Assembly (NCBI GenBank): GCA_030148915.1
Contig: JASBSN010000042.1
Coordinates: forward strand, 1-64,000
DNA length: 64,000 nucleotides
Reading direction: 5' to 3'
From: Thiogranum sp.
Lineage (GTDB): Bacteria; Pseudomonadota; Gammaproteobacteria; DSM-19610
Both the position numbers and the translations under genes were made by a program. Shown here one piece after another: positions 1 to 64,000 of the stretch (positions within the stretch are counted from its first letter, which is position 1; each line of letters starts with the position of its first letter). Under the pieces are notes generated by a model that worked only from the letters and a program-made list of their open reading frames with translations, was not told where the DNA came from and ran no database searches.

Positions 1-1
1 G

Positions 2-115
2 GACCGGGGACTGCACACCACGCAAGCCTTGGTGATCCTGGCCCGGAAGATCGCTCGCACCGCCTTCGCCCTGATGAAGCAGCAACAAGAATATTGCCCC
101 GCAAAGCTCTTCTAA
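2..115 (+). CDS. IS110-family-type transposase, C-terminal end (partial, cut by window edge)
   Basis: Only the last 37 codons are present. The frame starting at base 2 reads DRGLHTTQALVILARKI and continues through RTAFALMKQQ to a TAA stop at 113-115. The LVILARKIARTAFALM pattern is typical of the C-terminus of IS110-family transposases (a DEDD N-terminal domain plus a C-terminal transposase_20 domain with a catalytic serine), but neither catalytic domain is in the window. It marks a possible insertion-sequence boundary just left of the RND efflux genes. I see no clear terminal inverted repeat after the stop, as is usual for IS110. Whether the rest of the gene is intact cannot be judged. Confidence 0.7.
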   Translation, partial: DRGLHTTQALVILARKIARTAFALMKQQQEYCPAKLF

Positions 116-164
116 GCATTGCAGGGCACCATAGAATCTCCCACGGTGGCTTCGTAGCACAATT

Positions 165-191
165 GTAGGAGCCAGCCCTGCTGGCGAACCG
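165..191. repeat. REP-like palindrome
   Basis: The stretch TGTAGGAGCCAGCCCTGCTG followed by GCGAACC contains the hairpin GCCAGC-CCT-GCTGGC. It resembles the short repetitive extragenic palindromes common in Pseudomonas and relatives. It lies between the transposase remnant and the convergent RND permease gene. IS110-type elements often insert at REP sequences, so its position next to a transposase end may not be accidental. Confidence 0.55.
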
Positions 192-208
192 CTTTCCTCA
201 ACTCCTCA

Positions 209-3200
209 TCAACTCTCCGCCGGTTCCGGCAGTGCCTCCGTCCCTTCGTCACCGTGCCCTTCGTTGCGGCCCAGCAGCATGTACATGGCCGGTACCACGA
301 ACAGGGTGAACAGGGTGCCGATGGTCATGCCGGCGGCCACCACCAGACCGATGGCGAAGCGGGCGCCACCACCGGGGCCCGCGGCGATCAGCAACGGAAT
401 CATCGCCAAGACCAAAGCGGCGGTGGTCATCAGCACCGGACGCAGGCGCACGGCGGCGGCGTGTTCGATGGCCTCCCGCTTGCCCATGCCCTCTTCCTGC
501 ATCTTGTTGGCGAACTCCACGATCAGAATCCCGTGTTTTGATATCACCCCGATCAGCGTCACCAGCCCCACCTGCGTGTAGATGTTGAGTGTGGCCAGAC
601 CGAGGCTGACGAAGATCATGGCGCCGCACACGGACATGGGCACCGTGATCAGCATGATGATCGGATCACGGAAGGATTCGAACTGGGCCGCCAGAACCAG
701 ATAGATCACGATCAGGGCGAAGAAGAAGGTGATCATCAAGTCGCTGCCTTCCTTCTTGAACTGCCGTGACTGGCCGGAATAGTCTACGCTGTAGCCGGGA
801 GGCAGCACTTCCTGCGCCGCGTTTTCCAGAATGCCGAGCGCTTCACCCAGCGTCACCCCGGGGCGCTGTACGCCGGAAATGGTCACCGAGTTCAGCTGCT
901 GAAAGCGTTTCAACTGTTGCGGCTGCACGGTTTCTTCCAGGCGCACCAGGGTGGCCAGTGGAATCAGATCGCCGGAGCCGGTGCGAATGTAGTATTGCTG
1001 CAACTGCTCCGGCGTCAGCCGGTCGCTGCGCTGAACCTGGGGAATCACTTTGTAGGACCGGTTTTCCAGGGAAAAGCGGTTGGCGTAGGCGCCGGATAAC
1101 ATGGCGCCCAGTTCCTGCGCCAGCTGACGCATGGTGATGCCCAGCGACGCGGCTTTCTCCCGGTCGATCAGAATGTTGTAGCGCGGTTTGTCGATCTTCA
1201 GGTCCGTGTCCAGGAAGATGAACTTGCGGCTCTCCTGGGCTTTGCCCAGGATCTGGTTGGCCAGTTCCTGCAGATTCTCGGTCGGTTCGGTGGTGCCGAT
1301 GACGAATTCCACCGGCAACATGCCGCCGCCGCTGGGTAGGGACGGCGGGACAAACACCGCTGATTGCAGACCGGCGATGCTGTTCACCTGCCCGGACAAC
1401 TGTTCCTGGAATTCATTGGTGGTGACGTCCCGCTCATTCCAGCTGTCCAGTACGAAACCCGCCAGGGCGGTGTTGGAGGCGGCGGTGCCGGCGCCGCCGC
1501 CGAGACCATTGAGCAGGAAAATGTTTTCCACCGCCGGGGCGTCGGCGGCAATCTGTTCCAGCTCCCGGCTGAACGGCTCCAGATAGTCCAGTGTCACGTA
1601 AGGGTCGGCGGTGGCGGACACCAGCACAAAGCCCTGGTCTTCCTTGGGTTCCAGTTCGCTCGGCGAGGTGACGAACAGGAAGTAACAGGACACCAGAATG
1701 ATCAGACCGAACACCAGCACCGTGGGCACGTCGTTCAAAGCGCCGTGCAGTCGCCGCTCATAGCTGCCGGCCAGTTTCTCGAACTGGCGGTTCAGCCAGG
1801 CCTCGAAGCGATTGCCGCGATGCTCCGGGTCGTGGGCCTTGAGAATTTTGGCGCACATCATTGGTGACAGGGTCAGCGCCACCACGCCGGAGAGCAGCAC
1901 GGCACCGGCCAGGGAGAAGGCGAATTCGACGAACAGGGTGCCGGTGAGCCCGCCCATGAAACCGATTGGCAGGTACACCGCCACCAGTGTGGTGGTCATC
2001 GCCACCACCGGCCAGGCCAGCTCGCGCGCGCCCTTAAGCGCCGCGTCCTTGGGCGAGAGCCCTTCCTCCACATGGCGGTGCACGTTTTCCAGAACAATAA
2101 TGGCGTCGTCCACCACGATGCCGATGGCCAGCACCATGGCCAGCAGGGTCAACAGGTTGACCGAAAACCCCATCAACAGCATCAGGAACGCCCCGCCGAC
2201 CAGTGACAGCGGCACGGCGACGGCCGGTACCACCGCGGCGCGGAGCGAACCGAGCGACAGGTAGACGACGATCAGCACGATACCGACCGCCTCGAGCAAC
2301 GTCTTGAACACTTCGTTGATTGAATCCTCGATGAATACACTGGCGTCGTAAGGAATGTGAACCTGCAAGCCTTCCGGCAGTTGTTCGCGAATCTGCGGAA
2401 TCAACTTGCGCACCTGGGTGGCCACGTCCAGTGGGTTGGCGCCGGGGGCCTGCTTGATACCGACAAAAATGGCCGGCTTGCCCTTATACCAGCTGGTGGA
2501 GTCGTAATCCTCGGCGCCCAGCTCCGGGCTGGAGATGTCGTCCAGGCGGACCAGGGTGCCACCGCTCGAACGGACGACGAGCTTGCGGAAATCCTCCACC
2601 GTGGCCAGATCGGTGGTGGCGCTCAGGTTAATGGCGGTATAGGGGCCCTTGGTCTGGCCTACGCCGGCCAGATAATTGTTGGCCTGCAGTACCGCGCGGA
2701 CATCGTTGGCGGTCACACCGAGAGCGGCCATGCGCTGGGGGTCGAGCCAGATGCGCATGGCAAACGTCTTGTTGCCGATCAGTTCGGCCTTGGCGACGCC
2801 GGGCACCGCCTGGAGCTTGGGCTGTGCCACACGCAACAGGTAATCGGTGATCTGCGAGGGTTTCATGCTGTCGCTGTAGAAGGCCAGATACATCAGCGCG
2901 GTGGTCTCACCGGTGGTCGAGTCGATCACCGGGTCTTCGGATTCCGCCGGCAGCACATTGCGCTGACTGGCCACCTTGGCCTGTATTTCCGCCACCGCGG
3001 CGTTGGAGTCGTAATTGAGCTCCATGTGCGCCTCGATGGTCGAGCTCCCCTGAGTGGAACGCGCGAACAAATAATCGATGCCATTGGCCTCGGCGATCGC
3101 CTGCTGCAACGGGGTGGTAATAAAACCTTTGATCAGATCACTGCTGGCCCCGGGGTAAGCGGTGCTTACCGTGACCACGGTGTTTTTGGTTTCCGGATAC

Positions 3201-3307
3201 TGGCGCACTTCCAGCGAAAAAATCGCCCGGATACCCACCAACAGAATCAGCAGGCTGACCACACTGGCCAGGACCGGCCGGTGGACGAACAGATCGGTGA
3301 ACTTCAT
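209..3307 (-). CDS. RND multidrug efflux permease (HAE1 type)
   Basis: 1032-residue inner-membrane proton/drug antiporter of the AcrB/MexB superfamily. It should form a trimer and export hydrophobic compounds with the adaptor encoded just upstream. The N-terminus FTDLFVHRPVLASVVSLLIL is the usual first membrane helix; a large periplasmic porter domain follows, and the proton-relay motif GIVVDDAIIVLEN with paired aspartates lies near residue 405. The second half repeats the layout and ends with an acidic tail. Length matches the family. The start ATG overlaps the stop of the adaptor gene by 4 bp, so the two are translationally coupled. No outer-membrane channel or regulator gene is adjacent, so it probably uses a TolC-like protein encoded elsewhere. 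The substrate cannot be told from sequence. Confidence 0.93.
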   Translation of the reverse strand: MKFTDLFVHRPVLASVVSLLILLVGIRAIFSLEVRQYPETKNTVVTVSTAYPGASSDLIKGFITTPLQQAIAEANGIDYLFARSTQGSSTIEAHMELNYDSNAAVAEIQAKVASQRNVLPAESEDPVIDSTTGETTALMYLAFYSDSMKPSQITDYLLRVAQPKLQAVPGVAKAELIGNKTFAMRIWLDPQRMAALGVTANDVRAVLQANNYLAGVGQTKGPYTAINLSATTDLATVEDFRKLVVRSSGGTLVRLDDISSPELGAEDYDSTSWYKGKPAIFVGIKQAPGANPLDVATQVRKLIPQIREQLPEGLQVHIPYDASVFIEDSINEVFKTLLEAVGIVLIVVYLSLGSLRAAVVPAVAVPLSLVGGAFLMLLMGFSVNLLTLLAMVLAIGIVVDDAIIVLENVHRHVEEGLSPKDAALKGARELAWPVVAMTTTLVAVYLPIGFMGGLTGTLFVEFAFSLAGAVLLSGVVALTLSPMMCAKILKAHDPEHRGNRFEAWLNRQFEKLAGSYERRLHGALNDVPTVLVFGLIILVSCYFLFVTSPSELEPKEDQGFVLVSATADPYVTLDYLEPFSRELEQIAADAPAVENIFLLNGLGGGAGTAASNTALAGFVLDSWNERDVTTNEFQEQLSGQVNSIAGLQSAVFVPPSLPSGGGMLPVEFVIGTTEPTENLQELANQILGKAQESRKFIFLDTDLKIDKPRYNILIDREKAASLGITMRQLAQELGAMLSGAYANRFSLENRSYKVIPQVQRSDRLTPEQLQQYYIRTGSGDLIPLATLVRLEETVQPQQLKRFQQLNSVTISGVQRPGVTLGEALGILENAAQEVLPPGYSVDYSGQSRQFKKEGSDLMITFFFALIVIYLVLAAQFESFRDPIIMLITVPMSVCGAMIFVSLGLATLNIYTQVGLVTLIGVISKHGILIVEFANKMQEEGMGKREAIEHAAAVRLRPVLMTTAALVLAMIPLLIAAGPGGGARFAIGLVVAAGMTIGTLFTLFVVPAMYMLLGRNEGHGDEGTEALPEPAES

Positions 3308-4401
3308 CCGCCGTCGACCTTGCCATCGAGCACCACGCTGTTGTCGACCTTGACCGGCTGGCCGTTGCGCAATTTGTTCTGGCCGGCCGCGACGACTTCT
3401 TCACCGGCCTTCAGGCCCTTGGTGATTTCCACGCGTCCATTACGTATCGCGCCGGTGCTGACCGGGCGGTTCTGCACCACCAGCCCCTGGTCGGTTTTCT
3501 GGATGACAAACACCGATTCGCCATAAGGGTTGTAGCTGACCGCGGTGCGCGGCAAGGTGAGGATGTCATCGCGCTTTGGCAACACCGTATTGACTTCGGC
3601 AAACATCCCCGGACGCAGCAGGTGCTCGGGATTATCCAGCGTCGCGCGCAGACGCAGGGTGCGGGTATTGCGGTCAATGCCGGGATTTATGGCGCTGATC
3701 GCGCCCTTGAAGCGCCGCCCCGGCCAGGCCTGGACGCTGATTTCGACCGCCTGGCCTACCTGCACCTCGCGCAAATGACGTTCCGGCAGATTGTAATCCG
3801 CGTAGACCGGATCCAGTGACTGCAGCGAGACAATGGCATCGCCGGGTGACAAGTACTGACCGAGGTTGATATCGACAATACCCAACTGGCCGCTGAACGG
3901 CGCGCTGATGGCTTTTTTGGCGATTCCCGCCTGCTGGGCCGCCAGCGCCGCTTGCGCGCTGTCCAGACCGGCGCGTGTCTGATCGTAGTCGGAACGCGAT
4001 ACCGAGCGGTCCTTGAGCAGCTTACTGCTGCGCTCGAACTGCAGTTGGCTCAGTTTGCGTTGCGCGATCAGGCCTTTGAGATCGGCCTGGTCGACACTGT
4101 CATCGAGGCGCAGCAGTAAATCGCCGGCTTTCACCGTCTGACCGGATTTGGCGAGTATCTGCTCTACCTTGCCGGCGACTTCGGTGGTGACGAAAATGCC
4201 CTGTACCGCGGTCAGACTGCCTACCGCATGCAGGTAAGGTTGCCAGCTTTGCACCTCGACCACCGCGGAGGCAATTACCGCCGGCGGCGGCGGCGCGGAC
4301 ATCTTCGCGGCCATCTGCATCCCGGTGTAGTATTTCCAGCCGAATATACCCCCGAAAATAACCAGCAGTAACAGTACTACCAAAATCAGTCGCTTGATCA
4401 C
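3304..4401 (-). CDS. RND efflux periplasmic adaptor (membrane fusion protein)
   Basis: HlyD/AcrA-like adaptor linking the RND permease to an outer-membrane channel. An N-terminal anchor (IKRLILVVLLLLVIFGGIFG) precedes a Pro-rich linker (MSAPPPPAVI), a lipoyl-like half motif (TTEVAGKVEQILAKSGQTVK), a helical hairpin, and the second lipoyl half (KKAISAPFSGQLGIVDINLG). The start is uncertain. I chose GTG at 4401, which gives a short cytoplasmic tail and has AAAGG ten bases upstream; a TTG at 4437 would add 12 residues. The gene is the first of a two-gene operon and its stop overlaps the permease start. About 365 residues is normal for the family. Confidence 0.9.
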   Translation of the reverse strand: MIKRLILVVLLLLVIFGGIFGWKYYTGMQMAAKMSAPPPPAVIASAVVEVQSWQPYLHAVGSLTAVQGIFVTTEVAGKVEQILAKSGQTVKAGDLLLRLDDSVDQADLKGLIAQRKLSQLQFERSSKLLKDRSVSRSDYDQTRAGLDSAQAALAAQQAGIAKKAISAPFSGQLGIVDINLGQYLSPGDAIVSLQSLDPVYADYNLPERHLREVQVGQAVEISVQAWPGRRFKGAISAINPGIDRNTRTLRLRATLDNPEHLLRPGMFAEVNTVLPKRDDILTLPRTAVSYNPYGESVFVIQKTDQGLVVQNRPVSTGAIRNGRVEITKGLKAGEEVVAAGQNKLRNGQPVKVDNSVVLDGKVDGG

Positions 4402-4782
4402 CCTTGTTGTACCTTTATCCTGACGAGCGCTTTGCAAGTAGACTGTTCACTTTAACAAAAATTCGTCGGCTTCGAGGCAACTTGTCGTCGCCGCGAATAA
4501 CTACACTGTGATGCCGAAAAGTAAACAACGCTGGCTGACTCAGGCGTAAGTTGGAATTCTTCTCTTGACTTTCGCCGGCGCCCCATTTCTCCCCGCCCTT
4601 GCTTATTCACAGGCATAAAGGACTACTCCGGAAAAGACAGCGCAAAGCGCCGCTCAGCGTATAAGCGATCTAGGTAAATCCATTATCACTTTGTTTTTAT
4701 TAGTTATAGGGAATTTGATATAAAAATGATCAATCTAAGCGACAGACCCTGATTGTCGGCCTTGCGACGTGTTTCCGCGGTC

Positions 4783-4818
4783 TCATCCACATACTTATCC
4801 ACAGCTTTTTGGGGATAA
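4783..4818. promoter_or_regulatory. Cluster of three DnaA-box-like sites
   Basis: A perfect DnaA 9-mer TTATCCACA lies at 4795-4803. A one-mismatch copy TCATCCACA is at 4783-4791. On the other strand TTATCCCCA (one mismatch) occupies 4810-4818. Three sites in 36 bases, next to an AT-rich stretch, is more than expected by chance in GC-rich DNA. The known meaning of the 9-mer is DnaA binding. Its role here (titration, regulation of lon or the efflux operon) is inference; no dnaA, dnaN or gidA lies nearby, which argues against a replication origin. Confidence 0.55.
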
Positions 4819-4848
4819 CTTATTTTATTGCGCCGGCGGCACAGTTGA

Positions 4849-4874
4849 TTGAAATTGTCACTCCTGAACCCCAT
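4849..4874 (+). promoter_or_regulatory. Predicted sigma-32 (heat-shock) promoter of lon
   Basis: TTGAAA at 4849-4854 and CCCCAT at 4869-4874 are separated by 14 bases. This fits the RpoH consensus (CTTGAA, 13-14 bases, CCCCATnT) closely, and the T at 4877 extends the match. Transcription would start near 4882, about 38 bases before the lon ATG. Lon is a classical heat-shock protease, which makes the assignment biologically sensible. Confidence 0.7.
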
Positions 4875-4919
4875 CCTGACAATCAGGCCATCCCCTAAAA
4901 CCACAAATAAGACTGAGCC

Positions 4920-7316
4920 ATGGATATCGAACTCTCGGAAGAAGAAAGCCATACCAACAATGATGCCCCGAATAGCGAACTGGTGCGGGCGCGGGATATT
5001 CTTCCCGGCGCCATCCCGATTTTGCCGATTTCAGAGCGACCCTTCTTTCCCGGCCAGGCGATCCCCCTGCTGGTGGACCCCGCAGCCTGGGAATCCACCA
5101 TCAAAGCCGCGCAGGAAAACGCCCACAATGTCATCGGCCTGATACTGGTCAAAACCGACCGCGCCGAACAGGCCGGCATGCGGGACTTCTACCGCATGGG
5201 CACCGCCTGTCGCATACACCGCGTATCCCGCCAGGACGGGCGCATGCAGGTGCTGCTCGAAGGCGTAGAGCGGTTTCGCGTCGTCGACTGGCTGAGCCGG
5301 AAGGCACCTTTTCAAGCGCGCGTGGAGTATTACCCCGAAGCGCGCTACGAGGAGATCCCCGAGATCAAGGCCTACGCCATTGCGGTGATCAACACCATCA
5401 AGGAACTGATCCCGTTGAATCCGCTCTACGGCGAAGAGTTCAAGTTGTTTCTCGACAACTTCCATCCCAACGACCCGTCGCATCTGGCGGATTTCGCCGC
5501 CAGTCTCACCACCTCGGCGCGCCACGAACAGCAGGAAGTGCTCGAGGCGGTGGATTTGCTGCGCCGACTGGAACGGGTACACGTACTGATCAACAAGGAA
5601 CTGGAAGTCGCCAAAGCCCAGGCGCATATCCGCAAGCAGGTCGAGCAGGAGATGCAGGATCACCAGCGCGAGCATATTCTTCGCGAACAGCTCAAGGTGA
5701 TCCAGAAAGAACTCGGTATTTCCAAGGATGATCGCACCGCGGAAGTGGACAAATTCCGCGAGCGCCTGGAGGCGCTGCAGCTACCGGCGACCGCCAAATC
5801 GCGTATCGATGATGAAATGCAGAAGTTTTCTGTGCTCGAGACCGGCTCGCCCGAATATGCCACTACGCGTAACTATCTCGACTGGCTGACGCTGCTGCCC
5901 TGGGGTAAATATAGCGAAGATCAGCTCGACCTGGAACGCGCCCAGGAGATCCTCGACGCCGACCACGATGGCCTGGAGGACATCAAACAGCGCATTCTGG
6001 AATTCGTCGGTGTGGGCATCATGAAAGGCGAAGTATCCGGTTCGATTATTCTGTTTGTCGGCCCTCCGGGAGTCGGCAAGACCTCTCTCGGCAGATCGAT
6101 CGCCCGCGCGCTGGGCCGCAAGTTCTTCCGCTTTTCACTTGGCGGCATGCGCGATGAAGCCGAGATCAAGGGCCATCGGCGCACCTACGTCGGGGCCATG
6201 CCGGGCAAGTTCATCCAGGCGTTCAAAGATACCCAGTCGGCCAACCCCGTGATCATGCTCGATGAAATCGACAAAGTCGGCGCCTCTTATCAGGGCGACC
6301 CGGCCTCGGCGCTGCTGGAGGTGCTCGATCCCGAGCAGAACAGTGATTTTCTCGATCACTACCTGGATGTGCCGTTCGATCTGTCCAAGGCGCTGTTTAT
6401 CTGCACCGCCAACCAGCTGGACACCATCCCCGGACCGCTGCTCGACCGTATGGAGGTGATTCAGCTTTCGGGCTACCTGGCGAGCGAGAAACTCGACATT
6501 GCGCGCAACCACCTGCTGCCGCGCCAACTGGTGCGCCATGGCCTGAAAAAGCGCGGGCAACTGCGTATCGACAAGGCGGCGCTGCGAAAAATTATTGAGC
6601 AATACGCCCGCGAGGCCGGTGTTCGCCGGCTGGAGAAGCACCTCGGGCAGATCGCCCGCAAAGCCGTGGTGAAGATTCTCGGCGGGGCCAAGCAACCTGT
6701 ACACGTGCGTGTCGGCGACGTCGAGGAATACCTGGGCAAGCCGGTCTTTGTCAAAGACAAACCGATCAGCGGGGTAGGCCTGATTACCGGTCTGGCGTGG
6801 ACGGCAATGGGTGGTGCCACGCTCACCATTGAAGCCACGCGCATTCACAGTTTCAGCCGCGGCTTCAAGCTCACCGGGCAGTTGGGCGAGGTGATGAAAG
6901 AGTCCGCGGAAATCGCCTACAGTTATGTGCTCGCCAACGCCGCGCGCTTCGACGCTTCGCCGGATTTTTTCGAAAATTCGCTGGTACATCTGCATGTGCC
7001 GGCCGGCGCCACGCCCAAAGACGGTCCCAGTGCGGGTATCACCATGGCCAGCGCGCTACTGTCGCTGGCCAGACGCCGTAAACCGGTGCGCAACATCGCC
7101 ATGACCGGCGAACTGACGCTGACCGGCCAGGTATTGCCGGTCGGCGGCATCCGCGAAAAAGTCATCGCCGCGCGCCGCGCCGGCATCAGGGTGTTGATTC
7201 TGCCGACGGCCAATAAGGGCGACTTCGAGGAAATTCCCGACTATATCCGCAGCGGACTGACCGTGAACTTTGCCTCACACTACCAGGAGGTCGCCGCCCT
7301 GCTGTTCAAACGCTGA
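4920..7316 (+). CDS. lon: ATP-dependent Lon protease
   Basis: 798-residue cytoplasmic AAA+ serine protease that degrades damaged and regulatory proteins. An N-terminal LAN substrate domain (about residues 30-220) is followed by a coiled-coil segment. The AAA+ module carries Walker A GPPGVGKTS near residue 381 and Walker B VIMLDEIDK. The C-terminal protease domain has the Ser-Lys dyad at Ser704 (PKDGPSAGIT) and Lys747 (REKVIAARR), 43 residues apart as in E. coli Lon. The ATG at 4920 lacks a clear Shine-Dalgarno sequence. The canonical clpP-clpX-lon-hupB neighbourhood is absent, so this may be a second lon paralogue. The pseudouridine synthase gene follows within 30 bases. A sigma-32-type promoter precedes the gene. 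Confidence 0.97.
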   Translation: MDIELSEEESHTNNDAPNSELVRARDILPGAIPILPISERPFFPGQAIPLLVDPAAWESTIKAAQENAHNVIGLILVKTDRAEQAGMRDFYRMGTACRIHRVSRQDGRMQVLLEGVERFRVVDWLSRKAPFQARVEYYPEARYEEIPEIKAYAIAVINTIKELIPLNPLYGEEFKLFLDNFHPNDPSHLADFAASLTTSARHEQQEVLEAVDLLRRLERVHVLINKELEVAKAQAHIRKQVEQEMQDHQREHILREQLKVIQKELGISKDDRTAEVDKFRERLEALQLPATAKSRIDDEMQKFSVLETGSPEYATTRNYLDWLTLLPWGKYSEDQLDLERAQEILDADHDGLEDIKQRILEFVGVGIMKGEVSGSIILFVGPPGVGKTSLGRSIARALGRKFFRFSLGGMRDEAEIKGHRRTYVGAMPGKFIQAFKDTQSANPVIMLDEIDKVGASYQGDPASALLEVLDPEQNSDFLDHYLDVPFDLSKALFICTANQLDTIPGPLLDRMEVIQLSGYLASEKLDIARNHLLPRQLVRHGLKKRGQLRIDKAALRKIIEQYAREAGVRRLEKHLGQIARKAVVKILGGAKQPVHVRVGDVEEYLGKPVFVKDKPISGVGLITGLAWTAMGGATLTIEATRIHSFSRGFKLTGQLGEVMKESAEIAYSYVLANAARFDASPDFFENSLVHLHVPAGATPKDGPSAGITMASALLSLARRRKPVRNIAMTGELTLTGQVLPVGGIREKVIAARRAGIRVLILPTANKGDFEEIPDYIRSGLTVNFASHYQEVAALLFKR

Positions 7317-7344
7317 GCGCAGCCGGGCTGCTTCGCGCCGAGCC

Positions 7345-7875
7345 ATGATCGTTCTGTTCAACAAGCCGTTTCGTGTTCTCTCGCAGTTCACCACCGAGAC
7401 CGACAAGGCTACACTGGCTGACTATATCGAGATTCCCGGCATCTACTGCGCCGGGCGGCTCGATTTCGACAGCGAAGGCCTGCTGATTCTCACCGACGAC
7501 GGCCGGCTGCAACACCGCATCGCCGATCCGCGCTACAGCAAGGAGAAGCACTACTGGGTCCAAGTGGAAGGCGTACCCAGCGAAGAGGATCTGCAACAAC
7601 TGCGCACCGGCGTACAACTCAACGACGGCCTCACCCGGCCGGCCCAAGTCTCATTGATCGACCCGCCGCCGGTGTGGGAGCGCCAGCCACCGATCCGCGC
7701 GCGCCGACAAATACCCACCTGTTGGCTGAATGTGGTGATCAGCGAAGGGCGCAACCGGCAAGTGCGGCGCATGACCGCGCACATCGGCTATCCCACCCTG
7801 CGCCTGATCCGTCATCGCATCGACCGCTGGCAACTGGGCGAACTGCAGCCGGGGGGGCTGGCCACGGTGGGTTGA
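7345..7875 (+). CDS. rluE: 23S rRNA pseudouridine synthase, RluE-like
   Basis: 176 residues. RsuA/RluB/E/F-type pseudouridine synthases isomerise uridine in rRNA; RluE acts on 23S U2457. The start MIVLFNKPFRVLSQFT and the motif GRLDFDSEGLLILTDDG, which holds the catalytic aspartate, are diagnostic, as is GRNRQVRRMTAHIGYPTLRL near the end. There is no N-terminal S4 domain, which fits RluE rather than RluB or RsuA. I chose the ATG at 7345 because the earlier in-frame ATG at 7270 overlaps lon and adds unrelated residues. It sits 28 bases after lon and could be cotranscribed with it. The exact target uridine is inferred from family resemblance. Confidence 0.88.
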   Translation: MIVLFNKPFRVLSQFTTETDKATLADYIEIPGIYCAGRLDFDSEGLLILTDDGRLQHRIADPRYSKEKHYWVQVEGVPSEEDLQQLRTGVQLNDGLTRPAQVSLIDPPPVWERQPPIRARRQIPTCWLNVVISEGRNRQVRRMTAHIGYPTLRLIRHRIDRWQLGELQPGGLATVG

Positions 7876-7886
7876 ATCGGGCGCCG

Positions 7887-8531
7887 CTAGCGCCCCTCGT
7901 GTGGGCTGGCGGCCAGCCCCGGCTGTTCGCCCCGATAGGCGACTGCGTCCAGAAACAGACTCACCAGCTGATCGCACAGTTCGGGCAGCGCCACATCACT
8001 GTAACGCGATGAGTGAAAAATACATTTGGCGTACAACGCCTCACGTATCATGCCCTGAAAGGCCAGCGCCGCCACCTTAGGGTTGAGCGGCGCAAGGGCT
8101 TTACGCGCCATCAGCTCACCAAGACTGAATTCGATAAAATCCGTAAATGGCTTCCAGCGATTATCGAAAAACTGGCGGCTGGCGTCACTCCCGTCCAGGG
8201 CGCTGTGCAGCTCCATGCGCAGATAGTCCGGATCCCGGGAGACGCTATCGATGTAAATGCGGGTGATTTTCCTCAGCACGTCGTCGAAACTACCGTCGCT
8301 GTTGACCACCACGTCAACATAACTCTCGCGCTTACAGGCGATTTCGTTCAGCACTTCTTCGTACAGCGCCTCTTTGGACACAAAGTGACGGTAGAGAATC
8401 GCCGGGCTGACGGCCAGGCGCACGGCGATTTCATCGACCGAGACACCGTGATAACCCTTGTCGGAAAACAATACCTTGGCCACCGCCAGAATGCTCGCCC
8501 GACGTTCAGCGGCTTTGAGCCGTTTGGCCAT
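7887..8531 (-). CDS. TetR-family transcriptional regulator
   Basis: 214 residues. The N-terminus (residues 1-60) is a TetR helix-turn-helix: RRASILAVAKVLFSDKGYHG, then SVDEIAVRLAVSPAILYRHF. The C-terminal ligand domain is helical and not assignable to a known ligand class. Its ATG is 62 bases after the stop of the TusA-family gene on the same strand, so the two probably form one transcript that starts at 8825. A palindromic element upstream of the tusA-like gene (8845-8856) is the natural candidate operator. The tail GEQPGLAASPHEGR is unstructured. Regulation of sulfur-related or redox genes is a guess from the neighbour. Confidence 0.88.
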   Translation of the reverse strand: MAKRLKAAERRASILAVAKVLFSDKGYHGVSVDEIAVRLAVSPAILYRHFVSKEALYEEVLNEIACKRESYVDVVVNSDGSFDDVLRKITRIYIDSVSRDPDYLRMELHSALDGSDASRQFFDNRWKPFTDFIEFSLGELMARKALAPLNPKVAALAFQGMIREALYAKCIFHSSRYSDVALPELCDQLVSLFLDAVAYRGEQPGLAASPHEGR

Positions 8532-8593
8532 AAAGACAACCCTTTCGGTCGCTGCCCGCCTGGGCCGGCTGCGTGCGAGCAGCGACCGCGGCT

Positions 8594-8824
8594 TTAACCC
8601 TTGCGGATATTGAAGTGGTATTCACCGTCTCGCTGGCTGGATTCCAGCATCTGGTTACCGGTCTGTTTACAGAACACTTCGAGGTCCTTGACCGAACCGG
8701 GATCGGTGGCGACGACTTTCATTACCTGCCCGCTGTCGAGGGCATTGATACCCTTTTTGGCGCGCAGAATCGGCAACGGACAGTTAAGACCCCGGGCGTC
8801 GATTTCCAGATCAGCGTTCAACAT
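8594..8824 (-). CDS. TusA-family sulfur carrier protein
   Basis: 76 residues, the whole TusA/SirA fold. DARGLNCPLPILRAKKGI contains the conserved CPxP motif with the persulfide cysteine Cys15. The family transfers sulfane sulfur, for example to tRNA thiolation (TusA) or within dissimilatory sulfur oxidation. The gene has a strong Shine-Dalgarno sequence (GGAGGTGG) four bases before the ATG. It is first in a likely two-gene operon with a TetR regulator, which is not the usual housekeeping tusA context. It could be a tRNA-thiolation carrier, a sulfur-oxidation carrier or a redox regulator; sequence alone does not decide. Confidence 0.9.
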   Translation of the reverse strand: MLNADLEIDARGLNCPLPILRAKKGINALDSGQVMKVVATDPGSVKDLEVFCKQTGNQMLESSQRDGEYHFNIRKG

Positions 8825-8844
8825 GTTCCACCTCCATTAAGTTA

Positions 8845-8856
8845 GTGAACGTTTAC
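8845..8856. promoter_or_regulatory. Palindromic operator candidate upstream of tusA-like/tetR
   Basis: GTGAACGTTTAC is a near-perfect palindrome (10 of 12 positions) centred on the AACGTT core, 20-31 bases upstream of the tusA-like ATG. The minus strand reads TATAAAGTAAACGTTCACTA, so the site overlaps or directly follows a possible -10 element. Its size and position suit a TetR-type repressor, most simply the TetR encoded in the same operon. Confidence 0.5.
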
Positions 8857-8977
8857 TTTATAGTACACACCGGTTGGTCTGTCAAGCGGGTCCTCCAGTC
8901 CTGGATGCCGGAATCCGCCCGACCGGAGTAGCCGCCAGAGATTGTTTGGTATTACCCTGATATATAAGGTTTTTCTT

Positions 8978-9835
8978 TTATTTTTCAGCGCTCACCATGG
9001 CGATCCAGCCAGGATCGGCCTCGCCCACCGTCGCCGGCTGAAAATTACCGTCCGGCTCATCATCCTCGTCCCAACCCTGCCAGTAGATCGTAACGTTGCT
9101 AAAGCCCGCATCGAGCAGGATGTCGCGCAGTTCGGGCAACCCGTAAAGCCGCCACTCGTAGGTAAAGGCCTTTTTCAACCGGGAACCGTCGTTGAAGTTG
9201 AAATGAATGTGGCACAGCATCCGTCCCGACACCGGATCGTAACTGGCCTGGTCCCAAACGTAGGTAAAACCCTTATGACGGGTCTTTTCCTCGATTTCCC
9301 GGTACGCATCGTAACCACCGAAGCTGTCCAGAAACAGAATGCCGTCATCGGCAAGCCCGGCGTGCACGGAGGCGAAATAATCCCGCAGCACCGATCGCTG
9401 CTGAAAAATCTGCCAACTGAAATTCATCGCCACGACAATATCGACCGGATCGGCTTTTACCGACAGCACATTTTCCTGCAGCATTGTCACCCGCGCTTTC
9501 TCTTCGGGTTTGAGCGCGGCAATGTGGTGTTCCCTGCCCCACTGCAGCACATCGGCATCGAGGTCGACACCGATTGCGTGGTTGCTCTTGCGACCGCGCA
9601 CCCATTCACAGCACATCTGCGCCGTACCGCAGAAATCTTCGCGCAACAGCTTGGCCTTGCGCCCGCGGATACGACGAAAATTGGTATCAATAAACTCGTA
9701 TTCAAATTCTGTCGATTGCACCGACTGCTCATAGAGGGCGTGGATGTCGGCTTTGTCCGCTTTGGTGGGCTTGCGCGAGCCGGGCTGCTTGGTCGCTTTT
9801 CCGCCACTTTTGTGGCGGGTTTTCTTGATGTTCAT
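8978..9835 (-). CDS. Class I SAM-dependent methyltransferase
   Basis: 285 residues. After a basic Lys/Arg-rich N-terminus (MNIKKTRHKSGGKATKQ) comes a Rossmann methyltransferase: LLREDFCGTAQMCCEWVR (motif I region), AIGVDLDADVLQWGRE (acidic SAM-ribose loop), and DIVVAMNFSWQIF (motif IV region). The substrate is unknown. The ATG at 9835 was chosen because it begins the conserved part and has AAAGG upstream; a longer reading frame upstream overlaps the divergent phosphatase gene and looks non-coding. The basic tail suggests a nucleic-acid or ribosome-linked substrate, but that is a guess. Downstream, 8941-8977 is AT-rich with no clear hairpin. Confidence 0.85.
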   Translation of the reverse strand: MNIKKTRHKSGGKATKQPGSRKPTKADKADIHALYEQSVQSTEFEYEFIDTNFRRIRGRKAKLLREDFCGTAQMCCEWVRGRKSNHAIGVDLDADVLQWGREHHIAALKPEEKARVTMLQENVLSVKADPVDIVVAMNFSWQIFQQRSVLRDYFASVHAGLADDGILFLDSFGGYDAYREIEEKTRHKGFTYVWDQASYDPVSGRMLCHIHFNFNDGSRLKKAFTYEWRLYGLPELRDILLDAGFSNVTIYWQGWDEDDEPDGNFQPATVGEADPGWIAMVSAEK

Positions 9836-9896
9836 AGGAGGCCTTTGTGCGAGAATAAAAGCATCGCTGATCATACCAAGTAAAAGCCGCCATTCA

Positions 9897-10721
9897 ATGC
9901 TTCCATCCGCTTTGCAACAACTCACTGCGCTGATCACTGAGATCGCCGACCGCGAACTGCCGCCACGCTTCAATTGCCGCCGCGGGGAACGCAAAAGCGA
10001 CGGCAGCCTGGTGACCGAGGCCGACCTGATCGTGCAGCAGCAACTTGCCGCGGCACTACGCCAACAGTGGCCGCAGATCGCGCTGCTCGGCGAAGAGATG
10101 ACGCCGCACGAACAACAACGGGCGCTGCAACACACCGACACCGGGGTCTGGTGTATCGATCCGCTGGATGGCACCAGCAACTTTGCCGCCGGTGTGCCCT
10201 ATTACGCGGTGTCGGTGGCACTGGTCAAGGATGCTCAGCCACAGCTGGCTGTGGTGTACGATCCCGGCCGCAAAGAATGTTTCAGTGCCGCCCGAGGCCA
10301 GGGCGCCTGGTTGAACGGCCAACCGCTGGGCCCCGGCGCCCCGGCGACGACCCTTGGACAAAGCATGGCGCTGATCGATTTCAAGCGCCTGTCGGGCGCG
10401 TTGGCCACCCGGCTGGCCGCACAACCACCTTATAAGTCACAGCGCAGCTTCGGTGCGGTGGCGCTGGACTGGTGCTGGCTGGCCGCCGGGCGCTGTCACC
10501 TCTATCTGCACGGTCGGCAGAAGCTCTGGGACTATGCTGCGGGTTGTCTGGTCCTGCACGAGACGGGCGGTCGCTCGCTCACGTTGCACGGCGAAGAGGT
10601 GTTTGTCGCCTCACTCGAACCGCGCTCGGCGGCTGCGGCCCTCGACCCGGCGCTGTTCGCGCAGTGGCGCGAATGGCTGGAGATACCCGCCGGCGGCCTC
10701 AGCCACCGCTCAGGTAAGTAA
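9897..10721 (+). CDS. Inositol-monophosphatase-family phosphatase
   Basis: 274 residues, a Mg-dependent, Li-sensitive phosphatase fold (SuhB/CysQ/fructose-1,6-bisphosphatase relatives). Metal ligands are visible as GEE (residues 65-67), CIDPLDGTSNF with DPLDGT at 88-93, and the distal WDYAAG at about 211-216, preceded by LDWCWLAAGRCHLYLHG. The substrate could be inositol phosphate, adenosine bisphosphate or a sugar phosphate. The ATG at 9897 starts the conserved fold; an upstream in-frame ATG at 9744 lies antisense in the methyltransferase gene. It is divergent from that gene with a 61-base gap and convergent with the HDOD gene, overlapping its 3' end by 23 bases. Confidence 0.88.
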   Translation: MLPSALQQLTALITEIADRELPPRFNCRRGERKSDGSLVTEADLIVQQQLAAALRQQWPQIALLGEEMTPHEQQRALQHTDTGVWCIDPLDGTSNFAAGVPYYAVSVALVKDAQPQLAVVYDPGRKECFSAARGQGAWLNGQPLGPGAPATTLGQSMALIDFKRLSGALATRLAAQPPYKSQRSFGAVALDWCWLAAGRCHLYLHGRQKLWDYAAGCLVLHETGGRSLTLHGEEVFVASLEPRSAAAALDPALFAQWREWLEIPAGGLSHRSGK

Positions 10722-12204
10722 GGGCGAGATTGCCCTGATGGGCAAAGTGCTTGAAGCTGGCAAAACTCTCCGCGTCCAACTCGCGTGCGCTGGGCTGGCG
10801 ATCGGCGTAAAATACGCCGATAACTTTACCGCGGATTTCAATCGGCGTGACGAACAGATCCGCCCCCCGAGTCACTTCCTCGACGCGCGCGCTCACCAAT
10901 CTCTGTAGCGCCGAGCTGTCGGTCTCGCGCAGCCAGATGGGCTGGCGCTGTTCAACCACATGGCTGAACAGGTTGAGCTCCTGGCCTCCGGTCTCGAACT
11001 GAAACATACGGCGCAATTGTTCGTTTTCGATGCCGAGCGCGTAGCGCCCCATGAGAAAACGCTGGTCGGGGGAGCGCAACGCAAACAAGGTCCGATCCAT
11101 GCCGATACCGCGGTACATACCCTCCAGCACCATCTCCAGCACCATATTGAAGTTCGGGCTGCCCTCCATGAGGGTCGACAACTCGCGCAGAATGGTCAGC
11201 TGGAGCATCGGGTCCGGCTGCAGAAAATCCGCTACCGGGGAGTCCGCCGGCGCCTCTTCGGCGCCAGGAGCGCGCTTGTCGCCCGGCACCGGAATCAAAC
11301 CGCTGGCGACTTCGGCGCCGTAGAAGCTCGCTGTATCGGCCGCTTCTTTGGCGTTTGCCTTGACCAGCTTGGCGACTTCTTCGGCCGGCAGATAGAGATT
11401 TTCGGCGATGCGCTCCAAGAGCTTTTTCACTTCCGGCGACTGCCAGCCTTTTTCCGTGGCGACCGCCAGATCGTGCCCGAGCGCGACATTGCCGGCGCGC
11501 GGATTCTTGTCCGCTTTGCCCTCCAGCGACTGCTCCAGCAAGTCGCCGAGTTTCCACTCGCGGGTCAGATTCAATGTCAGGTCGCGGAACACAAAACCCA
11601 GCACATCGCGCTGCACCTTGTCGGGCCGCTCATCGGGGCGCTGCAATAGCGCCGTGTCCATCTGTCCGGCCGACTCGCCGGCGAACGCCCAGAAAGCCAT
11701 GTCGCCCAGGCGGAACAGCAGCGTGGCGATGAAGACTTCTTCGGGCGATTTATCCTTGCGCTTGCGCGCGAAAGAGCGCGCCTGGACAGCGGCGTGAAAC
11801 GAACGCGCCATTTCCTCGACGACGCGTTGTTTCTGTTTGCCCCGAAGCATCGACTCGACCACCGCTATGGACAGGCAGATGGCGCGCACTTCCTGGAACC
11901 CCAGCAGAACTACGGCGCGACTGACGGTGCTGATTGTTTTGCCGACCGGATTGAACATCGGGCTATTAGCCACCCGCAGCAGCTTGGCAGTCATGGCGGC
12001 GTCCTGTAACACCACCCTGGCCAGTTCAGCGGCGCTGCTCTCGCGGCTGCCCGACAGACGGGAAATATCCTTGGCGGTGTGCGCAAACACCGGCATGCCG
12101 GATTCACCGAGTTTCTGCACCCAGGCGCCGAGGCCCTTGGGATCGTCATCATCCGCGTCCACCTGCGGCGTTTGCTCCCGTTCGTCTCTGTGCGCTGCGC
12201 TCAT
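10699..12204 (-). CDS. HDOD domain signalling protein with C-terminal GAF-like domain
   Basis: 501 residues, cytoplasmic. Residues about 20-220 form an HDOD domain (catalytically dead relative of HD phosphohydrolases): LARVVLQDAAMTAKLLRVAN and AVVLLGFQEVRAICLSIAVV are typical. A linker holds an acidic/Pro stretch. The C-terminal 160 residues (ILRELSTLMEGSPNFNMVLE through IRGKVIGVFYADRQPSARE) look like a GAF sensor domain. HDOD-GAF proteins are common in gammaproteobacteria and act in stress or second-messenger signalling, but this one has no known ligand. I chose the ATG at 12204 over an upstream TTG at 12258. The 3' end overlaps the phosphatase gene. Confidence 0.82.
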   Translation of the reverse strand: MSAAHRDEREQTPQVDADDDDPKGLGAWVQKLGESGMPVFAHTAKDISRLSGSRESSAAELARVVLQDAAMTAKLLRVANSPMFNPVGKTISTVSRAVVLLGFQEVRAICLSIAVVESMLRGKQKQRVVEEMARSFHAAVQARSFARKRKDKSPEEVFIATLLFRLGDMAFWAFAGESAGQMDTALLQRPDERPDKVQRDVLGFVFRDLTLNLTREWKLGDLLEQSLEGKADKNPRAGNVALGHDLAVATEKGWQSPEVKKLLERIAENLYLPAEEVAKLVKANAKEAADTASFYGAEVASGLIPVPGDKRAPGAEEAPADSPVADFLQPDPMLQLTILRELSTLMEGSPNFNMVLEMVLEGMYRGIGMDRTLFALRSPDQRFLMGRYALGIENEQLRRMFQFETGGQELNLFSHVVEQRQPIWLRETDSSALQRLVSARVEEVTRGADLFVTPIEIRGKVIGVFYADRQPSARELDAESFASFKHFAHQGNLALTYLSGG

Positions 12205-12296
12205 GGGCTCTCTAGCTGAATCATAATGGCTTGCACAGGCTTTCGGCAGCTGCGACAAGAGGTTAAGCTTAAGGAGCTGCTGATTAAGTCCCTGAC

Positions 12297-12367
12297 ATCG
12301 TTCCGGCGTATGCCGGAATCCAGTAAAATCAGCGGATTGGATTCCGGCATACGCCGGAATGACGGAT
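12297..12367. repeat. Inverted-repeat element (extragenic palindrome pair)
   Basis: TTCCGGCGTATGCCGGAATC at 12301-12320 and its near-exact reverse complement at 12338-12359 flank an 18-base spacer. Each arm is itself a small hairpin (ATTCCGGC/GCCGGAAT). The ends read CATCG and GACGG. Repeats of this shape (CGTCATTCCGGC...GCCGGAATGACG) are widespread between genes in proteobacteria. A related copy lies near 22838-22963. Confidence 0.7.
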
Positions 12368-12411
12368 TAATCAAAGCTTTCCGAAAGCTTGGCTATCGCG
12401 CGACAACCGCT

Positions 12412-12519
12412 ATGAAAACCGACCCGGCGCTACTTACAGACGATGAACTTCAACCGATTTTGCGGCAACGCACGGGCGCGCCGGATAGCGCTGTGAAGCC
12501 CGCACCCGCCGCCCCATGA
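12412..12519 (+). CDS. Possible 35-residue leader peptide overlapping the DUF938 gene
   Basis: The frame MKTDPALLTDDELQPILRQR continues to a Pro/Ala-rich end and stops with TGA at 12517-12519, which overlaps the ATG of the next gene as ATGA. That arrangement would allow translational coupling. There is no clear Shine-Dalgarno sequence before its ATG and I know no homologue, so it may be chance. It lies just after the inverted-repeat element. Confidence 0.25.
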   Translation: MKTDPALLTDDELQPILRQRTGAPDSAVKPAPAAP

Positions 12520-13133
12520 AACCTTATTCCGAATCCTGCGAGCAGAACCGCGCGCCGATTCTGGAAGTGCTGCGCGTCGAACTGGCCGGGTGCGCTCACC
12601 TGCTCGAGCTCGGCAGTGGTACCGGTCAGCACGCGGTGTACTTTGCCGGGGAATTTCCCGGCCTGTCCTGGCAGACCAGCGATGTAAGCTCGATGCACCC
12701 CGGCATTCAGGCGTGGATTGACGAAAGTGGCGTGCCGAATATTCTGCCGCCGCTGACCCTGGATGTCTGCCGCGACCACTGGCCGCGGGTATCTTACGAC
12801 GCGGTTTACAGTGCCAATACGGTGCACATTATGGGTTGGCCGGAAGTAGTGTGTCTGTTTGCGGGCGTTGCGCGGGTACTGCGAGCCGGCGGCGTGTTCT
12901 GTCTCTACGGACCGTTCAACTATGACGGGCGCTATACCAGTGAAAGCAACGCACGTTTTGATGCCTGGTTAACCGCCCGTGACCCGGCCAGTGGTATCCG
13001 CGATTTTGCAGCCCTGCGCGCGCTGGCGGCCGACTCGGGGTTGCTGTTGGACAACGATTATGCGATGCCGGCGAACAATCGGATCCTGGTGTGGCGGAAA
13101 AACGCCGAGGCCGAAAACGGCGTCACCGCCTGA
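12516..13133 (+). CDS. DUF938 family, class I SAM-dependent methyltransferase-like
   Basis: 205 residues. The conserved N-terminus YSESCEQNRAPILEVLR and the SAM-binding motif LLELGSGTGQHAVYFA identify DUF938. ANTVHIMGWPEVVCLFAGVA and GGVFCLYGPFNYDGRYTSES are further family signatures. The family has no established substrate that I know of. Length matches the family (about 200). The gene has no evident partner: it lies after an extragenic repeat and is convergent with iscR. The last residues AEAENGVTA are poorly conserved. Confidence 0.88.
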   Translation: MKPYSESCEQNRAPILEVLRVELAGCAHLLELGSGTGQHAVYFAGEFPGLSWQTSDVSSMHPGIQAWIDESGVPNILPPLTLDVCRDHWPRVSYDAVYSANTVHIMGWPEVVCLFAGVARVLRAGGVFCLYGPFNYDGRYTSESNARFDAWLTARDPASGIRDFAALRALAADSGLLLDNDYAMPANNRILVWRKNAEAENGVTA

Positions 13134-13222
13134 CGGGTCGAAGCGCGCTTGCAGCCGGGGCTTGCGCAGCAGCGCGACACCTACGGCCAGTAGATAATCC
13201 ACCATCGGCCAAGCCGAGCGGG

Positions 13223-13693
13223 TTAACGAACGCTGATGCTACCGATAGTGGATCGATTGTGCATCGCATCCTGACGTCGAATGACGGCCTGGATGGACGG
13301 TCGATTAAGAAACTCTTCCAGAGAGATGCTATCAAGAAACTCGTAAATACGTTTCGACAGGCCGCACCACAGATCGTGCGTCAGGCAGGGGGACTGCTCA
13401 TCACAGTCGGCGTCGCCGCCACAGGTGGCGTCGACCTTTTCATCCACCGCAGCCACAATCGCCGCAATAGTGATGTCGCTCGCCGGCCGCGCCAACACAT
13501 AACCGCCCCCGGGACCCCGTACGCCGCGCACCAGATCCTTGCGGCGCAGTCGGGAAAAGAGCTGTTCAAGATAGGACAGAGAAATACTCTGACAGCGGGA
13601 AATATCCGCAAGGGTGACCGGGCCGCCGGGGGCATGGATGGCGAGATCCATCATTGCCGTAACGGCATAGCGGCCTTTGGTGGAAAGTCTCAT
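13223..13693 (-). CDS. iscR: Rrf2-family iron-sulfur regulator IscR
   Basis: 156 residues. The winged helix MRLSTKGRYAVTAMMDLAIH and RLRRKDLVRGVRGPGGGYVL is diagnostic of IscR. The [2Fe-2S] ligands are all present as Cys91, Cys97, Cys103 and His106 (C-x5-C-x5-CLTH), so it should sense cluster status and repress Fe-S biogenesis genes. In most gammaproteobacteria iscR heads the iscSUA-hscBA-fdx operon; here it stands alone between DUF938 and DUF1249 genes, and no isc gene is in the window. The promoter overlaps half of an IscR type-1 site, which suggests autoregulation. The C-terminus is a short tail rich in Ser/Arg. Confidence 0.93.
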   Translation of the reverse strand: MRLSTKGRYAVTAMMDLAIHAPGGPVTLADISRCQSISLSYLEQLFSRLRRKDLVRGVRGPGGGYVLARPASDITIAAIVAAVDEKVDATCGGDADCDEQSPCLTHDLWCGLSKRIYEFLDSISLEEFLNRPSIQAVIRRQDAMHNRSTIGSISVR

Positions 13694-13734
13694 GGGAAAT
13701 CCCCGCAGCTTGGACGACCAGTGTCTGTCCAGGC

Positions 13735-13767
13735 ACCATAAATTAACCCTTCAAGACAGTCAAGTAT
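13735..13767 (-). promoter_or_regulatory. iscR promoter with IscR type-1 half site
   Basis: On the minus strand TTGACT (13763-13758) and TATGGT (13740-13735) form a sigma-70 promoter with a 17-base spacer. ATACTTGACT (13767-13758) matches the left half of the E. coli IscR type-1 consensus ATASYYGACT at every position and overlaps the -35 box. The right half is poorly conserved. Autorepression by holo-IscR is the expected reading. Confidence 0.6.
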
Positions 13768-13774
13768 TGGCGGA

Positions 13775-14293
13775 TCAGGATTCCAGGCTCAGCGGCTGCT
13801 GGTCTTCCAGGGATTGCAAGACCTCGACCAGCTGTTCGCGCGCCGGCGAGAAGGCATGGCCCTGGCGCAGGCAATAACCCAGCCATTTGTGCAGGAAACG
13901 GTTAACCTGCCATTTCGCCGCAATCGAATAGTGATGCTGAAAGCGGTCGTATTCCGCGTCGCGGCGACCGCGCGAGCGACCGCGCGAAATAACTTCCGCC
14001 ACTTGAGCATCATGGTACATACGCACGACAATATCCGGAGCGGGGAAAACGCCTTCGCTGTCGCTGAACTGGTAACTCAGATGCACGGTTGTGGTGTATT
14101 TGCAGCGTTCCACAACGCTCAGATGCAAATCCAGAGCGCCCTCGGCGCGCGACAGGCTACGGTCTTGGATGGCGTTCAGATCGGGCACCAGTTGACGCAG
14201 TTGAATATAATTCAACTCATAGAGTTCCATCAGCGCAGGCAGGTCGCGCGCCCGCACGCCGGGATGAAAACGGTAGTTACCTGAATAACGCAT
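13775..14293 (-). CDS. DUF1249 family protein (YqiB-like)
   Basis: 172 residues, soluble. DLPALMELYELNYIQLRQLV and the segment CKYTTTVHLSYQF, then PDIVVRMYHDAQVAEVI, match the DUF1249/YqiB family, whose function is unknown; in E. coli yqiB lies next to nudF and cpdA. Here it is upstream of iscR on the same strand with 81 bases between, but iscR has its own promoter. The ATG at 14293 is the only good start. The C-terminus is Glu/Gln-rich. Confidence 0.88.
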   Translation of the reverse strand: MRYSGNYRFHPGVRARDLPALMELYELNYIQLRQLVPDLNAIQDRSLSRAEGALDLHLSVVERCKYTTTVHLSYQFSDSEGVFPAPDIVVRMYHDAQVAEVISRGRSRGRRDAEYDRFQHHYSIAAKWQVNRFLHKWLGYCLRQGHAFSPAREQLVEVLQSLEDQQPLSLES

Positions 14294-14411
14294 GGCCCGA
14301 TCTTAACATAGTAAAATGAACTTTCGCTCAAACCTTTGCGATAACGATTTCAGCCATGCTATCGGCGCTCGAACGCCAAGCTTGACGCTTGACAACGAGC
14401 AATTATCATAA

Positions 14412-16067
<1,656 letters not shown>

Positions 16068-16141
16068 TCACTTAGCCCCTGACATCGACACGACAGTCCG
16101 AGACCCGCCGTGGATCGCGCAGGTCGCGCCGCAACCGGAAA

Positions 16142-16972
16142 TCAGCGACGCTCCTGAATCTTACCATCCGGGTCCGAGATAATGATCTCGACGCGTCGGT
16201 TCTGCTGGCGACCTTGCGCGGTGGAATTGGAAGCAACCGGATAGGCTTCACCATAGCCGCGCACCCGAACCCGCTCCGGTGCGATGCCGCGGTCGAGTAA
16301 GGCGCTGCGCACGGCGTTCGCCCGCCGCTGCGACAACTGCTGGTTGTACTCCTCTGTCCCGCGGCTGTCCGTGAAGCCTTCAATCAGCACGTTGCGTTTT
16401 TTGTACTGACTGAGGAAATCACCGAGTTTCCCGATCGTCGGGTAGGCGCCGGGCTTTAAGTCCGCTTTACCGGTATCGAACAATACATCGCCCAATGTCA
16501 AAACGATTCCTCGCTCGGTCTCCTTGGCCTGCAGTTCTTTCACTTGCTCCTGCAACCTTTCGGCGGTTTGCTGATGAACGGCAGCGGAAGTCTGGGCCGA
16601 TTGGATTTTCTGCGTTTGCGCCTGCAGACGAATCTGATCGCGCTCGGCCTTGGCGCCTTTTATTTCGTCTTCGGCCACACCCATTTTGGCTTTTTGCTCG
16701 GCGATAGCGGCGCGCTGCTTGGCGAGGTAAGCGGCATGAGTGACCTCATCGCCGGGTTTTCCTGCTTTCCACAGCGATTCAGCCTTCTGGAATTGCTCCT
16801 GCGCTTTCTTCGCCTCGACCGGCGCATACTGATTTACTGCGCGATCGTTCTGAGCCTGATTCACGGAGCTTCGCGCCTGTTCCAGGGTCGCGTTGCGCTC
16901 GGGGGTGCCCGCGCAACCGGCCATGATAAGTGCCAGAGCAAGTGGAGACAGAATTTTTAATGAATGTGTCAT
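16142..16972 (-). CDS. OmpA-family lipoprotein with DUF4398-like helical region
   Basis: 276 residues. A lipoprotein signal (LKILSPLALALIMAGCAG, lipobox Cys at 20) is followed by an Ala/Gln-rich helical region (residues 25-145) like DUF4398, in which LEQARSSVNQAQNDRAV and AKKAQEQFQKAESLWKAGK stand out. A C-terminal OmpA peptidoglycan-binding domain follows: VLFDTGKADLKPGAYPTIGK, VLIEGFTDSRGTEEYNQQLS, and RRANAVRSALLDRGI. The Asp and Arg that bind diaminopimelate in this fold are in place. It should tether the outer membrane to peptidoglycan. It lies 55 bases after a small DUF4398 lipoprotein gene on the same strand, likely one operon. A similar pair occurs at 43849-45145. Confidence 0.9.
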   Translation of the reverse strand: MTHSLKILSPLALALIMAGCAGTPERNATLEQARSSVNQAQNDRAVNQYAPVEAKKAQEQFQKAESLWKAGKPGDEVTHAAYLAKQRAAIAEQKAKMGVAEDEIKGAKAERDQIRLQAQTQKIQSAQTSAAVHQQTAERLQEQVKELQAKETERGIVLTLGDVLFDTGKADLKPGAYPTIGKLGDFLSQYKKRNVLIEGFTDSRGTEEYNQQLSQRRANAVRSALLDRGIAPERVRVRGYGEAYPVASNSTAQGRQQNRRVEIIISDPDGKIQERR

Positions 16973-17027
16973 GTCAAAAACCTTATCTAAAAATATTGAG
17001 TGCAGTCAGAAACCGGGTATCCGCAGC

Positions 17028-17405
17028 TTACTGCGGCGCTGGCAGACCCAGTTCCCGGCGGAGTAACTCCAGACTGTTGCGCAATTCGCTGGCCGCCTGC
17101 TGGGCGCGCGCTGAAAGCGCGGTCTGCTGGGCCAATTCCGCGTCAATCTGGGCCTCTTCAGCCAGGCGACGCGCTTGTGTATAGTCCTTACGCTTCATCG
17201 CTGCACGGGCGTCGTCGGCTTTTTGCGATGCGCTACGCAGCAGCAACGGCGCGTGTTCGTCGGCTTTGGCCTCGCGCGCTTGCTCGACGGCGGTTTCGGC
17301 CTTCGCCACACTGCCAACCGGCGCAGGCGTACTGGCGCAGGCGTACAAGCTCAATGACAGCAGCAGGAGAGTGATTGCCCGGAACGGAAGCAGTATGGAT
17401 TTCAT
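17028..17405 (-). CDS. Small DUF4398-type lipoprotein
   Basis: 125 residues. The signal peptide FRAITLLLLSLSLYACAS ends in a lipobox (LYAC). The mature part is one long Ala-rich helical hairpin: SVAKAETAVEQAREAKADEH, then SASQKADDARAAMKRKDYTQ and ARRLAEEAQIDAELAQQTAL. This matches DUF4398, a family with no known biochemical role. It is first in the pair with the OmpA-type lipoprotein. Likely located at the inner face of the outer membrane. The two proteins resemble each other in the helical part, so heteromeric packing is possible, but that is inference. Confidence 0.85.
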   Translation of the reverse strand: MKSILLPFRAITLLLLSLSLYACASTPAPVGSVAKAETAVEQAREAKADEHAPLLLRSASQKADDARAAMKRKDYTQARRLAEEAQIDAELAQQTALSARAQQAASELRNSLELLRRELGLPAPQ

Positions 17406-17733
17406 GATGTGTCCTTTGATAAAGATCTGCCTTTTCCCTGCTCCATGGAGAAAGTCACGGGTGACGATTGTTCCATCAATTCAGGGCGGCGGGATTGTGC
17501 CACGTGTTAATGAGTCTGCAGTCTAGCCAGCCCGGGTGAAGATTTCATTAACAAAAGATAACCGCTAGCCGCAGGATGGACTGTACCAGAGAGCCCGCCC
17601 AAGCGGGCGCCTCGCGCCGGGCAACCGTTCACGTATAATTCGGCTATGGGCCCCAGCCCGCAGCGCCACGTGCGCGCTACAGGCCTACAACCGCCCTACG
17701 GTATGCAACCGACATCGGGAACGACGATTCGCT
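17406..17733. other. Intergenic region between divergent lipoprotein and PAS-GGDEF genes
   Basis: About 330 bases with no gene. It holds a small hairpin GCCCGC-CCAA-GCGGGC (17593-17608) and a good -10-like TATAAT at 17634-17639 on the plus strand with no convincing -35. Transcription from there would give a 5' leader of about 90 bases before the diguanylate cyclase gene. Confidence 0.45.
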
Positions 17734-18669
17734 ATGACTGATCAGGTAAATGAGGGGGTGTCCGAGACGGATGTCTACAAAACCCTACTGGAGTCCACCA
17801 AGGCCATTCCCTGGAAAATCGATTGGCAAACACAGCGGTTTTCCTATGTTGGGCCGCAAATCGAAGATTTACTGGGCTGGTCGCCCAGCAGCTGGGTGAG
17901 CGTGGAAGACTGGGCCAGCCGGATGCACCCGGATGATCGGGAGCGGGTTGTCAATTTCTGTGTCGCCCAGTCTCAGGCCGGGACGGATCACGAAGCGGAT
18001 TATCGCGCCCGGACAATTCAGGGTGACTATGTGTGGATCCGCGACGTGGTACACGTGGTGCGCAACGAAGGCAAGGTTGAATCATTGGTCGGCTTCATGT
18101 TCGACATCACCGAGCGGAAAAAAACCGAAGAGGAACTGATCCGGATTCAGAAAAAACTCGAAGAGCTGTCATTCAAGGACGGCTTGACCGGCGTCGCCAA
18201 TCGACGCATGTTTGATTCTATTCTGGATGTGGAATGGAGCAACGCGCGGCGCAATCGCCAGCCGCTGTCGCTTATTCTGTTGGATATCGATTTTTTTAAG
18301 CAGTACAACGATCACTATGGCCATATTCAGGGTGACGACTGCTTGATACGGGTGGGCCAGGCGTTGAGTGGCTCCGCCAAACGGGCAAAGGATTTCCTCG
18401 CCCGATTCGGCGGCGAAGAGTTTGTACTGGTACTACCTGAAACCGACGCCAAGTCAGCCCAGAGGGTGGCCGAAAGGTGTCACGCCATGGTCTTCAACCA
18501 ACAAATTGCGCACACGACGTCCAGCGTCGCCCCGGTGGTAACCGTCAGCCTGGGCGTCGGCACCATAACGCCCACCGCGGATGACGCACCGAAAGCCTTC
18601 ATCGAAGAGGTGGACAAGCTGCTCTATAAAGCGAAACAGAGCGGCAGAAACTGTATCGTTTACGGTTGA
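17734..18669 (+). CDS. PAS-GGDEF diguanylate cyclase
   Basis: 311 residues, soluble, no membrane segments. Residues about 15-130 form a PAS/PAC domain (FSYVGPQIEDLLGWSPSSWV, then SLVGFMFDITERKKTEEEL). A short coiled coil leads to a GGDEF domain (about 145-311) that starts DGLTGVANRRMFDSILD and has the active-site signature RFGGEEF near residue 226. GGEEF is a functional variant, so it should make cyclic di-GMP. There is no clear RxxD inhibitory site before the signature (the segment is SAKRAKDFLARFGG). No phosphodiesterase or receptor gene is adjacent. The PAS ligand is unknown. Confidence 0.92.
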   Translation: MTDQVNEGVSETDVYKTLLESTKAIPWKIDWQTQRFSYVGPQIEDLLGWSPSSWVSVEDWASRMHPDDRERVVNFCVAQSQAGTDHEADYRARTIQGDYVWIRDVVHVVRNEGKVESLVGFMFDITERKKTEEELIRIQKKLEELSFKDGLTGVANRRMFDSILDVEWSNARRNRQPLSLILLDIDFFKQYNDHYGHIQGDDCLIRVGQALSGSAKRAKDFLARFGGEEFVLVLPETDAKSAQRVAERCHAMVFNQQIAHTTSSVAPVVTVSLGVGTITPTADDAPKAFIEEVDKLLYKAKQSGRNCIVYG

Positions 18670-18712
18670 CCAAGCCCTTCTTGTCACCCCCTACCCGCTT
18701 CCGCCCCTTAAG

Positions 18713-19579
18713 CTAAGGTGATGCACTGCCTGGCCGGCGACGCGCCGCCAGGGCACCGGCCAGGGCCACCAGCAAAGTACCCCAGGCGGTCGTCCACCCG
18801 GGTAGTTCCTGCCAGAACAGCCAACCATATAAGGCGGCGAACACCACCGACGTATAGGTAAAGGGCGCGATCTGCGCAGCCGGCGCACAACCGTAACCAC
18901 GTGACAAAAGATATTGCCCCATCGTTGCAAACCCGCCGGCGCCGGCGAGAATGAGTAAGCTGTAGGCGGTGACGGCTTGCCAGGACCAGAGCGCGGGCGC
19001 CAGAGAAACCAGCGTACAGATGACACCGTAATACACCACCACCCGCAGCGCCGGCTCGGTGGCCGACAGTTTGCGCAGACTCACCATGGCCACTGCTGCG
19101 AGCGCCCCCGAGGCAAGACCAAACAGCGCCCCGCGGGTATACAGGCCGGCAGCCGGCTTGAGAATAAGCACCACGCCCGCAAAACCGATGGCGATGGCGA
19201 CCCAGATACGCCCGCTGACCCGCTCCCCCAGCCACAGCATGGCGACAAAGGGAATGAACAAGGGCGCGGTAAAATTGAGCAGTACCGCATCGGCCAGCGG
19301 CAGAATACGCAGTGCGTAGAAAAAACAGTACATGGCGGCGAGGCCGAACAGGCTGCGCGTGAGGTGCAGACCGGGGTGCGCGGTTTTCAGATCGATACGG
19401 TCACCGCGCTGCCAGAGCACCGGTAGCAGCACCAGCAGACCGAACATGTTGCGGAAAAATACCACCTGCTCGTTGGGCATGTGGGTCGCCGCCAGCCGTA
19501 TCAGGCCTCCCATGGAAGCGAACATCAGCGCCGCGCCGCTGACCAGCAGCGCGCCGCGCACCGGGTTATCGGTACTCAT
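18713..19579 (-). CDS. EamA/DMT-family transporter
   Basis: 288 residues with about ten hydrophobic helices in two EamA repeats. The N-terminus [20 protein letters not shown] and the central repeat [20 protein letters not shown] are typical of drug/metabolite transporters (RhaT/YdcZ-like). The substrate cannot be inferred. Its ATG overlaps the orn stop by 4 bp (19576-19579), so it is translationally coupled to orn, although the two functions are unrelated. Confidence 0.88.
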
Positions 19580-20130
19580 ACATCGGAGAGTTTAAACAGG
19601 TGCTCGCGGTAATAGCGCAGTTCGTCGATGGAATCGCGGATGTCATCCATGGCCAGATGACTGGAGGTTTTGTTGAACCCGGCGGCAACCGCCGGCGCCC
19701 AGCGACGGGCCAACTCCTTGAGCGTGCTCACGTCCAGATTCCGGTAGTGAAAGAACGCCTCCAGCTCCGGCATCAACCGGGCCATGAAACGCCGATCCTG
19801 ACAGATCGAGTTGCCGCACATCGGTGAGGCCTTGGCCTCGACATGCGGGGCGAGAAACTCCAGCGTCTGAATTTCAGCCTCGCGCGCGCTGAGGCGACTG
19901 GCACGCACCCTTTCGGTCAGTCCGGACTGCCCGTGTTGACGGGTGTTCCACTCGTCCATGGCCTCGAGCAGTCCATCGGGCTGGTGAATCGCCAGCGACG
20001 GCCCCTCGGCGACGGTATTGAGCTGCGCGTCGGTCACCAGGGTGGCAATTTCGATAATCTCATCGGTAAAGGTGTTAAGCCCGGTCATTTCCAGATCGAT
20101 CCAGATAAGGTTGGTATTTTTGTCTGCCAT
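19576..20130 (-). CDS. orn: Oligoribonuclease
   Basis: 184 residues, close to E. coli Orn (181). It degrades 2-5-mer RNAs to mononucleotides, including pGpG from cyclic-di-GMP turnover. The DEDDh exonuclease motifs are visible: WIDLEMTGL with Asp12 and Glu14 and [20 protein letters not shown] (Exo II). The start [14 protein letters not shown] is chosen at 20130; earlier in-frame ATGs add residues that do not match the family. The gene is near rsgA in many gammaproteobacteria, as here, though here an M48 protease and a cytochrome gene lie between them. Confidence 0.95.
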
Positions 20131-20233
20131 GCCTGTTGAGTCCTGACGGTTCATGAGGTTGTGTTGCATTGTAACAGAGGCTAACCTCCCGACAGACTAA
20201 TCCGGCACGGGGCCCTTCGGCGGCTGTTGTTTT

Positions 20234-21478
20234 ATGAACGCATTCTCGTGGGTATTTATTGCAGCGCTCAGCGCATCGGTGGCCGTCAGACTGTGGCTGG
20301 CGGCGCGCCAGATCCGCAGCGTGCGGCTACATCGGGCCACAGTGCCCGAAGCATTCAACGGCGCCATTGCACCCGAGGCGCATCGGCGGGCCGCCGATTA
20401 CACGCTCGGTAAAACCCGTCTCGGGCGTATCGAGCTGGCCTATGACAGCTTGCTGCTGCTGGGCTGGACCGTGGGCGGCGGTCTGAATGGACTCAACGTG
20501 GTGTGGCAGGGCGCCGGATGGGGCGAGATCGCCACCGGGGTCGCCGTAATGCTGAGCGCCTTCGCCCTCATGGCGTTGCTGGAGTTACCGTTTTCGCTCT
20601 ACCACACCTTTGTCATCGAAGCGCGCTTCGGCTTCAATAAAACCACCCCCGGCGTGTTCGTCTCCGACCTGTTCAAACAGGCGCTGCTGTTGCTCGCGCT
20701 GGGGATACCGCTTGCCTGGGCGGCTCTGTGGCTGATGCAGGAGTCCGGGCGGTTATGGTGGCTCTATTTATGGCTGCTGTGGGCCGGCTTCAGTCTGCTG
20801 ATGCTGTGGGCCTATCCAGCGGTGATCGCGCCTCTGTTCAACAAGTTCAGTCTGCTCGACGACGAACGGCTGAAGCAGCGTATCCAAACCCTGCTCGACC
20901 GTTGCGGTTTTAAGAGCAAGGGCATCTATGTGATGGACGGCTCGCGCCGCTCCGGTCACGGCAACGCTTATTTCACCGGCATGGGTCAGAACAAACGTAT
21001 CGTCTTTTTCGACACCTTGCTGGACACCCTGGAAGCCGATGAAATCGAGGCGGTGCTGGCCCACGAACTCGGTCATTTCAAGCGCCGCCATGTGCAAAAA
21101 CGTATCATCATCATGATGCTGAGCAGTCTGGCCGGACTGGCCTTGCTCGGCTGGCTGATCCAGCAGCCCTGGTTCTTTCACGGGCTCGGCGTAAGCCAGC
21201 CGGCAAACCATTTGGCGTTACTGTTATTTCTCATGGTAGCGCCGGTGTTCACGTTTTTCCTGCAACCCGTGTCTGCCTGGTTCTCGCGCAAACACGAGTT
21301 CGAAGCCGATGATTATGCCGCCTCCCAGGCCAGCGCCGCCGACCTGGTACGCGCACTGGTGAAAATGTATCGTGAAAACGCCAGCACCCTGACACCGGAT
21401 CCGCTCTACTCGGCCTTTTACGACTCGCACCCGCCCGCCCCGGTGCGGGTAGCGCATCTATCGGCTAAACTGGGGTAA
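20234..21478 (+). CDS. M48-family (Ste24-like) membrane metalloprotease
   Basis: 414 residues. Several hydrophobic helices surround the zinc motif VLAHELGHFKRRH (HELGH at residues 277-281) and the third ligand lies in FSRKHEFEADDYAASQ. SGHGNAYFTGMGQNKRIVFF precedes it, as in CAAX-protease-1/Ste24 relatives. Bacterial members are inner-membrane proteases, some involved in envelope quality control; the substrate here is unknown. The ATG follows a short non-coding gap after the divergent orn. The cytochrome gene starts 16 bases after its stop, with an AGGAGG site between, so the two are probably cotranscribed. Confidence 0.93.
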   Translation: MNAFSWVFIAALSASVAVRLWLAARQIRSVRLHRATVPEAFNGAIAPEAHRRAADYTLGKTRLGRIELAYDSLLLLGWTVGGGLNGLNVVWQGAGWGEIATGVAVMLSAFALMALLELPFSLYHTFVIEARFGFNKTTPGVFVSDLFKQALLLLALGIPLAWAALWLMQESGRLWWLYLWLLWAGFSLLMLWAYPAVIAPLFNKFSLLDDERLKQRIQTLLDRCGFKSKGIYVMDGSRRSGHGNAYFTGMGQNKRIVFFDTLLDTLEADEIEAVLAHELGHFKRRHVQKRIIIMMLSSLAGLALLGWLIQQPWFFHGLGVSQPANHLALLLFLMVAPVFTFFLQPVSAWFSRKHEFEADDYAASQASAADLVRALVKMYRENASTLTPDPLYSAFYDSHPPAPVRVAHLSAKLG

Positions 21479-21493
21479 ACAGGAGGTTATGCC

Positions 21494-21766
21494 ATGAAAG
21501 CTTTCGCACTTCCGATACTGGCACTGATGCTCTCGGGCAACGCCGCCGCCGGCGATCCGGCGCACGGCAAGCAACTGCTGGAAGAACACTGCACCCAGTG
21601 CCACGACAGCAGCGTATACACACGCAAAGACCGCTTCATCACCAGCAAGGAGGCATTGAGTAAACAGGTCCATCGCTGCGCCATCAACAGCGGAGCGCAG
21701 TGGTTCGACGAAGACGTCGCGGACGTCGTTAATTACCTTAATGCCACCTATTACAAGTTCAAATAA
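21494..21766 (+). CDS. Small periplasmic monoheme c-type cytochrome
   Basis: 90 residues. A Sec signal (FALPILALMLSGNAAAG) is followed by one haem-binding motif CTQCH. The rest of the protein, with NSGAQWFDEDVADVVNYLNA, fits a minimal class I cytochrome fold. A strong Shine-Dalgarno AGGAGG lies just before the ATG. It likely shuttles electrons in the periplasm; its partner is unknown. It sits between an M48 protease gene and rsgA. A 31-codon frame (21770-21865) follows it but has no support beyond an ATG. Confidence 0.88.
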   Translation: MKAFALPILALMLSGNAAAGDPAHGKQLLEEHCTQCHDSSVYTRKDRFITSKEALSKQVHRCAINSGAQWFDEDVADVVNYLNATYYKFK

Positions 21767-21871
21767 GCGATGACGGATTCTCCGCCCGAAGGCCATGCTC
21801 AGGGTGAAACCTCGGTGGTGGACTGTGCCGCGCACATTGATGCGTTGGACGCAGATCGCGCCTGAGCTGCG

Positions 21872-22810
21872 GTGAGCAGACCACGCCGCTTAGCACCAAG
21901 CCGCCAGGCCACTCCCTCCGACAACACCCCTTTACACCCCGGGCTGGTGCTGGCGCACTACGGCCGCGCCAGCCTGGTGGAGAGCGACAACGGCGATATT
22001 CTGCGCTGTTCCACGAGGCGTAGTCTGCCACGAACTGTGTGCGGCGATCGTGTGCTCTGGCAGGCCGCCGGCGCGCGGGAAGGCGTGATCAGCACGGTGC
22101 TGGAACGCGACACGGTCCTTTCCCGCCCGGACGCCCAGGGCCGCAATCGGCCGGTAGCGGCCAATATCAATCAAGTGGTCGTCGTCATCGCCTGCAAACC
22201 GAGCTTTGAGTACGGCATGCTGGACCGCTACCTGGTCGCGGCAGAACTGATCGGTGCCCGTCCGTTGATCGTTGTCAACAAAGCGGATCTGCTGGACGCC
22301 GATAGCCGACGGAAACTGCGAGAACGCCTGGCGGTGTATCCGGACATCGGTTACAGCGTGGTGTTTACCAGCAACCGCGACAGTGACGGCCTCAAGGCCT
22401 TGCACCTACACCTGAACGGCCACACGAGCGTGCTGGTGGGACAGTCGGGGGTGGGCAAATCCTCGCTGGTACAGGCGCTGCTGCCGGATCTGGAAATACG
22501 TACCGGCAGCCTGTCGCAGGTCACCGGCCTGGGCCGCCACACCACCACGGTGGCGATGCTCTATCACGTGCCGGGCGGGGGCGATCTGATCGACTCCCCC
22601 GGGGTCCGCGATTTCACCCTCGGCGAGGTCGAAGCGGGTGAACTGCAACGAGGCTTCCGCGAATTCGCCCCCTACCTGGGCCAGTGCCGTTTTCACAACT
22701 GCCGGCACCTCCGTGAACCCGGCTGCGCCGTGCACAATTCCGTGCGCGAGGGCGTCATCACCCAACGGCGCTTCGACAACTATCAGGCTATCCTTGAGGC
22801 CATGTGCTAG
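21872..22810 (+). CDS. rsgA: Ribosome small-subunit biogenesis GTPase RsgA
   Basis: 312 residues. The GTPase motifs are circularly permuted, as in RsgA/YjeQ: NKAD (G4, 136-139) comes before GQSGVGKSS (G1, 190-198) and DSPG (G3, 241-244). An N-terminal OB fold precedes them and a C-terminal zinc knuckle follows (Cys272, Cys277, His279, Cys285). It helps late 30S assembly and releases RbfA. The start is a GTG at 21872 with a weak ribosome-binding site; no ATG fits. It is downstream of the cytochrome gene with a 105-base gap and is followed by an unusual block of inverted repeats. Confidence 0.95.
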   Translation: MSRPRRLAPSRQATPSDNTPLHPGLVLAHYGRASLVESDNGDILRCSTRRSLPRTVCGDRVLWQAAGAREGVISTVLERDTVLSRPDAQGRNRPVAANINQVVVVIACKPSFEYGMLDRYLVAAELIGARPLIVVNKADLLDADSRRKLRERLAVYPDIGYSVVFTSNRDSDGLKALHLHLNGHTSVLVGQSGVGKSSLVQALLPDLEIRTGSLSQVTGLGRHTTTVAMLYHVPGGGDLIDSPGVRDFTLGEVEAGELQRGFREFAPYLGQCRFHNCRHLREPGCAVHNSVREGVITQRRFDNYQAILEAMC

Positions 22811-22837
22811 AGATTTCACCGGATTAATTCCTTAACC

Positions 22838-22963
22838 GTCATTCGGGCGTAGGCCAGACAAAAGCGCTTGCGCATTGAACGCCCGCGGGGCGGCCCGAAG
22901 GGCGAGCGAAGCGAGTAATCCTGTGGTTTCAAAACCTGGATACCGGCCTGCGCCGGTATGACG
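22838..22963. repeat. MITE-like extragenic element with CGTCAT termini
   Basis: It begins CGTCATTCGGGCGTAGGCC and ends with the hairpin ATACCGGC-CTGC-GCCGGTAT (22940-22959) followed by GACG, so CGTCAT at one end pairs with ATGACG at the other. The middle part (CGCCCGCGGGGCGGCCCGAA) is GC-rich and also foldable. It is related in shape to the inverted-repeat element at 12297-12367, which suggests a repeat family in this genome. Confidence 0.55.
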
Positions 22964-22982
22964 AATTGATCAGAATTTCCCC

Positions 22983-23039
22983 AGCCCGCATTTCTCACCG
23001 CCGTTCGTCGCAGTAGAACGGCGGTGAGAAATGCGGGCT
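22983..23039. repeat. 24-bp perfect inverted repeat (hairpin)
   Basis: The arms occupy 22983-23006 (starting AGCCCGCATTTCTCACCGCC) and 23016-23039, with a 9-base loop GTCGCAGTA. All 24 positions pair. A stem this long is far beyond an ordinary rho-independent terminator and there is no U-tract. It stands between convergent genes. Confidence 0.85.
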
Positions 23040-23091
23040 AGGCGACTCTGCGCAAATGAAAGCCATCGATAACAGTACCAGACCCCATAAA

Positions 23092-23176
23092 GCGGATTGC
23101 AGCCGGTTCCAGGTTTTTGGTGCATGCGCCGCTCGCGGTGCCCTAAGCCAAAAACCTGGAACCGGCTGCAATCCGC
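23092..23176. repeat. 29-bp perfect inverted repeat (hairpin)
   Basis: The arms occupy 23092-23120 (starting GCGGATTGCAGCCGGTTCCA) and 23148-23176, with a 27-base GC-rich loop. All 29 positions pair. It begins 52 bases after the previous perfect hairpin but its sequence is unrelated. It could be a bidirectional terminator, a mobile repeat or part of a structured RNA. Confidence 0.85.
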
Positions 23177-23269
23177 CTGCACCGAGACCGGAATATATCG
23201 GCATGCCACGACTTCCGGCGGACCCCGCCCAGAGATCCAGCCGCTGTTAGCGAATAAACCACATGAGCG

Positions 23270-23614
23270 CTAACCCGGAGGCCAGTGCATCGGGCGCCCC
23301 GCCAGCAGGTGCAGGTGGATATGAAACACGCTCTGCCCGGCTTCGGCATTGCAATTGATGACGGTGCGGTAACCGCGCTCGGCGTAGCCTTCACCTGTAG
23401 CAATCTTTATCGCCGTGTGCATCATGTGCCCGAGCAACGGACCCTGATCATCGTCCAGGTCATTGAGCGTGGCGATGTGCACTTTGGGGATTACCAGCAC
23501 GTGCAGCGGCGCCTGCGGATTGATATCGCGAAAAGCCAGCACCTGATCGTCTTCATAGACGCTGTCGGGGGTGATTTCACCGGACACCATTTTGCAGAAC
23601 AGGCAATCGTCCAT
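23270..23614 (-). CDS. hinT: HIT-family purine nucleoside phosphoramidase (HinT)
   Basis: 114 residues. The histidine-triad active site is HIHLHLL (residues 98-104), preceded by EAGQSVF. The N-terminal DDCLFCKMVSGEI keeps the Cys pair common in bacterial HinT. The enzyme hydrolyses adenosine 5'-phosphoramidates and aminoacyl adenylates. Length matches the family. It is convergent with rsgA across the repeat block. No partner gene is evident. Confidence 0.93.
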   Translation of the reverse strand: MDDCLFCKMVSGEITPDSVYEDDQVLAFRDINPQAPLHVLVIPKVHIATLNDLDDDQGPLLGHMMHTAIKIATGEGYAERGYRTVINCNAEAGQSVFHIHLHLLAGRPMHWPPG

Positions 23615-23692
23615 CGGGGCTCCAATTACAGCGGTTACGGATACAATGCAGCTTAAGGCGCGGCGATTGAGAGTTCAATCGGGCGGAAAAAT

Positions 23693-24055
23693 TCAGACGA
23701 AGTAGTTCACCGCTCGTCCGCGGGCGGATTCAGCCACGGCGTCGGGGCGGGCGTTATTGAGGTAGAGCGCAATCGCCGCGCGATTATGCGCCGTTTCTGC
23801 CGGGTTGGCAGCACGGGTCGACTGGCTATACTCCAGCCCCCGCTCATCGATAAAGGCGCGGGTCGACTGATACCTGGCTGGCTCGCGCTGCAGGAGTTCG
23901 CCCTGCACCACACGCTCGACCTGCGGCTTAGAGCGGGCACGCTGATGCGCGGCCGACGGCGCGGTGGCGTCGACCGTGGTGGATCGGGCGGTTGCCGAAT
24001 AAGCGCTGCCCGCCGGACGCCCTGCTGGCGCCGACGACAGTCTGCTGATGTCCAT
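23693..24055 (-). CDS. Uncharacterised small protein
   Basis: 120 residues, no signal peptide, no membrane segment. The N-terminal 40 residues are Ser/Ala/Thr-rich and low-complexity; the C-terminal part (VERVVQGELLQREPARYQST, then NRAAIALYLNNARPD, ending VNYFV) looks more constrained and charged, which is why I think the frame is real. I do not recognise a family with certainty. It has its own ATG at 24055 and is on the same strand as recR upstream, but a 189-base gap with an inverted repeat separates them. An alternative is a non-coding stretch; codon usage looks like that of neighbouring genes. Confidence 0.5.
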   Translation of the reverse strand: MDISRLSSAPAGRPAGSAYSATARSTTVDATAPSAAHQRARSKPQVERVVQGELLQREPARYQSTRAFIDERGLEYSQSTRAANPAETAHNRAAIALYLNNARPDAVAESARGRAVNYFV

Positions 24056-24207
24056 AGCTGTCTGGCTCTACTCCGTGTCTCGCCCTGTAATAGAGCGCGT
24101 TGTTCGGGAAAAAGTTTACCTGTTTTTGCAGGACTTTCATCCCGACAAAAAACCGTCACCGGCGGCGCCGGCAAATCAGGGCGTATGGTAATAATTACAG
24201 TGAGTTA

Positions 24208-24240
24208 CGGCGCGCCCCGGTTTTCACACCAGGCGCGCCG
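24208..24240 (-). terminator. Inverted repeat downstream of recR, possible terminator
   Basis: CGGCGCGCC at 24208-24216 pairs with GGCGCGCCG at 24232-24240 across a 15-base loop, just after the recR stop. The U-tract expected of an intrinsic terminator is poor, so the function is uncertain. Confidence 0.4.
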
Positions 24241-24244
24241 GCAA

Positions 24245-24841
24245 TTAAAAGTCGCGGCGACCGGAAAAAGCGTGCGACAGGGTACCGCTGTCGATGTATT
24301 CCAGCTCCCCGCCCATGGGTACGCCGTGGGCGATACGGGTAGTGTGAATACCTTGTTCGTGCGCCAGGTCACTGATGTATTGCGCCGTGGCCTCCCCCTC
24401 CGCGGTCGGGTTGGTAGCCAGGATCACTTCGTGCAGCGATTGTTGCGCGAAGCGCTGCGCCAGGCGGTCCAGGCCGAGTTGCGCCGGACCGATGCCGTCG
24501 AGCGGTGACAGGTGGCCCATGAGCACAAAATAGCGCCCGCGGAACTCCGTGGCCTGCTCGATCGCCTCGACGTCCACCGGGGATTCGACCACGCACAGCA
24601 GACTCGCATCGCGCGTCTCACTGGCGCAGAGGCTACAGCGCTCGGTTTCGCACAAAGTGCGACACTCGCTGCACCGCCCGACCTCCCGCACCGCACGCTC
24701 GAGTGCCTGGGCCAGGGCCAACCCCCCCTGCCGGTCACGTTCCAGCAGATGGTAGGCCATCCGCTGGGCAGTCTTGTGACCCACCCCTGGCAGACAACGC
24801 AAGGCCTCCATTAGCTGGCGGATCAGTGGCGAAGATGACAT
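24245..24841 (-). CDS. recR: Recombination mediator RecR
   Basis: 198 residues. An N-terminal helix-hairpin-helix ([17 protein letters not shown]), a Cys4 zinc finger ([16 protein letters not shown]) and a Toprim domain ([20 protein letters not shown]) appear in RecR order; the C-terminal Walker-B-like part includes [20 protein letters not shown]. With RecF/RecO it loads RecA at gaps. The ATG at 24841 is preferred to a TTG at 24853. It is the last gene of the conserved dnaX-ybaB-recR cluster, 70 bases after ybaB. Confidence 0.96.
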
Positions 24842-24911
24842 GGCAGGCGACAACTACGAGCAAGCGCCGCTTACGGCAGCGGTGCCGGGTAACGGGCTTG
24901 CGATACGCGGT

Positions 24912-25238
24912 TCAGAACGGCAGCTTGACGCCCGGGGGCAGATTCAGCCCCGCGGTCATACCCGACATGCGCTCCTGGGTCACCGACTCAATGCGGTGCA
25001 CGGCGTCATTGAGCGCCGCCGCAACCAGGTCTTCGAGCATTTCCTTGTCGTCACCGACCAGGCTGTCATCAATGCTTACCCGCCGCACCTCGTGGCGGCC
25101 GGTCATTGTCACTTTCACCAGGCCGCCGCCGGCCTCACCGGTCATTTCCATGCCGGCTATTTCTTCCTGCGCTTTCTGCATGTTGGCCTGCATCTGCTGG
25201 GCCTGCTTCATCAGATTGCCGAGTCCACCTTTCATCAT
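24912..25238 (-). CDS. ybaB: YbaB/EbfC nucleoid-associated protein
   Basis: 108 residues. [20 protein letters not shown] starts the long N-terminal helix, followed by [20 protein letters not shown] and the C-terminal PPGVKLPF. The family forms tweezers-like dimers that bind DNA. It lies 24 bases downstream of dnaX and upstream of recR, the order found across most bacteria. Confidence 0.95.
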
Positions 25239-25262
25239 CGGGTTCCTTAGAAATTAAACGCG

Positions 25263-26858
25263 TTAACTGTCCAGCGGACGGATTGTGTCCACGTGCAGGG
25301 TTGCATCGAAGGCTTTCTGGATCGCTTTTACATTGGGGTCGGATTCAATAGTATCAACTGCCGCCGCCTGGCGCATCTGTAGTTCGGCGCGCTGCTGTAG
25401 CGCCGGCGTATTGCACGCCTGGCCGGCGACCTCGATGACCAATTGCACCGTTTTTTGCAGCCGCTCACAGAGCGCCGCCTGCAGACGCTGCAAGCGTTCC
25501 TGGTTGAGCAACTGCCGGCAGGCGGGGTCCAGCACCATGGTCCAACGGCTCTCTTCACGCTGTCCGATGGCGCAGTTCATGGCCAGTTCCCGCAACATGC
25601 CCTTGAGCCGCATGTCTTCGACCAGCGAGCGCCATTCGTCGCCGTGCGCGGGCGACGGCGCGCGCGGTGACGCTGCCGTGTTCACCGGTGAGGGTGCGGC
25701 GGCGCTGCGCCGCGGGCCCGCAGCAGGATCCGGGGCCGCGCCTGCCGGCGGCGCCAGTGAGGCCGGCGCCTGTTGCAGCGGCCGGAACGCCAGCATGCGC
25801 AACAACAGCATTTCCAGGCCGGCGCGCGGATCGGGCGCCAGCGGCAAATCACGCCGACCGAGCAGCCCGATCTGGTAATACAGCTGCACGTCTTCGGCAC
25901 TCATCTGCGCGGCGAGCGTCAGAATCGCTTCGCGCTCATCCAGGTTTTCATCCACGGCCTCGACGACTGTCTGGGCAACGGCGATCTGTTGCAGGCCGGA
26001 GAGCAATTCGGCGAGCAGATCCTGGTAATCCGGCGCCTGTTGCGCCAGCTCATCGACCAGGTGCAACAGGCCGGCGGCGTCCGCCGCGGCCAGCGCCTTG
26101 AGCAGGGCGATGACCCGGCCCCGCTCGATGCTACCGAGCATCGTGCGCATATCGGCCTCACCCACTGTGCCACCCCCGAAAGCAATCGCCTGATCCAGCA
26201 GGCTGAGCGCATCGCGCATACTGCCATCGGCGGCGCGCGCCAGCAGTCTTAACGCCGGCTGCTCGTGATCGACCGCTTCGGCCTTGAGCAGCCGCTGCAG
26301 ATGGTCTTCGATCAGCGGCGCCGGCAAACGCTTGAGACTGAATTGCAGGCAGCGCGACAACACGGTAGCGGGGAGTTTCTGCGGATCGGTGGTCGCGAGC
26401 AGGAACTTGACGTGCGGCGGTGGCTCCTCCAGCGTTTTCAGCAGGGCATTGAAACTGTGCGCCGAGAGCATGTGCACCTCGTCGACCAGGTAGACCTTGT
26501 AACGACCCCGTGTCGGCGCGTATTGCACATTGTCGAGCAGCTCGCGGGTGTCCTCGACTTTGGTGCGCGAGGCGGCGTCCACTTCGATCAGATCGACGAA
26601 ACGCCCTTCGTCGATCTCCGTGCAGGTGCTGCAGCTACCGCAGGGCTCGGCGCTGACGCCGCTCTCGCAATTGAGCGATTTGGCGAAAATACGCGCCACC
26701 GTGGTCTTCCCGACGCCGCGGGTCCCGGTGAACAGGTAGGCGTGGTGCAGGCGATCGTTGTCCAACGCGTTGACCAGCGCGCGAAGAACGTGCTCCTGGC
26801 CGACCATTTCAGCAAATTTTCGCGGCCGCCATTTGCGAGCCAGGACCTGATAACTCAT
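25263..26858 (-). CDS. dnaX: DNA polymerase III subunit tau/gamma
   Basis: 531 residues, the clamp-loader ATPase. Walker A GTRGVGKTTVARIFAKSLNC, the Cys4 zinc motif (CESGVSAEPCGSCSTC), the DEVHMLSAHSFNALLKTLEE box (Walker B) and the LSRCLQFSLKRL arginine-finger region are present. A Pro/Ala-rich linker (about 365-410) leads to a tau C-terminal domain shorter than in E. coli (643 residues). I searched by eye for the A6G slippery heptamer used to make gamma in E. coli and found only a GCAAAAAACGG run late in the gene (near 25450), so programmed frameshifting is not supported. It is followed by ybaB and recR. Confidence 0.96.
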   Translation of the reverse strand: MSYQVLARKWRPRKFAEMVGQEHVLRALVNALDNDRLHHAYLFTGTRGVGKTTVARIFAKSLNCESGVSAEPCGSCSTCTEIDEGRFVDLIEVDAASRTKVEDTRELLDNVQYAPTRGRYKVYLVDEVHMLSAHSFNALLKTLEEPPPHVKFLLATTDPQKLPATVLSRCLQFSLKRLPAPLIEDHLQRLLKAEAVDHEQPALRLLARAADGSMRDALSLLDQAIAFGGGTVGEADMRTMLGSIERGRVIALLKALAAADAAGLLHLVDELAQQAPDYQDLLAELLSGLQQIAVAQTVVEAVDENLDEREAILTLAAQMSAEDVQLYYQIGLLGRRDLPLAPDPRAGLEMLLLRMLAFRPLQQAPASLAPPAGAAPDPAAGPRRSAAAPSPVNTAASPRAPSPAHGDEWRSLVEDMRLKGMLRELAMNCAIGQREESRWTMVLDPACRQLLNQERLQRLQAALCERLQKTVQLVIEVAGQACNTPALQQRAELQMRQAAAVDTIESDPNVKAIQKAFDATLHVDTIRPLDS

Positions 26859-26888
26859 AAGACAATCTGCGGTCTATCGGGAATTTAT

Positions 26889-26897
26889 ATTATAACA
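26889..26897 (-). promoter_or_regulatory. Extended -10 promoter upstream of dnaX
   Basis: On the minus strand the sequence TGTTATAAT is a perfect extended -10 (TGnTATAAT), about 31 bases before the dnaX ATG. No good -35 is seen, which is normal for extended -10 promoters. It lies between the end of the SRP RNA gene and dnaX. Confidence 0.5.
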
Positions 26898-26915
26898 GCA
26901 CGATAGCAATAAGGA

Positions 26916-27027
26916 GGTGACCCACACCAGCCACACCCCGGCGCCCAAATCCACTGCTGCGGCTGCTCCCTTCCGGGCCTGACCGAGTTCACAGCTTATT
27001 GTCGCGGGGGGACCGATGCGGGCCACC
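26916..27027 (-). ncRNA. ffs: 4.5S RNA of the signal recognition particle
   Basis: On the minus strand the conserved Ffh-binding loop GGTCAGGCCCGGAAGGGAGC followed by AGCC is unmistakable. The ends pair over a long stem: GGTGGCCCGCATCGGTC at the 5' side with GGCTGGTGTGGGTCACC at the 3' side, using several G-U pairs. That gives a molecule of about 112 bases, like the 114-base E. coli RNA. With Ffh it targets inner-membrane proteins. Transcription would run toward dnaX. A TTATGC at about 27046 may be the -10, leaving a short 5' leader for RNase P. End positions are from pairing, so accurate to a few bases. Confidence 0.95.
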
Positions 27028-27272
27028 ATTACCGGTGTTGCCGGGCATAAGACGGCAAAGGGCGGGATTGTACCCGCACTGCCGGTCGGGGTCATCCATC
27101 GCCGCGCCGGGCGAGTCAAAAACCACGCGTTTGGCAAGTTGGCCTCCCGCGGTGACTGATTCTCACAGAATTTGCAGGTATTTAATCCGGTGGGGTTCCC
27201 CCATAATACCTGATAATATTAGTCAACTATTAGTTACACGCAGCAGATTGCGTCACCAAGGAGCTACACCGC

Positions 27273-27608
27273 ATGCAGGCAGACGTCAACGGCAAAACCA
27301 TCGAACTCAGCGAAGCTGGCTGGCTGGTCAATCTCGACGAGTGGAGTGAAGACTTGGCGGTCGAGATCGCCAAAAACGAAAAAATTCCGGAGCTGACCCA
27401 GGAACACTGGGATATTATCCACGTAGCGCGGGAATATTTCACCGACAACTGGACGGTCTGCGAACCACGCCAGTTTTCCAAAATCATGAAAACCCGTTAT
27501 GGTAAAGACCGCAGCGAGCAAAAATATATCTATTCGCTGTTTCCGACTGGGTTGATCAAATGCGCCAACAAAGTAGCCGGTTTGCCGCGCCCCAAAGGGT
27601 GCAGCTGA
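27273..27608 (+). CDS. DsrC/TusE-family sulfur carrier protein
   Basis: 111 residues. LTQEHWDIIHVAREYF and KYIYSLFPTGLIKC followed by AGLPRPKGCS show the DsrC/TusE fold with the swinging C-terminal arm. The essential terminal cysteine (CysA) is Cys110. In true DsrC a second cysteine (CysB) lies 11 residues earlier; here that position is Asn99, and a cysteine sits two residues further upstream at Cys97. TusE itself lacks CysB, so a role in tRNA 2-thiouridine relay or as a DsrC-like regulator or carrier is most likely. AAGGAG precedes the ATG. A good terminator follows, so it is a single-gene unit. Confidence 0.92.
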   Translation: MQADVNGKTIELSEAGWLVNLDEWSEDLAVEIAKNEKIPELTQEHWDIIHVAREYFTDNWTVCEPRQFSKIMKTRYGKDRSEQKYIYSLFPTGLIKCANKVAGLPRPKGCS

Positions 27609-27633
27609 ACGGAACCCTGCCAGGCGGGTGAAT

Positions 27634-27658
27634 AAAAGCTCCTTGACGGGGCTTTTTT
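27634..27658 (+). terminator. Intrinsic terminator of the dsrC-like gene
   Basis: AAAAGCTCC pairs with GGGGCTTTT around a short TTGAC loop, followed by a run of T (CTTTTTTCT). It lies 25 bases after the stop codon and ends the dsrC-like transcript before the DUF523 gene. Confidence 0.8.
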
Positions 27659-27688
27659 CTCGCCATTCTGGTGCGCTAACCTCAGCCC

Positions 27689-28729
27689 ATGATCCCGCCC
27701 TCTCCGTTTCCGCCCGTTTTTCCCCGTCCCCGACTCGCCGTCAGCGCCTGCCTGCTGGGACAAACGGTACGCTATGACGGGGGACACAAGCGCCACGGCT
27801 TTCTCACCGACGTGCTGGCCGAACATGTCGATTACCTGGCGCTCTGCCCCGAAACCGGCATCGGCATGGGCGTGCCGCGCGCGCCGATTCAACTGGTCGA
27901 GTCCGGCATAGAGCTGCGCGCGCTCGATGCGGCCACCGGTTCGCCGGACGTTACCGATCGCCTGCGACAATTCGCCCGTCAACGCCTCGATGAGCTGCGC
28001 GGCGTCAGCGGCTACCTGTTCAAGCGGAATTCACCCAGCTGCGGGGTACGCCAAGTAGCGCTCTATGGCGCCGGCGGTGCCCGCCTGCAGCGTCGCGGCA
28101 CCGGCATTTACGCGGCTGCCGTGCAGGCGGCACTGCCGCTGCTGCCGGTGGAGCAGGAAGATGCCCTGGACGACCCGCTCCGGCGGCGCACCTTTATCAC
28201 CCGCCTGTATGTCTACCGGCGCTGGCAGTCCCTGCTGGAAACCGGCTTGAGCGAGGCGTCGCTGCAGAGGTTCCATGAGGCGCATACGCATCTGCTCACG
28301 GCCCACTCCCAGGCCGCGTGCCAACGCCTGGCGCGCATGCTGCGGGGGTCCGGCGCGGACCTGTCAGGGGACTTGCCGCAACGCTATATCGGCGCTCTGC
28401 TCGCGGCACTCGGGCGTCCGCCCACCCGCGCCCGCCACCACCAGGTCCAGCAGCAGCTGCTCGCCCAGTTGGAGGCCGCGGGCGAGGCCCCAGGGCACGC
28501 TACGCTGAGGCGACAACTCCAGGCTTACGCCGGCGGTCGTCTGCCCCTGAAGGAGATAATCGACGCCCTGCGTATGGGGTTTCAGCAGGCCGGTCTTAGT
28601 GAGTTCCTCGGCGCCACTTATCTTTACCCCTTCCCGGATAAGCTTTTGCCTGGCGCTACGGAGCCGCCGCCGGTGCAGGAAAGCACTGACAGTGATTTCA
28701 CACCCCCTCCACCCGCATCTGGTGCATAG
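27689..28729 (+). CDS. DUF523 (TudS-like) and DUF1722 fusion protein
   Basis: 346 residues. The N-terminal DUF523 domain (about 14-150) keeps the three cysteines that bind a [4Fe-4S] cluster in 2-thiouracil desulfurase TudS: Cys21 in SACLLGQTVRYDGGHKR, Cys53 in CPETGIGMGVPRAPIQL and Cys118 in NSPSCG. A DUF1722 domain (about 190-305) follows, with the usual LLTAHSQAACQRLARML and LPLKEIIDALR. Such TudS-DUF1722 fusions (YbgA-type) are known but the DUF1722 role is not. A desulfurase acting on thiolated uracil or nucleosides is a plausible function. It is next to the DsrC/TusE-like gene but in a separate transcript. Confidence 0.88.
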   Translation: MIPPSPFPPVFPRPRLAVSACLLGQTVRYDGGHKRHGFLTDVLAEHVDYLALCPETGIGMGVPRAPIQLVESGIELRALDAATGSPDVTDRLRQFARQRLDELRGVSGYLFKRNSPSCGVRQVALYGAGGARLQRRGTGIYAAAVQAALPLLPVEQEDALDDPLRRRTFITRLYVYRRWQSLLETGLSEASLQRFHEAHTHLLTAHSQAACQRLARMLRGSGADLSGDLPQRYIGALLAALGRPPTRARHHQVQQQLLAQLEAAGEAPGHATLRRQLQAYAGGRLPLKEIIDALRMGFQQAGLSEFLGATYLYPFPDKLLPGATEPPPVQESTDSDFTPPPPASGA

Positions 28730-29009
28730 CCCCACTGAGCGGTTGCCGATCGTGCACACAGCCCCATCGTTCGCCCACCAGGGACGCACTCAGATCCCGC
28801 CACTTCAACAGCATAGAGCCACCGCCGGGAAATGGCGTGAATTGTGCTTAGGATTACGGTGTCAGAACGGAACGCACCTTATTCGGCGCGCTGCCAACGG
28901 CGGGAACCGGCCCGAGGCGACACGCCGGTGTCACACAAAGCTGATAGGTTTTAGCGTCCGCGGACTGACGACGAACCCCTAACCGGCAGACAATGGATGA
29001 GGTGACCGG

Positions 29010-29225
29010 ATGATGACTGATTTTCAACTGCACGCTTTCGTCGACCATCAGTTGAGCGGCGTGGAACAGAGTGAAATTCTCCAGGAGGCGGCGGTCTCCG
29101 CGGACCTCGCCCGGCGTATCGCTACCCTGCAGCACCTCAAGGAGCTGGTGCGACACGCCTACCAGGACGCCCAGCCCCCCGACCGGCGGGACCTGCGCCG
29201 AGCGTCCTCCGGCGGACCCTCCTAA
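29010..29225 (+). CDS. Small anti-sigma-factor-like protein
   Basis: 71 residues. MTDFQLHAFVDHQLSGVEQS resembles the N-terminal segment of ECF anti-sigma factors (the ...LHAYVDGQL... helix), but there is no zinc finger, no membrane helix and no adjacent sigma factor gene. GAGGTGA six bases before the ATG is a good Shine-Dalgarno sequence, so translation is credible. It may be a truncated anti-sigma factor or a small relative of unknown role. The tail RRDLRRASSGGPS is low-complexity. 280 bases upstream contain no other feature that I can support. Confidence 0.55.
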   Translation: MMTDFQLHAFVDHQLSGVEQSEILQEAAVSADLARRIATLQHLKELVRHAYQDAQPPDRRDLRRASSGGPS

Positions 29226-29360
29226 GGTGAGGCGAAAACAGCCTCTCGCGCCGCCTGGCTTCCAGGCCCGTTGTCGGCCTTGGTCGGCATGTGGCGCCAC
29301 GCGCGCCCGGTACACCTGAATGCAGGTGCAATAAAACGGCGTTCGTAGTATTTTCACCGC

Positions 29361-30167
29361 ATGATAATGAAACGTTTTTGCCTCCTCGTTTTGAGCGGCT
29401 GCCTATTGGCCGCCTGTGCGACCAGCCCCACCGGCCGGCACCAACTCATGCTGGTCTCCGAAGCACAGGCCATCAACGCGTCTAAAGCCGCGTATGCCCA
29501 GACCCTCAAGCCGCTGCAGGCCGAGGGCAAGGTCGACAACGACCCGGCGTTGAAAAAACGCGTCACCAGGATTACCGAAAAACTGGTGGCCCAGGCGGTG
29601 AAAATGCGCCCGGATACAGCCAAGTGGGACTGGAGTATCAAGGTCATCGACGAACCCGAAGTAGTCAACGCCTGGGCGATGGCCGGCGGCAAAATGGCCA
29701 TTTACACCGGCCTGATTAAGCAACTCGCGGCTACCGATGACGAAATCGCCCAGGTCATGGGCCACGAAATCGCCCACGCGCTGGCCAACCATCAGGCCGA
29801 ACAAATGTCGCTCGCCCTCGCCACCACGGTGGGCGTCGCCGCGGCGGGGGCGGTGTCGGATAAACCCGGGCTGGCGATGGCCGGCGCCTCGGCCGCAGCG
29901 GCACTGGCCATCAAGCTGCCGAACAGCCGCGCCGCGGAAAGCGAGGCCGACAGAATCGGCATAGAACTGGCCGCCAAAGCCGGTTACGACCCCCGCGCCG
30001 CGGTCACCTTATGGACCAAAATGGCCAAGCTCGGCGGCGCGCGGCCGCCGGCGTTTCTGAGCACTCACCCCTCGCCGGACAACCGCCGCCAAACCCTCCA
30101 GGCACTGGTCCCGCAAATGCTGCCGTACTACCAGAGCAAGGCACCGCGCCCCACGTTCAAACTGTAA
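29361..30167 (+). CDS. M48-family lipoprotein metalloprotease
   Basis: 268 residues. A lipoprotein signal (KRFCLLVLSGCLLAAC) precedes the catalytic domain; the zinc motif HEIAHALANH starts at His135, with the distal ligand in SRAAESEADRIGIELAAKAG. This is the LoiP/YcaL/YggG group, periplasmic zinc proteases anchored to the outer membrane and involved in envelope quality control. The C-terminus has FLSTHPSPDNRRQTLQAL, typical of the family. A second in-frame ATG two codons later could also start it. It is convergent with the thioredoxin fusion gene. Confidence 0.92.
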   Translation: MIMKRFCLLVLSGCLLAACATSPTGRHQLMLVSEAQAINASKAAYAQTLKPLQAEGKVDNDPALKKRVTRITEKLVAQAVKMRPDTAKWDWSIKVIDEPEVVNAWAMAGGKMAIYTGLIKQLAATDDEIAQVMGHEIAHALANHQAEQMSLALATTVGVAAAGAVSDKPGLAMAGASAAAALAIKLPNSRAAESEADRIGIELAAKAGYDPRAAVTLWTKMAKLGGARPPAFLSTHPSPDNRRQTLQALVPQMLPYYQSKAPRPTFKL

Positions 30168-30213
30168 GCTGGCGCTTTCTCATGCGCGCGCCGAAAGCGC
30201 ACCGCCGGCTTGG

Positions 30214-31020
30214 TCAGGGCGTGCGTAGCCGCGCCAATTTACTGGACAGGGAGGCGGCTGATAAGGCGCCCAGGTGAGTGTCGACCAGCCGTCCGTTGCC
30301 GTCATAAAACAAGGTGGTGGGCAGCGCCCGCGAGCCGACGGCAAGCGCCAGGCGCGTACCGGGGTCGAGCAATACGTGGTCGAGGTGGAGTTCGGCGGCG
30401 TGCAGATAGTGTTGAATGTTTTCGCTCGGCTCACCCTGATTGACAAACACAAAGCGTACTCCGGTTTGCCGTTTCTGCGCCGCGGCGAGCACCGGCATTT
30501 CGCGTCGGCACGGCGGGCACCAGGTGGCCCACAGGTTGACCACCAGGGGCTTGCCTGCGGCCAGCCGCGCAAGCTGCGCCGGCTCGCCGTCAAGCCTCAT
30601 CAGGGTTATGTCAGGCAGCTCAGGCCTCTCTGTCAGCCGCAGCACCGCGGACATCGCCCCCCACCCCAATGCGCCTGCGGCGAGCCCGACGATCAGCGGT
30701 TTGCGCAGTAGCGGCAGACGCCAGCCGCGCCATATCGCCACCGCCAGCGCGCCGATGACACCCGCCCAGGCGGTGAAACCCCCATCGCGTATATCCAACA
30801 TCGACCAGGGGCTGGCGCGGTAACTGTCGTACCAGATAATGACAAAGGCAATGCGCGCGGCCAGCACTGCGGCGATCAGCATGTCGAGCAAGGTATTGAG
30901 CAGACCGGTTTGCTGCCCACGCCCAACCCAGTGGCCTACGCCAGCGGCCATCAGGCCGGCCACCAATAACAGCAACAAGTGACTCGATAAGGCAAAAGGC
31001 CCCAGATTTACAGACAGCAT
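30214..31020 (-). CDS. Lgt-like membrane domain fused to TlpA thioredoxin domain
   Basis: 268 residues. The first 130 residues form about four membrane helices that resemble prolipoprotein diacylglyceryl transferase (Lgt): ARIAFVIIWYDSYRASPWSM, then LDIRDGGFTAWAGVIGALAV. In Lgt the matching loop reads FHGG with a catalytic histidine; here it reads TAWAG, so transferase activity is unlikely. The C-terminal thioredoxin domain has the active site ATWCPPCRREMPVL near residue 165 and the cis-proline loop SRALPTTLFY. It should be a membrane-anchored thiol reductase facing the periplasm. The ATG at 31020 has AGGGGTG upstream. It may serve cytochrome c maturation or disulfide rescue. Confidence 0.88.
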   Translation of the reverse strand: MLSVNLGPFALSSHLLLLLVAGLMAAGVGHWVGRGQQTGLLNTLLDMLIAAVLAARIAFVIIWYDSYRASPWSMLDIRDGGFTAWAGVIGALAVAIWRGWRLPLLRKPLIVGLAAGALGWGAMSAVLRLTERPELPDITLMRLDGEPAQLARLAAGKPLVVNLWATWCPPCRREMPVLAAAQKRQTGVRFVFVNQGEPSENIQHYLHAAELHLDHVLLDPGTRLALAVGSRALPTTLFYDGNGRLVDTHLGALSAASLSSKLARLRTP

Positions 31021-31323
31021 ATTCACCCCTTTCCAGACCTGCTGATAGAGAAAAAATTTCGTCGCTCGGCTGTAACAATACCATGCGAGCATGTGCTGTA
31101 GTGGGTCCCGCCCGGGCGCGCCACGGCGAGGCCAGGGTAAAGACTCTCGGTGAAAATCCGCCAGGGAAACGTCTTCGCACACAGCCCGGCTGCAAACAGA
31201 TTTTGAGGCTTTTCTCAACCTTAAACATCGTTTGTGTTTTCACTTGAACGGGCACGGTAGGCTATGCGCTCAGCCGGCCACCATCGGATGCTTGGCCAAT
31301 ACGAACAACTCAGGAGATAGGTA
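31021..31323. other. Divergent promoter region between thioredoxin fusion and metalloprotease genes
   Basis: 303 bases. The left part (31050-31190) is GC-rich and potentially structured; it includes CTCGGTGAAAATCCGCCAGG, which recalls part of a B12-riboswitch core but lacks the rest of it. The right part is AT-richer. TTCACT and TATGCG with an 18-base gap near 31238-31267 are a possible promoter for the metalloprotease, whose AGGAGAT ribosome-binding site lies just before its ATG. Confidence 0.4.
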
Positions 31324-32172
31324 ATGAGATCGACGCGAAATTCCCTAGCAGGCGTACTTGCCGTGGCACTGACAGGCGCCGTCACACACGTTGCTGCAAA
31401 TAACAGTTGGTCCGGCTATCACTGGGCGCGGAGCACCAGTTCTTTCGATCTGACGATTATCAATAGCACCACCGCCGAGTGGGATGGATATGTCTCCGCC
31501 GCGATCGGTGACTGGAGTCAATCGCAAAAATTAAATATGCTCGAAAACCACAACGGCGATACATCCAACGAAACCCGACTGCAATGCCAGGGCGGTAGCG
31601 GCACCGTACGCATCTGCAACCTCGCCTACGGTAACACCGGATGGCTCGGCATCGCCGGTATCTCCGTAGACGCCAATGGCCATATTTTCAGCGGCTATAC
31701 GAAACTGAACGACACTTACTTCGCCGATCCCGCTTACGACAATTTCGAATGGCGCCAAAGCATCGCCTGTCAGGAACTCGGCCATGATGTGGGCCTCAGC
31801 CATCAGGACGAAAACTTCAGCAACCAACCCTTGTATTCCTGCATGGATTATCAGAATCCACCCTATGCATACCCCGGCGCCCACGACTACGATGAATTGG
31901 CGAGCGTATATGCCCACACCGACAGCTACGAGTCCTACGCCAGCACCAGTAGCGCCAGCGATAGCACTGGCAGCGGCTGCACGACCTCGCGGGGCAACGG
32001 CTGCAATAGCGGCAGAACGCGCAGCAGTACCAGCACCGGCTGGGGCGTCTCCATCGGTCGCCACGGCAACCACGAAACGTTTGTCCGCGTTGATGGAGAC
32101 GGCATCACCCATCTCACCGACGTGCACTGGCTAGAGGGCCACGGTCGCAATGACGGGCACGGTCATCGCTGA
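31324..32172 (+). CDS. Secreted metalloprotease-like protein with QELGH motif
   Basis: 282 residues. A Sec signal peptide (NSLAGVLAVALTGAVTHVAA) suggests export. The core motif is CQELGHDVGLSHQD at residues 149-162, which is the HExxHxxGxxH metzincin signature with Gln150 where the first zinc histidine normally is; Glu151, His154 and His160 are in place, and SCMDY (Met174) is a likely Met-turn. I recall similar QExGHxxGLxHQD proteins in other bacteria, so the change may be a real subfamily and not decay. The C-terminal 80 residues are Ser/Gly/Thr-rich with four Cys and a His-rich end. AGGAGAT gives a good ribosome-binding site. Substrate and activity are unknown. Confidence 0.75.
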   Translation: MRSTRNSLAGVLAVALTGAVTHVAANNSWSGYHWARSTSSFDLTIINSTTAEWDGYVSAAIGDWSQSQKLNMLENHNGDTSNETRLQCQGGSGTVRICNLAYGNTGWLGIAGISVDANGHIFSGYTKLNDTYFADPAYDNFEWRQSIACQELGHDVGLSHQDENFSNQPLYSCMDYQNPPYAYPGAHDYDELASVYAHTDSYESYASTSSASDSTGSGCTTSRGNGCNSGRTRSSTSTGWGVSIGRHGNHETFVRVDGDGITHLTDVHWLEGHGRNDGHGHR

Positions 32173-32294
32173 GGAGTTGCTGGCGAGCTGGTCGAACCAC
32201 AGCGGCGCTCGCGCGGGTCGGGGTTAGGAGGCCCGCAGCGGGTACGGCCGGCGGCTGTTAACCACGTGATTTTGGTGTCTTTGGTGTTGCGTTA

Positions 32295-32329
32295 GGCTAA
32301 CGATAATTTGGCTGAGAAGGAGGGATTCG
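32295..32329 (-). repeat. Partial copy of tRNA-Ser 3' end (attachment-site-like direct repeat)
   Basis: GGCTAACGAT, one variable base, ATTTGGC, one variable base, then GAGAAGGAGGGATTCG matches 33671-33705 at 33 of 35 positions and in the same orientation. The copy spans the 3' acceptor strand, part of the T-arm and 14 bases of downstream flank of the tRNA-Ser gene. Beyond it the similarity breaks down but short blocks (CCTC, ACGCTAT) still line up. This is the arrangement left when an element integrates into a tRNA 3' end. Confidence 0.8.
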
Positions 32330-32450
32330 GCTGGCCTCACGCTATCCGTTTATGCCCCTCGGGTGCTCCACCCCACCCACACACTGCGCGGCATCCGAAG
32401 CGGCGAAGCTCAGGGTCTGATGCGGCCGCCCGGGGGTAGGCAATTCCCGC

Positions 32451-32456
32451 TATAAT
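32451..32456 (+). promoter_or_regulatory. Possible -10 box of the PDC-sensor-like gene
   Basis: TATAAT is a consensus -10. Transcription would begin near 32463, which excludes the TTG at 32460 as start codon and supports the ATG at 32493. No good -35 is visible. Confidence 0.4.
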
Positions 32457-32492
32457 CCGTTGTACATAGAAGTCACCTGGAACCCGGCAGGT

Positions 32493-33644
32493 ATGGACCC
32501 CGAACTTCAGCGCCAGATTACCCAACAGCGGACTATCATCAACGAGACCCTGCGCCCGCAGACGGTGAAACTGGCGATACGCTGTCGCCCGTTGCTGGGC
32601 GATCGTGAGGCGCTGGAACACGTCCTGCAAAAAGCCATGCTGTCACTCCCGTACTGCAAATACCTGTATGTGCTGGACGCCGAATGTCGCCAGATCACTT
32701 CCAATATCACCCGCAACGGCACCCAGCCCGACCAATACGGGCGGGACCGGTCCGGGCGTCCCTATATGCACGGAATAAATGATGCCGAGCTCGATTTCAG
32801 CCTGTCCACCGCCTATATCAGCCGCAACAAGCGACGCCCCTCGCTGACCGCCGTACAGCTCATCCGTACCCGGGAGGGTGAAATCGCCGGCTACCTGGGG
32901 GTCGATTATGACCTGCGCGAATTGCCCCATGTGGAAAGACTGCACGACGCAGAGAAACGCTGGACGCAGGCCAAGGGCGATCCGTCAATCCGCGGCAATC
33001 TGTTCAACCAGAGTCGCGTGGACAGCCTCCTGGACAGCCGTGTTGACGAGATCATCGCGCTGCTCGTGGAACTCATGTCATGCCATGGAGTTTTTCATGG
33101 AAAACTGCACTTCGCCAGCAGCCGCGCCACGATCTGGACGATGGATGACCCCTACAGTTATCGCATCCTCGACTTCGAAAGCCTGACCGACCCAAACATC
33201 TGCCTGGCCTACCCGCAGCGGGAGTATCCCGCCAGGGCGACGGTTCCGGTTGGAAAAATCGCCGCAATTTTCGCCATAATTCGGGCGCTACGCTTCGCGG
33301 ATGAAACCATTTATCTGCGTGCCGGATCGCTCAATCTGTGCAATGGTATGGTGTCATTGAACTTTTCTTGTGATGGCTCGCACTACATCCCTTACGACGA
33401 GTTTCTGGCCAAAGACCTGGAGTTCTGGTTCGGAGGCGACAGCGGCCAGACCCGCACGGCCTCGATCGAGGCCGACGTCGAGCGTATCTGCGACCTGGGG
33501 TGTACGAGAGTGAACGAAATCATCGCCAGATCGCGCGATGGCCAACCGGTGCCGGAACTCGCCGGCCTGAGCGCGGCAGACAGTGGAGAAGTGCTGGACC
33601 GATTAAAAGACATTATGGCGATCTACGACATCGGTGAAAACTGA
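32493..33644 (+). CDS. PDC/Cache-like sensor domain protein of unknown function
   Basis: 383 residues, no membrane helix seen. The first 150 residues look like a PDC (Cache-type) sensor fold: CKYLYVLDAECRQITSNITR, then GRDRSGRPYMHGI and LIRTREGEIAGYLGVDYDLR are typical of that domain, usually extracellular. The second half (SRVDSLLDSRVDEIIALLVE, then YRILDFESLTDPNICLAYPQ) is not familiar to me. The ATG at 32493 is preferred because of the TATAAT box upstream and a weak GGCAGGT site. The gene is the only one between the tRNA-Ser gene and the tRNA fragment, so it may have arrived with an element. A soluble protein with a periplasmic-type sensor is odd. Confidence 0.65.
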   Translation: MDPELQRQITQQRTIINETLRPQTVKLAIRCRPLLGDREALEHVLQKAMLSLPYCKYLYVLDAECRQITSNITRNGTQPDQYGRDRSGRPYMHGINDAELDFSLSTAYISRNKRRPSLTAVQLIRTREGEIAGYLGVDYDLRELPHVERLHDAEKRWTQAKGDPSIRGNLFNQSRVDSLLDSRVDEIIALLVELMSCHGVFHGKLHFASSRATIWTMDDPYSYRILDFESLTDPNICLAYPQREYPARATVPVGKIAAIFAIIRALRFADETIYLRAGSLNLCNGMVSLNFSCDGSHYIPYDEFLAKDLEFWFGGDSGQTRTASIEADVERICDLGCTRVNEIIARSRDGQPVPELAGLSAADSGEVLDRLKDIMAIYDIGEN

Positions 33645-33670
33645 CAGTGTCGCCCGCATTTTTTTCAGTC

Positions 33671-33705
33671 GGCTAACGATCATTTGGCGGAGAAGGAGGG
33701 ATTCG
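33671..33705 (-). repeat. tRNA-Ser end of the direct repeat pair
   Basis: This 35-base segment covers the 3' end of tRNA-Ser and its downstream flank and is the intact partner of the copy at 32295-32329. The two copies are 1376 bases apart and enclose one gene. Confidence 0.8.
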
Positions 33706-33775
33706 AACCCTCGATACGCTATTCACGTATACACACTTTCCAGGCGTGCTCCTTCAGCCACTCGGACACTTCTCC
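33688..33775 (-). tRNA. tRNA-Ser (anticodon GGA)
   Basis: On the minus strand the RNA starts GGAGAAGTGTCCGAGTGGCT and ends with the T-arm GGGTTCGAATCCC and acceptor strand CTTCTCC plus discriminator G. The anticodon loop CTGGAAA reads GGA (serine UCC/UCU codons). The long variable arm (GTGTATACGTGAATAGCGTAT region) is the class II shape of tRNA-Ser. CCA is encoded in the DNA at 33687-33685. It stands alone; its 3' end is the part copied at 32295-32329. Confidence 0.97.
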
Positions 33776-33821
33776 GGAAAACGCGGCAGGTTATACCAGA
33801 TGCGGGCGACTTGCAACGCGC

Positions 33822-34490
33822 TTACTGAGCCACCCGCGTCGGGAAACGCCGCGCCACGCGTTTATTGCCGCGTTCGGTTTTTTCCTGGGCGCGCTCACTG
33901 AGACGGCCGGACAGGGCGTGCAGGGTTTCGGCGGCCTGCAGGTAGTCGCGGGCCAATTCGGCGATTTTGCGCCGCTGCGAGCGTGCTTCGTCGCGCAGCG
34001 CGTCGAATGCCTGGATCGGGCTCAGATTACAGCGTTCCATGAAAATGCCCACCACCATGCTGATTTCACGACTCTGCGACAAGGCCTTGTCCATCTGTCG
34101 CATGGCCTCTTTCAACTCGCGCAGCTCCACCGCGCGACTGAGCGCGGACTGAACCGCCGGTAGCAGTTGCTCGATATCCAGCGGCTTGACCAGGTACGCC
34201 AGCGCACCCGCGTCTGTGGCGCGTTGCACCATCTCCTGTTCGGCGTAGGAAGTCAGGGAAATAAACGGCAGATCGGCCTCGCGCAAACTTAAGGCGACTT
34301 CAAAACCGTCTTTGAGCGGCATGCGCAAGTCGAGGATAGTCAGGTCGGGGCGGTGTTCGTGTGCCAGACGTTCGGCCTGTTCCCCGTTGCTGGCCTGCAA
34401 TATTTCGTAACCGGCCGCCCGCAGGCCGTTACTGATCATGCTCAGCACTTCCTGGTCATCGTCAGCCACGAGTACGCGCAACAAACTCAT
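33822..34490 (-). CDS. Response regulator with ANTAR RNA-binding domain
   Basis: 222 residues. Receiver domain (1-120): VLVADDDQEVLSMISNGL carries the acidic pocket, DLTILDLRMPLKDGFEVALS the phosphoacceptor Asp and VKPLDIEQLL the conserved Lys. A coiled linker leads to an ANTAR domain (about 140-200): SQSREISMVVGIFMERCNLS and AFDALRDEARSQRRKIAELA. ANTAR proteins (AmiR, NasR, NasT) prevent transcription termination by binding two-hairpin RNA leaders. No partner histidine kinase or nitrogen-assimilation operon is in the window, so its targets lie elsewhere. GAGGAGAG before the ATG is a good ribosome-binding site. The tail is basic. Confidence 0.9.
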   Translation of the reverse strand: MSLLRVLVADDDQEVLSMISNGLRAAGYEILQASNGEQAERLAHEHRPDLTILDLRMPLKDGFEVALSLREADLPFISLTSYAEQEMVQRATDAGALAYLVKPLDIEQLLPAVQSALSRAVELRELKEAMRQMDKALSQSREISMVVGIFMERCNLSPIQAFDALRDEARSQRRKIAELARDYLQAAETLHALSGRLSERAQEKTERGNKRVARRFPTRVAQ

Positions 34491-34622
34491 TCGACGCTCT
34501 CCTCTCGCAGAGGTATAGTAACCGCAGACAGGGCCCGGGCTAGTAGGGGGCTGTCATGGTGCACTCTAAAAGAAATGTGCGCTTTTTTCCAGGCTGTGCA
34601 CTGGCGACCAAGGGACAACGCA

Positions 34623-35606
34623 TTGTACATTCTTAGCGGCGATATCGGCGGCACCCATACGCGCCTGGCGCTGGGCTCGGCGGCGCACGGCGGCATCGCT
34701 ATCGAGCAGCGCGAAACCTTCTCCAGCCCCGCCTTCACCAGCCTCGGCGAGATCGTCGGCGATTATCTCTCGGCGCACCAGATCGAGGCCTCAGTGGCGG
34801 CCTTCGGCGTCGCTGGGCCGGTCCGAGAGGGCATCAGCCGGATCACCAATCTGCCCTGGGAGATTTCCGTCCAAGCGCTGCGCCAGCAATTGGGTTTGCG
34901 GGCGGTGTACCTGATGAATGACCTGGAAGCGCTCGCCTGGGGTATCGAGTGTCTCGCCGAGGACGAACTGGTGAGTCTGCACGCGGGTGATGCACTGGCC
35001 AACGGCAACCGTGCGGTGATCGCCGCCGGCACCGGACTCGGCCAGGCCGGTCTGTACGCCGGGGCGCGCAGCTGGCACCCGTTCGCCACCGAAGGTGGGC
35101 ATTGCGATTTCGCACCGGAGACCGAGCGCGAATGGCGGTTGTTGCAACACTTACACCGGCAATTCACCCATGTCAGCTGGGAGCGGGTGCTCTCCGGCCC
35201 CGGCCTGGTGGGGCTGTATGAATTTCTGCTACTGGAGCACAATGCGGCGACGCCCGACTGGTTGAGCTCCGCCGAAACCACGTCAGGGGCGGAGATCACC
35301 GCTCGCGCCCTGCACCAGAGCGACGCCCTGTGCGTGGAGGCGCTGCGGTGGTTCGTTCACCTGTACGGCCGGGAAGCGGGCAATATCGCCCTGAAGATGA
35401 ACGCCACCGGCGGTGTTTTCCTCGGCGGGGGCATCGCCCCACAGATTCTGCCCGCCCTGCAGGACGGGACGTTCGTCGAAGCCTTTCTGAATAAAGGGCG
35501 GATGCGACCGTTGCTGGAAGATATCCCCGTTAAAGTGGTTTGTAGCGATCTGGTGGCCTTACAAGGCCTGAGCCACTACGCCACCCTGAAGGCGGGCGCA
35601 AAATAA
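34623..35606 (+). CDS. glk: Glucokinase
   Basis: 327 residues. ATP-dependent glucose phosphorylation to glucose 6-phosphate in the cytoplasm. The phosphate-1 motif SGDIGGTHTRLALG is at the N-terminus; AAGTGLGQAGLYAG is the second nucleotide/phosphate loop and ATEGGHCDFAP the sugar-site motif; GGVFLGGGIAPQILP closes the ROK/Glk core. The TTG at 34623 is chosen since it places the usual four residues before GDIGG and has AAGGGA seven bases upstream; an ATG at 34575 would add 16 unconserved residues. It is divergent from the ANTAR gene. With pgm it links glucose to glycogen or polysaccharide synthesis. Confidence 0.92.
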   Translation: MYILSGDIGGTHTRLALGSAAHGGIAIEQRETFSSPAFTSLGEIVGDYLSAHQIEASVAAFGVAGPVREGISRITNLPWEISVQALRQQLGLRAVYLMNDLEALAWGIECLAEDELVSLHAGDALANGNRAVIAAGTGLGQAGLYAGARSWHPFATEGGHCDFAPETEREWRLLQHLHRQFTHVSWERVLSGPGLVGLYEFLLLEHNAATPDWLSSAETTSGAEITARALHQSDALCVEALRWFVHLYGREAGNIALKMNATGGVFLGGGIAPQILPALQDGTFVEAFLNKGRMRPLLEDIPVKVVCSDLVALQGLSHYATLKAGAK

Positions 35607-35608
35607 AG

Positions 35609-35986
35609 CTACTTGACCACCTTCAGTGACGGCCGGGCGGGCTTATCCTCCGGCTCGGTCGGTGGCGGATCGCCACCCTCTTCCTCGCTGAACATCATCC
35701 CGCGACCGTTTTCCTTGGCGTAGATCGCCAGCACCGCGTCGGTCGGCAATGACACCAGTTGAGACACGCCGCTGAAACGCGCCATGAATGTCACTTCGTC
35801 GTTGCTCACGCGCAGACCCTCCACCGCATTCGGGCCGATATTCAGCACGATCTTGCCGTCCTCGATGTACTGGCGCGGCACATCCACGCCCGGCGCCTCG
35901 GCATTGACCAGCAGATGCGGCGTACAACGGTTGTCCAGCAGCCATTCATTGACGGCGCGGATCAGATAAGGCCGGTTGGGAGTCAT
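35609..35986 (-). CDS. sspB: ClpXP protease specificity-enhancing factor SspB
   Basis: 125 residues. TPNRPYLIRAVNEWLLDNRC begins the SspB fold and IVLNIGPNAVEGL is conserved. It delivers ssrA-tagged proteins to ClpXP: the C-terminal RPSLKVVK is the ClpX-binding peptide, tethered by a long acidic/Pro linker. The ATG at 35986 is chosen; the longer frame overlaps sspA. It lies 28 bases downstream of sspA in the standard sspA-sspB operon. Its 3' end is two bases from the glk stop, convergent. Confidence 0.94.
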   Translation of the reverse strand: MTPNRPYLIRAVNEWLLDNRCTPHLLVNAEAPGVDVPRQYIEDGKIVLNIGPNAVEGLRVSNDEVTFMARFSGVSQLVSLPTDAVLAIYAKENGRGMMFSEEEGGDPPPTEPEDKPARPSLKVVK

Positions 35987-36014
35987 AGCGGAACAACACT
36001 GCCGCAACAGCGTG

Positions 36015-36641
36015 CTATTCACCCATTTCCTTTTCGGCTTCTGTCAGGCTGGCCTTGAAGGACTCACGGGCAAACATGCGCTCTGCGTATTCTCTGACAG
36101 CTTTGGCCGGAGCGGGCAGATCGATGTTGTAGTGTTTCAGCCGCCACAACACCGGCGCGATGGTGGCGTCCACCAGGGAAAACTCGTCGCTGAGAAAAAA
36201 CGGTTTGGCGCTGAACACTTCGGCGCTGGCGGTGAGACTGTCGCGCAGCGCCTTGCGCGCCTTGCTGACCACCTTTTCACTGCGCGATTCGAGATCGGTG
36301 ATCAACGAGTACCAGTCTTTCTCGATGCGGTACAACGCGAGCCGGCTGCGCGCCCGGGAGACGGGGTCCACAGGCATCAGCGGCGGGTGCGGAAAACGCT
36401 CGTCCAGGTACTCGGTGACGACCTGGGGATCGTAGAGCACCAGCTCGCGGTCCACGAGGGTGGGTACGCTCTGATAGGGGTTCAGATCGATCAGGTCCTC
36501 GGGCAGACTACCGGGCTCGATATTGACGATTTCTACCGTAATTCCTTTTTCGGCAAGGACCATGCGCACTCGATGGCTCTGCGGGCAACTTGCATCGGAA
36601 AACAGCGTCATCACCGAACGGCGATTGGCGATTACAGCCAT
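36015..36641 (-). CDS. sspA: Stringent starvation protein A
   Basis: 208 residues, glutathione-S-transferase fold without the GST active-site residues. VMTLFSDASCPQSHRVRMVL and ESRSEKVVSKARKALRDSLT are SspA-like. SspA binds RNA polymerase and helps cells through starvation and acid stress. It is first in the sspA-sspB operon and follows petABC, an order typical of gammaproteobacteria and betaproteobacteria. Confidence 0.95.
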   Translation of the reverse strand: MAVIANRRSVMTLFSDASCPQSHRVRMVLAEKGITVEIVNIEPGSLPEDLIDLNPYQSVPTLVDRELVLYDPQVVTEYLDERFPHPPLMPVDPVSRARSRLALYRIEKDWYSLITDLESRSEKVVSKARKALRDSLTASAEVFSAKPFFLSDEFSLVDATIAPVLWRLKHYNIDLPAPAKAVREYAERMFARESFKASLTEAEKEMGE

Positions 36642-36666
36642 GATTTTCTCCAGTAACTAAAGTTGA

Positions 36667-36702
36667 CAATGCCAGCGGCGGGTTGACCGCTCGCTGGCAT
36701 TG
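36667..36702. terminator. Inverted repeat between petC and sspA
   Basis: CAATGCCAGCG (36667-36677) pairs over 11 bases with CGCTGGCATTG (36692-36702). It lies directly after petC and before sspA on the same strand. There is no long U-tract, so it may attenuate or stabilise the petABC transcript and not fully terminate it. Confidence 0.5.
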
Positions 36703-36730
36703 CCGAACCAACAGATGTCCTTGCAGAAAT

Positions 36731-37471
36731 CTAGTGGACGTCTTTCCAATACTCTTTTTTCAGCAAATAGGCAATCACGAAGAACACCAGCAGAAACAGT
36801 AGCACCTTGACCCCGAGCGCCATGCGCTGGTGTTTGATCGGCTCACCCATGTAGGCCAGGTAATTTACCAGATCGCGTACGGTGCGGTCGAACTCGGCCG
36901 GCGATTGCAGCCCGACGTCCTTGAGCTCGAGGCCTTCCAGCGCTTGGTGCTCACGGCCCTCGTCGTCGGTGATAGTCTCGTAGACCGGCTCCTGAATGCC
37001 CTGCAGGCGCCAAAGTACGTTGGGCATGCCAACATTGGGAAAGACCCGGTTGTTGACCCCGAACGGGCGCGATGCATCACGATAGAAGCTGCGCAGGTAA
37101 GTGTATAGCCAATCCACGCCACGCACACGCGCCACCAGGGTGAGATCCGGCGGTGCCGCGCCAAACCAGTTCTTGGCGTCGGCGGGGGTCATGGCGATGT
37201 CCATGTGATCGCCGAGCTTTTCGCCGGTGAACATCAGGTTGTGCAGCACTTCGTCATCGCTCAGGCCGAGATCACGAGCCGTGCGATTGTAGCGCTGATA
37301 CTTCGCCGAGTGGCAACCCATGCAGTAATTGACAAAGGTACGTACGCCGCGCTGTAACGATTCCTTGTTTTGCGGATCGATGTTGGCTTTGTCCAGGTGG
37401 ATATTGCCGCCGCTGGCCAGAGAGACGGTCGGGGCGACAAGCAACAGGATAGCGAGCAGGTGTTTTTTCAT
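36731..37471 (-). CDS. petC: Cytochrome bc1 complex, cytochrome c1
   Basis: 246 residues. A Sec signal (HLLAILLLVAPTVSLASG) is followed by the haem motif CMGCHSAKYQRYNR and a single C-terminal anchor (VLLFLLVFFVIAYLL) before KKEYWKDVH. It takes electrons from the Rieske protein and passes them to a soluble cytochrome c. Last gene of petABC; the ATG is one base after the petB stop. Confidence 0.95.
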   Translation of the reverse strand: MKKHLLAILLLVAPTVSLASGGNIHLDKANIDPQNKESLQRGVRTFVNYCMGCHSAKYQRYNRTARDLGLSDDEVLHNLMFTGEKLGDHMDIAMTPADAKNWFGAAPPDLTLVARVRGVDWLYTYLRSFYRDASRPFGVNNRVFPNVGMPNVLWRLQGIQEPVYETITDDEGREHQALEGLELKDVGLQSPAEFDRTVRDLVNYLAYMGEPIKHQRMALGVKVLLFLLVFFVIAYLLKKEYWKDVH

Positions 37472-37472
37472 G

Positions 37473-38723
37473 TCAGTGGGACCCCATCGTCACCCGTTCC
37501 GGGACCGGTTTGGTTGGATCGAACTTGGTATAGATCGGCATCAGCAGGAAGAAGGCGAAATATACCGCGGTGCCCACCTGCGCGAGCAGGGTCTTGAGGT
37601 CAGTCGGTGCCTGCGTGCCCAGATAACCGAGCACGGCAAAAGAGACGACAAACAACGCCAGCATGATCTTGTAGATGGGGCCGCGATAGCGGATGGACTT
37701 GACCGGACTGCGATCCAGCCACGGCAGGAAGAACAGGATCACCACCGCCGCGCCCATGACGATAACGCCGAGGAACTTGGAGCTCAGCGGGCCGATATCA
37801 AAGGTAATGGCGCGCAACATGGCGTAGTACGGCGTGAAATACCACACCGGGGCGATGTGCTCCGGGGTCTTCAGCGGATTGGCCGGTTCGAAATTAGGCG
37901 CTTCGAGGAAATAGCCGCCGCCTTCGGGGATGAAAAAGAGCACAAAAGCGAAGAACATCAGGAACATCACCACGCCGGCAATGTCCTTGACAGTGTAGTA
38001 AGGGTGGAAGGGGATGCCATCTCTGGGGATACCGTTCTCATCCTTGTTTTTCTTGATTTCGACGCCGTCGGGGTTATTCGAGCCCACTTCGTGCAGCGCC
38101 AGGATATGCATCACCACCAGCGCCACCAGTACCAGCGGCACGGCGATCACGTGCAGGGCGAAGAAGCGGTTGAGCGTCACGTCGGAAATCACATAGTCAC
38201 CGCGAATCCACAGCGACAGACTGTCGCCGATTCCCGGGATGGCGCCGAACAGCGACACGATGACCTGGGCGCCCCAATAAGACATCTGCCCCCACGGCAA
38301 CAGGTAGCCGAAGAACGCCTCCGCCATCAGCGCCAGATAGATCATCATGCCGAACAACCAGATCAGCTCGCGAGGCCCCTTGTAGGAACCGTACAGCATG
38401 CCGCGGAACATATGCAGGTAGACGACAATAAAGAACGCCGAGGCCCCCGTGGAATGCATGTAGCGGATCAGCCAGCCCCAGTCGACGTCGCGCATGATGT
38501 ACTCGACAGAGGCGAACGCCTGGGTGGCGTCGGGCTTGTAGTTCATGGTGAGGAAGATGCCGGTAATGATCTGGATCACCAGCACCAGCAGCGCCAGTGA
38601 ACCGAAAAAGTACCAGAAGTTGAAATTCTTCGGCGCGTAATACTTAGACAGGTGCTCTTCCCACATTTTGGTCATTGGGAAACGAGCGTCGACCCAGTCG
38701 CGCATACTTATTAGCATACCCAT
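37473..38723 (-). CDS. petB: Cytochrome bc1 complex, cytochrome b
   Basis: 416 residues with eight membrane helices. Both haem-ligand pairs are visible: YMHSTGASAFFIVVYLHMFR and FFALHVIAVPLVLVALVVMH. The quinol-oxidation site motif is PVWY where many organisms have PEWY; this variant also occurs in some other proteobacteria as I recall. The full b6-like plus subunit-IV-like length indicates a true bc1 cytochrome b. Its stop is one base from petC and its ATG overlaps the petA stop by one base. Confidence 0.96.
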   Translation of the reverse strand: MGMLISMRDWVDARFPMTKMWEEHLSKYYAPKNFNFWYFFGSLALLVLVIQIITGIFLTMNYKPDATQAFASVEYIMRDVDWGWLIRYMHSTGASAFFIVVYLHMFRGMLYGSYKGPRELIWLFGMMIYLALMAEAFFGYLLPWGQMSYWGAQVIVSLFGAIPGIGDSLSLWIRGDYVISDVTLNRFFALHVIAVPLVLVALVVMHILALHEVGSNNPDGVEIKKNKDENGIPRDGIPFHPYYTVKDIAGVVMFLMFFAFVLFFIPEGGGYFLEAPNFEPANPLKTPEHIAPVWYFTPYYAMLRAITFDIGPLSSKFLGVIVMGAAVVILFFLPWLDRSPVKSIRYRGPIYKIMLALFVVSFAVLGYLGTQAPTDLKTLLAQVGTAVYFAFFLLMPIYTKFDPTKPVPERVTMGSH

Positions 38724-39322
38724 TATGCGGCTCCTCCGTCTTCACCGACACCGATCTGCACCAGGGTGTCGCTGATGTACTTGTAAGGCGGCACGACAAG
38801 ATTCAGCGGCGCGGGCACACCTTTAAATACGCGCCCGGCCAGATCGAACCTGGAGCCGTGACAGGGGCAGAAGAAACCGCCCTTCCAGTCCGGATCATAA
38901 GGCTGCGGCAGTGCTTCGGGCACGAAACCGGGCGAACAGCCCAGGTGGGTACAAATACCGACCAGCACCAGTATTTCCGGCTTAATGGAGCGTACCGGAT
39001 TCTGACAATAAGTAGGCTGCTGGGCCTCTAGCGAGTTGGGGTCGCGCAGACGGTCATCCAGCGTCGGCAAGGCCTGCAACATCTCCTCGGTTCGCTTGAC
39101 CAGCCAGACCGGCTTGCCGCGCCATTGCACACGGATCATCTGCCCGGGTTCGAGCTTGCTGATATCCGCCTCGACCGGCGCGCCGGCCGCCTTGGCGCGC
39201 TCGCTGGGTAACCAGGAAGCCAGGAAAGGAACCGCTGTATACACGGCACCCACGCCACCGACAACCGTGGTCGCGGCTATCAGGAATCGGCGTTTGCTGG
39301 TATCTACACCGTCGCCACTCAT
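38723..39322 (-). CDS. petA: Cytochrome bc1 complex, Rieske iron-sulfur subunit
   Basis: 199 residues. The N-terminus has a Tat-type signal anchor: [20 protein letters not shown]. The [2Fe-2S] ligands are in CTHLGCSPG and CPCHGSRFD, each with one Cys and one His ligand plus the disulfide cysteines. It accepts electrons from ubiquinol at cytochrome b. First gene of petABC. Confidence 0.96.
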
Positions 39323-39382
39323 TCACATTCTCCAAACAAAATTCACCGGCTGACGCCTGATTAGCGGGAACCTGGCGCCGAT

Positions 39383-39406
39383 GAATATTAGAATATTCAG
39401 ATATTC
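39383..39406. promoter_or_regulatory. Tandem octamer repeats upstream of petABC
   Basis: Three 8-base units follow directly: GAATATTA, GAATATTC (a perfect palindrome) and AGATATTC. They sit 61-84 bases upstream of the petA ATG in an otherwise GC-rich region. This spacing and repetition suggest a protein-binding site or an AT-rich promoter element, but I cannot name the factor. Confidence 0.4.
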
Positions 39407-39498
39407 AAACCCATAATCGGATAGCGGGCATAGCATGTAGGAACTGCCCGTTTAGGTCAAGTAATACACCGGTAAAAGTCCCCTTCTTAGCGCTTTCT

Positions 39499-40257
39499 TC
39501 ACACAGGATTATCTATGTCCAGAAAAGTATGTTGTATCCCGAATTCCGCCGCCAGGTGCTCGCCCAGGGCCTGCACGCCATAGCGTTCCGTGGCGTGATG
39601 ACCGGCGGCAAAGTAGTGGATGCCGTATTCGCGGGCAATGTGCGTGCTGGGTTCGGAAATCTCGCCGCTGATGAAAGCGTCGAGCCCGCGCCGGGCGGCG
39701 GCTTCAAGATACGACTGGGCCGCGCCGGTGCACCAACCGAGGGTTTCGATCAGCGCTGGTCCCCGACCTACCCGCAAGGGTTCGCGGTCCAGGACCTGCG
39801 CCAGCTGCCGCCCCAACTGAGAGGCGCTCAGCGGCGCGTCCAGTCGGGCGAAGCAGGCCAGTTCGGGGCCCTCACCGGTACCGAAGCAGCCCGCCTGCCG
39901 CCAACCCAAACGCGCCGCCAGCTGGGCGTTGTTGCCCAGCTGCGGGTGAGCATCCAGCGGCAGATGATAGGCCAGCAGACTGAGATCGGCGCCGAGCAGC
40001 GTGCCCACACGGCGCCGACGCATGCCGGTTAACGCCGGGCTCTCGCCCTTCCAGAAATAGCCGTGGTGTACCAACAACAGATCCGCCTGCGCATCGAGTG
40101 CGGCGTCGATCAGCGCCTGACTGGCGGTCACGCCGCTGACGATGCGCGCAATCTCGGCGCGCCCCTCCACCTGCAAGCCGTTCGGACAGTAGTCCTGGAA
40201 CTGACGCACGTCCAACAGTCTGTCGCAATAATCCACCAGTGATTGCAGCCCGACCAC
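39499..40257 (-). CDS. Nif3-like dinuclear metal-centre protein (YbgI family)
   Basis: 252 residues. CPNGLQVEGRAEIARIVSGV, then LLLVHHGYFWKGE with the metal-binding His pair, and FAAGHHATERYGVQALGEHL are diagnostic of Nif3/YbgI hexamers, sometimes annotated as GTP cyclohydrolase I type 2. The start is set at GTG 40257, which has AAGGGAG upstream and gives the family length (E. coli YbgI 247); the longer frame runs into the divergent protease gene. Function is still unclear; roles in GTP or tRNA-related metal chemistry have been proposed. Confidence 0.9.
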   Translation of the reverse strand: MVGLQSLVDYCDRLLDVRQFQDYCPNGLQVEGRAEIARIVSGVTASQALIDAALDAQADLLLVHHGYFWKGESPALTGMRRRRVGTLLGADLSLLAYHLPLDAHPQLGNNAQLAARLGWRQAGCFGTGEGPELACFARLDAPLSASQLGRQLAQVLDREPLRVGRGPALIETLGWCTGAAQSYLEAAARRGLDAFISGEISEPSTHIAREYGIHYFAAGHHATERYGVQALGEHLAAEFGIQHTFLDIDNPV

Positions 40258-40348
40258 CTGCGCTCCCTTTGTCCATGTTTTACATTCGCCATCGCCGTCA
40301 CGTTCGGCGATAATCTGCGCCTGCCGAGCAGCCTCAAGCAAGAGTCCA

Positions 40349-41503
40349 ATGAATATACGTGATACCGCGTCCTTTTTCCTCCAAGCCGCCACCGTAGGGA
40401 TCGTGGCCGCCTTCCTGCTGTTGCTGATTAAGCCGCAATGGTTCGACGCCGGTCACTCGGTCATCGAAATCCGCGAGGCGCCGCCGCACGTCGCCGGCGG
40501 CGCCAGCGCCCCGGCACCGGCCTCTTACGCCGACGCCGTGGCCCGGGCGGCGCCGGCTGTGGTCAATATTTACACCACCAAGGTGATTACCCGCGACCGT
40601 CATCCGCTGCTGGACGATCCGCTGTTTCGCTATTTCTTCGGCGACCAGGCACAGGCGCCGCGCCGGCAGACGCAGACCAGCCTCGGCTCGGGAGTCATTG
40701 TCTCGCCTCAGGGTTATGTCCTGACCAACAATCACGTTATCGCCGGCGCCGACGAAATCCAGGTCCTGCTGCAAGACGGGCGCAGCGCGCGGGCTGTAGT
40801 GGTGGGGGTGGACAAGGATACCGACCTGGCAGTGCTTCGCATCGATCTGAAAGACCTGCCGACGATTGACATCAGCGCGGTGGAAAATCAGCGCGTCGGC
40901 GATATCGCCCTGGCCATCGGCAACCCTTTTGGCGTCGGCCAGACAGTGACGCTCGGTATCATCAGCGCCACCGGGCGCACCCATCTGGGCATCAACCGCT
41001 ACGAAGATTTCATCCAGACCGACGCGGCGATCAACCCCGGCAACTCGGGCGGCGCGCTGATCAACGCCTATGGTGAGTTGATTGGCATCAACACCGCCAT
41101 CTACAGCCAGTCGGGTGGTTCGCAGGGTATCGGCTTCGCCATTCCGACCCACCTGGCGTCCAACGTGATGAAGCAGATCATCGAGAACGGCCATGTCGAG
41201 CGCGGCTGGCTGGGCATAGAGGCCCAGGACCTGACGCCGCAACTGGCGCAAAGTTTTAACCTCGAAGGAACCCGCGGCATGCTCATCGCCGGGGTGCTGC
41301 GCGGCGGCCCGGCCGATCAGGCCGGCATCAGGCCCGGCGATGTCATCGAGCGCCTGGACGGACGCCCGGTGGAAAACGCCCGTGCGGCCATGAGCCAGAT
41401 CGCTCAGTCGGCACCCGGTACCACACTGAAGCTGGAGGGGCGACGCGATGGCAAGCCGCTGGCAATGAGCGTGACGACGGGGCGGCGCCCGGCCGGGCAG
41501 TAA
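40349..41503 (+). CDS. degS: DegS/AlgW-like periplasmic serine protease
   Basis: 384 residues. An N-terminal membrane anchor (TASFFLQAATVGIVAAFLLL) leads to a trypsin-like domain with His129 (LTNNHVIAGA), Asp159 (DTDLAVLRID) and Ser233 (AINPGNSGGALIN), and one PDZ domain (GVLRGGPADQAGIRPGDVIE). One PDZ domain and an anchor fit DegS/AlgW, which cleaves RseA/MucA to start the sigma-E envelope stress response. The sigma-E operon is not in the window. It is divergent from the Nif3-like gene and convergent with the TlpA gene, whose stop is 25 bases away. Confidence 0.93.
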   Translation: MNIRDTASFFLQAATVGIVAAFLLLLIKPQWFDAGHSVIEIREAPPHVAGGASAPAPASYADAVARAAPAVVNIYTTKVITRDRHPLLDDPLFRYFFGDQAQAPRRQTQTSLGSGVIVSPQGYVLTNNHVIAGADEIQVLLQDGRSARAVVVGVDKDTDLAVLRIDLKDLPTIDISAVENQRVGDIALAIGNPFGVGQTVTLGIISATGRTHLGINRYEDFIQTDAAINPGNSGGALINAYGELIGINTAIYSQSGGSQGIGFAIPTHLASNVMKQIIENGHVERGWLGIEAQDLTPQLAQSFNLEGTRGMLIAGVLRGGPADQAGIRPGDVIERLDGRPVENARAAMSQIAQSAPGTTLKLEGRRDGKPLAMSVTTGRRPAGQ

Positions 41504-41527
41504 TGGCGCAGCGGTGGCGCCGTCCTG

Positions 41528-42007
41528 TTAGCGGGAAGCGTTGGCCTTTTTCTTTTGCGCAATATAATCTTCGAGCTGTTTGTCGGTGATCGGCCCGACC
41601 TGTCGGGCCACCGGCGTGCCCTGCGGATCGATAATAAAGGTGGTCGGTAAACCGGGTATAGAACCCAAGGGCGTCAGGGGTAAGGGCTTGGAGCGCCAGA
41701 TCGGGTAACTGATCATGAACGAGTCGACGAACGCTTTGAGCTGTTCGCTACCGATGTCCTCGTAATTGATGCCGATGACCATGACATCCTTGTCTTTGTA
41801 GCGTTCGTAAAAATCGACCAGATCCGGAATCTCTTCCTGACACGGCGGACACCAGGTCGCCCAGTAGTTGACCACCACCCATTTGCCGCGATAGTCGGCC
41901 AACTCGTGCGTTTTACCCTCCAGATCCGGCAGGCTGTAATCCACCGCCTCAGCGGCGGCGATCCCGCTCCACAGGACCAACAGGGTAAAAGCTGTCAACA
42001 ATCGCAT
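41528..42007 (-). CDS. TlpA-family periplasmic thioredoxin
   Basis: 159 residues. A Sec signal (RLLTAFTLLVLWSGIAAAEA) precedes a thioredoxin fold with the active site WATWCPPCQEEIPDLV (CPPC at 53-56) and the cis-proline loop PGLPTTFIID. It resembles TlpA/ResA reductases that keep periplasmic thiols reduced, for example for cytochrome c maturation. The ATG at 42007 has AAGG upstream; the longer frame adds a non-signal region. No partner gene is adjacent. Confidence 0.9.
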   Translation of the reverse strand: MRLLTAFTLLVLWSGIAAAEAVDYSLPDLEGKTHELADYRGKWVVVNYWATWCPPCQEEIPDLVDFYERYKDKDVMVIGINYEDIGSEQLKAFVDSFMISYPIWRSKPLPLTPLGSIPGLPTTFIIDPQGTPVARQVGPITDKQLEDYIAQKKKANASR

Positions 42008-42240
42008 AGAGGAATACCTTAAATGTGAGGACAGACCGTTGCTTTGCAGTCCGAGCCTGATTTTTATTCGCAACCCAGTGACCGCTTTAAGACACCGAAG
42101 CATGTCCAGGGTTCATTTTACGCACAGCATGACGGGCACAGGTCCGGCCATCAAGCTGTTTCGCGGCGCGCGCGAGGCTGAGTGCAGATTTCCCTGCAAC
42201 GACCGCTAACAGGCGAGTATCCTCCGTCTTTGTCGAGCTT

Positions 42241-43797
42241 ATGGAAACTCTTCAACTTACTATCCCGGCCCAGGAAGGCGACAGCGCCCGCGTCAAGATC
42301 CGGCCCCGGGAAGTGCGGGCGTGGCTGGACAATCTTCCCTTACTGGACCTTCCGCGCACCACCCGGCTGGTCCACAAACAGCTGCGGTTGATGAACCGGC
42401 AAACGGTCCCGGCAGCGCTGCGCCTGACCGTGCTCGGCGACTTTCTTAATACCTATCAGCGGCTTGAAGACACGCGAAGCGTCGATCCCGCGCTCAAATC
42501 ACAACTAAAATATCTTTGTCAGGATATCGGTTTCGGCTACAAAATCGCCACCACCGATCTGGCCAATAAGCCCGGCAGCTTCCTCGAAGGCCGTCATCTG
42601 CCGCTGGCGCTGCTCGGATCGATTCACATTCTCGGCCTGCAACTGCTCGACTGTTATGCCAACTACCAGCGCGCCCCGCGTGCCGTCTGGGGCGAATGCC
42701 TGGCGCTGTACACTTACGCCTGGCGCAACGAGAAGGAAGGCCTGTCGGCCGAATTGACCGGTATCGGCAAACAACAGATCGACAGCAGTTTCCGGCTCAT
42801 CGCCTTGTTACGCCTCGCCGACCCGTACCGGCTGCCGCCGGGGATGGCGGGGGCATTGCGCACGTACTTTCTGCAGCGTATCGAGTTGTGCAGCGTGCAC
42901 AGCGAGATTCCCGAGGGTAAAAGGTACTTTGAACTCAAAGAAACGTTCGGGCAAGCCGGCGGCGACCAGGACCCACCCCTCTATCTTGAACTAGACGCGC
43001 TGTTGGCGCGCATGCAGCGCGACACCGCCAGCCTGGAGAAATACCGTGAGCCACACCGTATCGGGATGGCTCGAGAGATTCCCGCCGCGGCGCTGCTGCG
43101 CAGCCTGCAACAGACCATGACCTGTTGGCGCAACGATCAGCACCGTGGCAGTGGACGCGAAGACGCTCAGGCCCGCATAGAACTGGTCTACGGGCTGGAG
43201 GCGGTGTACTGCGTGGTTAACCAGGGACGCCATTTCGATGCTTCGTTGTTTCTCGAAGCGGGCGATCAAGCGCCAATCGATCTGGGCGCCGCGCCGGCAC
43301 CCGAACCCACCCGCTCGCAGAGCTTACCCACGCCACTGGAGTGCACCGGAATCAACCGCAGTAATGGCGGCCTGGCACTACGCTACCACGGCCAGCAGAG
43401 CGCCCCGCCGCAAGTTGGGCAGCTGGTCGCGCTACGCCGCTGCGGGGGGCGTGCCGCTGCCGGCTGGGTGGTGGCGGCGTGTCGCTGGCTGGTACACAAC
43501 GAAGACCAGGGCGGTTTCGATATGGGTCTACAGTATCTGGCGCGCGAGCCGCGCGCCGTCGTGGTACGCCGGAGCGAACCCGTAGGGTGCGAATCCGAAG
43601 GGGGGTTCCAGGCCGGTATCGCCGCCACCCAGAAGCGTGGCGAACAGCGAATTCACACGCTGATTCTGCGCACCACCAAACTGCCGATCGGTAGCCGCTT
43701 GACCCTCTACGATCAGGGACACCAACAGCAAATCCACTGCAGCGAACAGCTCGAAGCAGGCGCCAGTTTCGTGCGCTTTGTAACGCAGCCCGTATAA
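42241..43797 (+). CDS. Uncharacterised protein with a possible C-terminal PilZ-like domain
   Basis: 518 residues, soluble. Most of the protein (residues 20-340) is helical and lacks motifs I know; it includes LPLLDLPRTTRLVHKQLRLM and a stretch with SIHILGLQLLDCYANYQRAP. Residues about 355-445 resemble PilZ: TGINRSNGGLALRYHG recalls the D/NxSxxG signature and GGFDMGLQYLA the closing strand, but the leading RxxxR is not clear, so cyclic-di-GMP binding is unproven. The last 70 residues may form another beta-rich part. It is a single gene between the TlpA and LysM genes. A short GC hairpin (GCCCC-GAC-GGGGC) follows the stop. Confidence 0.6.
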   Translation: METLQLTIPAQEGDSARVKIRPREVRAWLDNLPLLDLPRTTRLVHKQLRLMNRQTVPAALRLTVLGDFLNTYQRLEDTRSVDPALKSQLKYLCQDIGFGYKIATTDLANKPGSFLEGRHLPLALLGSIHILGLQLLDCYANYQRAPRAVWGECLALYTYAWRNEKEGLSAELTGIGKQQIDSSFRLIALLRLADPYRLPPGMAGALRTYFLQRIELCSVHSEIPEGKRYFELKETFGQAGGDQDPPLYLELDALLARMQRDTASLEKYREPHRIGMAREIPAAALLRSLQQTMTCWRNDQHRGSGREDAQARIELVYGLEAVYCVVNQGRHFDASLFLEAGDQAPIDLGAAPAPEPTRSQSLPTPLECTGINRSNGGLALRYHGQQSAPPQVGQLVALRRCGGRAAAGWVVAACRWLVHNEDQGGFDMGLQYLAREPRAVVVRRSEPVGCESEGGFQAGIAATQKRGEQRIHTLILRTTKLPIGSRLTLYDQGHQQQIHCSEQLEAGASFVRFVTQPV

Positions 43798-43848
43798 CGA
43801 AACAAAGCCCCGACGGGGCCTTCAGTAAGCACTCGGTTGAACCCGTTG

Positions 43849-44610
43849 TTACTGTAAATCGAGACTCCCACCCAGGTAGCTGCGGTCCGATTCCTCCGTC
43901 ACGCCAACCGACCAGGCACCGCGGTTTTTGGCATGATTGACGGCCATTTCGGCCTCAGCCGCCGAAGCGCTGCGGTTGATGCCGAAGTCCTGGCCCGGGT
44001 AGATCAGATCCGCGTCCTTGATCTGATTGCGGTTGGCTTTGTATATCAGCGGCCATTCGTAGGGGTTGCCGTACACCTCCTGCCGGCCGGCGATCGACCA
44101 CAGACTGTCGCCGCGCACCACCCGGTAATCGGTGGTGTTCGAGCTGCTGTGCATACCACCCATCATCGGCGTCAGCATATCGTAGGCTTTACGGCCCTCG
44201 GCGTTGCGGATTGCATCGCTTGCACGAGAGAGCGTGGCGCGCTGCTCGGCGCTTAATTTGGACGCCTTGCTGAGACTGCCGTACATGACCTTGGCGTGTT
44301 CCAGATAGTACTGGTTGACCGCCAGCTCGGCCTGGCCGCGCGCCTTGTTGGCTTTCTTGACGGCGGCATCGACGTTGCCCGCGGCCGCGTCTTTCTCGGC
44401 ATCGGCAAGAATGGACTCGGTGTCGCGCCAGATCCAGTCAACGGACTTGGCCTTGGCGACGGCTGACTTAGCGGAGTCTATGGCCTGTGTGGCAGCGGCG
44501 GCGGCCGAGGTATCCTGCTTGGGTGCCGGTGGGTTCGATGAGCAGCCTACCACCATGCCCAGCGCTACAACGACGGGAACCAGTTGCTTGCCAAAAATCA
44601 TTCTTTTCAT
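43849..44610 (-). CDS. Lipoprotein with helical region and LysM domain
   Basis: 253 residues. A lipoprotein signal (KQLVPVVVALGMVVGCSS) is followed by an Ala/Lys-rich helical region (about 30-140; AIDSAKSAVAKAKSVDWIWR, then VDAAVKKANKARGQAELAVN) like DUF4398, and a C-terminal LysM domain (YRVVRGDSLWSIAGRQEVYG through LIYPGQDFGI) that binds peptidoglycan glycans. The ATG at 44610 has GGAG eight bases upstream; an upstream GTG would add three residues. A promoter with TTGACA and a hairpin in the 5' leader are visible. It mirrors the OmpA-type lipoprotein at 16142, with a different peptidoglycan-binding domain. Confidence 0.88.
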   Translation of the reverse strand: MKRMIFGKQLVPVVVALGMVVGCSSNPPAPKQDTSAAAAATQAIDSAKSAVAKAKSVDWIWRDTESILADAEKDAAAGNVDAAVKKANKARGQAELAVNQYYLEHAKVMYGSLSKASKLSAEQRATLSRASDAIRNAEGRKAYDMLTPMMGGMHSSSNTTDYRVVRGDSLWSIAGRQEVYGNPYEWPLIYKANRNQIKDADLIYPGQDFGINRSASAAEAEMAVNHAKNRGAWSVGVTEESDRSYLGGSLDLQ

Positions 44611-44674
44611 GAATGTCACTCCGCTAGTGGTTGTTCCATGAGTACTTTTTACTCATTTTTAATTTGTTACCCGA

Positions 44675-44703
44675 AGCTAACACCCGATTCCACCGAGTGT
44701 CAA
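44675..44703 (-). promoter_or_regulatory. Promoter of the LysM lipoprotein gene and leader hairpin
   Basis: On the minus strand TTGACA (44703-44698) is followed after 17 bases by TTAGCT (44680-44675). The predicted transcript includes the inverted repeat ATGAGTA-CTTTT-TACTCAT (44638-44656), which could stabilise the mRNA or bind a regulator. Confidence 0.45.
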
Positions 44704-44809
44704 GCTGTGCGGGTTTGGTCGCACGATTAGGCGTCTCTAGTCCACAAAGACGTAGCAGGCCGAAAAAAATTCCGTCCTCGCGGGGAAATGCCGCGGCCGC
44801 CGCAGGACT

Positions 44810-45145
44810 TCATTCGGAATCGGCCTGCTGCGCGGTTTCCCGCGCACGGATGGCGGCGTCCCGAGCCAGCGCGGCGCTCTCCCGGGCTTTGCGGAAATGG
44901 CGCTCGTTGAGCATCGCTTCGGCCCGCTTGAGTAGCTCCCCGGCTTGGCGGTAACTGTCCGCGGCACGCTGTTCGGCCCCGGCCACCCGCGCGGCCTCGA
45001 TAGCCTGGCGTGCCTCGCTCATTTCCTGTACCGGCGCCGACCCGCAGCCGACCAGCGTAGCCGCCAGCAGCAACGCCGCCGCCCGTACCGCGGCCCGCCG
45101 TGCAGTCAGCCGGACTTTCGAGAAACACAAATAGGTTGAGTGCAT
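44810..45145 (-). CDS. Small DUF4398-type lipoprotein (second copy)
   Basis: 111 residues. An Arg-rich n-region leads to AAALLLAATLVGCGSAP with a lipobox. The mature part is a helical hairpin: EARQAIEAARVAGAEQRAAD, then AGELLKRAEAMLNERHFRKA, matching DUF4398 and resembling the protein at 17028. It lies 199 bases upstream of the LysM lipoprotein on the same strand. The LysM gene has its own predicted promoter, so they may be regulated separately. The ATG at 45145 has no good ribosome-binding site; a longer TTG/GTG form cannot be excluded. Confidence 0.75.
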   Translation of the reverse strand: MHSTYLCFSKVRLTARRAAVRAAALLLAATLVGCGSAPVQEMSEARQAIEAARVAGAEQRAADSYRQAGELLKRAEAMLNERHFRKARESAALARDAAIRARETAQQADSE

Positions 45146-45277
45146 AGGTACTGCAACTGTAGGGTCAGAGCGACACGCTAGCACCGCGCCCGGGGGCGGT
45201 CAAGAATGCGGCGCCGGGCGCGTGGACGCCTAAGGGCGGATAGCGGACAATACTCCCCCCGTTCGAGGAGAAGACCT

Positions 45278-46581
<1,304 letters not shown>

Positions 46582-46646
46582 GCGGTGGCGCTGGCCGGCG
46601 CGGAGGGTTGTATACAATGAGGGCCCGGGAATGAGGCAGCGTTGAC

Positions 46647-47342
46647 TTATTTCAGCTTGAGGACGGATTTTACAAACGGCACGGTCAACTTGCGTTGCGC
46701 GGCCAGCGAGGCGCTGTCCAGATGTTCGAGTAAGCTCATCAATGCCGGCAGGTCGCGCGGCAGACGCCGTAGCAGATAGCGACCGGTTTCCTCGGGCAAC
46801 TCAAAGCCTGCCTGCCAGGCACGCAGACACATCGCTTGCAGACTCTGATCATCGTTTAAGGGCTGTAAATGATAGACCAGCGCCGCGGCCAGCCGTGATA
46901 CCAGATCAGGCAAGCCAATGCCCGCTTGCGCGGGCGCCAGGCGGGCGCTGAGCACCAGCCGATTACCGCGCTGCGCGACGCGATTATACAGATGGAACAG
47001 CGCCTCCTCCCAAGCCGGCTGCCCGGCCACCGCCTCGACATCGTCGATACACAGCAGTTGAAAGTTCTCCCAACCCTCGAGTGCCCCGGGAGAGAGCTTG
47101 GCGTATTCGCGCAGCGAAAGATAAGCCGCCTTGAGGCCCGCGCTGTCCGCGCAGTAACAACTGGCCTGCAGCAGGTGGGTCTTGCCGGTTGCCGGCGCCC
47201 CCCAGCAATACACGGGCCCCGGCGCCTGACCGACGGCGATCTGCTGGAGCTGTCGGTACAACTCGCCGTGGGCGGCGGAAACAAAACTTGAAAAGCGCGC
47301 TGAGGCCCGCAGTTGCAGCCCCAGCGGTAGCTGCTCGTTCAT
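46647..47342 (-). CDS. hda: DnaA regulatory inactivator Hda
   Basis: 231 residues. The N-terminal QLPLGL is the sliding-clamp-binding peptide. An AAA+ fold like DnaA follows: CWGAPATGKTHLLQA (P-loop, 48-55) and LLCIDDVEAVAG (Walker B). With the DNA-loaded clamp it stimulates ATP hydrolysis by DnaA and prevents over-initiation. The ATG overlaps the stop of the upstream phosphatidyltransferase gene by 4 bp. Confidence 0.95.
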   Translation of the reverse strand: MNEQLPLGLQLRASARFSSFVSAAHGELYRQLQQIAVGQAPGPVYCWGAPATGKTHLLQASCYCADSAGLKAAYLSLREYAKLSPGALEGWENFQLLCIDDVEAVAGQPAWEEALFHLYNRVAQRGNRLVLSARLAPAQAGIGLPDLVSRLAAALVYHLQPLNDDQSLQAMCLRAWQAGFELPEETGRYLLRRLPRDLPALMSLLEHLDSASLAAQRKLTVPFVKSVLKLK

Positions 47343-47884
47343 CGGCCGTGACGCGCCCGCCGGCTCCAGGTGATAACGTAATCCAGGCCACTCCAGAGGA
47401 CACTGAGGGTCACCGCGTAAATCAACGCACGGTTCCAGTCGGTACTGAGCGACGGGAAGATCTGCTGCACAATGACCAGCAATACCAACAGTATCTGCAG
47501 CAAGGTATTCAGTTTGCTGATCACGGTCGGCTGCGCCTCGAGGCGCTCAATGCGGAAATTATAGACGACAGCTCCGGCGACGATCACCACGTCGCGTAAT
47601 ACCACCAGCAGCAGCAACCACACAGGCAACAGACCGATCAGGGTCAGCGCCGCGTAACAGGCCACCAGCAGCAGCTTGTCGGCCAACGGATCGAGCAAGG
47701 CGCCGAGACGGCTGGTCCAACCGTAACGTTTGGCCAGAAATCCGTCCACCGCATCCGAAAAGCCGGCGACAAAGAACAACGTCAGCGCCGGCAGGAACTC
47801 GTGCCGAACCAGCAGCCAGGCGACCGGCGCCACCAGCACGATGCGCAGGGCGGTAACCAGATTGGGGATATCGCTGCGCGTCAC
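47339..47884 (-). CDS. CDP-alcohol phosphatidyltransferase family protein
   Basis: 181 residues, multi-pass inner-membrane enzyme. The family motif reads DGFLAKRYGWTSRLGALLDP followed by LADK, that is DGxxAKx8Gxx(x)DxxxD, with Lys in place of the usual Arg. The likely product is phosphatidylglycerophosphate or cardiolipin (PgsA/Cls-like). It is coupled by 4-bp overlaps to both the DUF2066 gene before it and hda after it. Confidence 0.9.
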   Translation of the reverse strand: MTRSDIPNLVTALRIVLVAPVAWLLVRHEFLPALTLFFVAGFSDAVDGFLAKRYGWTSRLGALLDPLADKLLLVACYAALTLIGLLPVWLLLLVVLRDVVIVAGAVVYNFRIERLEAQPTVISKLNTLLQILLVLLVIVQQIFPSLSTDWNRALIYAVTLSVLWSGLDYVITWSRRARHGR

Positions 47885-48918
47885 GGTTGCAGGCGAAAGT
47901 GCCAGAGCGCCGGATCATCCACCTGGCGCAGCACACGGCCGAGTGCCAGCAGTTGTCGCAGGCTGCGTTCGTCGGCGCTCAACAGCAGATTGAATTCGAC
48001 CGTACCTTGCCGCACGCGCACCACATTAACCCGATCCACGGGGCTCAATGCGCCAAGGTAGTCCGATACCCGCGCATAGTTCTCGAGATCCTGCACGCCC
48101 TCGACCACCAGGGAGCGGGTGGCCGCGGCGCTCGCCACCACCGCGTAACGCTGCGCCAGCCACTCGGCGCTGGCGCCGATACCCGCCTGCAACGCCCCCG
48201 CGAATTCGTCACCGTGGGTACTCCAGGCTTGCCGCTCGGCGCCGTCGAGCAACTGCCAATCGGCGCGCCAGCCACCGGCGGAGCGTCGTTGCAGACGCCC
48301 GGTCAGTATCGCCTGGGGCCGATAACGTTGCGAGGCCGTCTCGATGCGGGAGAGAAAACCGCCCCAGACATCGGTAAAATCCACCTCGCGTTGATCCTCG
48401 AGATCGATCAGCGGCAGGCGCAGCGGCACACCGAAACGCTGCGCCGCCTGTTGCACCACGGCATTGGCCGGTCGCGCCCCATTTTCAGCGGCCAAATAGC
48501 GCTGGCCGCGGTCATCGACAGCCAACCACAGCAGCACATCCGGTCGTTGCGCGCCCCAATAGGGTAATCCGGCGGCGCGTAATTCGCGCTCCAGCGACAC
48601 ACCGTCGAACTGCACCCACAGCCGCAACCCCGCCCGGCGCTGGCCGGCCGGCGGCTCAATGAAGCGGTACTGCTCGACAAAGCGCCCCGGATTTTTCCTC
48701 AGCTCGGCGCCGGCGGCATCGCTCAACACCGCGCGACTGCCGGTCAGACGCACCAGCAGGTTTTCCATGGCGCGCCCCAGGGCCGCCTCGCGTGCCTGAC
48801 GATCGCGCCCGGTGGCAGCGACGCTGACTTCGAACAGATGCTCGAGGCGCTGTGCGCCGGCGCTCATCGCCACCGCCAGCAGACTCGCCACTATCAGCAT
48901 AAACGAGAGCTTTTTCAA
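47881..48918 (-). CDS. DUF2066 exported protein
   Basis: 345 residues. A TTG start at 48918 gives a good signal peptide ([20 protein letters not shown]) with AGGG upstream; the ATG further upstream would bury it. The mature part includes [20 protein letters not shown] and [16 protein letters not shown], then [20 protein letters not shown], typical of DUF2066. No function is known. It is the first gene of the operon with the phosphatidyltransferase and hda and is divergent from purM. Confidence 0.85.
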
Positions 48919-49037
48919 ACCAGTACCCTGCTGTTCCTGTTGGAACCGTACCATACCATAGCCTCCGCACCCGTGGCGCTCTGGCGAAGCCGCCCGGTTT
49001 ACTTGTAAAATCACCTTTTGCCCACGCGGAGCCTGAA

Positions 49038-50096
49038 GTGTCAGGACAGCAGCCCTCTTCCCCCGATACACCGATCAGTTATCGCGACGCCGGCGTCGAT
49101 ATCGATGCCGGCAACGCGCTGGTAGAACGCATCAAACCGATCGTGGCGCGCACGCACCGTGCCGGCGTAGTCAGCGGACTGGGCGGTTTCGGCGCCCTGT
49201 TCGAGTTGCCCCTGGACCGTTACCGGCAACCGCTGCTGGTCTCGGGCACCGACGGTGTCGGTACCAAGCTGAAACTGGCCATCGACAGCGCCCGGCACGA
49301 CACCATCGGGATAGACCTGGTCGCGATGTGCGTCAACGACATCGTCGTGCAAGGCGCTGAACCCCTGTTCTTCCTCGACTATTATGCGACCGCCAAGCTG
49401 GATGTGGACATCGCCGCCGAGGTGGTCAAGGGTATCGGCCGCGGTTGCGAGCTGGCCGGCGCGGCGCTGATCGGCGGCGAAACAGCGGAAATGCCCGGGC
49501 TGTATCAACGCGACGATTACGACCTGGCGGGCTTTTGTGTCGGGGTCGTGGAAAAAGAGCGGCTGATCGACGGTCAGTCGGTGAGACCCGGCGACACACT
49601 CATCGGTATCGCCTCTTCCGGACCACATTCCAATGGCTATTCACTGATCCGCAAGATTATCGAAGTGGCCGGCACCGGCACCGATCTGCTGCTGGACGGC
49701 AAACCGCTGCTGGATTGGTTGATGGCACCGACACGCATTTATGTCAAACCGCTGCTGGCACTGTTGCGGCAGATCGAGGTACGCAGTCTGTGCCACATTA
49801 CCGGTGGCGGGCTGCCGGAAAACCTACCGCGCATGCTGCCGGCGCACAGTATCGCACGCATCGACACCGCCAGCTGGCAGTGGCCGACCGTGTTCCAGTG
49901 GCTACAGGAACACGGCCACGTGGAGAACGCGGAAATGTATCGCACCTTTAACTGCGGCGTCGGCATGGTCGCCTGCGTGCCGGCAAACCAGGTCGAGGCC
50001 TGTCTGGCCCTGCTGCAATCGCAGGGCGAAAGCGCCTGGGTACTCGGTACTGTGGAAGGCGGCCAGGGTGAGGCGCGCGTCGAATTGAATGACTGA
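49038..50096 (+). CDS. purM: Phosphoribosylaminoimidazole synthetase (AIR synthase)
   Basis: 352 residues. ATP-dependent ring closure of FGAM to AIR, step five of purine synthesis. [60 protein letters not shown] and [16 protein letters not shown] are conserved. GTG start at 49038 with GGAG seven bases before. The stop overlaps purN by 8 bases. Confidence 0.97.
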
Positions 50097-50769
50097 AGCA
50101 CCACATCGGTTATCGGAAGCACCACATCGGTTATCGCTGGTAGTGCTGATTTCCGGGCGGGGCTCCAATCTCAAGGCGATCCTGCAGGCTATTGAGGCGG
50201 GCCGGTTGCATGCACGGGTCGAGGCGGTGATCAGTAGCCGGCACGACGCCGGCGGTCTGCAATACGCGCAACGCGCCGCCATCGACACACTGGTGCTGGA
50301 TGGCTGCGACTATCCACGGCGCGAGGACTACGATCACGCCCTGCAGGGGCTGATTGAACGCTTCAAACCCGATCTGGTGTTACTGGCCGGCTTCATGCGC
50401 ATCCTCACGGCGGGCTTCGTCCGCCAATTTCGCGGCCGTCTGATCAATATCCACCCGTCGCTGCTACCGCAGCTGCGTGGTCTGCGCACCCACGAGCGGG
50501 CGATTGAACAAGCACTGCCGATGCACGGCGCCAGCGTGCATTTTGTCACTGAGGAACTTGACAGCGGTCCGGTGTTCCTACAGGTACGCGTACCGGTGCT
50601 GGCCGAAGATGACGCCGCCTCGCTGGCCGCGCGCGTGCTGCAACAGGAACACCGATTATATGTACAGGCACTGCAGTTGCTCGCCGACGGCCAGCTTGGC
50701 TGGAAAGACGGGCAGGTGCTTTATCAGGGGCAGCCCCTCCATGAACCTTTACAAATCAACGCCGGATAA
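50089..50769 (+). CDS. purN: Phosphoribosylglycinamide formyltransferase
   Basis: 226 residues. Transfers formyl from 10-formyl-THF to [23 protein letters not shown] starts the domain; [20 protein letters not shown] and [18 protein letters not shown] hold the catalytic Asn, His and Asp. The N-terminus is odd: a perfect 21-base tandem duplication (50095-50115 and 50116-50136) repeats seven codons so EAPHRLS occurs twice. The reading frame is kept. The gene overlaps purM by 8 bases and precedes the DUF3108 gene by 11 bases. Confidence 0.96.
50095..50136. repeat. Perfect 21-bp tandem duplication in the purN 5' end
   Basis: GAAGCACCACATCGGTTATC plus G occurs twice in a row without a mismatch. 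It adds seven residues and includes the last codons of the purM overlap, so it affects the coupling region of the two genes. Confidence 0.95.
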
Positions 50770-50780
50770 CCGGATCGACT

Positions 50781-51542
50781 ATGCGTTACACACTTGTCAT
50801 TAGCTTTTTCCTGCTATGGTCTGTCACCGTCCTGAGCCGCGCGGATGCCGACGGCGCACCGCTACCCTATCCCGACTTTAAGGCCGAGTACGACGTCAGC
50901 GCCAATGGCATCGGCATCGGCACGGTCACCGTCAGCCTGAAACACGAAGCCGACGGTCAGTATCTGTACCGGCAGGAATCGGCCAGCAGCGGGCTGGTCT
51001 CGTTGTTTGCCGCCGGCAACTCGGTGGAGACCAGCCGTTGGCGGCTGCGGGATGGGCGTATCATCCCGCTGGAATACCGTTCGCAACGCAAGGGCGGGGA
51101 TGACGATGACAACGAACACCTGTTATTCGACTGGCAAACACACAAAGTGACGAATGTCGGCGCCGGAGAGCATTGGCAAACCGATCTGCCGCCGGGCACG
51201 CTGGACCGCCTGGTAATGCAACTGGCGATGCTTTTCGATCTGCGCGACGGCGCGCAACGCTTCGACTACCGTGTGCCGCGCCACGGCCGTCTGAAGGAGT
51301 ACCGCTTCGCGCTGGTCGGCGAGGATCGCGTCGAGCTCACCTCCGGTGTCTATCGCACCCTGAAAGTCGCGCGCACCAACGACGACAATGACCGCAACCT
51401 GGTATGGAGCGCACCGGAGCTCGATTACTTTCCGGTACGGTTTCTCAAGGACAAGAAAAACGGGCTGAAAATCAGCCTCTCGCTACGCAAACTGGATTTC
51501 GCCCCGTTCGGCGACAGCCAGTCTCTGGAAGTTGCACCCTGA
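50781..51542 (+). CDS. DUF3108 exported protein
   Basis: 253 residues. A signal peptide (YTLVISFFLLWSVTVLSRAD) is followed by a beta-rich protein: FKAEYDVSANGIGIGTVTVS, LVSLFAAGNSVETSRWRL and YFPVRFLKDKKNGLKISLSL match DUF3108. The family is often next to purN in gammaproteobacteria; its function is unknown, probably periplasmic. Confidence 0.9.
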   Translation: MRYTLVISFFLLWSVTVLSRADADGAPLPYPDFKAEYDVSANGIGIGTVTVSLKHEADGQYLYRQESASSGLVSLFAAGNSVETSRWRLRDGRIIPLEYRSQRKGGDDDDNEHLLFDWQTHKVTNVGAGEHWQTDLPPGTLDRLVMQLAMLFDLRDGAQRFDYRVPRHGRLKEYRFALVGEDRVELTSGVYRTLKVARTNDDNDRNLVWSAPELDYFPVRFLKDKKNGLKISLSLRKLDFAPFGDSQSLEVAP

Positions 51543-51549
51543 GTCAGCC

Positions 51550-52119
51550 TCAGGTTTTGGGCAGCGTCACGCCGGTCTGTCCCTGGTACTTACCGCCACG
51601 ATCCTTATACGAGGTTTCGCAAACCTCGTCGGATTCCAGAAACAGCACCTGCGCGACGCCTTCGTTGGCATAAATCTTCGCCGGTAGCGGCGTGGTGTTG
51701 GAAAACTCCAGCGTCACATGCCCTTCCCACTCGGGCTCCAGCGGCGTCACGTTGACGATAATGCCGCAGCGCGCGTAGGTCGATTTACCCAGACAGATGG
51801 TCAGCACGTTACGTGGAATACGGAAGTATTCAACGGTGCGCGCCAGGGCGAAGGAGTTAGGCGGAATGATACAGACCTCGGCGTTGACGTTGACGAAGCT
51901 GTTGTCGTCGAAATTTTTCGGATCCACGATCGCCGAATTGATATTGGTGAAAATCTTGAACTCGGCGGCACAACGTATATCGTAACCGTAGCTCGATGTG
52001 CCGTAGGAGATCACTCGACCGGTGCCTTCGTGTTGGCGTATCTGCCCGGGCACGAACGGCTCGATCATGCCGTGCTGCTGCGCCATGCGGCGGATCCAGT
52101 TATCTGATTTGATTGACAT
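51550..52119 (-). CDS. dcd: dCTP deaminase
   Basis: 189 residues. Deaminates dCTP to dUTP, the first step of dTTP supply in most gram-negatives. [40 protein letters not shown] and [20 protein letters not shown] with the catalytic Glu are clear, as is the C-terminal [16 protein letters not shown]. It lies downstream of apbC with 112 bases between, an order shared with pseudomonads as I recall. Convergent with the DUF3108 gene. Confidence 0.96.
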
Positions 52120-52231
52120 TAGAGGTTCCGCAAAAATCGAAGCGGCAACAATACCCGGAAATGGGCGCTAAAAAAAGCCGCGCACGCGACGCGCGCAGCG
52201 AATCGCCCGCCGCGGCGTTGCGCCCGCCCGC

Positions 52232-53323
52232 TCAGTTGTTCTGAATAACGATCTGCGGAAACTTGGCCGCGTGGTTTTTCGACCTCAACGCCAGCTTGGC
52301 GGCGGTGCGGCGGGCGATTTCGCGGTAAATCTGCGCAATCCGGCCGTCCGGCTCGGCGATCACGGAGGGCTTCCCGGAATCGACCTGTTCGCGGATCTTG
52401 CGATCCAACGGCAAAGCACCGAGAAAGTCGACGTCGTAATCATCCGACATACGCTGACCGCCGCCTTCGCCGAAGATATGTTCTTCGTGGCCACACTCGC
52501 TGCAGATATGGATGCTCATGTTCTCGATGATACCGAGTACCGGTACCTCCACCTTCTCGAACATCTTAAGGCCCTTGCGCGCATCCAGCAGGGCGATATC
52601 CTGCGGCGTGGTGACAATGACCGCACCGCTGACCGGCACCTGCTGGGCCAGTGTCAGCTGCACGTCGCCGGTGCCGGGCGGCAGGTCGATCACCAGGTAA
52701 TCGAGATTTTTCCAGTTGGTGTCACCCAGCAATTGCTGCAACGCCTGGGTGACCATCGGCCCGCGCCAGATCATCGGCGTTTCCTCATCGACCAGAAAGC
52801 CGATAGACATGGCTTGCACGCCATAACTGACCAGCGGCTCCAGGGTCTTGCCGTCTTTGGACTCCGGCTTGCCATGGAGACCAAGCATGCGCGGCTGACT
52901 GGGGCCGTAGATATCGGCGTCCAGCATACCGACGCTGGCGCCCTCGGCCGATAACGCCAGAGCCAGATTGGTGGCGGTGGTCGATTTGCCGACGCCGCCC
53001 TTGCCCGATGCCACGGCGATGATATTCTTGATTCCCTCCAGCGTCTTGACGCCCTTTTGCACCGAGTGCGCCTCAATGGCCATACTCACGTTGGCGCGCG
53101 CCTGAGTGACCCCGTCAATGGACTCGATCAGAGTCTTGAGCTTGGCGGACAACTCTTCCATGTAACCCTTGGCGGGAAACCCCAACACCACATCAACCAC
53201 CACCTGATCGTCTTCGATCATCACGTTGCGCACGCACTTGGCGGACACCAGGTCCTTTTCCATGTACGGATCGATGTACTCCTTGAGCTTTGTTTCAATC
53301 TGCTCTCTGGACAGGTCTGCCAT
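52232..53323 (-). CDS. apbC: Mrp/ApbC iron-sulfur cluster carrier ATPase
   Basis: 363 residues. An N-terminal MIP18-like domain (1-90) precedes a MinD/Mrp ATPase with the deviant P-loop SGKGGVGKSTTATN (GKGGVGKS at 107-114) and the Mrp signature AMSIGFLVDEETPMIWRGPM. The C-terminal CxxC (HICSECGHEEHIF) binds a bridging [4Fe-4S] cluster in the dimer. In most gammaproteobacteria it is divergent from metG; here 9.5 kb of other genes separates them. Confidence 0.95.
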   Translation of the reverse strand: MADLSREQIETKLKEYIDPYMEKDLVSAKCVRNVMIEDDQVVVDVVLGFPAKGYMEELSAKLKTLIESIDGVTQARANVSMAIEAHSVQKGVKTLEGIKNIIAVASGKGGVGKSTTATNLALALSAEGASVGMLDADIYGPSQPRMLGLHGKPESKDGKTLEPLVSYGVQAMSIGFLVDEETPMIWRGPMVTQALQQLLGDTNWKNLDYLVIDLPPGTGDVQLTLAQQVPVSGAVIVTTPQDIALLDARKGLKMFEKVEVPVLGIIENMSIHICSECGHEEHIFGEGGGQRMSDDYDVDFLGALPLDRKIREQVDSGKPSVIAEPDGRIAQIYREIARRTAAKLALRSKNHAAKFPQIVIQNN

Positions 53324-53558
53324 GGCTGAGTTCCTCGTCAGTGTTCTGGTAAGCGGCCGTCGGGCCTTGAAAATCTTTGAAAAATTGAGGCGCGATTGTA
53401 CACAATTTGGAAAAACCGGTCTCCATTCCGTTTTGTGCGGTTAAGCACCTGGAACGAGCGGGTGCAACATCGGCCCCCCCCGGGGTGCGAGCCTTGTCTG
53501 TAAAGGGATTTTCCACCGCAGCTCCCGCCTTCGGAGCGCCGTGACGGTGCCCACGCAC

Positions 53559-54026
53559 TCAGCCGGGTGCGGCGGGCCGGGTGTGTTTCTTGATCAGGCG
53601 CTCCACCCGCGCTTCCAGCGACCGGTATTTGAGGTGCAGCTGTTGCGGGGGCAGGGCGCCGCTGCGCACCGACTGCTCCCAGCGTTGCAGGCCAACGGTA
53701 ATGGCGTTGATTTCTTCCAGGTCGCCCGGATCGGAGGCCGCCGCCTGGTGCAGCCAGTTGATGGAAGCTCTGAGCGCATCGGTGCCGTGCTGGTCTTCGT
53801 TGGCCATGATTTCCATGTCATGGTGATAAATATCCAGCTCGCGGCTGGCCTGCAACAGATCAGTGCGAGTGCCGTCGTAGAGATTCGGGCGATGTCGATA
53901 GAGGTAAATCACCGCCGGGGCCGCTACCAGACACAACAGCACGACGCCCTGCACCGCGCGCCGACGCCGCGAGCGAGCGCCGCCCATGCGCCGCTTGCGC
54001 GGTGGCAAGTGTGACTTACCAGTCAT
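53559..54026 (-). CDS. Uncharacterised single-pass membrane protein
   Basis: 155 residues. A very basic N-terminus (PPRKRRMGGARSRRRRAVQ) leads to one membrane helix (GVVLLCLVAAPAVIYLY), then a mostly helical, probably periplasmic domain (LLQASRELDIYHHDMEIMAN, then LKYRSLEARVERLIKKHTR). I know no family. It lies after the two-component genes on the same strand, 136 bases after the kinase stop. It may be an accessory part of the islet. The 235 bases between it and apbC hold no feature I can support. Confidence 0.6.
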   Translation of the reverse strand: MTGKSHLPPRKRRMGGARSRRRRAVQGVVLLCLVAAPAVIYLYRHRPNLYDGTRTDLLQASRELDIYHHDMEIMANEDQHGTDALRASINWLHQAAASDPGDLEEINAITVGLQRWEQSVRSGALPPQQLHLKYRSLEARVERLIKKHTRPAAPG

Positions 54027-54161
54027 ACCCGAACCATCAACGTCAACATACAATCCATCACGACTACGGCAGGAACTTGCCGGCCGCCCCCGTAGCTGTG
54101 ACCCCGCCGGAGGCTGTTGGTTCGTGGTAGCGATCCCGGCATCAGCTGACAGCGGCGCATC

Positions 54162-55580
54162 TCAGCGCCCGCGCTGTTGCGCCGGCGCGCAAAATCGCAG
54201 GCAGACGCGCAACCCGGGCCGGTTGTCGGCAAAGGAAATGGTCGCCGCATGCAACTCGGCGATGGCATTCACCAAAGCCAGCCCCAAGCCGTTGCCGGGG
54301 CTGCTGCGTGCCTGATCAAGGCGCGCGAAACGCTGCAGGACCCGCTGCCGGTCGGCGGCGGGAATCCCCGGCCCGTTATCGGCTACGCTGATACGCGCAC
54401 AGCTGTTGGTGCGCTCCACCTGTACCCTTACAAGCCCGCCCTGCGGCGAGTACTTGATGGCGTTGTCGAGCAGGTTTCCCAGCGCCTGGGAGAGCAAATC
54501 GCGGTTGCCGCGCACTATTACCGGGCGCGCTGCATCGACCAGCAGCCGTTGCGCGCGTTGTTGCGCCACCGGCAGGTAGAACTCGGCCACCTGCTGCACA
54601 ATTGCCGTGAGATCGACCTCCTGCAGTGTCACCCGTAACGCCCCGGCTTCGGCCTGTGCGATCTGCAAAATGGCGTTGAAGCTCTTCATCAGTTCTTCGG
54701 TATCGCGGATGGACTCCTCTATGGTGTGCCTGTACTCGGCGGCGCTGCGCTCGCCCAACAACATCACATCCAGACGATTGCGCAGCCGCGCCAACGGTCG
54801 GCGCAGATCATGCGCCACGTTGTCGGTGACATCGCGCATGCCCTGGAGCAACTGCTGGATCCGCTCCAGCATGGCGTTCAACCGCCCCGCCAGTTCGTCG
54901 AACTCGTCGTTGCGCCCGCTCAGGGGCACGCGCCGCGACAGGTCTCCGCGGATGATGGTCTCGGAGGTGGCGCTGATGTTGTCAATACGCGAAAGAATCG
55001 TGCGTCCCATGAACAGGCCCATCGCCAGGGCCAGCAACACGATCACCAGCAGTAACCCGGACAGCGCATAAATACTGAACATCTGCATTTCCTCAGCCTG
55101 GGCGACGCTGCGCGTCAGCACCAGCACCGCACCATCGGCGAAGCGTTTGCCGATCACCGGCCAATAGGCGTCCTCGTCTTCCTCGGACGGATACATATCG
55201 TCATCAATCCAGGTCGCGTGCACGGTTTCATCCACCGGCACCTGATCGTCGCGCTCTTTGGGCCAGCCCTTCAGATTGCCGGCGACTTTGCGCCGGTGCT
55301 TGTCGACCAGCAGATAATAACGACCGTCCTGTCCGCCCGCCCGGCTTCGCGAGACCACCTCCCGGGTCAGTGCAGCGAAGCCCTCGTTGGCGGCGATATT
55401 GCGCAAATCGACGAATTCGTCGTGTAGCCCGGCGTACAACTGAGCGTCGACGTAGCGGCTGGTGGCCCAGTGATAGGTACCCAGCGCGGCGCCGGCCAGC
55501 AGTATATACAGGCTGGCATACCACAACGAGGTGCGAACCGCGGTGGTACGCAACAGGCGTTCGAGTTCAGGGCGCTTCAC
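54162..55580 (-). CDS. Sensor histidine kinase
   Basis: 472 residues, two membrane helices (TSLWYASLYILLAGAALGTY and FSIYALSGLLLVIVLLALAM). The periplasmic sensor between them holds a very acidic patch, DDDMYPSEEDEDAYWP. A HAMP domain, a HisKA H-box (VAHDLRRPLARLRNRL) and a HATPase with N-box NLLDNAIKYSPQGG and G-boxes (VADNGPGIP, GNGLGLALV) follow. It should phosphorylate the OmpR-type regulator encoded just upstream, with which it overlaps by 14 bases. GTG start at 55580. The acidic sensor suggests a cation or cationic compound as signal, as in PhoQ-like sensors; that is inference. Confidence 0.93.
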   Translation of the reverse strand: MKRPELERLLRTTAVRTSLWYASLYILLAGAALGTYHWATSRYVDAQLYAGLHDEFVDLRNIAANEGFAALTREVVSRSRAGGQDGRYYLLVDKHRRKVAGNLKGWPKERDDQVPVDETVHATWIDDDMYPSEEDEDAYWPVIGKRFADGAVLVLTRSVAQAEEMQMFSIYALSGLLLVIVLLALAMGLFMGRTILSRIDNISATSETIIRGDLSRRVPLSGRNDEFDELAGRLNAMLERIQQLLQGMRDVTDNVAHDLRRPLARLRNRLDVMLLGERSAAEYRHTIEESIRDTEELMKSFNAILQIAQAEAGALRVTLQEVDLTAIVQQVAEFYLPVAQQRAQRLLVDAARPVIVRGNRDLLSQALGNLLDNAIKYSPQGGLVRVQVERTNSCARISVADNGPGIPAADRQRVLQRFARLDQARSSPGNGLGLALVNAIAELHAATISFADNRPGLRVCLRFCAPAQQRGR

Positions 55581-56244
55581 CGAGCTTGTATCCTACACCG
55601 CGAATGGTGTGCAGCAGGGGGGTGGCGAAACCCCGATCAATTTTGGTTCGCAAACGACTGATATGCACGTCGACGACATTGGTCTGCGGATCGAAGTGAT
55701 AGTCCCACACCTGCTCCAGCAGCATGGTGCGCGTCACTACCTGCTCCCGATGCCGCAGCAGATAGTTCAACAAACGGTATTCACGCGCCTGCAGTCGGAT
55801 GACGCGTGCCGCGCGCGTCACCCGATGTGCGTTGAGATCCATCACCAGGTCGGCCAGTTGCAGGCGCGATTCGCACTCCTCGGCGCGCTTGCGCCGGGCC
55901 AGCGCCGCCAGACGGGCCAGCAGTTCGCTGAACGCATAGGGCTTGACCAGGTAATCATCGCCGCCGGCCTGCAATCCGGTGACGCGGTCGTCGACTTCAC
56001 CCAGCGCCGAGAGCACCAGCGCCGGCGTCTGATCGCCATCGGCACGCAGCATTTTGATCACGGTCAGACCGTCGCGCCCCGGCAGCATGCGATCGACGAT
56101 GATCACTTCATAGCCGCCGGCCAGCGCAAGCTGCAGCCCCTCCTCGCCATCGGCCGCATGATCAACGCTGTGGCCGCTTTCGTTAAGTCCCTTCAGCAGG
56201 TACCCGGCCGCCTCGCGGTCGTCTTCGATCAACAGGATATGCAT
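55567..56244 (-). CDS. OmpR/PhoB-family response regulator
   Basis: 225 residues. Receiver domain: ILLIEDDREAAGYLLKGLNE holds the acidic pocket, VIIVDRMLPGRDGLTVIKML the phosphoacceptor Asp and LVKPYAFSELLARL the Lys. A winged-helix DNA-binding domain follows (LQAREYRLLNYLLRHREQVV, then NVVDVHISRLRTKID). It resembles CopR/QseB-type regulators of metal or efflux systems. A palindromic site lies 32 bases before its ATG and recurs upstream of the efflux operon. Confidence 0.94.
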   Translation of the reverse strand: MHILLIEDDREAAGYLLKGLNESGHSVDHAADGEEGLQLALAGGYEVIIVDRMLPGRDGLTVIKMLRADGDQTPALVLSALGEVDDRVTGLQAGGDDYLVKPYAFSELLARLAALARRKRAEECESRLQLADLVMDLNAHRVTRAARVIRLQAREYRLLNYLLRHREQVVTRTMLLEQVWDYHFDPQTNVVDVHISRLRTKIDRGFATPLLHTIRGVGYKLGEAP

Positions 56245-56275
56245 AAGATGCTTATCATAGCCGCCGCGGCCTTTT

Positions 56276-56301
56276 CCCGCATTACCGTATGGTAATGCGG
56301 G
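56276..56301. promoter_or_regulatory. Perfect inverted repeat upstream of the response regulator gene
   Basis: CCCGCATTACC-GTAT-GGTAATGCGGG has 11-base arms that pair perfectly. Its core ATTACC-N4-GGTAAT also occurs at 62036-62051 ahead of the efflux operon. The position (32-57 bases before the ATG) fits autoregulation. It could also act as a hairpin in the upstream efflux transcript. Confidence 0.6.
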
Positions 56302-56336
56302 CGTCTGGGGCGCAGACCGCTTCGCCGCCCAATGCT

Positions 56337-59300
56337 CTAGCGCCTTTTGAGCGCTTTGCCGCCCAATCGGCCAAGGCCGCGGTAGACCAACGGCATGACA
56401 ACCACCACCAGTGGAATCTGCACCAGGAGACCGGAGATGATAGCCACCGCCAGCGGCTGCTGCATGGCCGAGCCCTGGCCGAGCGCCAGGGCCAGGGGCA
56501 GCAGCGCCAGAATCGCCGCCAGCGTGGTCATGGCGATAGGGCGCAGGCGATTGTAGCCCGCTTGCACCAGGGCGGTCGGTTTGTCCATCTTGCCACGCAG
56601 CAGTTCGTGGTATTCCGAGAAATAGAAAATCGATACCTCGGTGACAATTCCGACAATCATGGTCATACCCATCATGGCGGTGAGGTTGAGCTCAATCCCG
56701 GTGAGCCAAAGGCCGGTGAACACCGCCGCCATGGCCAGCAGCGGCGTCGTCATAATGGCGATGGCGGCGGCAAATTCCTCGTAGAGGAACAACAGCAGGA
56801 GAAACACCAGCGCCAGGGCAGCGACAAACACCGCAATCAGGCCGCGAAAAGCGATCTGCTGCTGTTTGTAGAGACCCCCGAGTTCATAATACATATCGCC
56901 CGGCAACAGGCCGGATTGGGCCAGGACCTGCTTGACGTCGCGGATAGTCGAGCCCAAATCCCGCCCGCTGATGCGGGCGGTGACCGCCACCATGCGCTTG
57001 AGATTGTCGCGCGCAATCTGCGCCTGGCCGATTTCCAGCGATACGTGCGCCACCCGCTTGAGCGGGAACCGGTGACCGTCCGGGGCGCGCAGCCAGATGT
57101 CGCTGATCGCCGAGCTTCGATCCCGTGCCGCCGCCGGCACCCACACGCGCACCCCGACCAGCTTGAGATTTTCCTGGATCCGCGTGGTCACCAGGCCGGT
57201 GAACCAGGCGTCGAGTTGCCGGGTCACCGCGTCGGGGTCGATGCCCTCCAGGGCGGCTTTATCGCGATCGACGATGATATTGAGCGCGTCGCCGGCGAGC
57301 ACAATACCGTCTTTCACATCGACCACACCGTCAAGCTTGCCGATCGCCGCGGCAACCTTCGGTGCCACCGAAGAGAGCTCATCGAGTTTATCGCTGTAGA
57401 GTTTGATCTCGATCGGCTGGGGAACCGCGGTCAGATCGCCGATCAGATCCTCCATCAGCAACGCCATTTCCACCTGCAGACCCGGCACCCGTGTTTCGAT
57501 CTTGCCACGGATTTCGTCCATGACCTGGTCTATGGGCTTACGCGGCAACGGTTTCAGACGCACGAACATATCGCCCTCGTTGGCCTCGGTGAGACCGCCG
57601 CCCAACTGCAGCCCGGTACGTCGCGAGTAAGTCTCGACCGCCGGGTTGGCGCTGATAATCGTCTCCACCTGTTGCAGCAGGCGGTTGGTTTCAGTCAGTG
57701 AGGTGCCCGCGGGCGAGCGGTAATCGAGAATAAAGCCTCCCTCATCCATATGCGGCATAAACCCGGAGCCGACCTGATGGTAGGCGAAATAGCCGAGGAC
57801 CAGCAGCGGCACGATGCCGATAACCACCAGCGCCGGCGCCCGCATCAGGCGCTCCATCAGCCGCCGATAGCCGGCCAACAGACGGTTAAACCACTTGCCG
57901 ACGTCTTCTTTGGCCGCGTCTTTTTCGCTCAACAAGTGTTCGGCAAGCAGCGGCACGGCCAGCCACGCCAGTAGAAAGGAAATAAACAGGCTGCTCGCCA
58001 TAGTCAGTGACAGGGCTTTGAAAAACGCCCCGGTCACGCCGCTGAGAAACGCCAACGGGGCGAAAATCACTATGGTGGCGGCGGACGAACCGACCAGCGG
58101 TGGGGTGAACTCTATGGCCGCCTCGCGAATACTCAGCGCCAGGTCATCGCTGCGCTGGCGCAGCCGACGAATAATGTGCTCGATCATCACAATCGCGTCA
58201 TCGACAATCAGCCCTACCGCCGCCGCCATACCGCCGAGCGTCATAATGTTAAAGCTCATATGCAGCACGTTGAGCAATAAAATGGTGCTGGCCAACACCG
58301 AGGGCACTACCAGGATCGCCACCAGGGTGATTTTCAGGCTGCGCAGAAACACCAGCAGCACCAGCGCGGCCAGCCCAACGCCAATGGCGATGGCATCGCG
58401 CACGCTGGTGGCCGCGGCGGTGATCAGTTGGCTCTGATCGTACCAGTTGGCCACCTGGACGCCCTGGGGCAGCTTTTTCCGATAGTCGTCCAGGCGCTGC
58501 TTGACGCCTTTGACGATCTGCACGGTATTGCCGCCCGGCTGCTGATAGATCTGCACCAGCACCGCGTCGTGACCGTCGGCGGTGACCCGCAACCACTGTG
58601 GCGCCGTGGTCGGGTAGACACGGGCGATATCATCGAGGCGCACCAGCCCGTCGGCGCCGCTGCGCAACACCGTGTTTTCGATATTTTGCAGCGAGCGCAG
58701 GCGCGTATCGGACAACAACAGATAGAGTTTGTAATGATCCTCCATGCGCCCGACCGCCTGCAGAACGTTGCTGGCCGACACAGAACTCGCCACATCCTTG
58801 AAAGTAAGGCCGTAGGCGGCCAGTTTTTCCGGGTCGATCTCCACGCGGTATTCCGCCTGCTCGCCACCGAGCACCGCCACCCGCGCCACGCCATTGATCG
58901 ACGAGAGCAGCGGCACCAACTGATAACTGGCCAGATCGCGCAACTGCACCAGCGACTCGCTGTCCGAGGTAAGACTGTAAGCGGAGACGGGGAAAACCGT
59001 GGGATCCATGCGCCGCACGCTGAAACGCGTGCCACTCGGCAATTCCGGCAGGCTTTGGTTAATGGCCGATTCCACCTGCAGCATGGCGGCGATCATATCG
59101 TCGCCCCAACCGAAGTTAATCGACAGCTCGGCGCTGCCGCGGCTGGTGGTCGAGCGCAGCCCCACCACCCCCGGCACCGAGCGCACCGCCTGCTCGACAG
59201 GACGGGTGACGGCAATGACCATCTGGTCGGCGGGGCGATCGCCGGCGTCCAAGGTCACCACCACACGCGGAAAATCTACGTGCGGGAACAAGGCGACGGG

Positions 59301-59396
59301 CAACTTGAGCCCCGCGGCGATACCGGCCAGCGCCAGAATGGCCACCAGGAACAGAATCGAGCGACGGTGCCCCGCCGCCCAGTGGGCAATATCCAT
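56337..59396 (-). CDS. RND efflux permease
   Basis: 1019 residues, 12 membrane helices in two repeats with two periplasmic porter domains. The proton-relay motif is GLIVDDAIVMIEHI with two aspartates as in HAE-type drug pumps; metal pumps of the CzcA group usually have a single Asp followed by Gly there. So hydrophobic drugs or organic compounds are more likely than metals, though the permease N-terminus (LKLPVALFPHVDFPRVVVTL) is unlike classic AcrB. Third gene of an operon with the channel and adaptor; its ATG overlaps the adaptor stop by one base. It differs clearly from the pump at 209-3307. Confidence 0.93.
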   Translation of the reverse strand: MDIAHWAAGHRRSILFLVAILALAGIAAGLKLPVALFPHVDFPRVVVTLDAGDRPADQMVIAVTRPVEQAVRSVPGVVGLRSTTSRGSAELSINFGWGDDMIAAMLQVESAINQSLPELPSGTRFSVRRMDPTVFPVSAYSLTSDSESLVQLRDLASYQLVPLLSSINGVARVAVLGGEQAEYRVEIDPEKLAAYGLTFKDVASSVSASNVLQAVGRMEDHYKLYLLLSDTRLRSLQNIENTVLRSGADGLVRLDDIARVYPTTAPQWLRVTADGHDAVLVQIYQQPGGNTVQIVKGVKQRLDDYRKKLPQGVQVANWYDQSQLITAAATSVRDAIAIGVGLAALVLLVFLRSLKITLVAILVVPSVLASTILLLNVLHMSFNIMTLGGMAAAVGLIVDDAIVMIEHIIRRLRQRSDDLALSIREAAIEFTPPLVGSSAATIVIFAPLAFLSGVTGAFFKALSLTMASSLFISFLLAWLAVPLLAEHLLSEKDAAKEDVGKWFNRLLAGYRRLMERLMRAPALVVIGIVPLLVLGYFAYHQVGSGFMPHMDEGGFILDYRSPAGTSLTETNRLLQQVETIISANPAVETYSRRTGLQLGGGLTEANEGDMFVRLKPLPRKPIDQVMDEIRGKIETRVPGLQVEMALLMEDLIGDLTAVPQPIEIKLYSDKLDELSSVAPKVAAAIGKLDGVVDVKDGIVLAGDALNIIVDRDKAALEGIDPDAVTRQLDAWFTGLVTTRIQENLKLVGVRVWVPAAARDRSSAISDIWLRAPDGHRFPLKRVAHVSLEIGQAQIARDNLKRMVAVTARISGRDLGSTIRDVKQVLAQSGLLPGDMYYELGGLYKQQQIAFRGLIAVFVAALALVFLLLLFLYEEFAAAIAIMTTPLLAMAAVFTGLWLTGIELNLTAMMGMTMIVGIVTEVSIFYFSEYHELLRGKMDKPTALVQAGYNRLRPIAMTTLAAILALLPLALALGQGSAMQQPLAVAIISGLLVQIPLVVVVMPLVYRGLGRLGGKALKRR

Positions 59397-60424
59397 CAGG
59401 GCTTGTCCCGGACAGCCATGCCATCTTTGAGCTGGTAATTACCGGATATCACTACCGGGTCGCCGGCCTGCAGAGGGCCGCTCACCTCGATCAGCTCGCC
59501 CTGGGTGGTGCCGGTCACAACCTGCACGCGGTGCGCTTTGTTTGCCACCACCGTATACAGATAAGTGTGCGGGGCCGTACCGAGCACAGCGCTGCGCGGC
59601 ACTACCAGGACGTTGCGCGAAGCCAGCTGAATGCGTCCGAGCACACGGCTGCCCAGCACCAGCTGATCGACCTGTTTGGCCGGGATCGGCGCCAGCACTT
59701 CCACCAGGTGGGTGGCCGGATCGATCATGGCGTGAACTTCACGCACCTTCGACTCCACTTTGACATCCGGACCGAATACCGAGGTGATACTGACTACGGT
59801 GCCCGGCTGTACGCCGCCCAGATCCTCGGGCTCGACGCCCAGGCGCGCAATCAAGCGCTTCTCGGCGGCAATCAGCATCGCCGCGGTATCGGCCTGCACC
59901 CGCTGGCCCTGCGAGACATCCAGCCGCGTGACGATACCGTCCATGGGCGCGCGCAGCGTTTCGCTGGCCCGATCCATACCCCGCTTGCGCAGCGATTCGA
60001 GCGTGGCGCGCGCGTCCTGCAGGTTCTTTTTCGCCACATCCACCTGTGATTTGGTCGCCAGTTGCTCGTCCAGCAGTCGTTGCTGACGCTGCTGTTCGCG
60101 CCGGGCGTAATCGACCGCGCTTTGCGCCTGCAGGTACTGCATGCGCGCGTCCGGCGCCGTGACCACCTCGAGCAGCCGGTCGCCCCTGTTGACGCGCTGA
60201 CCGAGACGTACCCAGACGCGGTTGATCAGACCGGCGTGCGGCAATGATAGGCTCAGCACCTGGTCGGGATCCGGATCCAGAACGCCGAATGCGCTCAGGC
60301 TGTCGCTCACGCTGTGCTGTTGCACCGGCGCCGTTTTGATCAACACACTGGGGGTCGCCGCGCCACCGGCCAGTGGCAACAACCCACACAAGCACACAAG
60401 GGCGCGGCCCAACAGCGTTTTCAT
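59396..60424 (-). CDS. RND efflux periplasmic adaptor
   Basis: 342 residues. A signal peptide (LGRALVCLCGLLPLAGGAAT) without a lipobox is followed by the lipoyl and hairpin parts: PHAGLINRVWVRLGQRVNRG, then a coiled hairpin with YARREQQRQQRLLDEQLATK, and LRAPMDGIVTRLDVSQGQRV. A beta-barrel region precedes the end (DPVVISGNYQLKDGMAVRD). The ATG overlaps the stop of the channel gene by 4 bp, so tight coupling is expected. Confidence 0.9.
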   Translation of the reverse strand: MKTLLGRALVCLCGLLPLAGGAATPSVLIKTAPVQQHSVSDSLSAFGVLDPDPDQVLSLSLPHAGLINRVWVRLGQRVNRGDRLLEVVTAPDARMQYLQAQSAVDYARREQQRQQRLLDEQLATKSQVDVAKKNLQDARATLESLRKRGMDRASETLRAPMDGIVTRLDVSQGQRVQADTAAMLIAAEKRLIARLGVEPEDLGGVQPGTVVSITSVFGPDVKVESKVREVHAMIDPATHLVEVLAPIPAKQVDQLVLGSRVLGRIQLASRNVLVVPRSAVLGTAPHTYLYTVVANKAHRVQVVTGTTQGELIEVSGPLQAGDPVVISGNYQLKDGMAVRDKP

Positions 60425-61839
60425 GGTCGCACCTCTTTTTTGTCATCAACGAATGTGGTGAGCGGTTCGCCCGGAAACCCCGGCAGCGCCAACAGCGCTT
60501 CCAGGGCGATACGGTTTTCCCAGCCGGACTGCTCCAGGCTGATCTGCTCGAGGCGCTTGTTGACCCAGGTGGATTCCATATTAAGGAAGGTCAATGCCTG
60601 GATATCACCGCGGCCGTAGGCGCTACGCCCGCGATCGACGAGCGTTTTCAACCGGGGTAAATAGGTCTGCAAACTGTTCTGCTGACGCCGGAGGATCGTT
60701 TGCAGTTCCAGTAGTCGGTCGACATCCACCGCGGTCTGCGCCAGGCGCGCGCGGTACTCCGCGCGCAGCTGGTCGCGCGTCGCTCGCTCAATGGCAATAG
60801 GACCACGATTGCCGCTGAACAGCGGCAGCGTCAGGCTGACGCTCACACCGATGGTCTCGACATTGCCGGTATCGCGGGCACGGTTGATGCCGATGCCCAG
60901 GGACGGAAACTGCGCCAGCACCGCCGCTCTCACACTGGCTTCCTGACTGGCATAACCGGCTTTCAGCGCCAATAGATCAGGTCTCAGCCGCGGCAACGCC
61001 GACAGTTGCTTGCGCGCCAGGGCGGCGGCCACAGGCGGCGGTTCGGTCAACGGTGATATGTCCACGTTCACCGCGGGATCCAGCCCCAGCAACAGGTTGA
61101 AATCATGCCGGGTCTGATTGTGCGTCTGTTCCAGCTGGTTGATCTGGCTCAACGTATCGACCAGTGCCGTCAGGTCCGTGCCATTGACATCCAGGGTGAG
61201 ATCACCGTCTTTTAGCGCCCGTGCCGAACGCCGATAGCGCTCCCGATAGAGGCCGCGCATACGCTGTAACAACGCCAGACGTTGTTGCTCGAGGCGCAGG
61301 CGCACCGCCAGAGAGCGGGCCTGCTGAATGACCTGCCATTCCTGCCAGAGCAGATCCAGACGGACTTTCTCCTGAGTCCGGCGCGTCGCTTCGCGGCGCG
61401 CCGGACGTGTTAGAAGGGGAATGATGTCGTAGCTGAGCCCCAACGACCACGCATTGACCAGGCCGGCCGTCTGGCCCGTCGGCTTGTCGAAGCCGGCACT
61501 GAGTTGGGGGTCAGGCAACAATCCGGCGGCAAACGCCTGCGCGTCGGCCACCGCCAGGCGCGCGCGTTGGGCACTGAGTTTGGGGTTATTGAGGACGGCG
61601 AGAGTCCCCACCTCGGTAAGATCCAAGCCGTCAGCGGGATTGAACGGATGGGCCGTTTCAGTGGCGCCAGAGGCGGGCGCCGCCCCGACGCGCAAACTGT
61701 GGAGATCCACCGCCAGCGGCGATCGCTCCTCGAGCGGCCGCGGCTGGTAAGTGGCACAGCCGCCCAACCACAGCAGGGTGACGGCCGCGGCCAACAATCG
61801 GCTTGCCGGCCCCGGTTGGACGGTCATCGCTTGACTCAC
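60421..61839 (-). CDS. TolC-family outer-membrane channel lipoprotein
   Basis: 472 residues. A lipoprotein signal (SRLLAAAVTLLWLGGCAT) suggests the OprM-like lipidated type. Two OEP domains follow; LTEVGTLAVLNNPKLSAQRA and LPLFSGNRGPIAIERATRDQ (second repeat) are typical. GTG at 61839 has the strong site AGGGGA seven bases upstream; an ATG four codons on is also possible. First gene of the tripartite pump operon (channel, adaptor, permease), with the regulators following. The leader of about 190 bases upstream contains the conserved operator at 62036. Confidence 0.92.
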   Translation of the reverse strand: MSQAMTVQPGPASRLLAAAVTLLWLGGCATYQPRPLEERSPLAVDLHSLRVGAAPASGATETAHPFNPADGLDLTEVGTLAVLNNPKLSAQRARLAVADAQAFAAGLLPDPQLSAGFDKPTGQTAGLVNAWSLGLSYDIIPLLTRPARREATRRTQEKVRLDLLWQEWQVIQQARSLAVRLRLEQQRLALLQRMRGLYRERYRRSARALKDGDLTLDVNGTDLTALVDTLSQINQLEQTHNQTRHDFNLLLGLDPAVNVDISPLTEPPPVAAALARKQLSALPRLRPDLLALKAGYASQEASVRAAVLAQFPSLGIGINRARDTGNVETIGVSVSLTLPLFSGNRGPIAIERATRDQLRAEYRARLAQTAVDVDRLLELQTILRRQQNSLQTYLPRLKTLVDRGRSAYGRGDIQALTFLNMESTWVNKRLEQISLEQSGWENRIALEALLALPGFPGEPLTTFVDDKKEVRP

Positions 61840-62035
61840 TTTGTGATCCCCTGAATAAATGCATCGAATCGGCCCAAGAGGCCGCCGAGCGATGGCCGCC
61901 TACCGGATCGACCGGATGACGCAAGGCCTGCGGGTTCTTCTGCTAGTGCTTCCGGCCACAGTATAGCCACATCCGAGACGCTGGCCAGCGGCCAGGAAAG
62001 GTGTGGATTGTGCCGTACAGCGCCCCCCCCCGGAC

Positions 62036-62073
62036 ATTACCATTCGGTAATCTCGGGTCAAGGCCGTGGTAAT
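62036..62073. promoter_or_regulatory. Operator-like inverted repeat between the efflux operon and the methyltransferase gene
   Basis: ATTACC-ATTC-GGTAAT at 62036-62051 repeats the core of the palindrome ahead of the response regulator, and a further half site GGTAAT lies at 62068-62073, 17 bases on. It is between divergent genes (channel gene and ICMT-like gene), 47-62 bases before the latter's ATG. Most simply it is the binding site of the OmpR-type regulator. Confidence 0.6.
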
Positions 62074-62097
62074 GCGCGGGTTGCTAAGCTTCCCGGC

Positions 62098-62787
62098 ATG
62101 AAACAACAAGATCAGCATTTCGCCAGCGGCGAACCGGCCTCCGATGTCACTGAGGTGCGCCTGAAACGCGCCCGCACCGTGCGCTTGTCGCTGCTGCGAC
62201 GTACCCTCGTCGGAGTGATTATTACCAGCGGTGTCCTGCTGACCCCGCTCACCTCGCGCTGGCCCGGCACCCACCCGCTGCTACGCGACCTCGTGCTTAT
62301 GTCGGGCATGCTGCTGATCGTCTCGGGCGCGGCTTTGCGGCTCTGGGCCGGTCTCTATATCGGCGGGCACAAGGAACGGCGCCTGGTCACCGGCGGCCCC
62401 TACAGCTGCGTGCGCAACCCGCTCTATCTGGGCAATCTGCTCGCCGCCGGCGGCATCGCCCTGATCAGCGGGTCACCCTACGTGCTGGTCCTGACGCTCG
62501 GCGCCACCAGCGCGGTCTACCTTGCCACCATCCGGCAGGAGGAAGACAAGCTGCAACCGATCTTCGGCGCCGATTACCGTCGTTATTTGCAAGCCGCGCC
62601 AGCGCTGCTGCCGCGGCTCTCGGACATTCGCCGGTTGATCAGCGACACCACCCCCTGCAGCGTCACCCACTTCAGCCTCGCGCGCGAACTCAAGCGCTGC
62701 CTGGGCCTGGTCGCCCTCGGCTTCACCGCCTTTCTCCTGGCGATGAGCTCGCCGCTACTGCACGCGCACCTACCCGCATTCCTCTGA
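62098..62787 (+). CDS. Isoprenylcysteine carboxyl methyltransferase-like membrane protein
   Basis: 229 residues with about five membrane helices (GVIITSGVLLTPLTSRW, VLMSGMLLIVSGAALRLWAG, YLGNLLAAGGIALISGSPYV, CLGLVALGFTAFLLAMSSPL). VTGGPYSCVRNPLYLGNLLA is the SAM-binding signature of the ICMT/PEMT-type fold and RQEEDKLQPIFGADYRRYLQ the second. Bacterial members methylate unknown substrates. The ATG at 62098 gives the family start; the earlier frame contains the operator. It is divergent from the efflux operon and precedes metG by 93 bases. Confidence 0.85.
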   Translation: MKQQDQHFASGEPASDVTEVRLKRARTVRLSLLRRTLVGVIITSGVLLTPLTSRWPGTHPLLRDLVLMSGMLLIVSGAALRLWAGLYIGGHKERRLVTGGPYSCVRNPLYLGNLLAAGGIALISGSPYVLVLTLGATSAVYLATIRQEEDKLQPIFGADYRRYLQAAPALLPRLSDIRRLISDTTPCSVTHFSLARELKRCLGLVALGFTAFLLAMSSPLLHAHLPAFL

Positions 62788-62880
62788 CTCACCTGCGCGG
62801 GCGGCGGCCCGCCGCCCTGATCCGTCCGCCAACTATCTGGCATAATGGCCGCTTATCTGCGGATCCGTACGGGACATTAC

Positions 62881-64000
62881 ATGCCGGAACACCCACGCAC
62901 CATGCTGGTCACCAGCGCCCTCCCCTATGCCAACGGCTCGATCCATCTGGGGCACCTGGTGGAGTACATTCAGACCGACATCTGGGTGCGCTTTCAGAAA
63001 ATGCGCGGCCACGACTGTGTGTATGTCTGCGCCGACGATGCCCACGGCACGCCGATCATGTTGCGCGCCCAGCACGAAGGCATCGAGCCGGAGGCGCTGA
63101 TCGCCAGAGTGGCCGCCGAGCACCGCGCCGATTTTGCCGATTTCCTCATCGACTTCGACAACTATCACAGCACCCATTCGGATGAAAACCGCGCGCTGTC
63201 GACGCTGATATATACCCGTCTGTGTGAGGCTGGACACATCGAAACGGCCACCATCACGCAGGCCTACGATCCCCAAAAGCACATGTTTCTCCCCGACCGC
63301 TTCATCAAAGGCGAGTGCCCGCGCTGCGGCGCCGCCGACCAGTATGGCGATTCCTGCGAGGTCTGCGGCGCCACCTACTCACCGACCGAGCTGAAGCATC
63401 CGGTTTCGGCGGTTTCCGGCGCCACCCCGGTGGAAAAACAATCCCTGCACTACTTCTTCAAACTGGCGGATTTCGAGGACGAACTGCGCACCTGGACCAC
63501 CGCCGGGCACCTGCAGCCGGAAGTCAGCAACAAACTCGGCGAATGGTTCAACGATGGCCTGCGCAACTGGGACATCTCCCGCGATGCGCCCTATTTCGGC
63601 TTCGAAATCCCCGCGGCGCCGGGCAAGTATTTTTATGTCTGGCTGGACGCCCCCATCGGTTACCTGGCCAGCTTCAAGCAGTACTGCGAGCGCACCGGCC
63701 GGGATTTCGATGCATACCTGAAAGCGGACAGCCAGAACGAGCTGTACCATTTCATCGGCAAAGACATTATTTATTTCCACGCGCTGTTTTGGCCGGCGAT
63801 GCTGAGCGGGGCCCAGTTACGTACCCCCACGGCGGTCTTCGCCCACGGCTTTCTCACCGTGGACGGCCAGAAAATGTCCAAGTCGCGCGGCACCTTCATC
63901 AAGGCGCGCACCTATCTGGATCACCTGAACCCGGAGTATCTGCGCTACTACTTCGCCGCCAAATTGGACAGCGGCATTGGCGACATCGATCTGAACCTGG
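62881..64000 (+). CDS. metG: Methionyl-tRNA synthetase (partial, cut by window edge)
   Basis: The first 373 codons are present. [15 protein letters not shown] carries the HIGH-type motif HLGH (22-25); the zinc-knuckle region has [18 protein letters not shown], and KMSKS is at 331-335 in [14 protein letters not shown]. The tRNA-anticodon and C-terminal domains lie outside the window. ATG at 62881 follows an ATTACATG context with no strong ribosome-binding site. It normally neighbours apbC/mrp in opposite orientation; here they are split by the efflux islet. Confidence 0.97.

Follow-up and report, generated by a model that had tools for sequence, protein, structure and literature searches.

How a set distance between the outer membrane and the cell wall is maintained is a basic question of envelope biology, and most work on it has dealt with Lpp, Pal, and OmpA. 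OmpA-C lipoproteins such as Pal combine a lipid anchor with a wall-binding OmpA-C domain; we know of no DUF4398 module in Pal and of no small paralogue encoded alongside it. A comparable gene pair is found in Pseudomonas aeruginosa, where PA3691, which we take to be a DUF4398 protein, is paired with PA3692 (LptF, lipotoxin F). PA3691 and lptF have been treated as one co-induced unit (PMC3855792, PMC7685553), and a published table lists 18.2 for PA3691 and 16.7 for lptF in its first data column under blocked lipoprotein transport (PMC7685553). Overexpression of PA3691-92 leads to more biofilm and Psl (PMC3855792). The lptF gene is AlgU-controlled, and its overexpression results in higher survival under murepavadin and lower survival under ceftazidime/avibactam (PMC10581190). 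The available text of this literature concerns regulation and phenotypes rather than a complex. The Pseudomonas phenotypes fit a role in envelope integrity.

Two other described systems involve LysM domains. LipL71/LruA of Leptospira is annotated in the available text with DUF4398 and LysM on one chain, not two (PMC5406399). In Borrelia, the accessible accounts describe BB0323 as a spectrin-like helical and LysM protein that has a separate partner, BB0238, with mutual stabilization of the two – though, unlike DUF4398, BB0238 has a mixed alpha/beta fold in its solved domain. Deletion of the BB0323 LysM domain left fission and the outer membrane unaffected, according to the available text (PMC5462797), a result that weighs against the strut reading proposed below. 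Within the accessible portions of the literature searched for DUF4398, no account of a pair was found. Likewise, the accessible text describes no complex of a small and a large lipoprotein in PMC12893005, PMC3855792, PMC7685553, PMC8190622, or PMC12758692, and no two-lipoprotein complex in PMC5462797, PMC10581190, PMC5406399, or PMC10473638.

The DNA analyzed here (the window) is a stretch of 64,000 nt from Thiogranum sp. contig JASBSN010000042.1. A first-pass annotation had pointed to two same-strand loci in which a small lipoprotein gene precedes a large one, with a lipobox in all four products, and the open reading frames and Pfam matches bear this out. Both pairs lie on the minus strand. 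In pair A, the small lipoprotein (small A; 17028–17405; 125 amino acids, lipobox Cys23) is a DUF4398 protein, and the large lipoprotein (large A; 16142–16972; 276 amino acids, lipobox Cys20) is an LptF-like protein with DUF4398, a long helix, and OmpA-C. In pair B, a second DUF4398 lipoprotein (small B; 44810–45145; 111 amino acids, lipobox Cys34) is followed by a lipoprotein with a helical part and a LysM domain (large B; 43849–44619; 256 amino acids, lipobox Cys26). Across the 3.2 Mb genome, the DUF4398 model matches at three places, each of them inside the window.

The domain assignments rest on Pfam and NCBIfam models and, for large A, also on a structure model. Scores for DUF4398 (PF14346) reach the cut-off of 27.9 bits in small A (55.6), large A (59.9, residues 29–106), and small B (31.3), and a comparison of the model with the genome places the large A match at 16655–16888 (62.8 bits). 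The OmpA-C domain of large A (16196–16483; residues 164–259) scores 88.2 bits and the LysM domain of large B (43990–44127; residues 165–210) scores 28.6 bits, above the Pfam cut-offs (20.9 for LysM). D202 and R217 of the OmpA-C domain, which we take from Acinetobacter OmpA to be the pair that binds the wall peptide, do not vary across 66 aligned sequences, a set that took in 36 of the best 120 listed homologues. No consensus promoter or terminator was found in the 190-base gap between small B and large B (44620–44809), and a terminator-like hairpin lies 3' of the LysM gene (43804–43822; two such hairpins in the region versus 1.4 expected). Scans for sigma-70 promoters and terminators at both loci gave counts near those expected from shuffled sequence. 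Alternative starts exist for small B (an open GTG at 45184) and possibly for large B (ATG at 44610).

In Escherichia coli, a lipid-anchor Cys that is not followed by Asp directs a lipoprotein to the outer membrane, and in none of the four proteins is the residue after the lipobox Cys an Asp. Lipoboxes together with OmpA-C or LysM predict that both large proteins tether the outer membrane to the wall.

Pair A has the LptF-type layout, in which the gene for a small lipoprotein precedes one for a DUF4398-OmpA protein. Large A matches the LptF model (NCBIfam NF053613) over nearly its full length (residues 9–275) at 236.8 bits, below the cut-off of 400, and the Pal model (TIGR02802) at 82.0 bits, below the cut-off of 125.35. 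Because it resembles PA3691-LptF, which is co-induced under envelope stress, the OmpA half of the two-pair observation represents a gene pair already known. Pair B and its fused relatives, described below, are absent from the accessible literature searched, save for LipL71 with the two domains annotated. Small B (36.1 bits) and large B (41.3 bits) both match the LipL71 model (NF033163; cut-off 600), small B at model positions 3–94 and the LysM protein at 412–458 of 471. BB0323 and BB0238 were absent from the PDB matches listed for the window proteins and for a fused relative of pair B (one list holding the best 60 of 78). Small A has a PDB relative, the DUF4398 crystal structure 4fm3 (E 3.9e-9), which is absent among the structural matches listed for large A, a list dominated by OmpA-C, and among those listed for the fused relative; both absences are uninformative about the fold.

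The first-pass annotation had also claimed that the large proteins share with the small ones a similar helical region. Pfam does not report DUF4398 in large B at any E value up to 1, but profile comparisons with signal peptides removed matched small A to large A (E 4.6e-12), small B to large B (E 1.1e-11), and small A to small B (E 1.1e-13). These matches were lost in reversed-profile controls (E 0.04 to 0.11), indicating that composition alone is insufficient to explain the similarity. By sequence comparison, the small protein and the helical part of the large protein are thus homologous within both pairs, and the helical part of large B (approximately 44170–44532) is a divergent relative of DUF4398; relatives of large B in two other genomes (G057 and G140) exceed the Pfam DUF4398 cut-off.

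If synteny had been limited to this genome, the proposal of a two-gene system would have failed; instead, we found the gene order to be widely conserved. A profile that drew solely on aligned small A proteins – and was therefore blind to the neighboring gene – identified at least 80 loci in several phyla (one genome per species). Record titles, many of them of MAGs, include Gammaproteobacteria, Thiobacillus, Nitrosomonas, Gallionella, Azospirillum, Zetaproteobacteria, Nitrospira, Deltaproteobacteria (Desulfamplus among them), Bacteroidetes (Balneolales among them), and one Latescibacterota MAG. In 78 of the 80 listed loci, a gene encoding the large-A helical part and OmpA-C lies downstream in the same orientation, at a distance of up to ~200 bases in 77 and of 607 bases in one (L166); at the remaining two (L161 and L192) the contig ends there. 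Non-pathogens with the OmpA pair include Cellvibrio mixtus (L210) and Thiobacillus denitrificans (L187). A close relative of pair A occurs in a Thiogranum sp. MAG, with 84% identity in the small protein.

To compare the two pairs within the class, all 81 DUF4398 places in 140 genomes (including the window's own) were sorted, with the window's small B entered manually as its Pfam match overruns the stop codon. Twelve places are single small A genes, followed in every case by a large-A helical gene, with OmpA-C in 11. Thirty-six are single small B genes, 22 of which are followed by a LysM or LysM-helix gene: in 20 the next gene has its own LysM domain, in one (G020) it encodes the helical part only, and in another (G062) a helical-part gene precedes the LysM gene. 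The other places are fusions of small B with the helical part (6, one with LysM), DUF4398 inside LysM proteins (5), large A of pairs (9), long OmpA lipoproteins (7), other DUF4398-OmpA proteins (2), and single helical-part proteins (4). A further scan matched 90 of 369 genomes; the 30 loci examined comprise 28 small A and 2 small B genes, and both of the latter have a LysM gene next. The parallel plan of the two loci and the conservation of gene order are both broadly supported. The two pairs sit on different contigs in three genomes (G014, G018, and G127), so their nearness in the window is not conserved there.

The LysM pair is looser than the OmpA pair and is often incomplete. No LysM gene follows 14 of the 36 small B genes (one of them at a contig end), indicating that the pair is not obligate. 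Starting from the LysM protein instead, we counted 40 genomes out of 140 in which the match included the LysM part at E <1e-30, from 69 that matched before weaker LysM or helix-only matches were dropped. Among these 40, small B is upstream in 22 (in G062 with the helical-part gene in between) and fused in 1, a helical-part gene is upstream in 1, and 16 lack an upstream small gene (one at a contig start). The small B genes without LysM and the LysM genes without small B both weigh against a strict partner model. The co-occurrence of the helical part with a small gene is weak in this set (21 of 33 versus 2 of 7, Fisher P 0.11). Profiles for gene classification were built from 13 A pairs and 27 B pairs, the window's included, in which gaps range from -29 to 84 bases and from 3 to 288 bases, respectively, though these lengths hinge on the choice of start codon. 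In the window, 55 bases separate the genes of the OmpA pair and 190 those of the LysM pair. By its tightness pair A resembles an operon and pair B two adjoining transcription units, although the gap of pair B yielded no consensus promoter.

We observed that some genomes encode the members of pair B as one protein, and these fusions are the key new evidence for pair B, while pair A resembles the already published PA3691-lptF. Where two proteins of one organism occur as a single chain in another, they commonly act jointly. A 305-residue lipoprotein (L054, in genome G040) has the order small B, helical part, LysM. Homologues covering 85–100% of its length form 33 protein clusters, its own included, with small domain, helical part, and LysM on one chain. 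Four further clusters (P0034, P0036, P0038, and P0039, the last from Beggiatoa alba) contain the small domain and the helical part without LysM. In L054, the small B profile ends at residue 116 and the helical-part profile starts at 110. We infer from these sequences that small B and its LysM partner probably act jointly, a deduction made firmer because fused and split versions agree in order and boundaries.

The structure model of this fusion (block pLDDT 94–99) has three consecutive three-helix units with shared long helices – a predicted layout that may resemble spectrin rods. Unit 1, next to the lipid anchor, is the small domain, which shares the long helix at 90–126 with unit 2; the helical part of large B is related to units 2 and 3. 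Large A is modeled (mean pLDDT 92.5, pTM 0.67) with helices at residues 28–42, 44–49, and 51–69, a continuous helix at 74–146 (16535–16753), and then OmpA-C. At 1.5 Å per residue the 73-residue helix would be ~11 nm long. Across large A proteins, the lipid-bearing Cys lies ~103 to 393 residues from OmpA-C (median 151), as measured in 74 of 79 proteins (one of the 78 loci holds two pairs); the lipobox pattern failed in the other five.

The suggestion that the small partner packs on the large one fared differently in the two pairs. It gains support for the LysM pair from the fusions and the confident model, but for the OmpA pair neither a fusion nor helix periodicity speaks for it. By length (355 amino acids or fewer), no fusion of small A to large A was present in the best 120 of 5922 homologues of the L005 large A, from a search in which 8000 candidates were scored. 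The long helix of large A has no periodicity indicative of a coiled coil, with 221 of 1000 shuffles equally high; the corresponding values for small A (27 of 1000) and small B (67 of 1000) were not counted as support. Long OmpA lipoproteins (460–559 amino acids, 7 places) were considered as a fused OmpA pair, but their first stretch is only weakly like small A (E 0.1 in L013 and 0.02 in L063) and they were not counted as fusions. By eye, three such genes (L013 970–2352, L026 979–2457, and L060 1778–3232) encode two to three DUF4398-like repeats, a coiled part, and OmpA-C. These proteins are possibly a one-chain counterpart of the OmpA pair.

The reading we favor, at roughly even odds (a probability of about 0.5), is that pair members stack three-helix modules end to end to form one strut from the outer membrane to peptidoglycan; the occurrence of the LysM version as a single protein in some species is the main reason to expect one strut. 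Given the homology of the modules and the fusion model, packing would most likely mean end-to-end stacking; this is a prediction for the LysM pair and, for the OmpA pair, an extrapolation from it. The small protein would provide one three-helix module, and the large protein would provide a wall foot plus a single module in A and as many as two in B. In pair B, the small module would come first and share one helix with the next unit, as in the fusion model. In split pairs, the small protein may cap or extend its partner's rod and contribute a second lipid anchor, and spacer length would be set by the number of units or by the length of the long helix. More tentatively, and on balance doubtfully, both pairs might belong to a spectrin-like kit in which stackable three-helix lipoprotein modules build struts with OmpA-C and LysM as interchangeable feet; small lipoproteins would extend a wall-binding partner as separate chains or fused to it, making length and anchor number tunable. 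If two-chain DUF4398 struts exist, a domain of unknown function gains a role, a stress-induced Pseudomonas gene pair gains a testable mechanism, and the natural fusions predict where the two chains meet.

An alternative that explains part of the data, though we consider it unlikely, is that the small gene arose by tandem duplication and persists only for joint regulation, with both products acting separately as envelope-stress lipoproteins that make no contact. The small and large proteins are homologous and adjoining, small B genes frequently lack a LysM gene, and a block of lipoprotein transport raises PA3691 and lptF in parallel, as the available text reports (PMC7685553). Independent action accords poorly with the natural fusion of the LysM pair and with the conserved order and closeness of the OmpA pair across several phyla.

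Improbable, in our estimate, is a reading in which a third envelope protein would dock on the helical modules, with the small lipoprotein serving as a separate copy of that docking site. It draws on a near-invariant motif of small B just past the lipid anchor (P-x-Q-x-M-S-x-A-R-Q; 45005–45034), whose seven named positions are invariant in 21 proteins and which looks like a putative binding surface at the membrane. Copies that lack a LysM neighbor mostly retain the motif, so small B may bind another partner. The helical part of large B also matches the model of the SoxAX-binding protein SAXB (NF052674; 51.8 bits, E 9.2e-14), below its cut-off of 95, and four fusions lack LysM (P0034, P0036, P0038, and P0039). 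Against docking, a LysM gene adjoins 22 of the 36 small B genes, other fusions do include LysM, and the genes seen by eye to recur next to LysM-less small B genes are limited to acylphosphatase-like and YihY-like ones.

A stress-sigma pattern (GAAC box, 15–19 bases, TC box; one version) had no match in the 250 bases upstream of the 13 A and 27 B pairs or in their gaps, leaving RpoE/AlgU-like control unsupported by this pattern. The least probable explanation casts the small protein as a regulator: by binding the large protein's helical part, it would permit wall grip only under stress, by analogy with YfiR-YfiB. Homologous helical parts might compete for one surface, and AlgU-controlled LptF alters murepavadin and ceftazidime/avibactam survival when overexpressed, as the available text reports (PMC10581190), but the small domain is permanently joined in the fusions and the stress-sigma pattern is absent before the pairs.

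A YfiBNR-like circuit was also considered for the PAS-GGDEF gene at 17734–18669, which is divergent from pair A and by eye resembles a diguanylate cyclase; the idea was dropped because, by eye, these surroundings are not shared by the L139 pair, beside which the gene is absent.

Several other neighborhoods were noted by eye. Where small B has no LysM neighbor, the next gene is acylphosphatase-like in four loci (L100, L070, L077, and L088) and YihY-like in three (L101, L067, and L076). Two loci (L084 2328–2651 and L092 2325–2639) encode lipoproteins of ~105 residues that resemble unit 1 of the LysM protein's helical part; at both, the next gene looks like that of the exonuclease VII large subunit.
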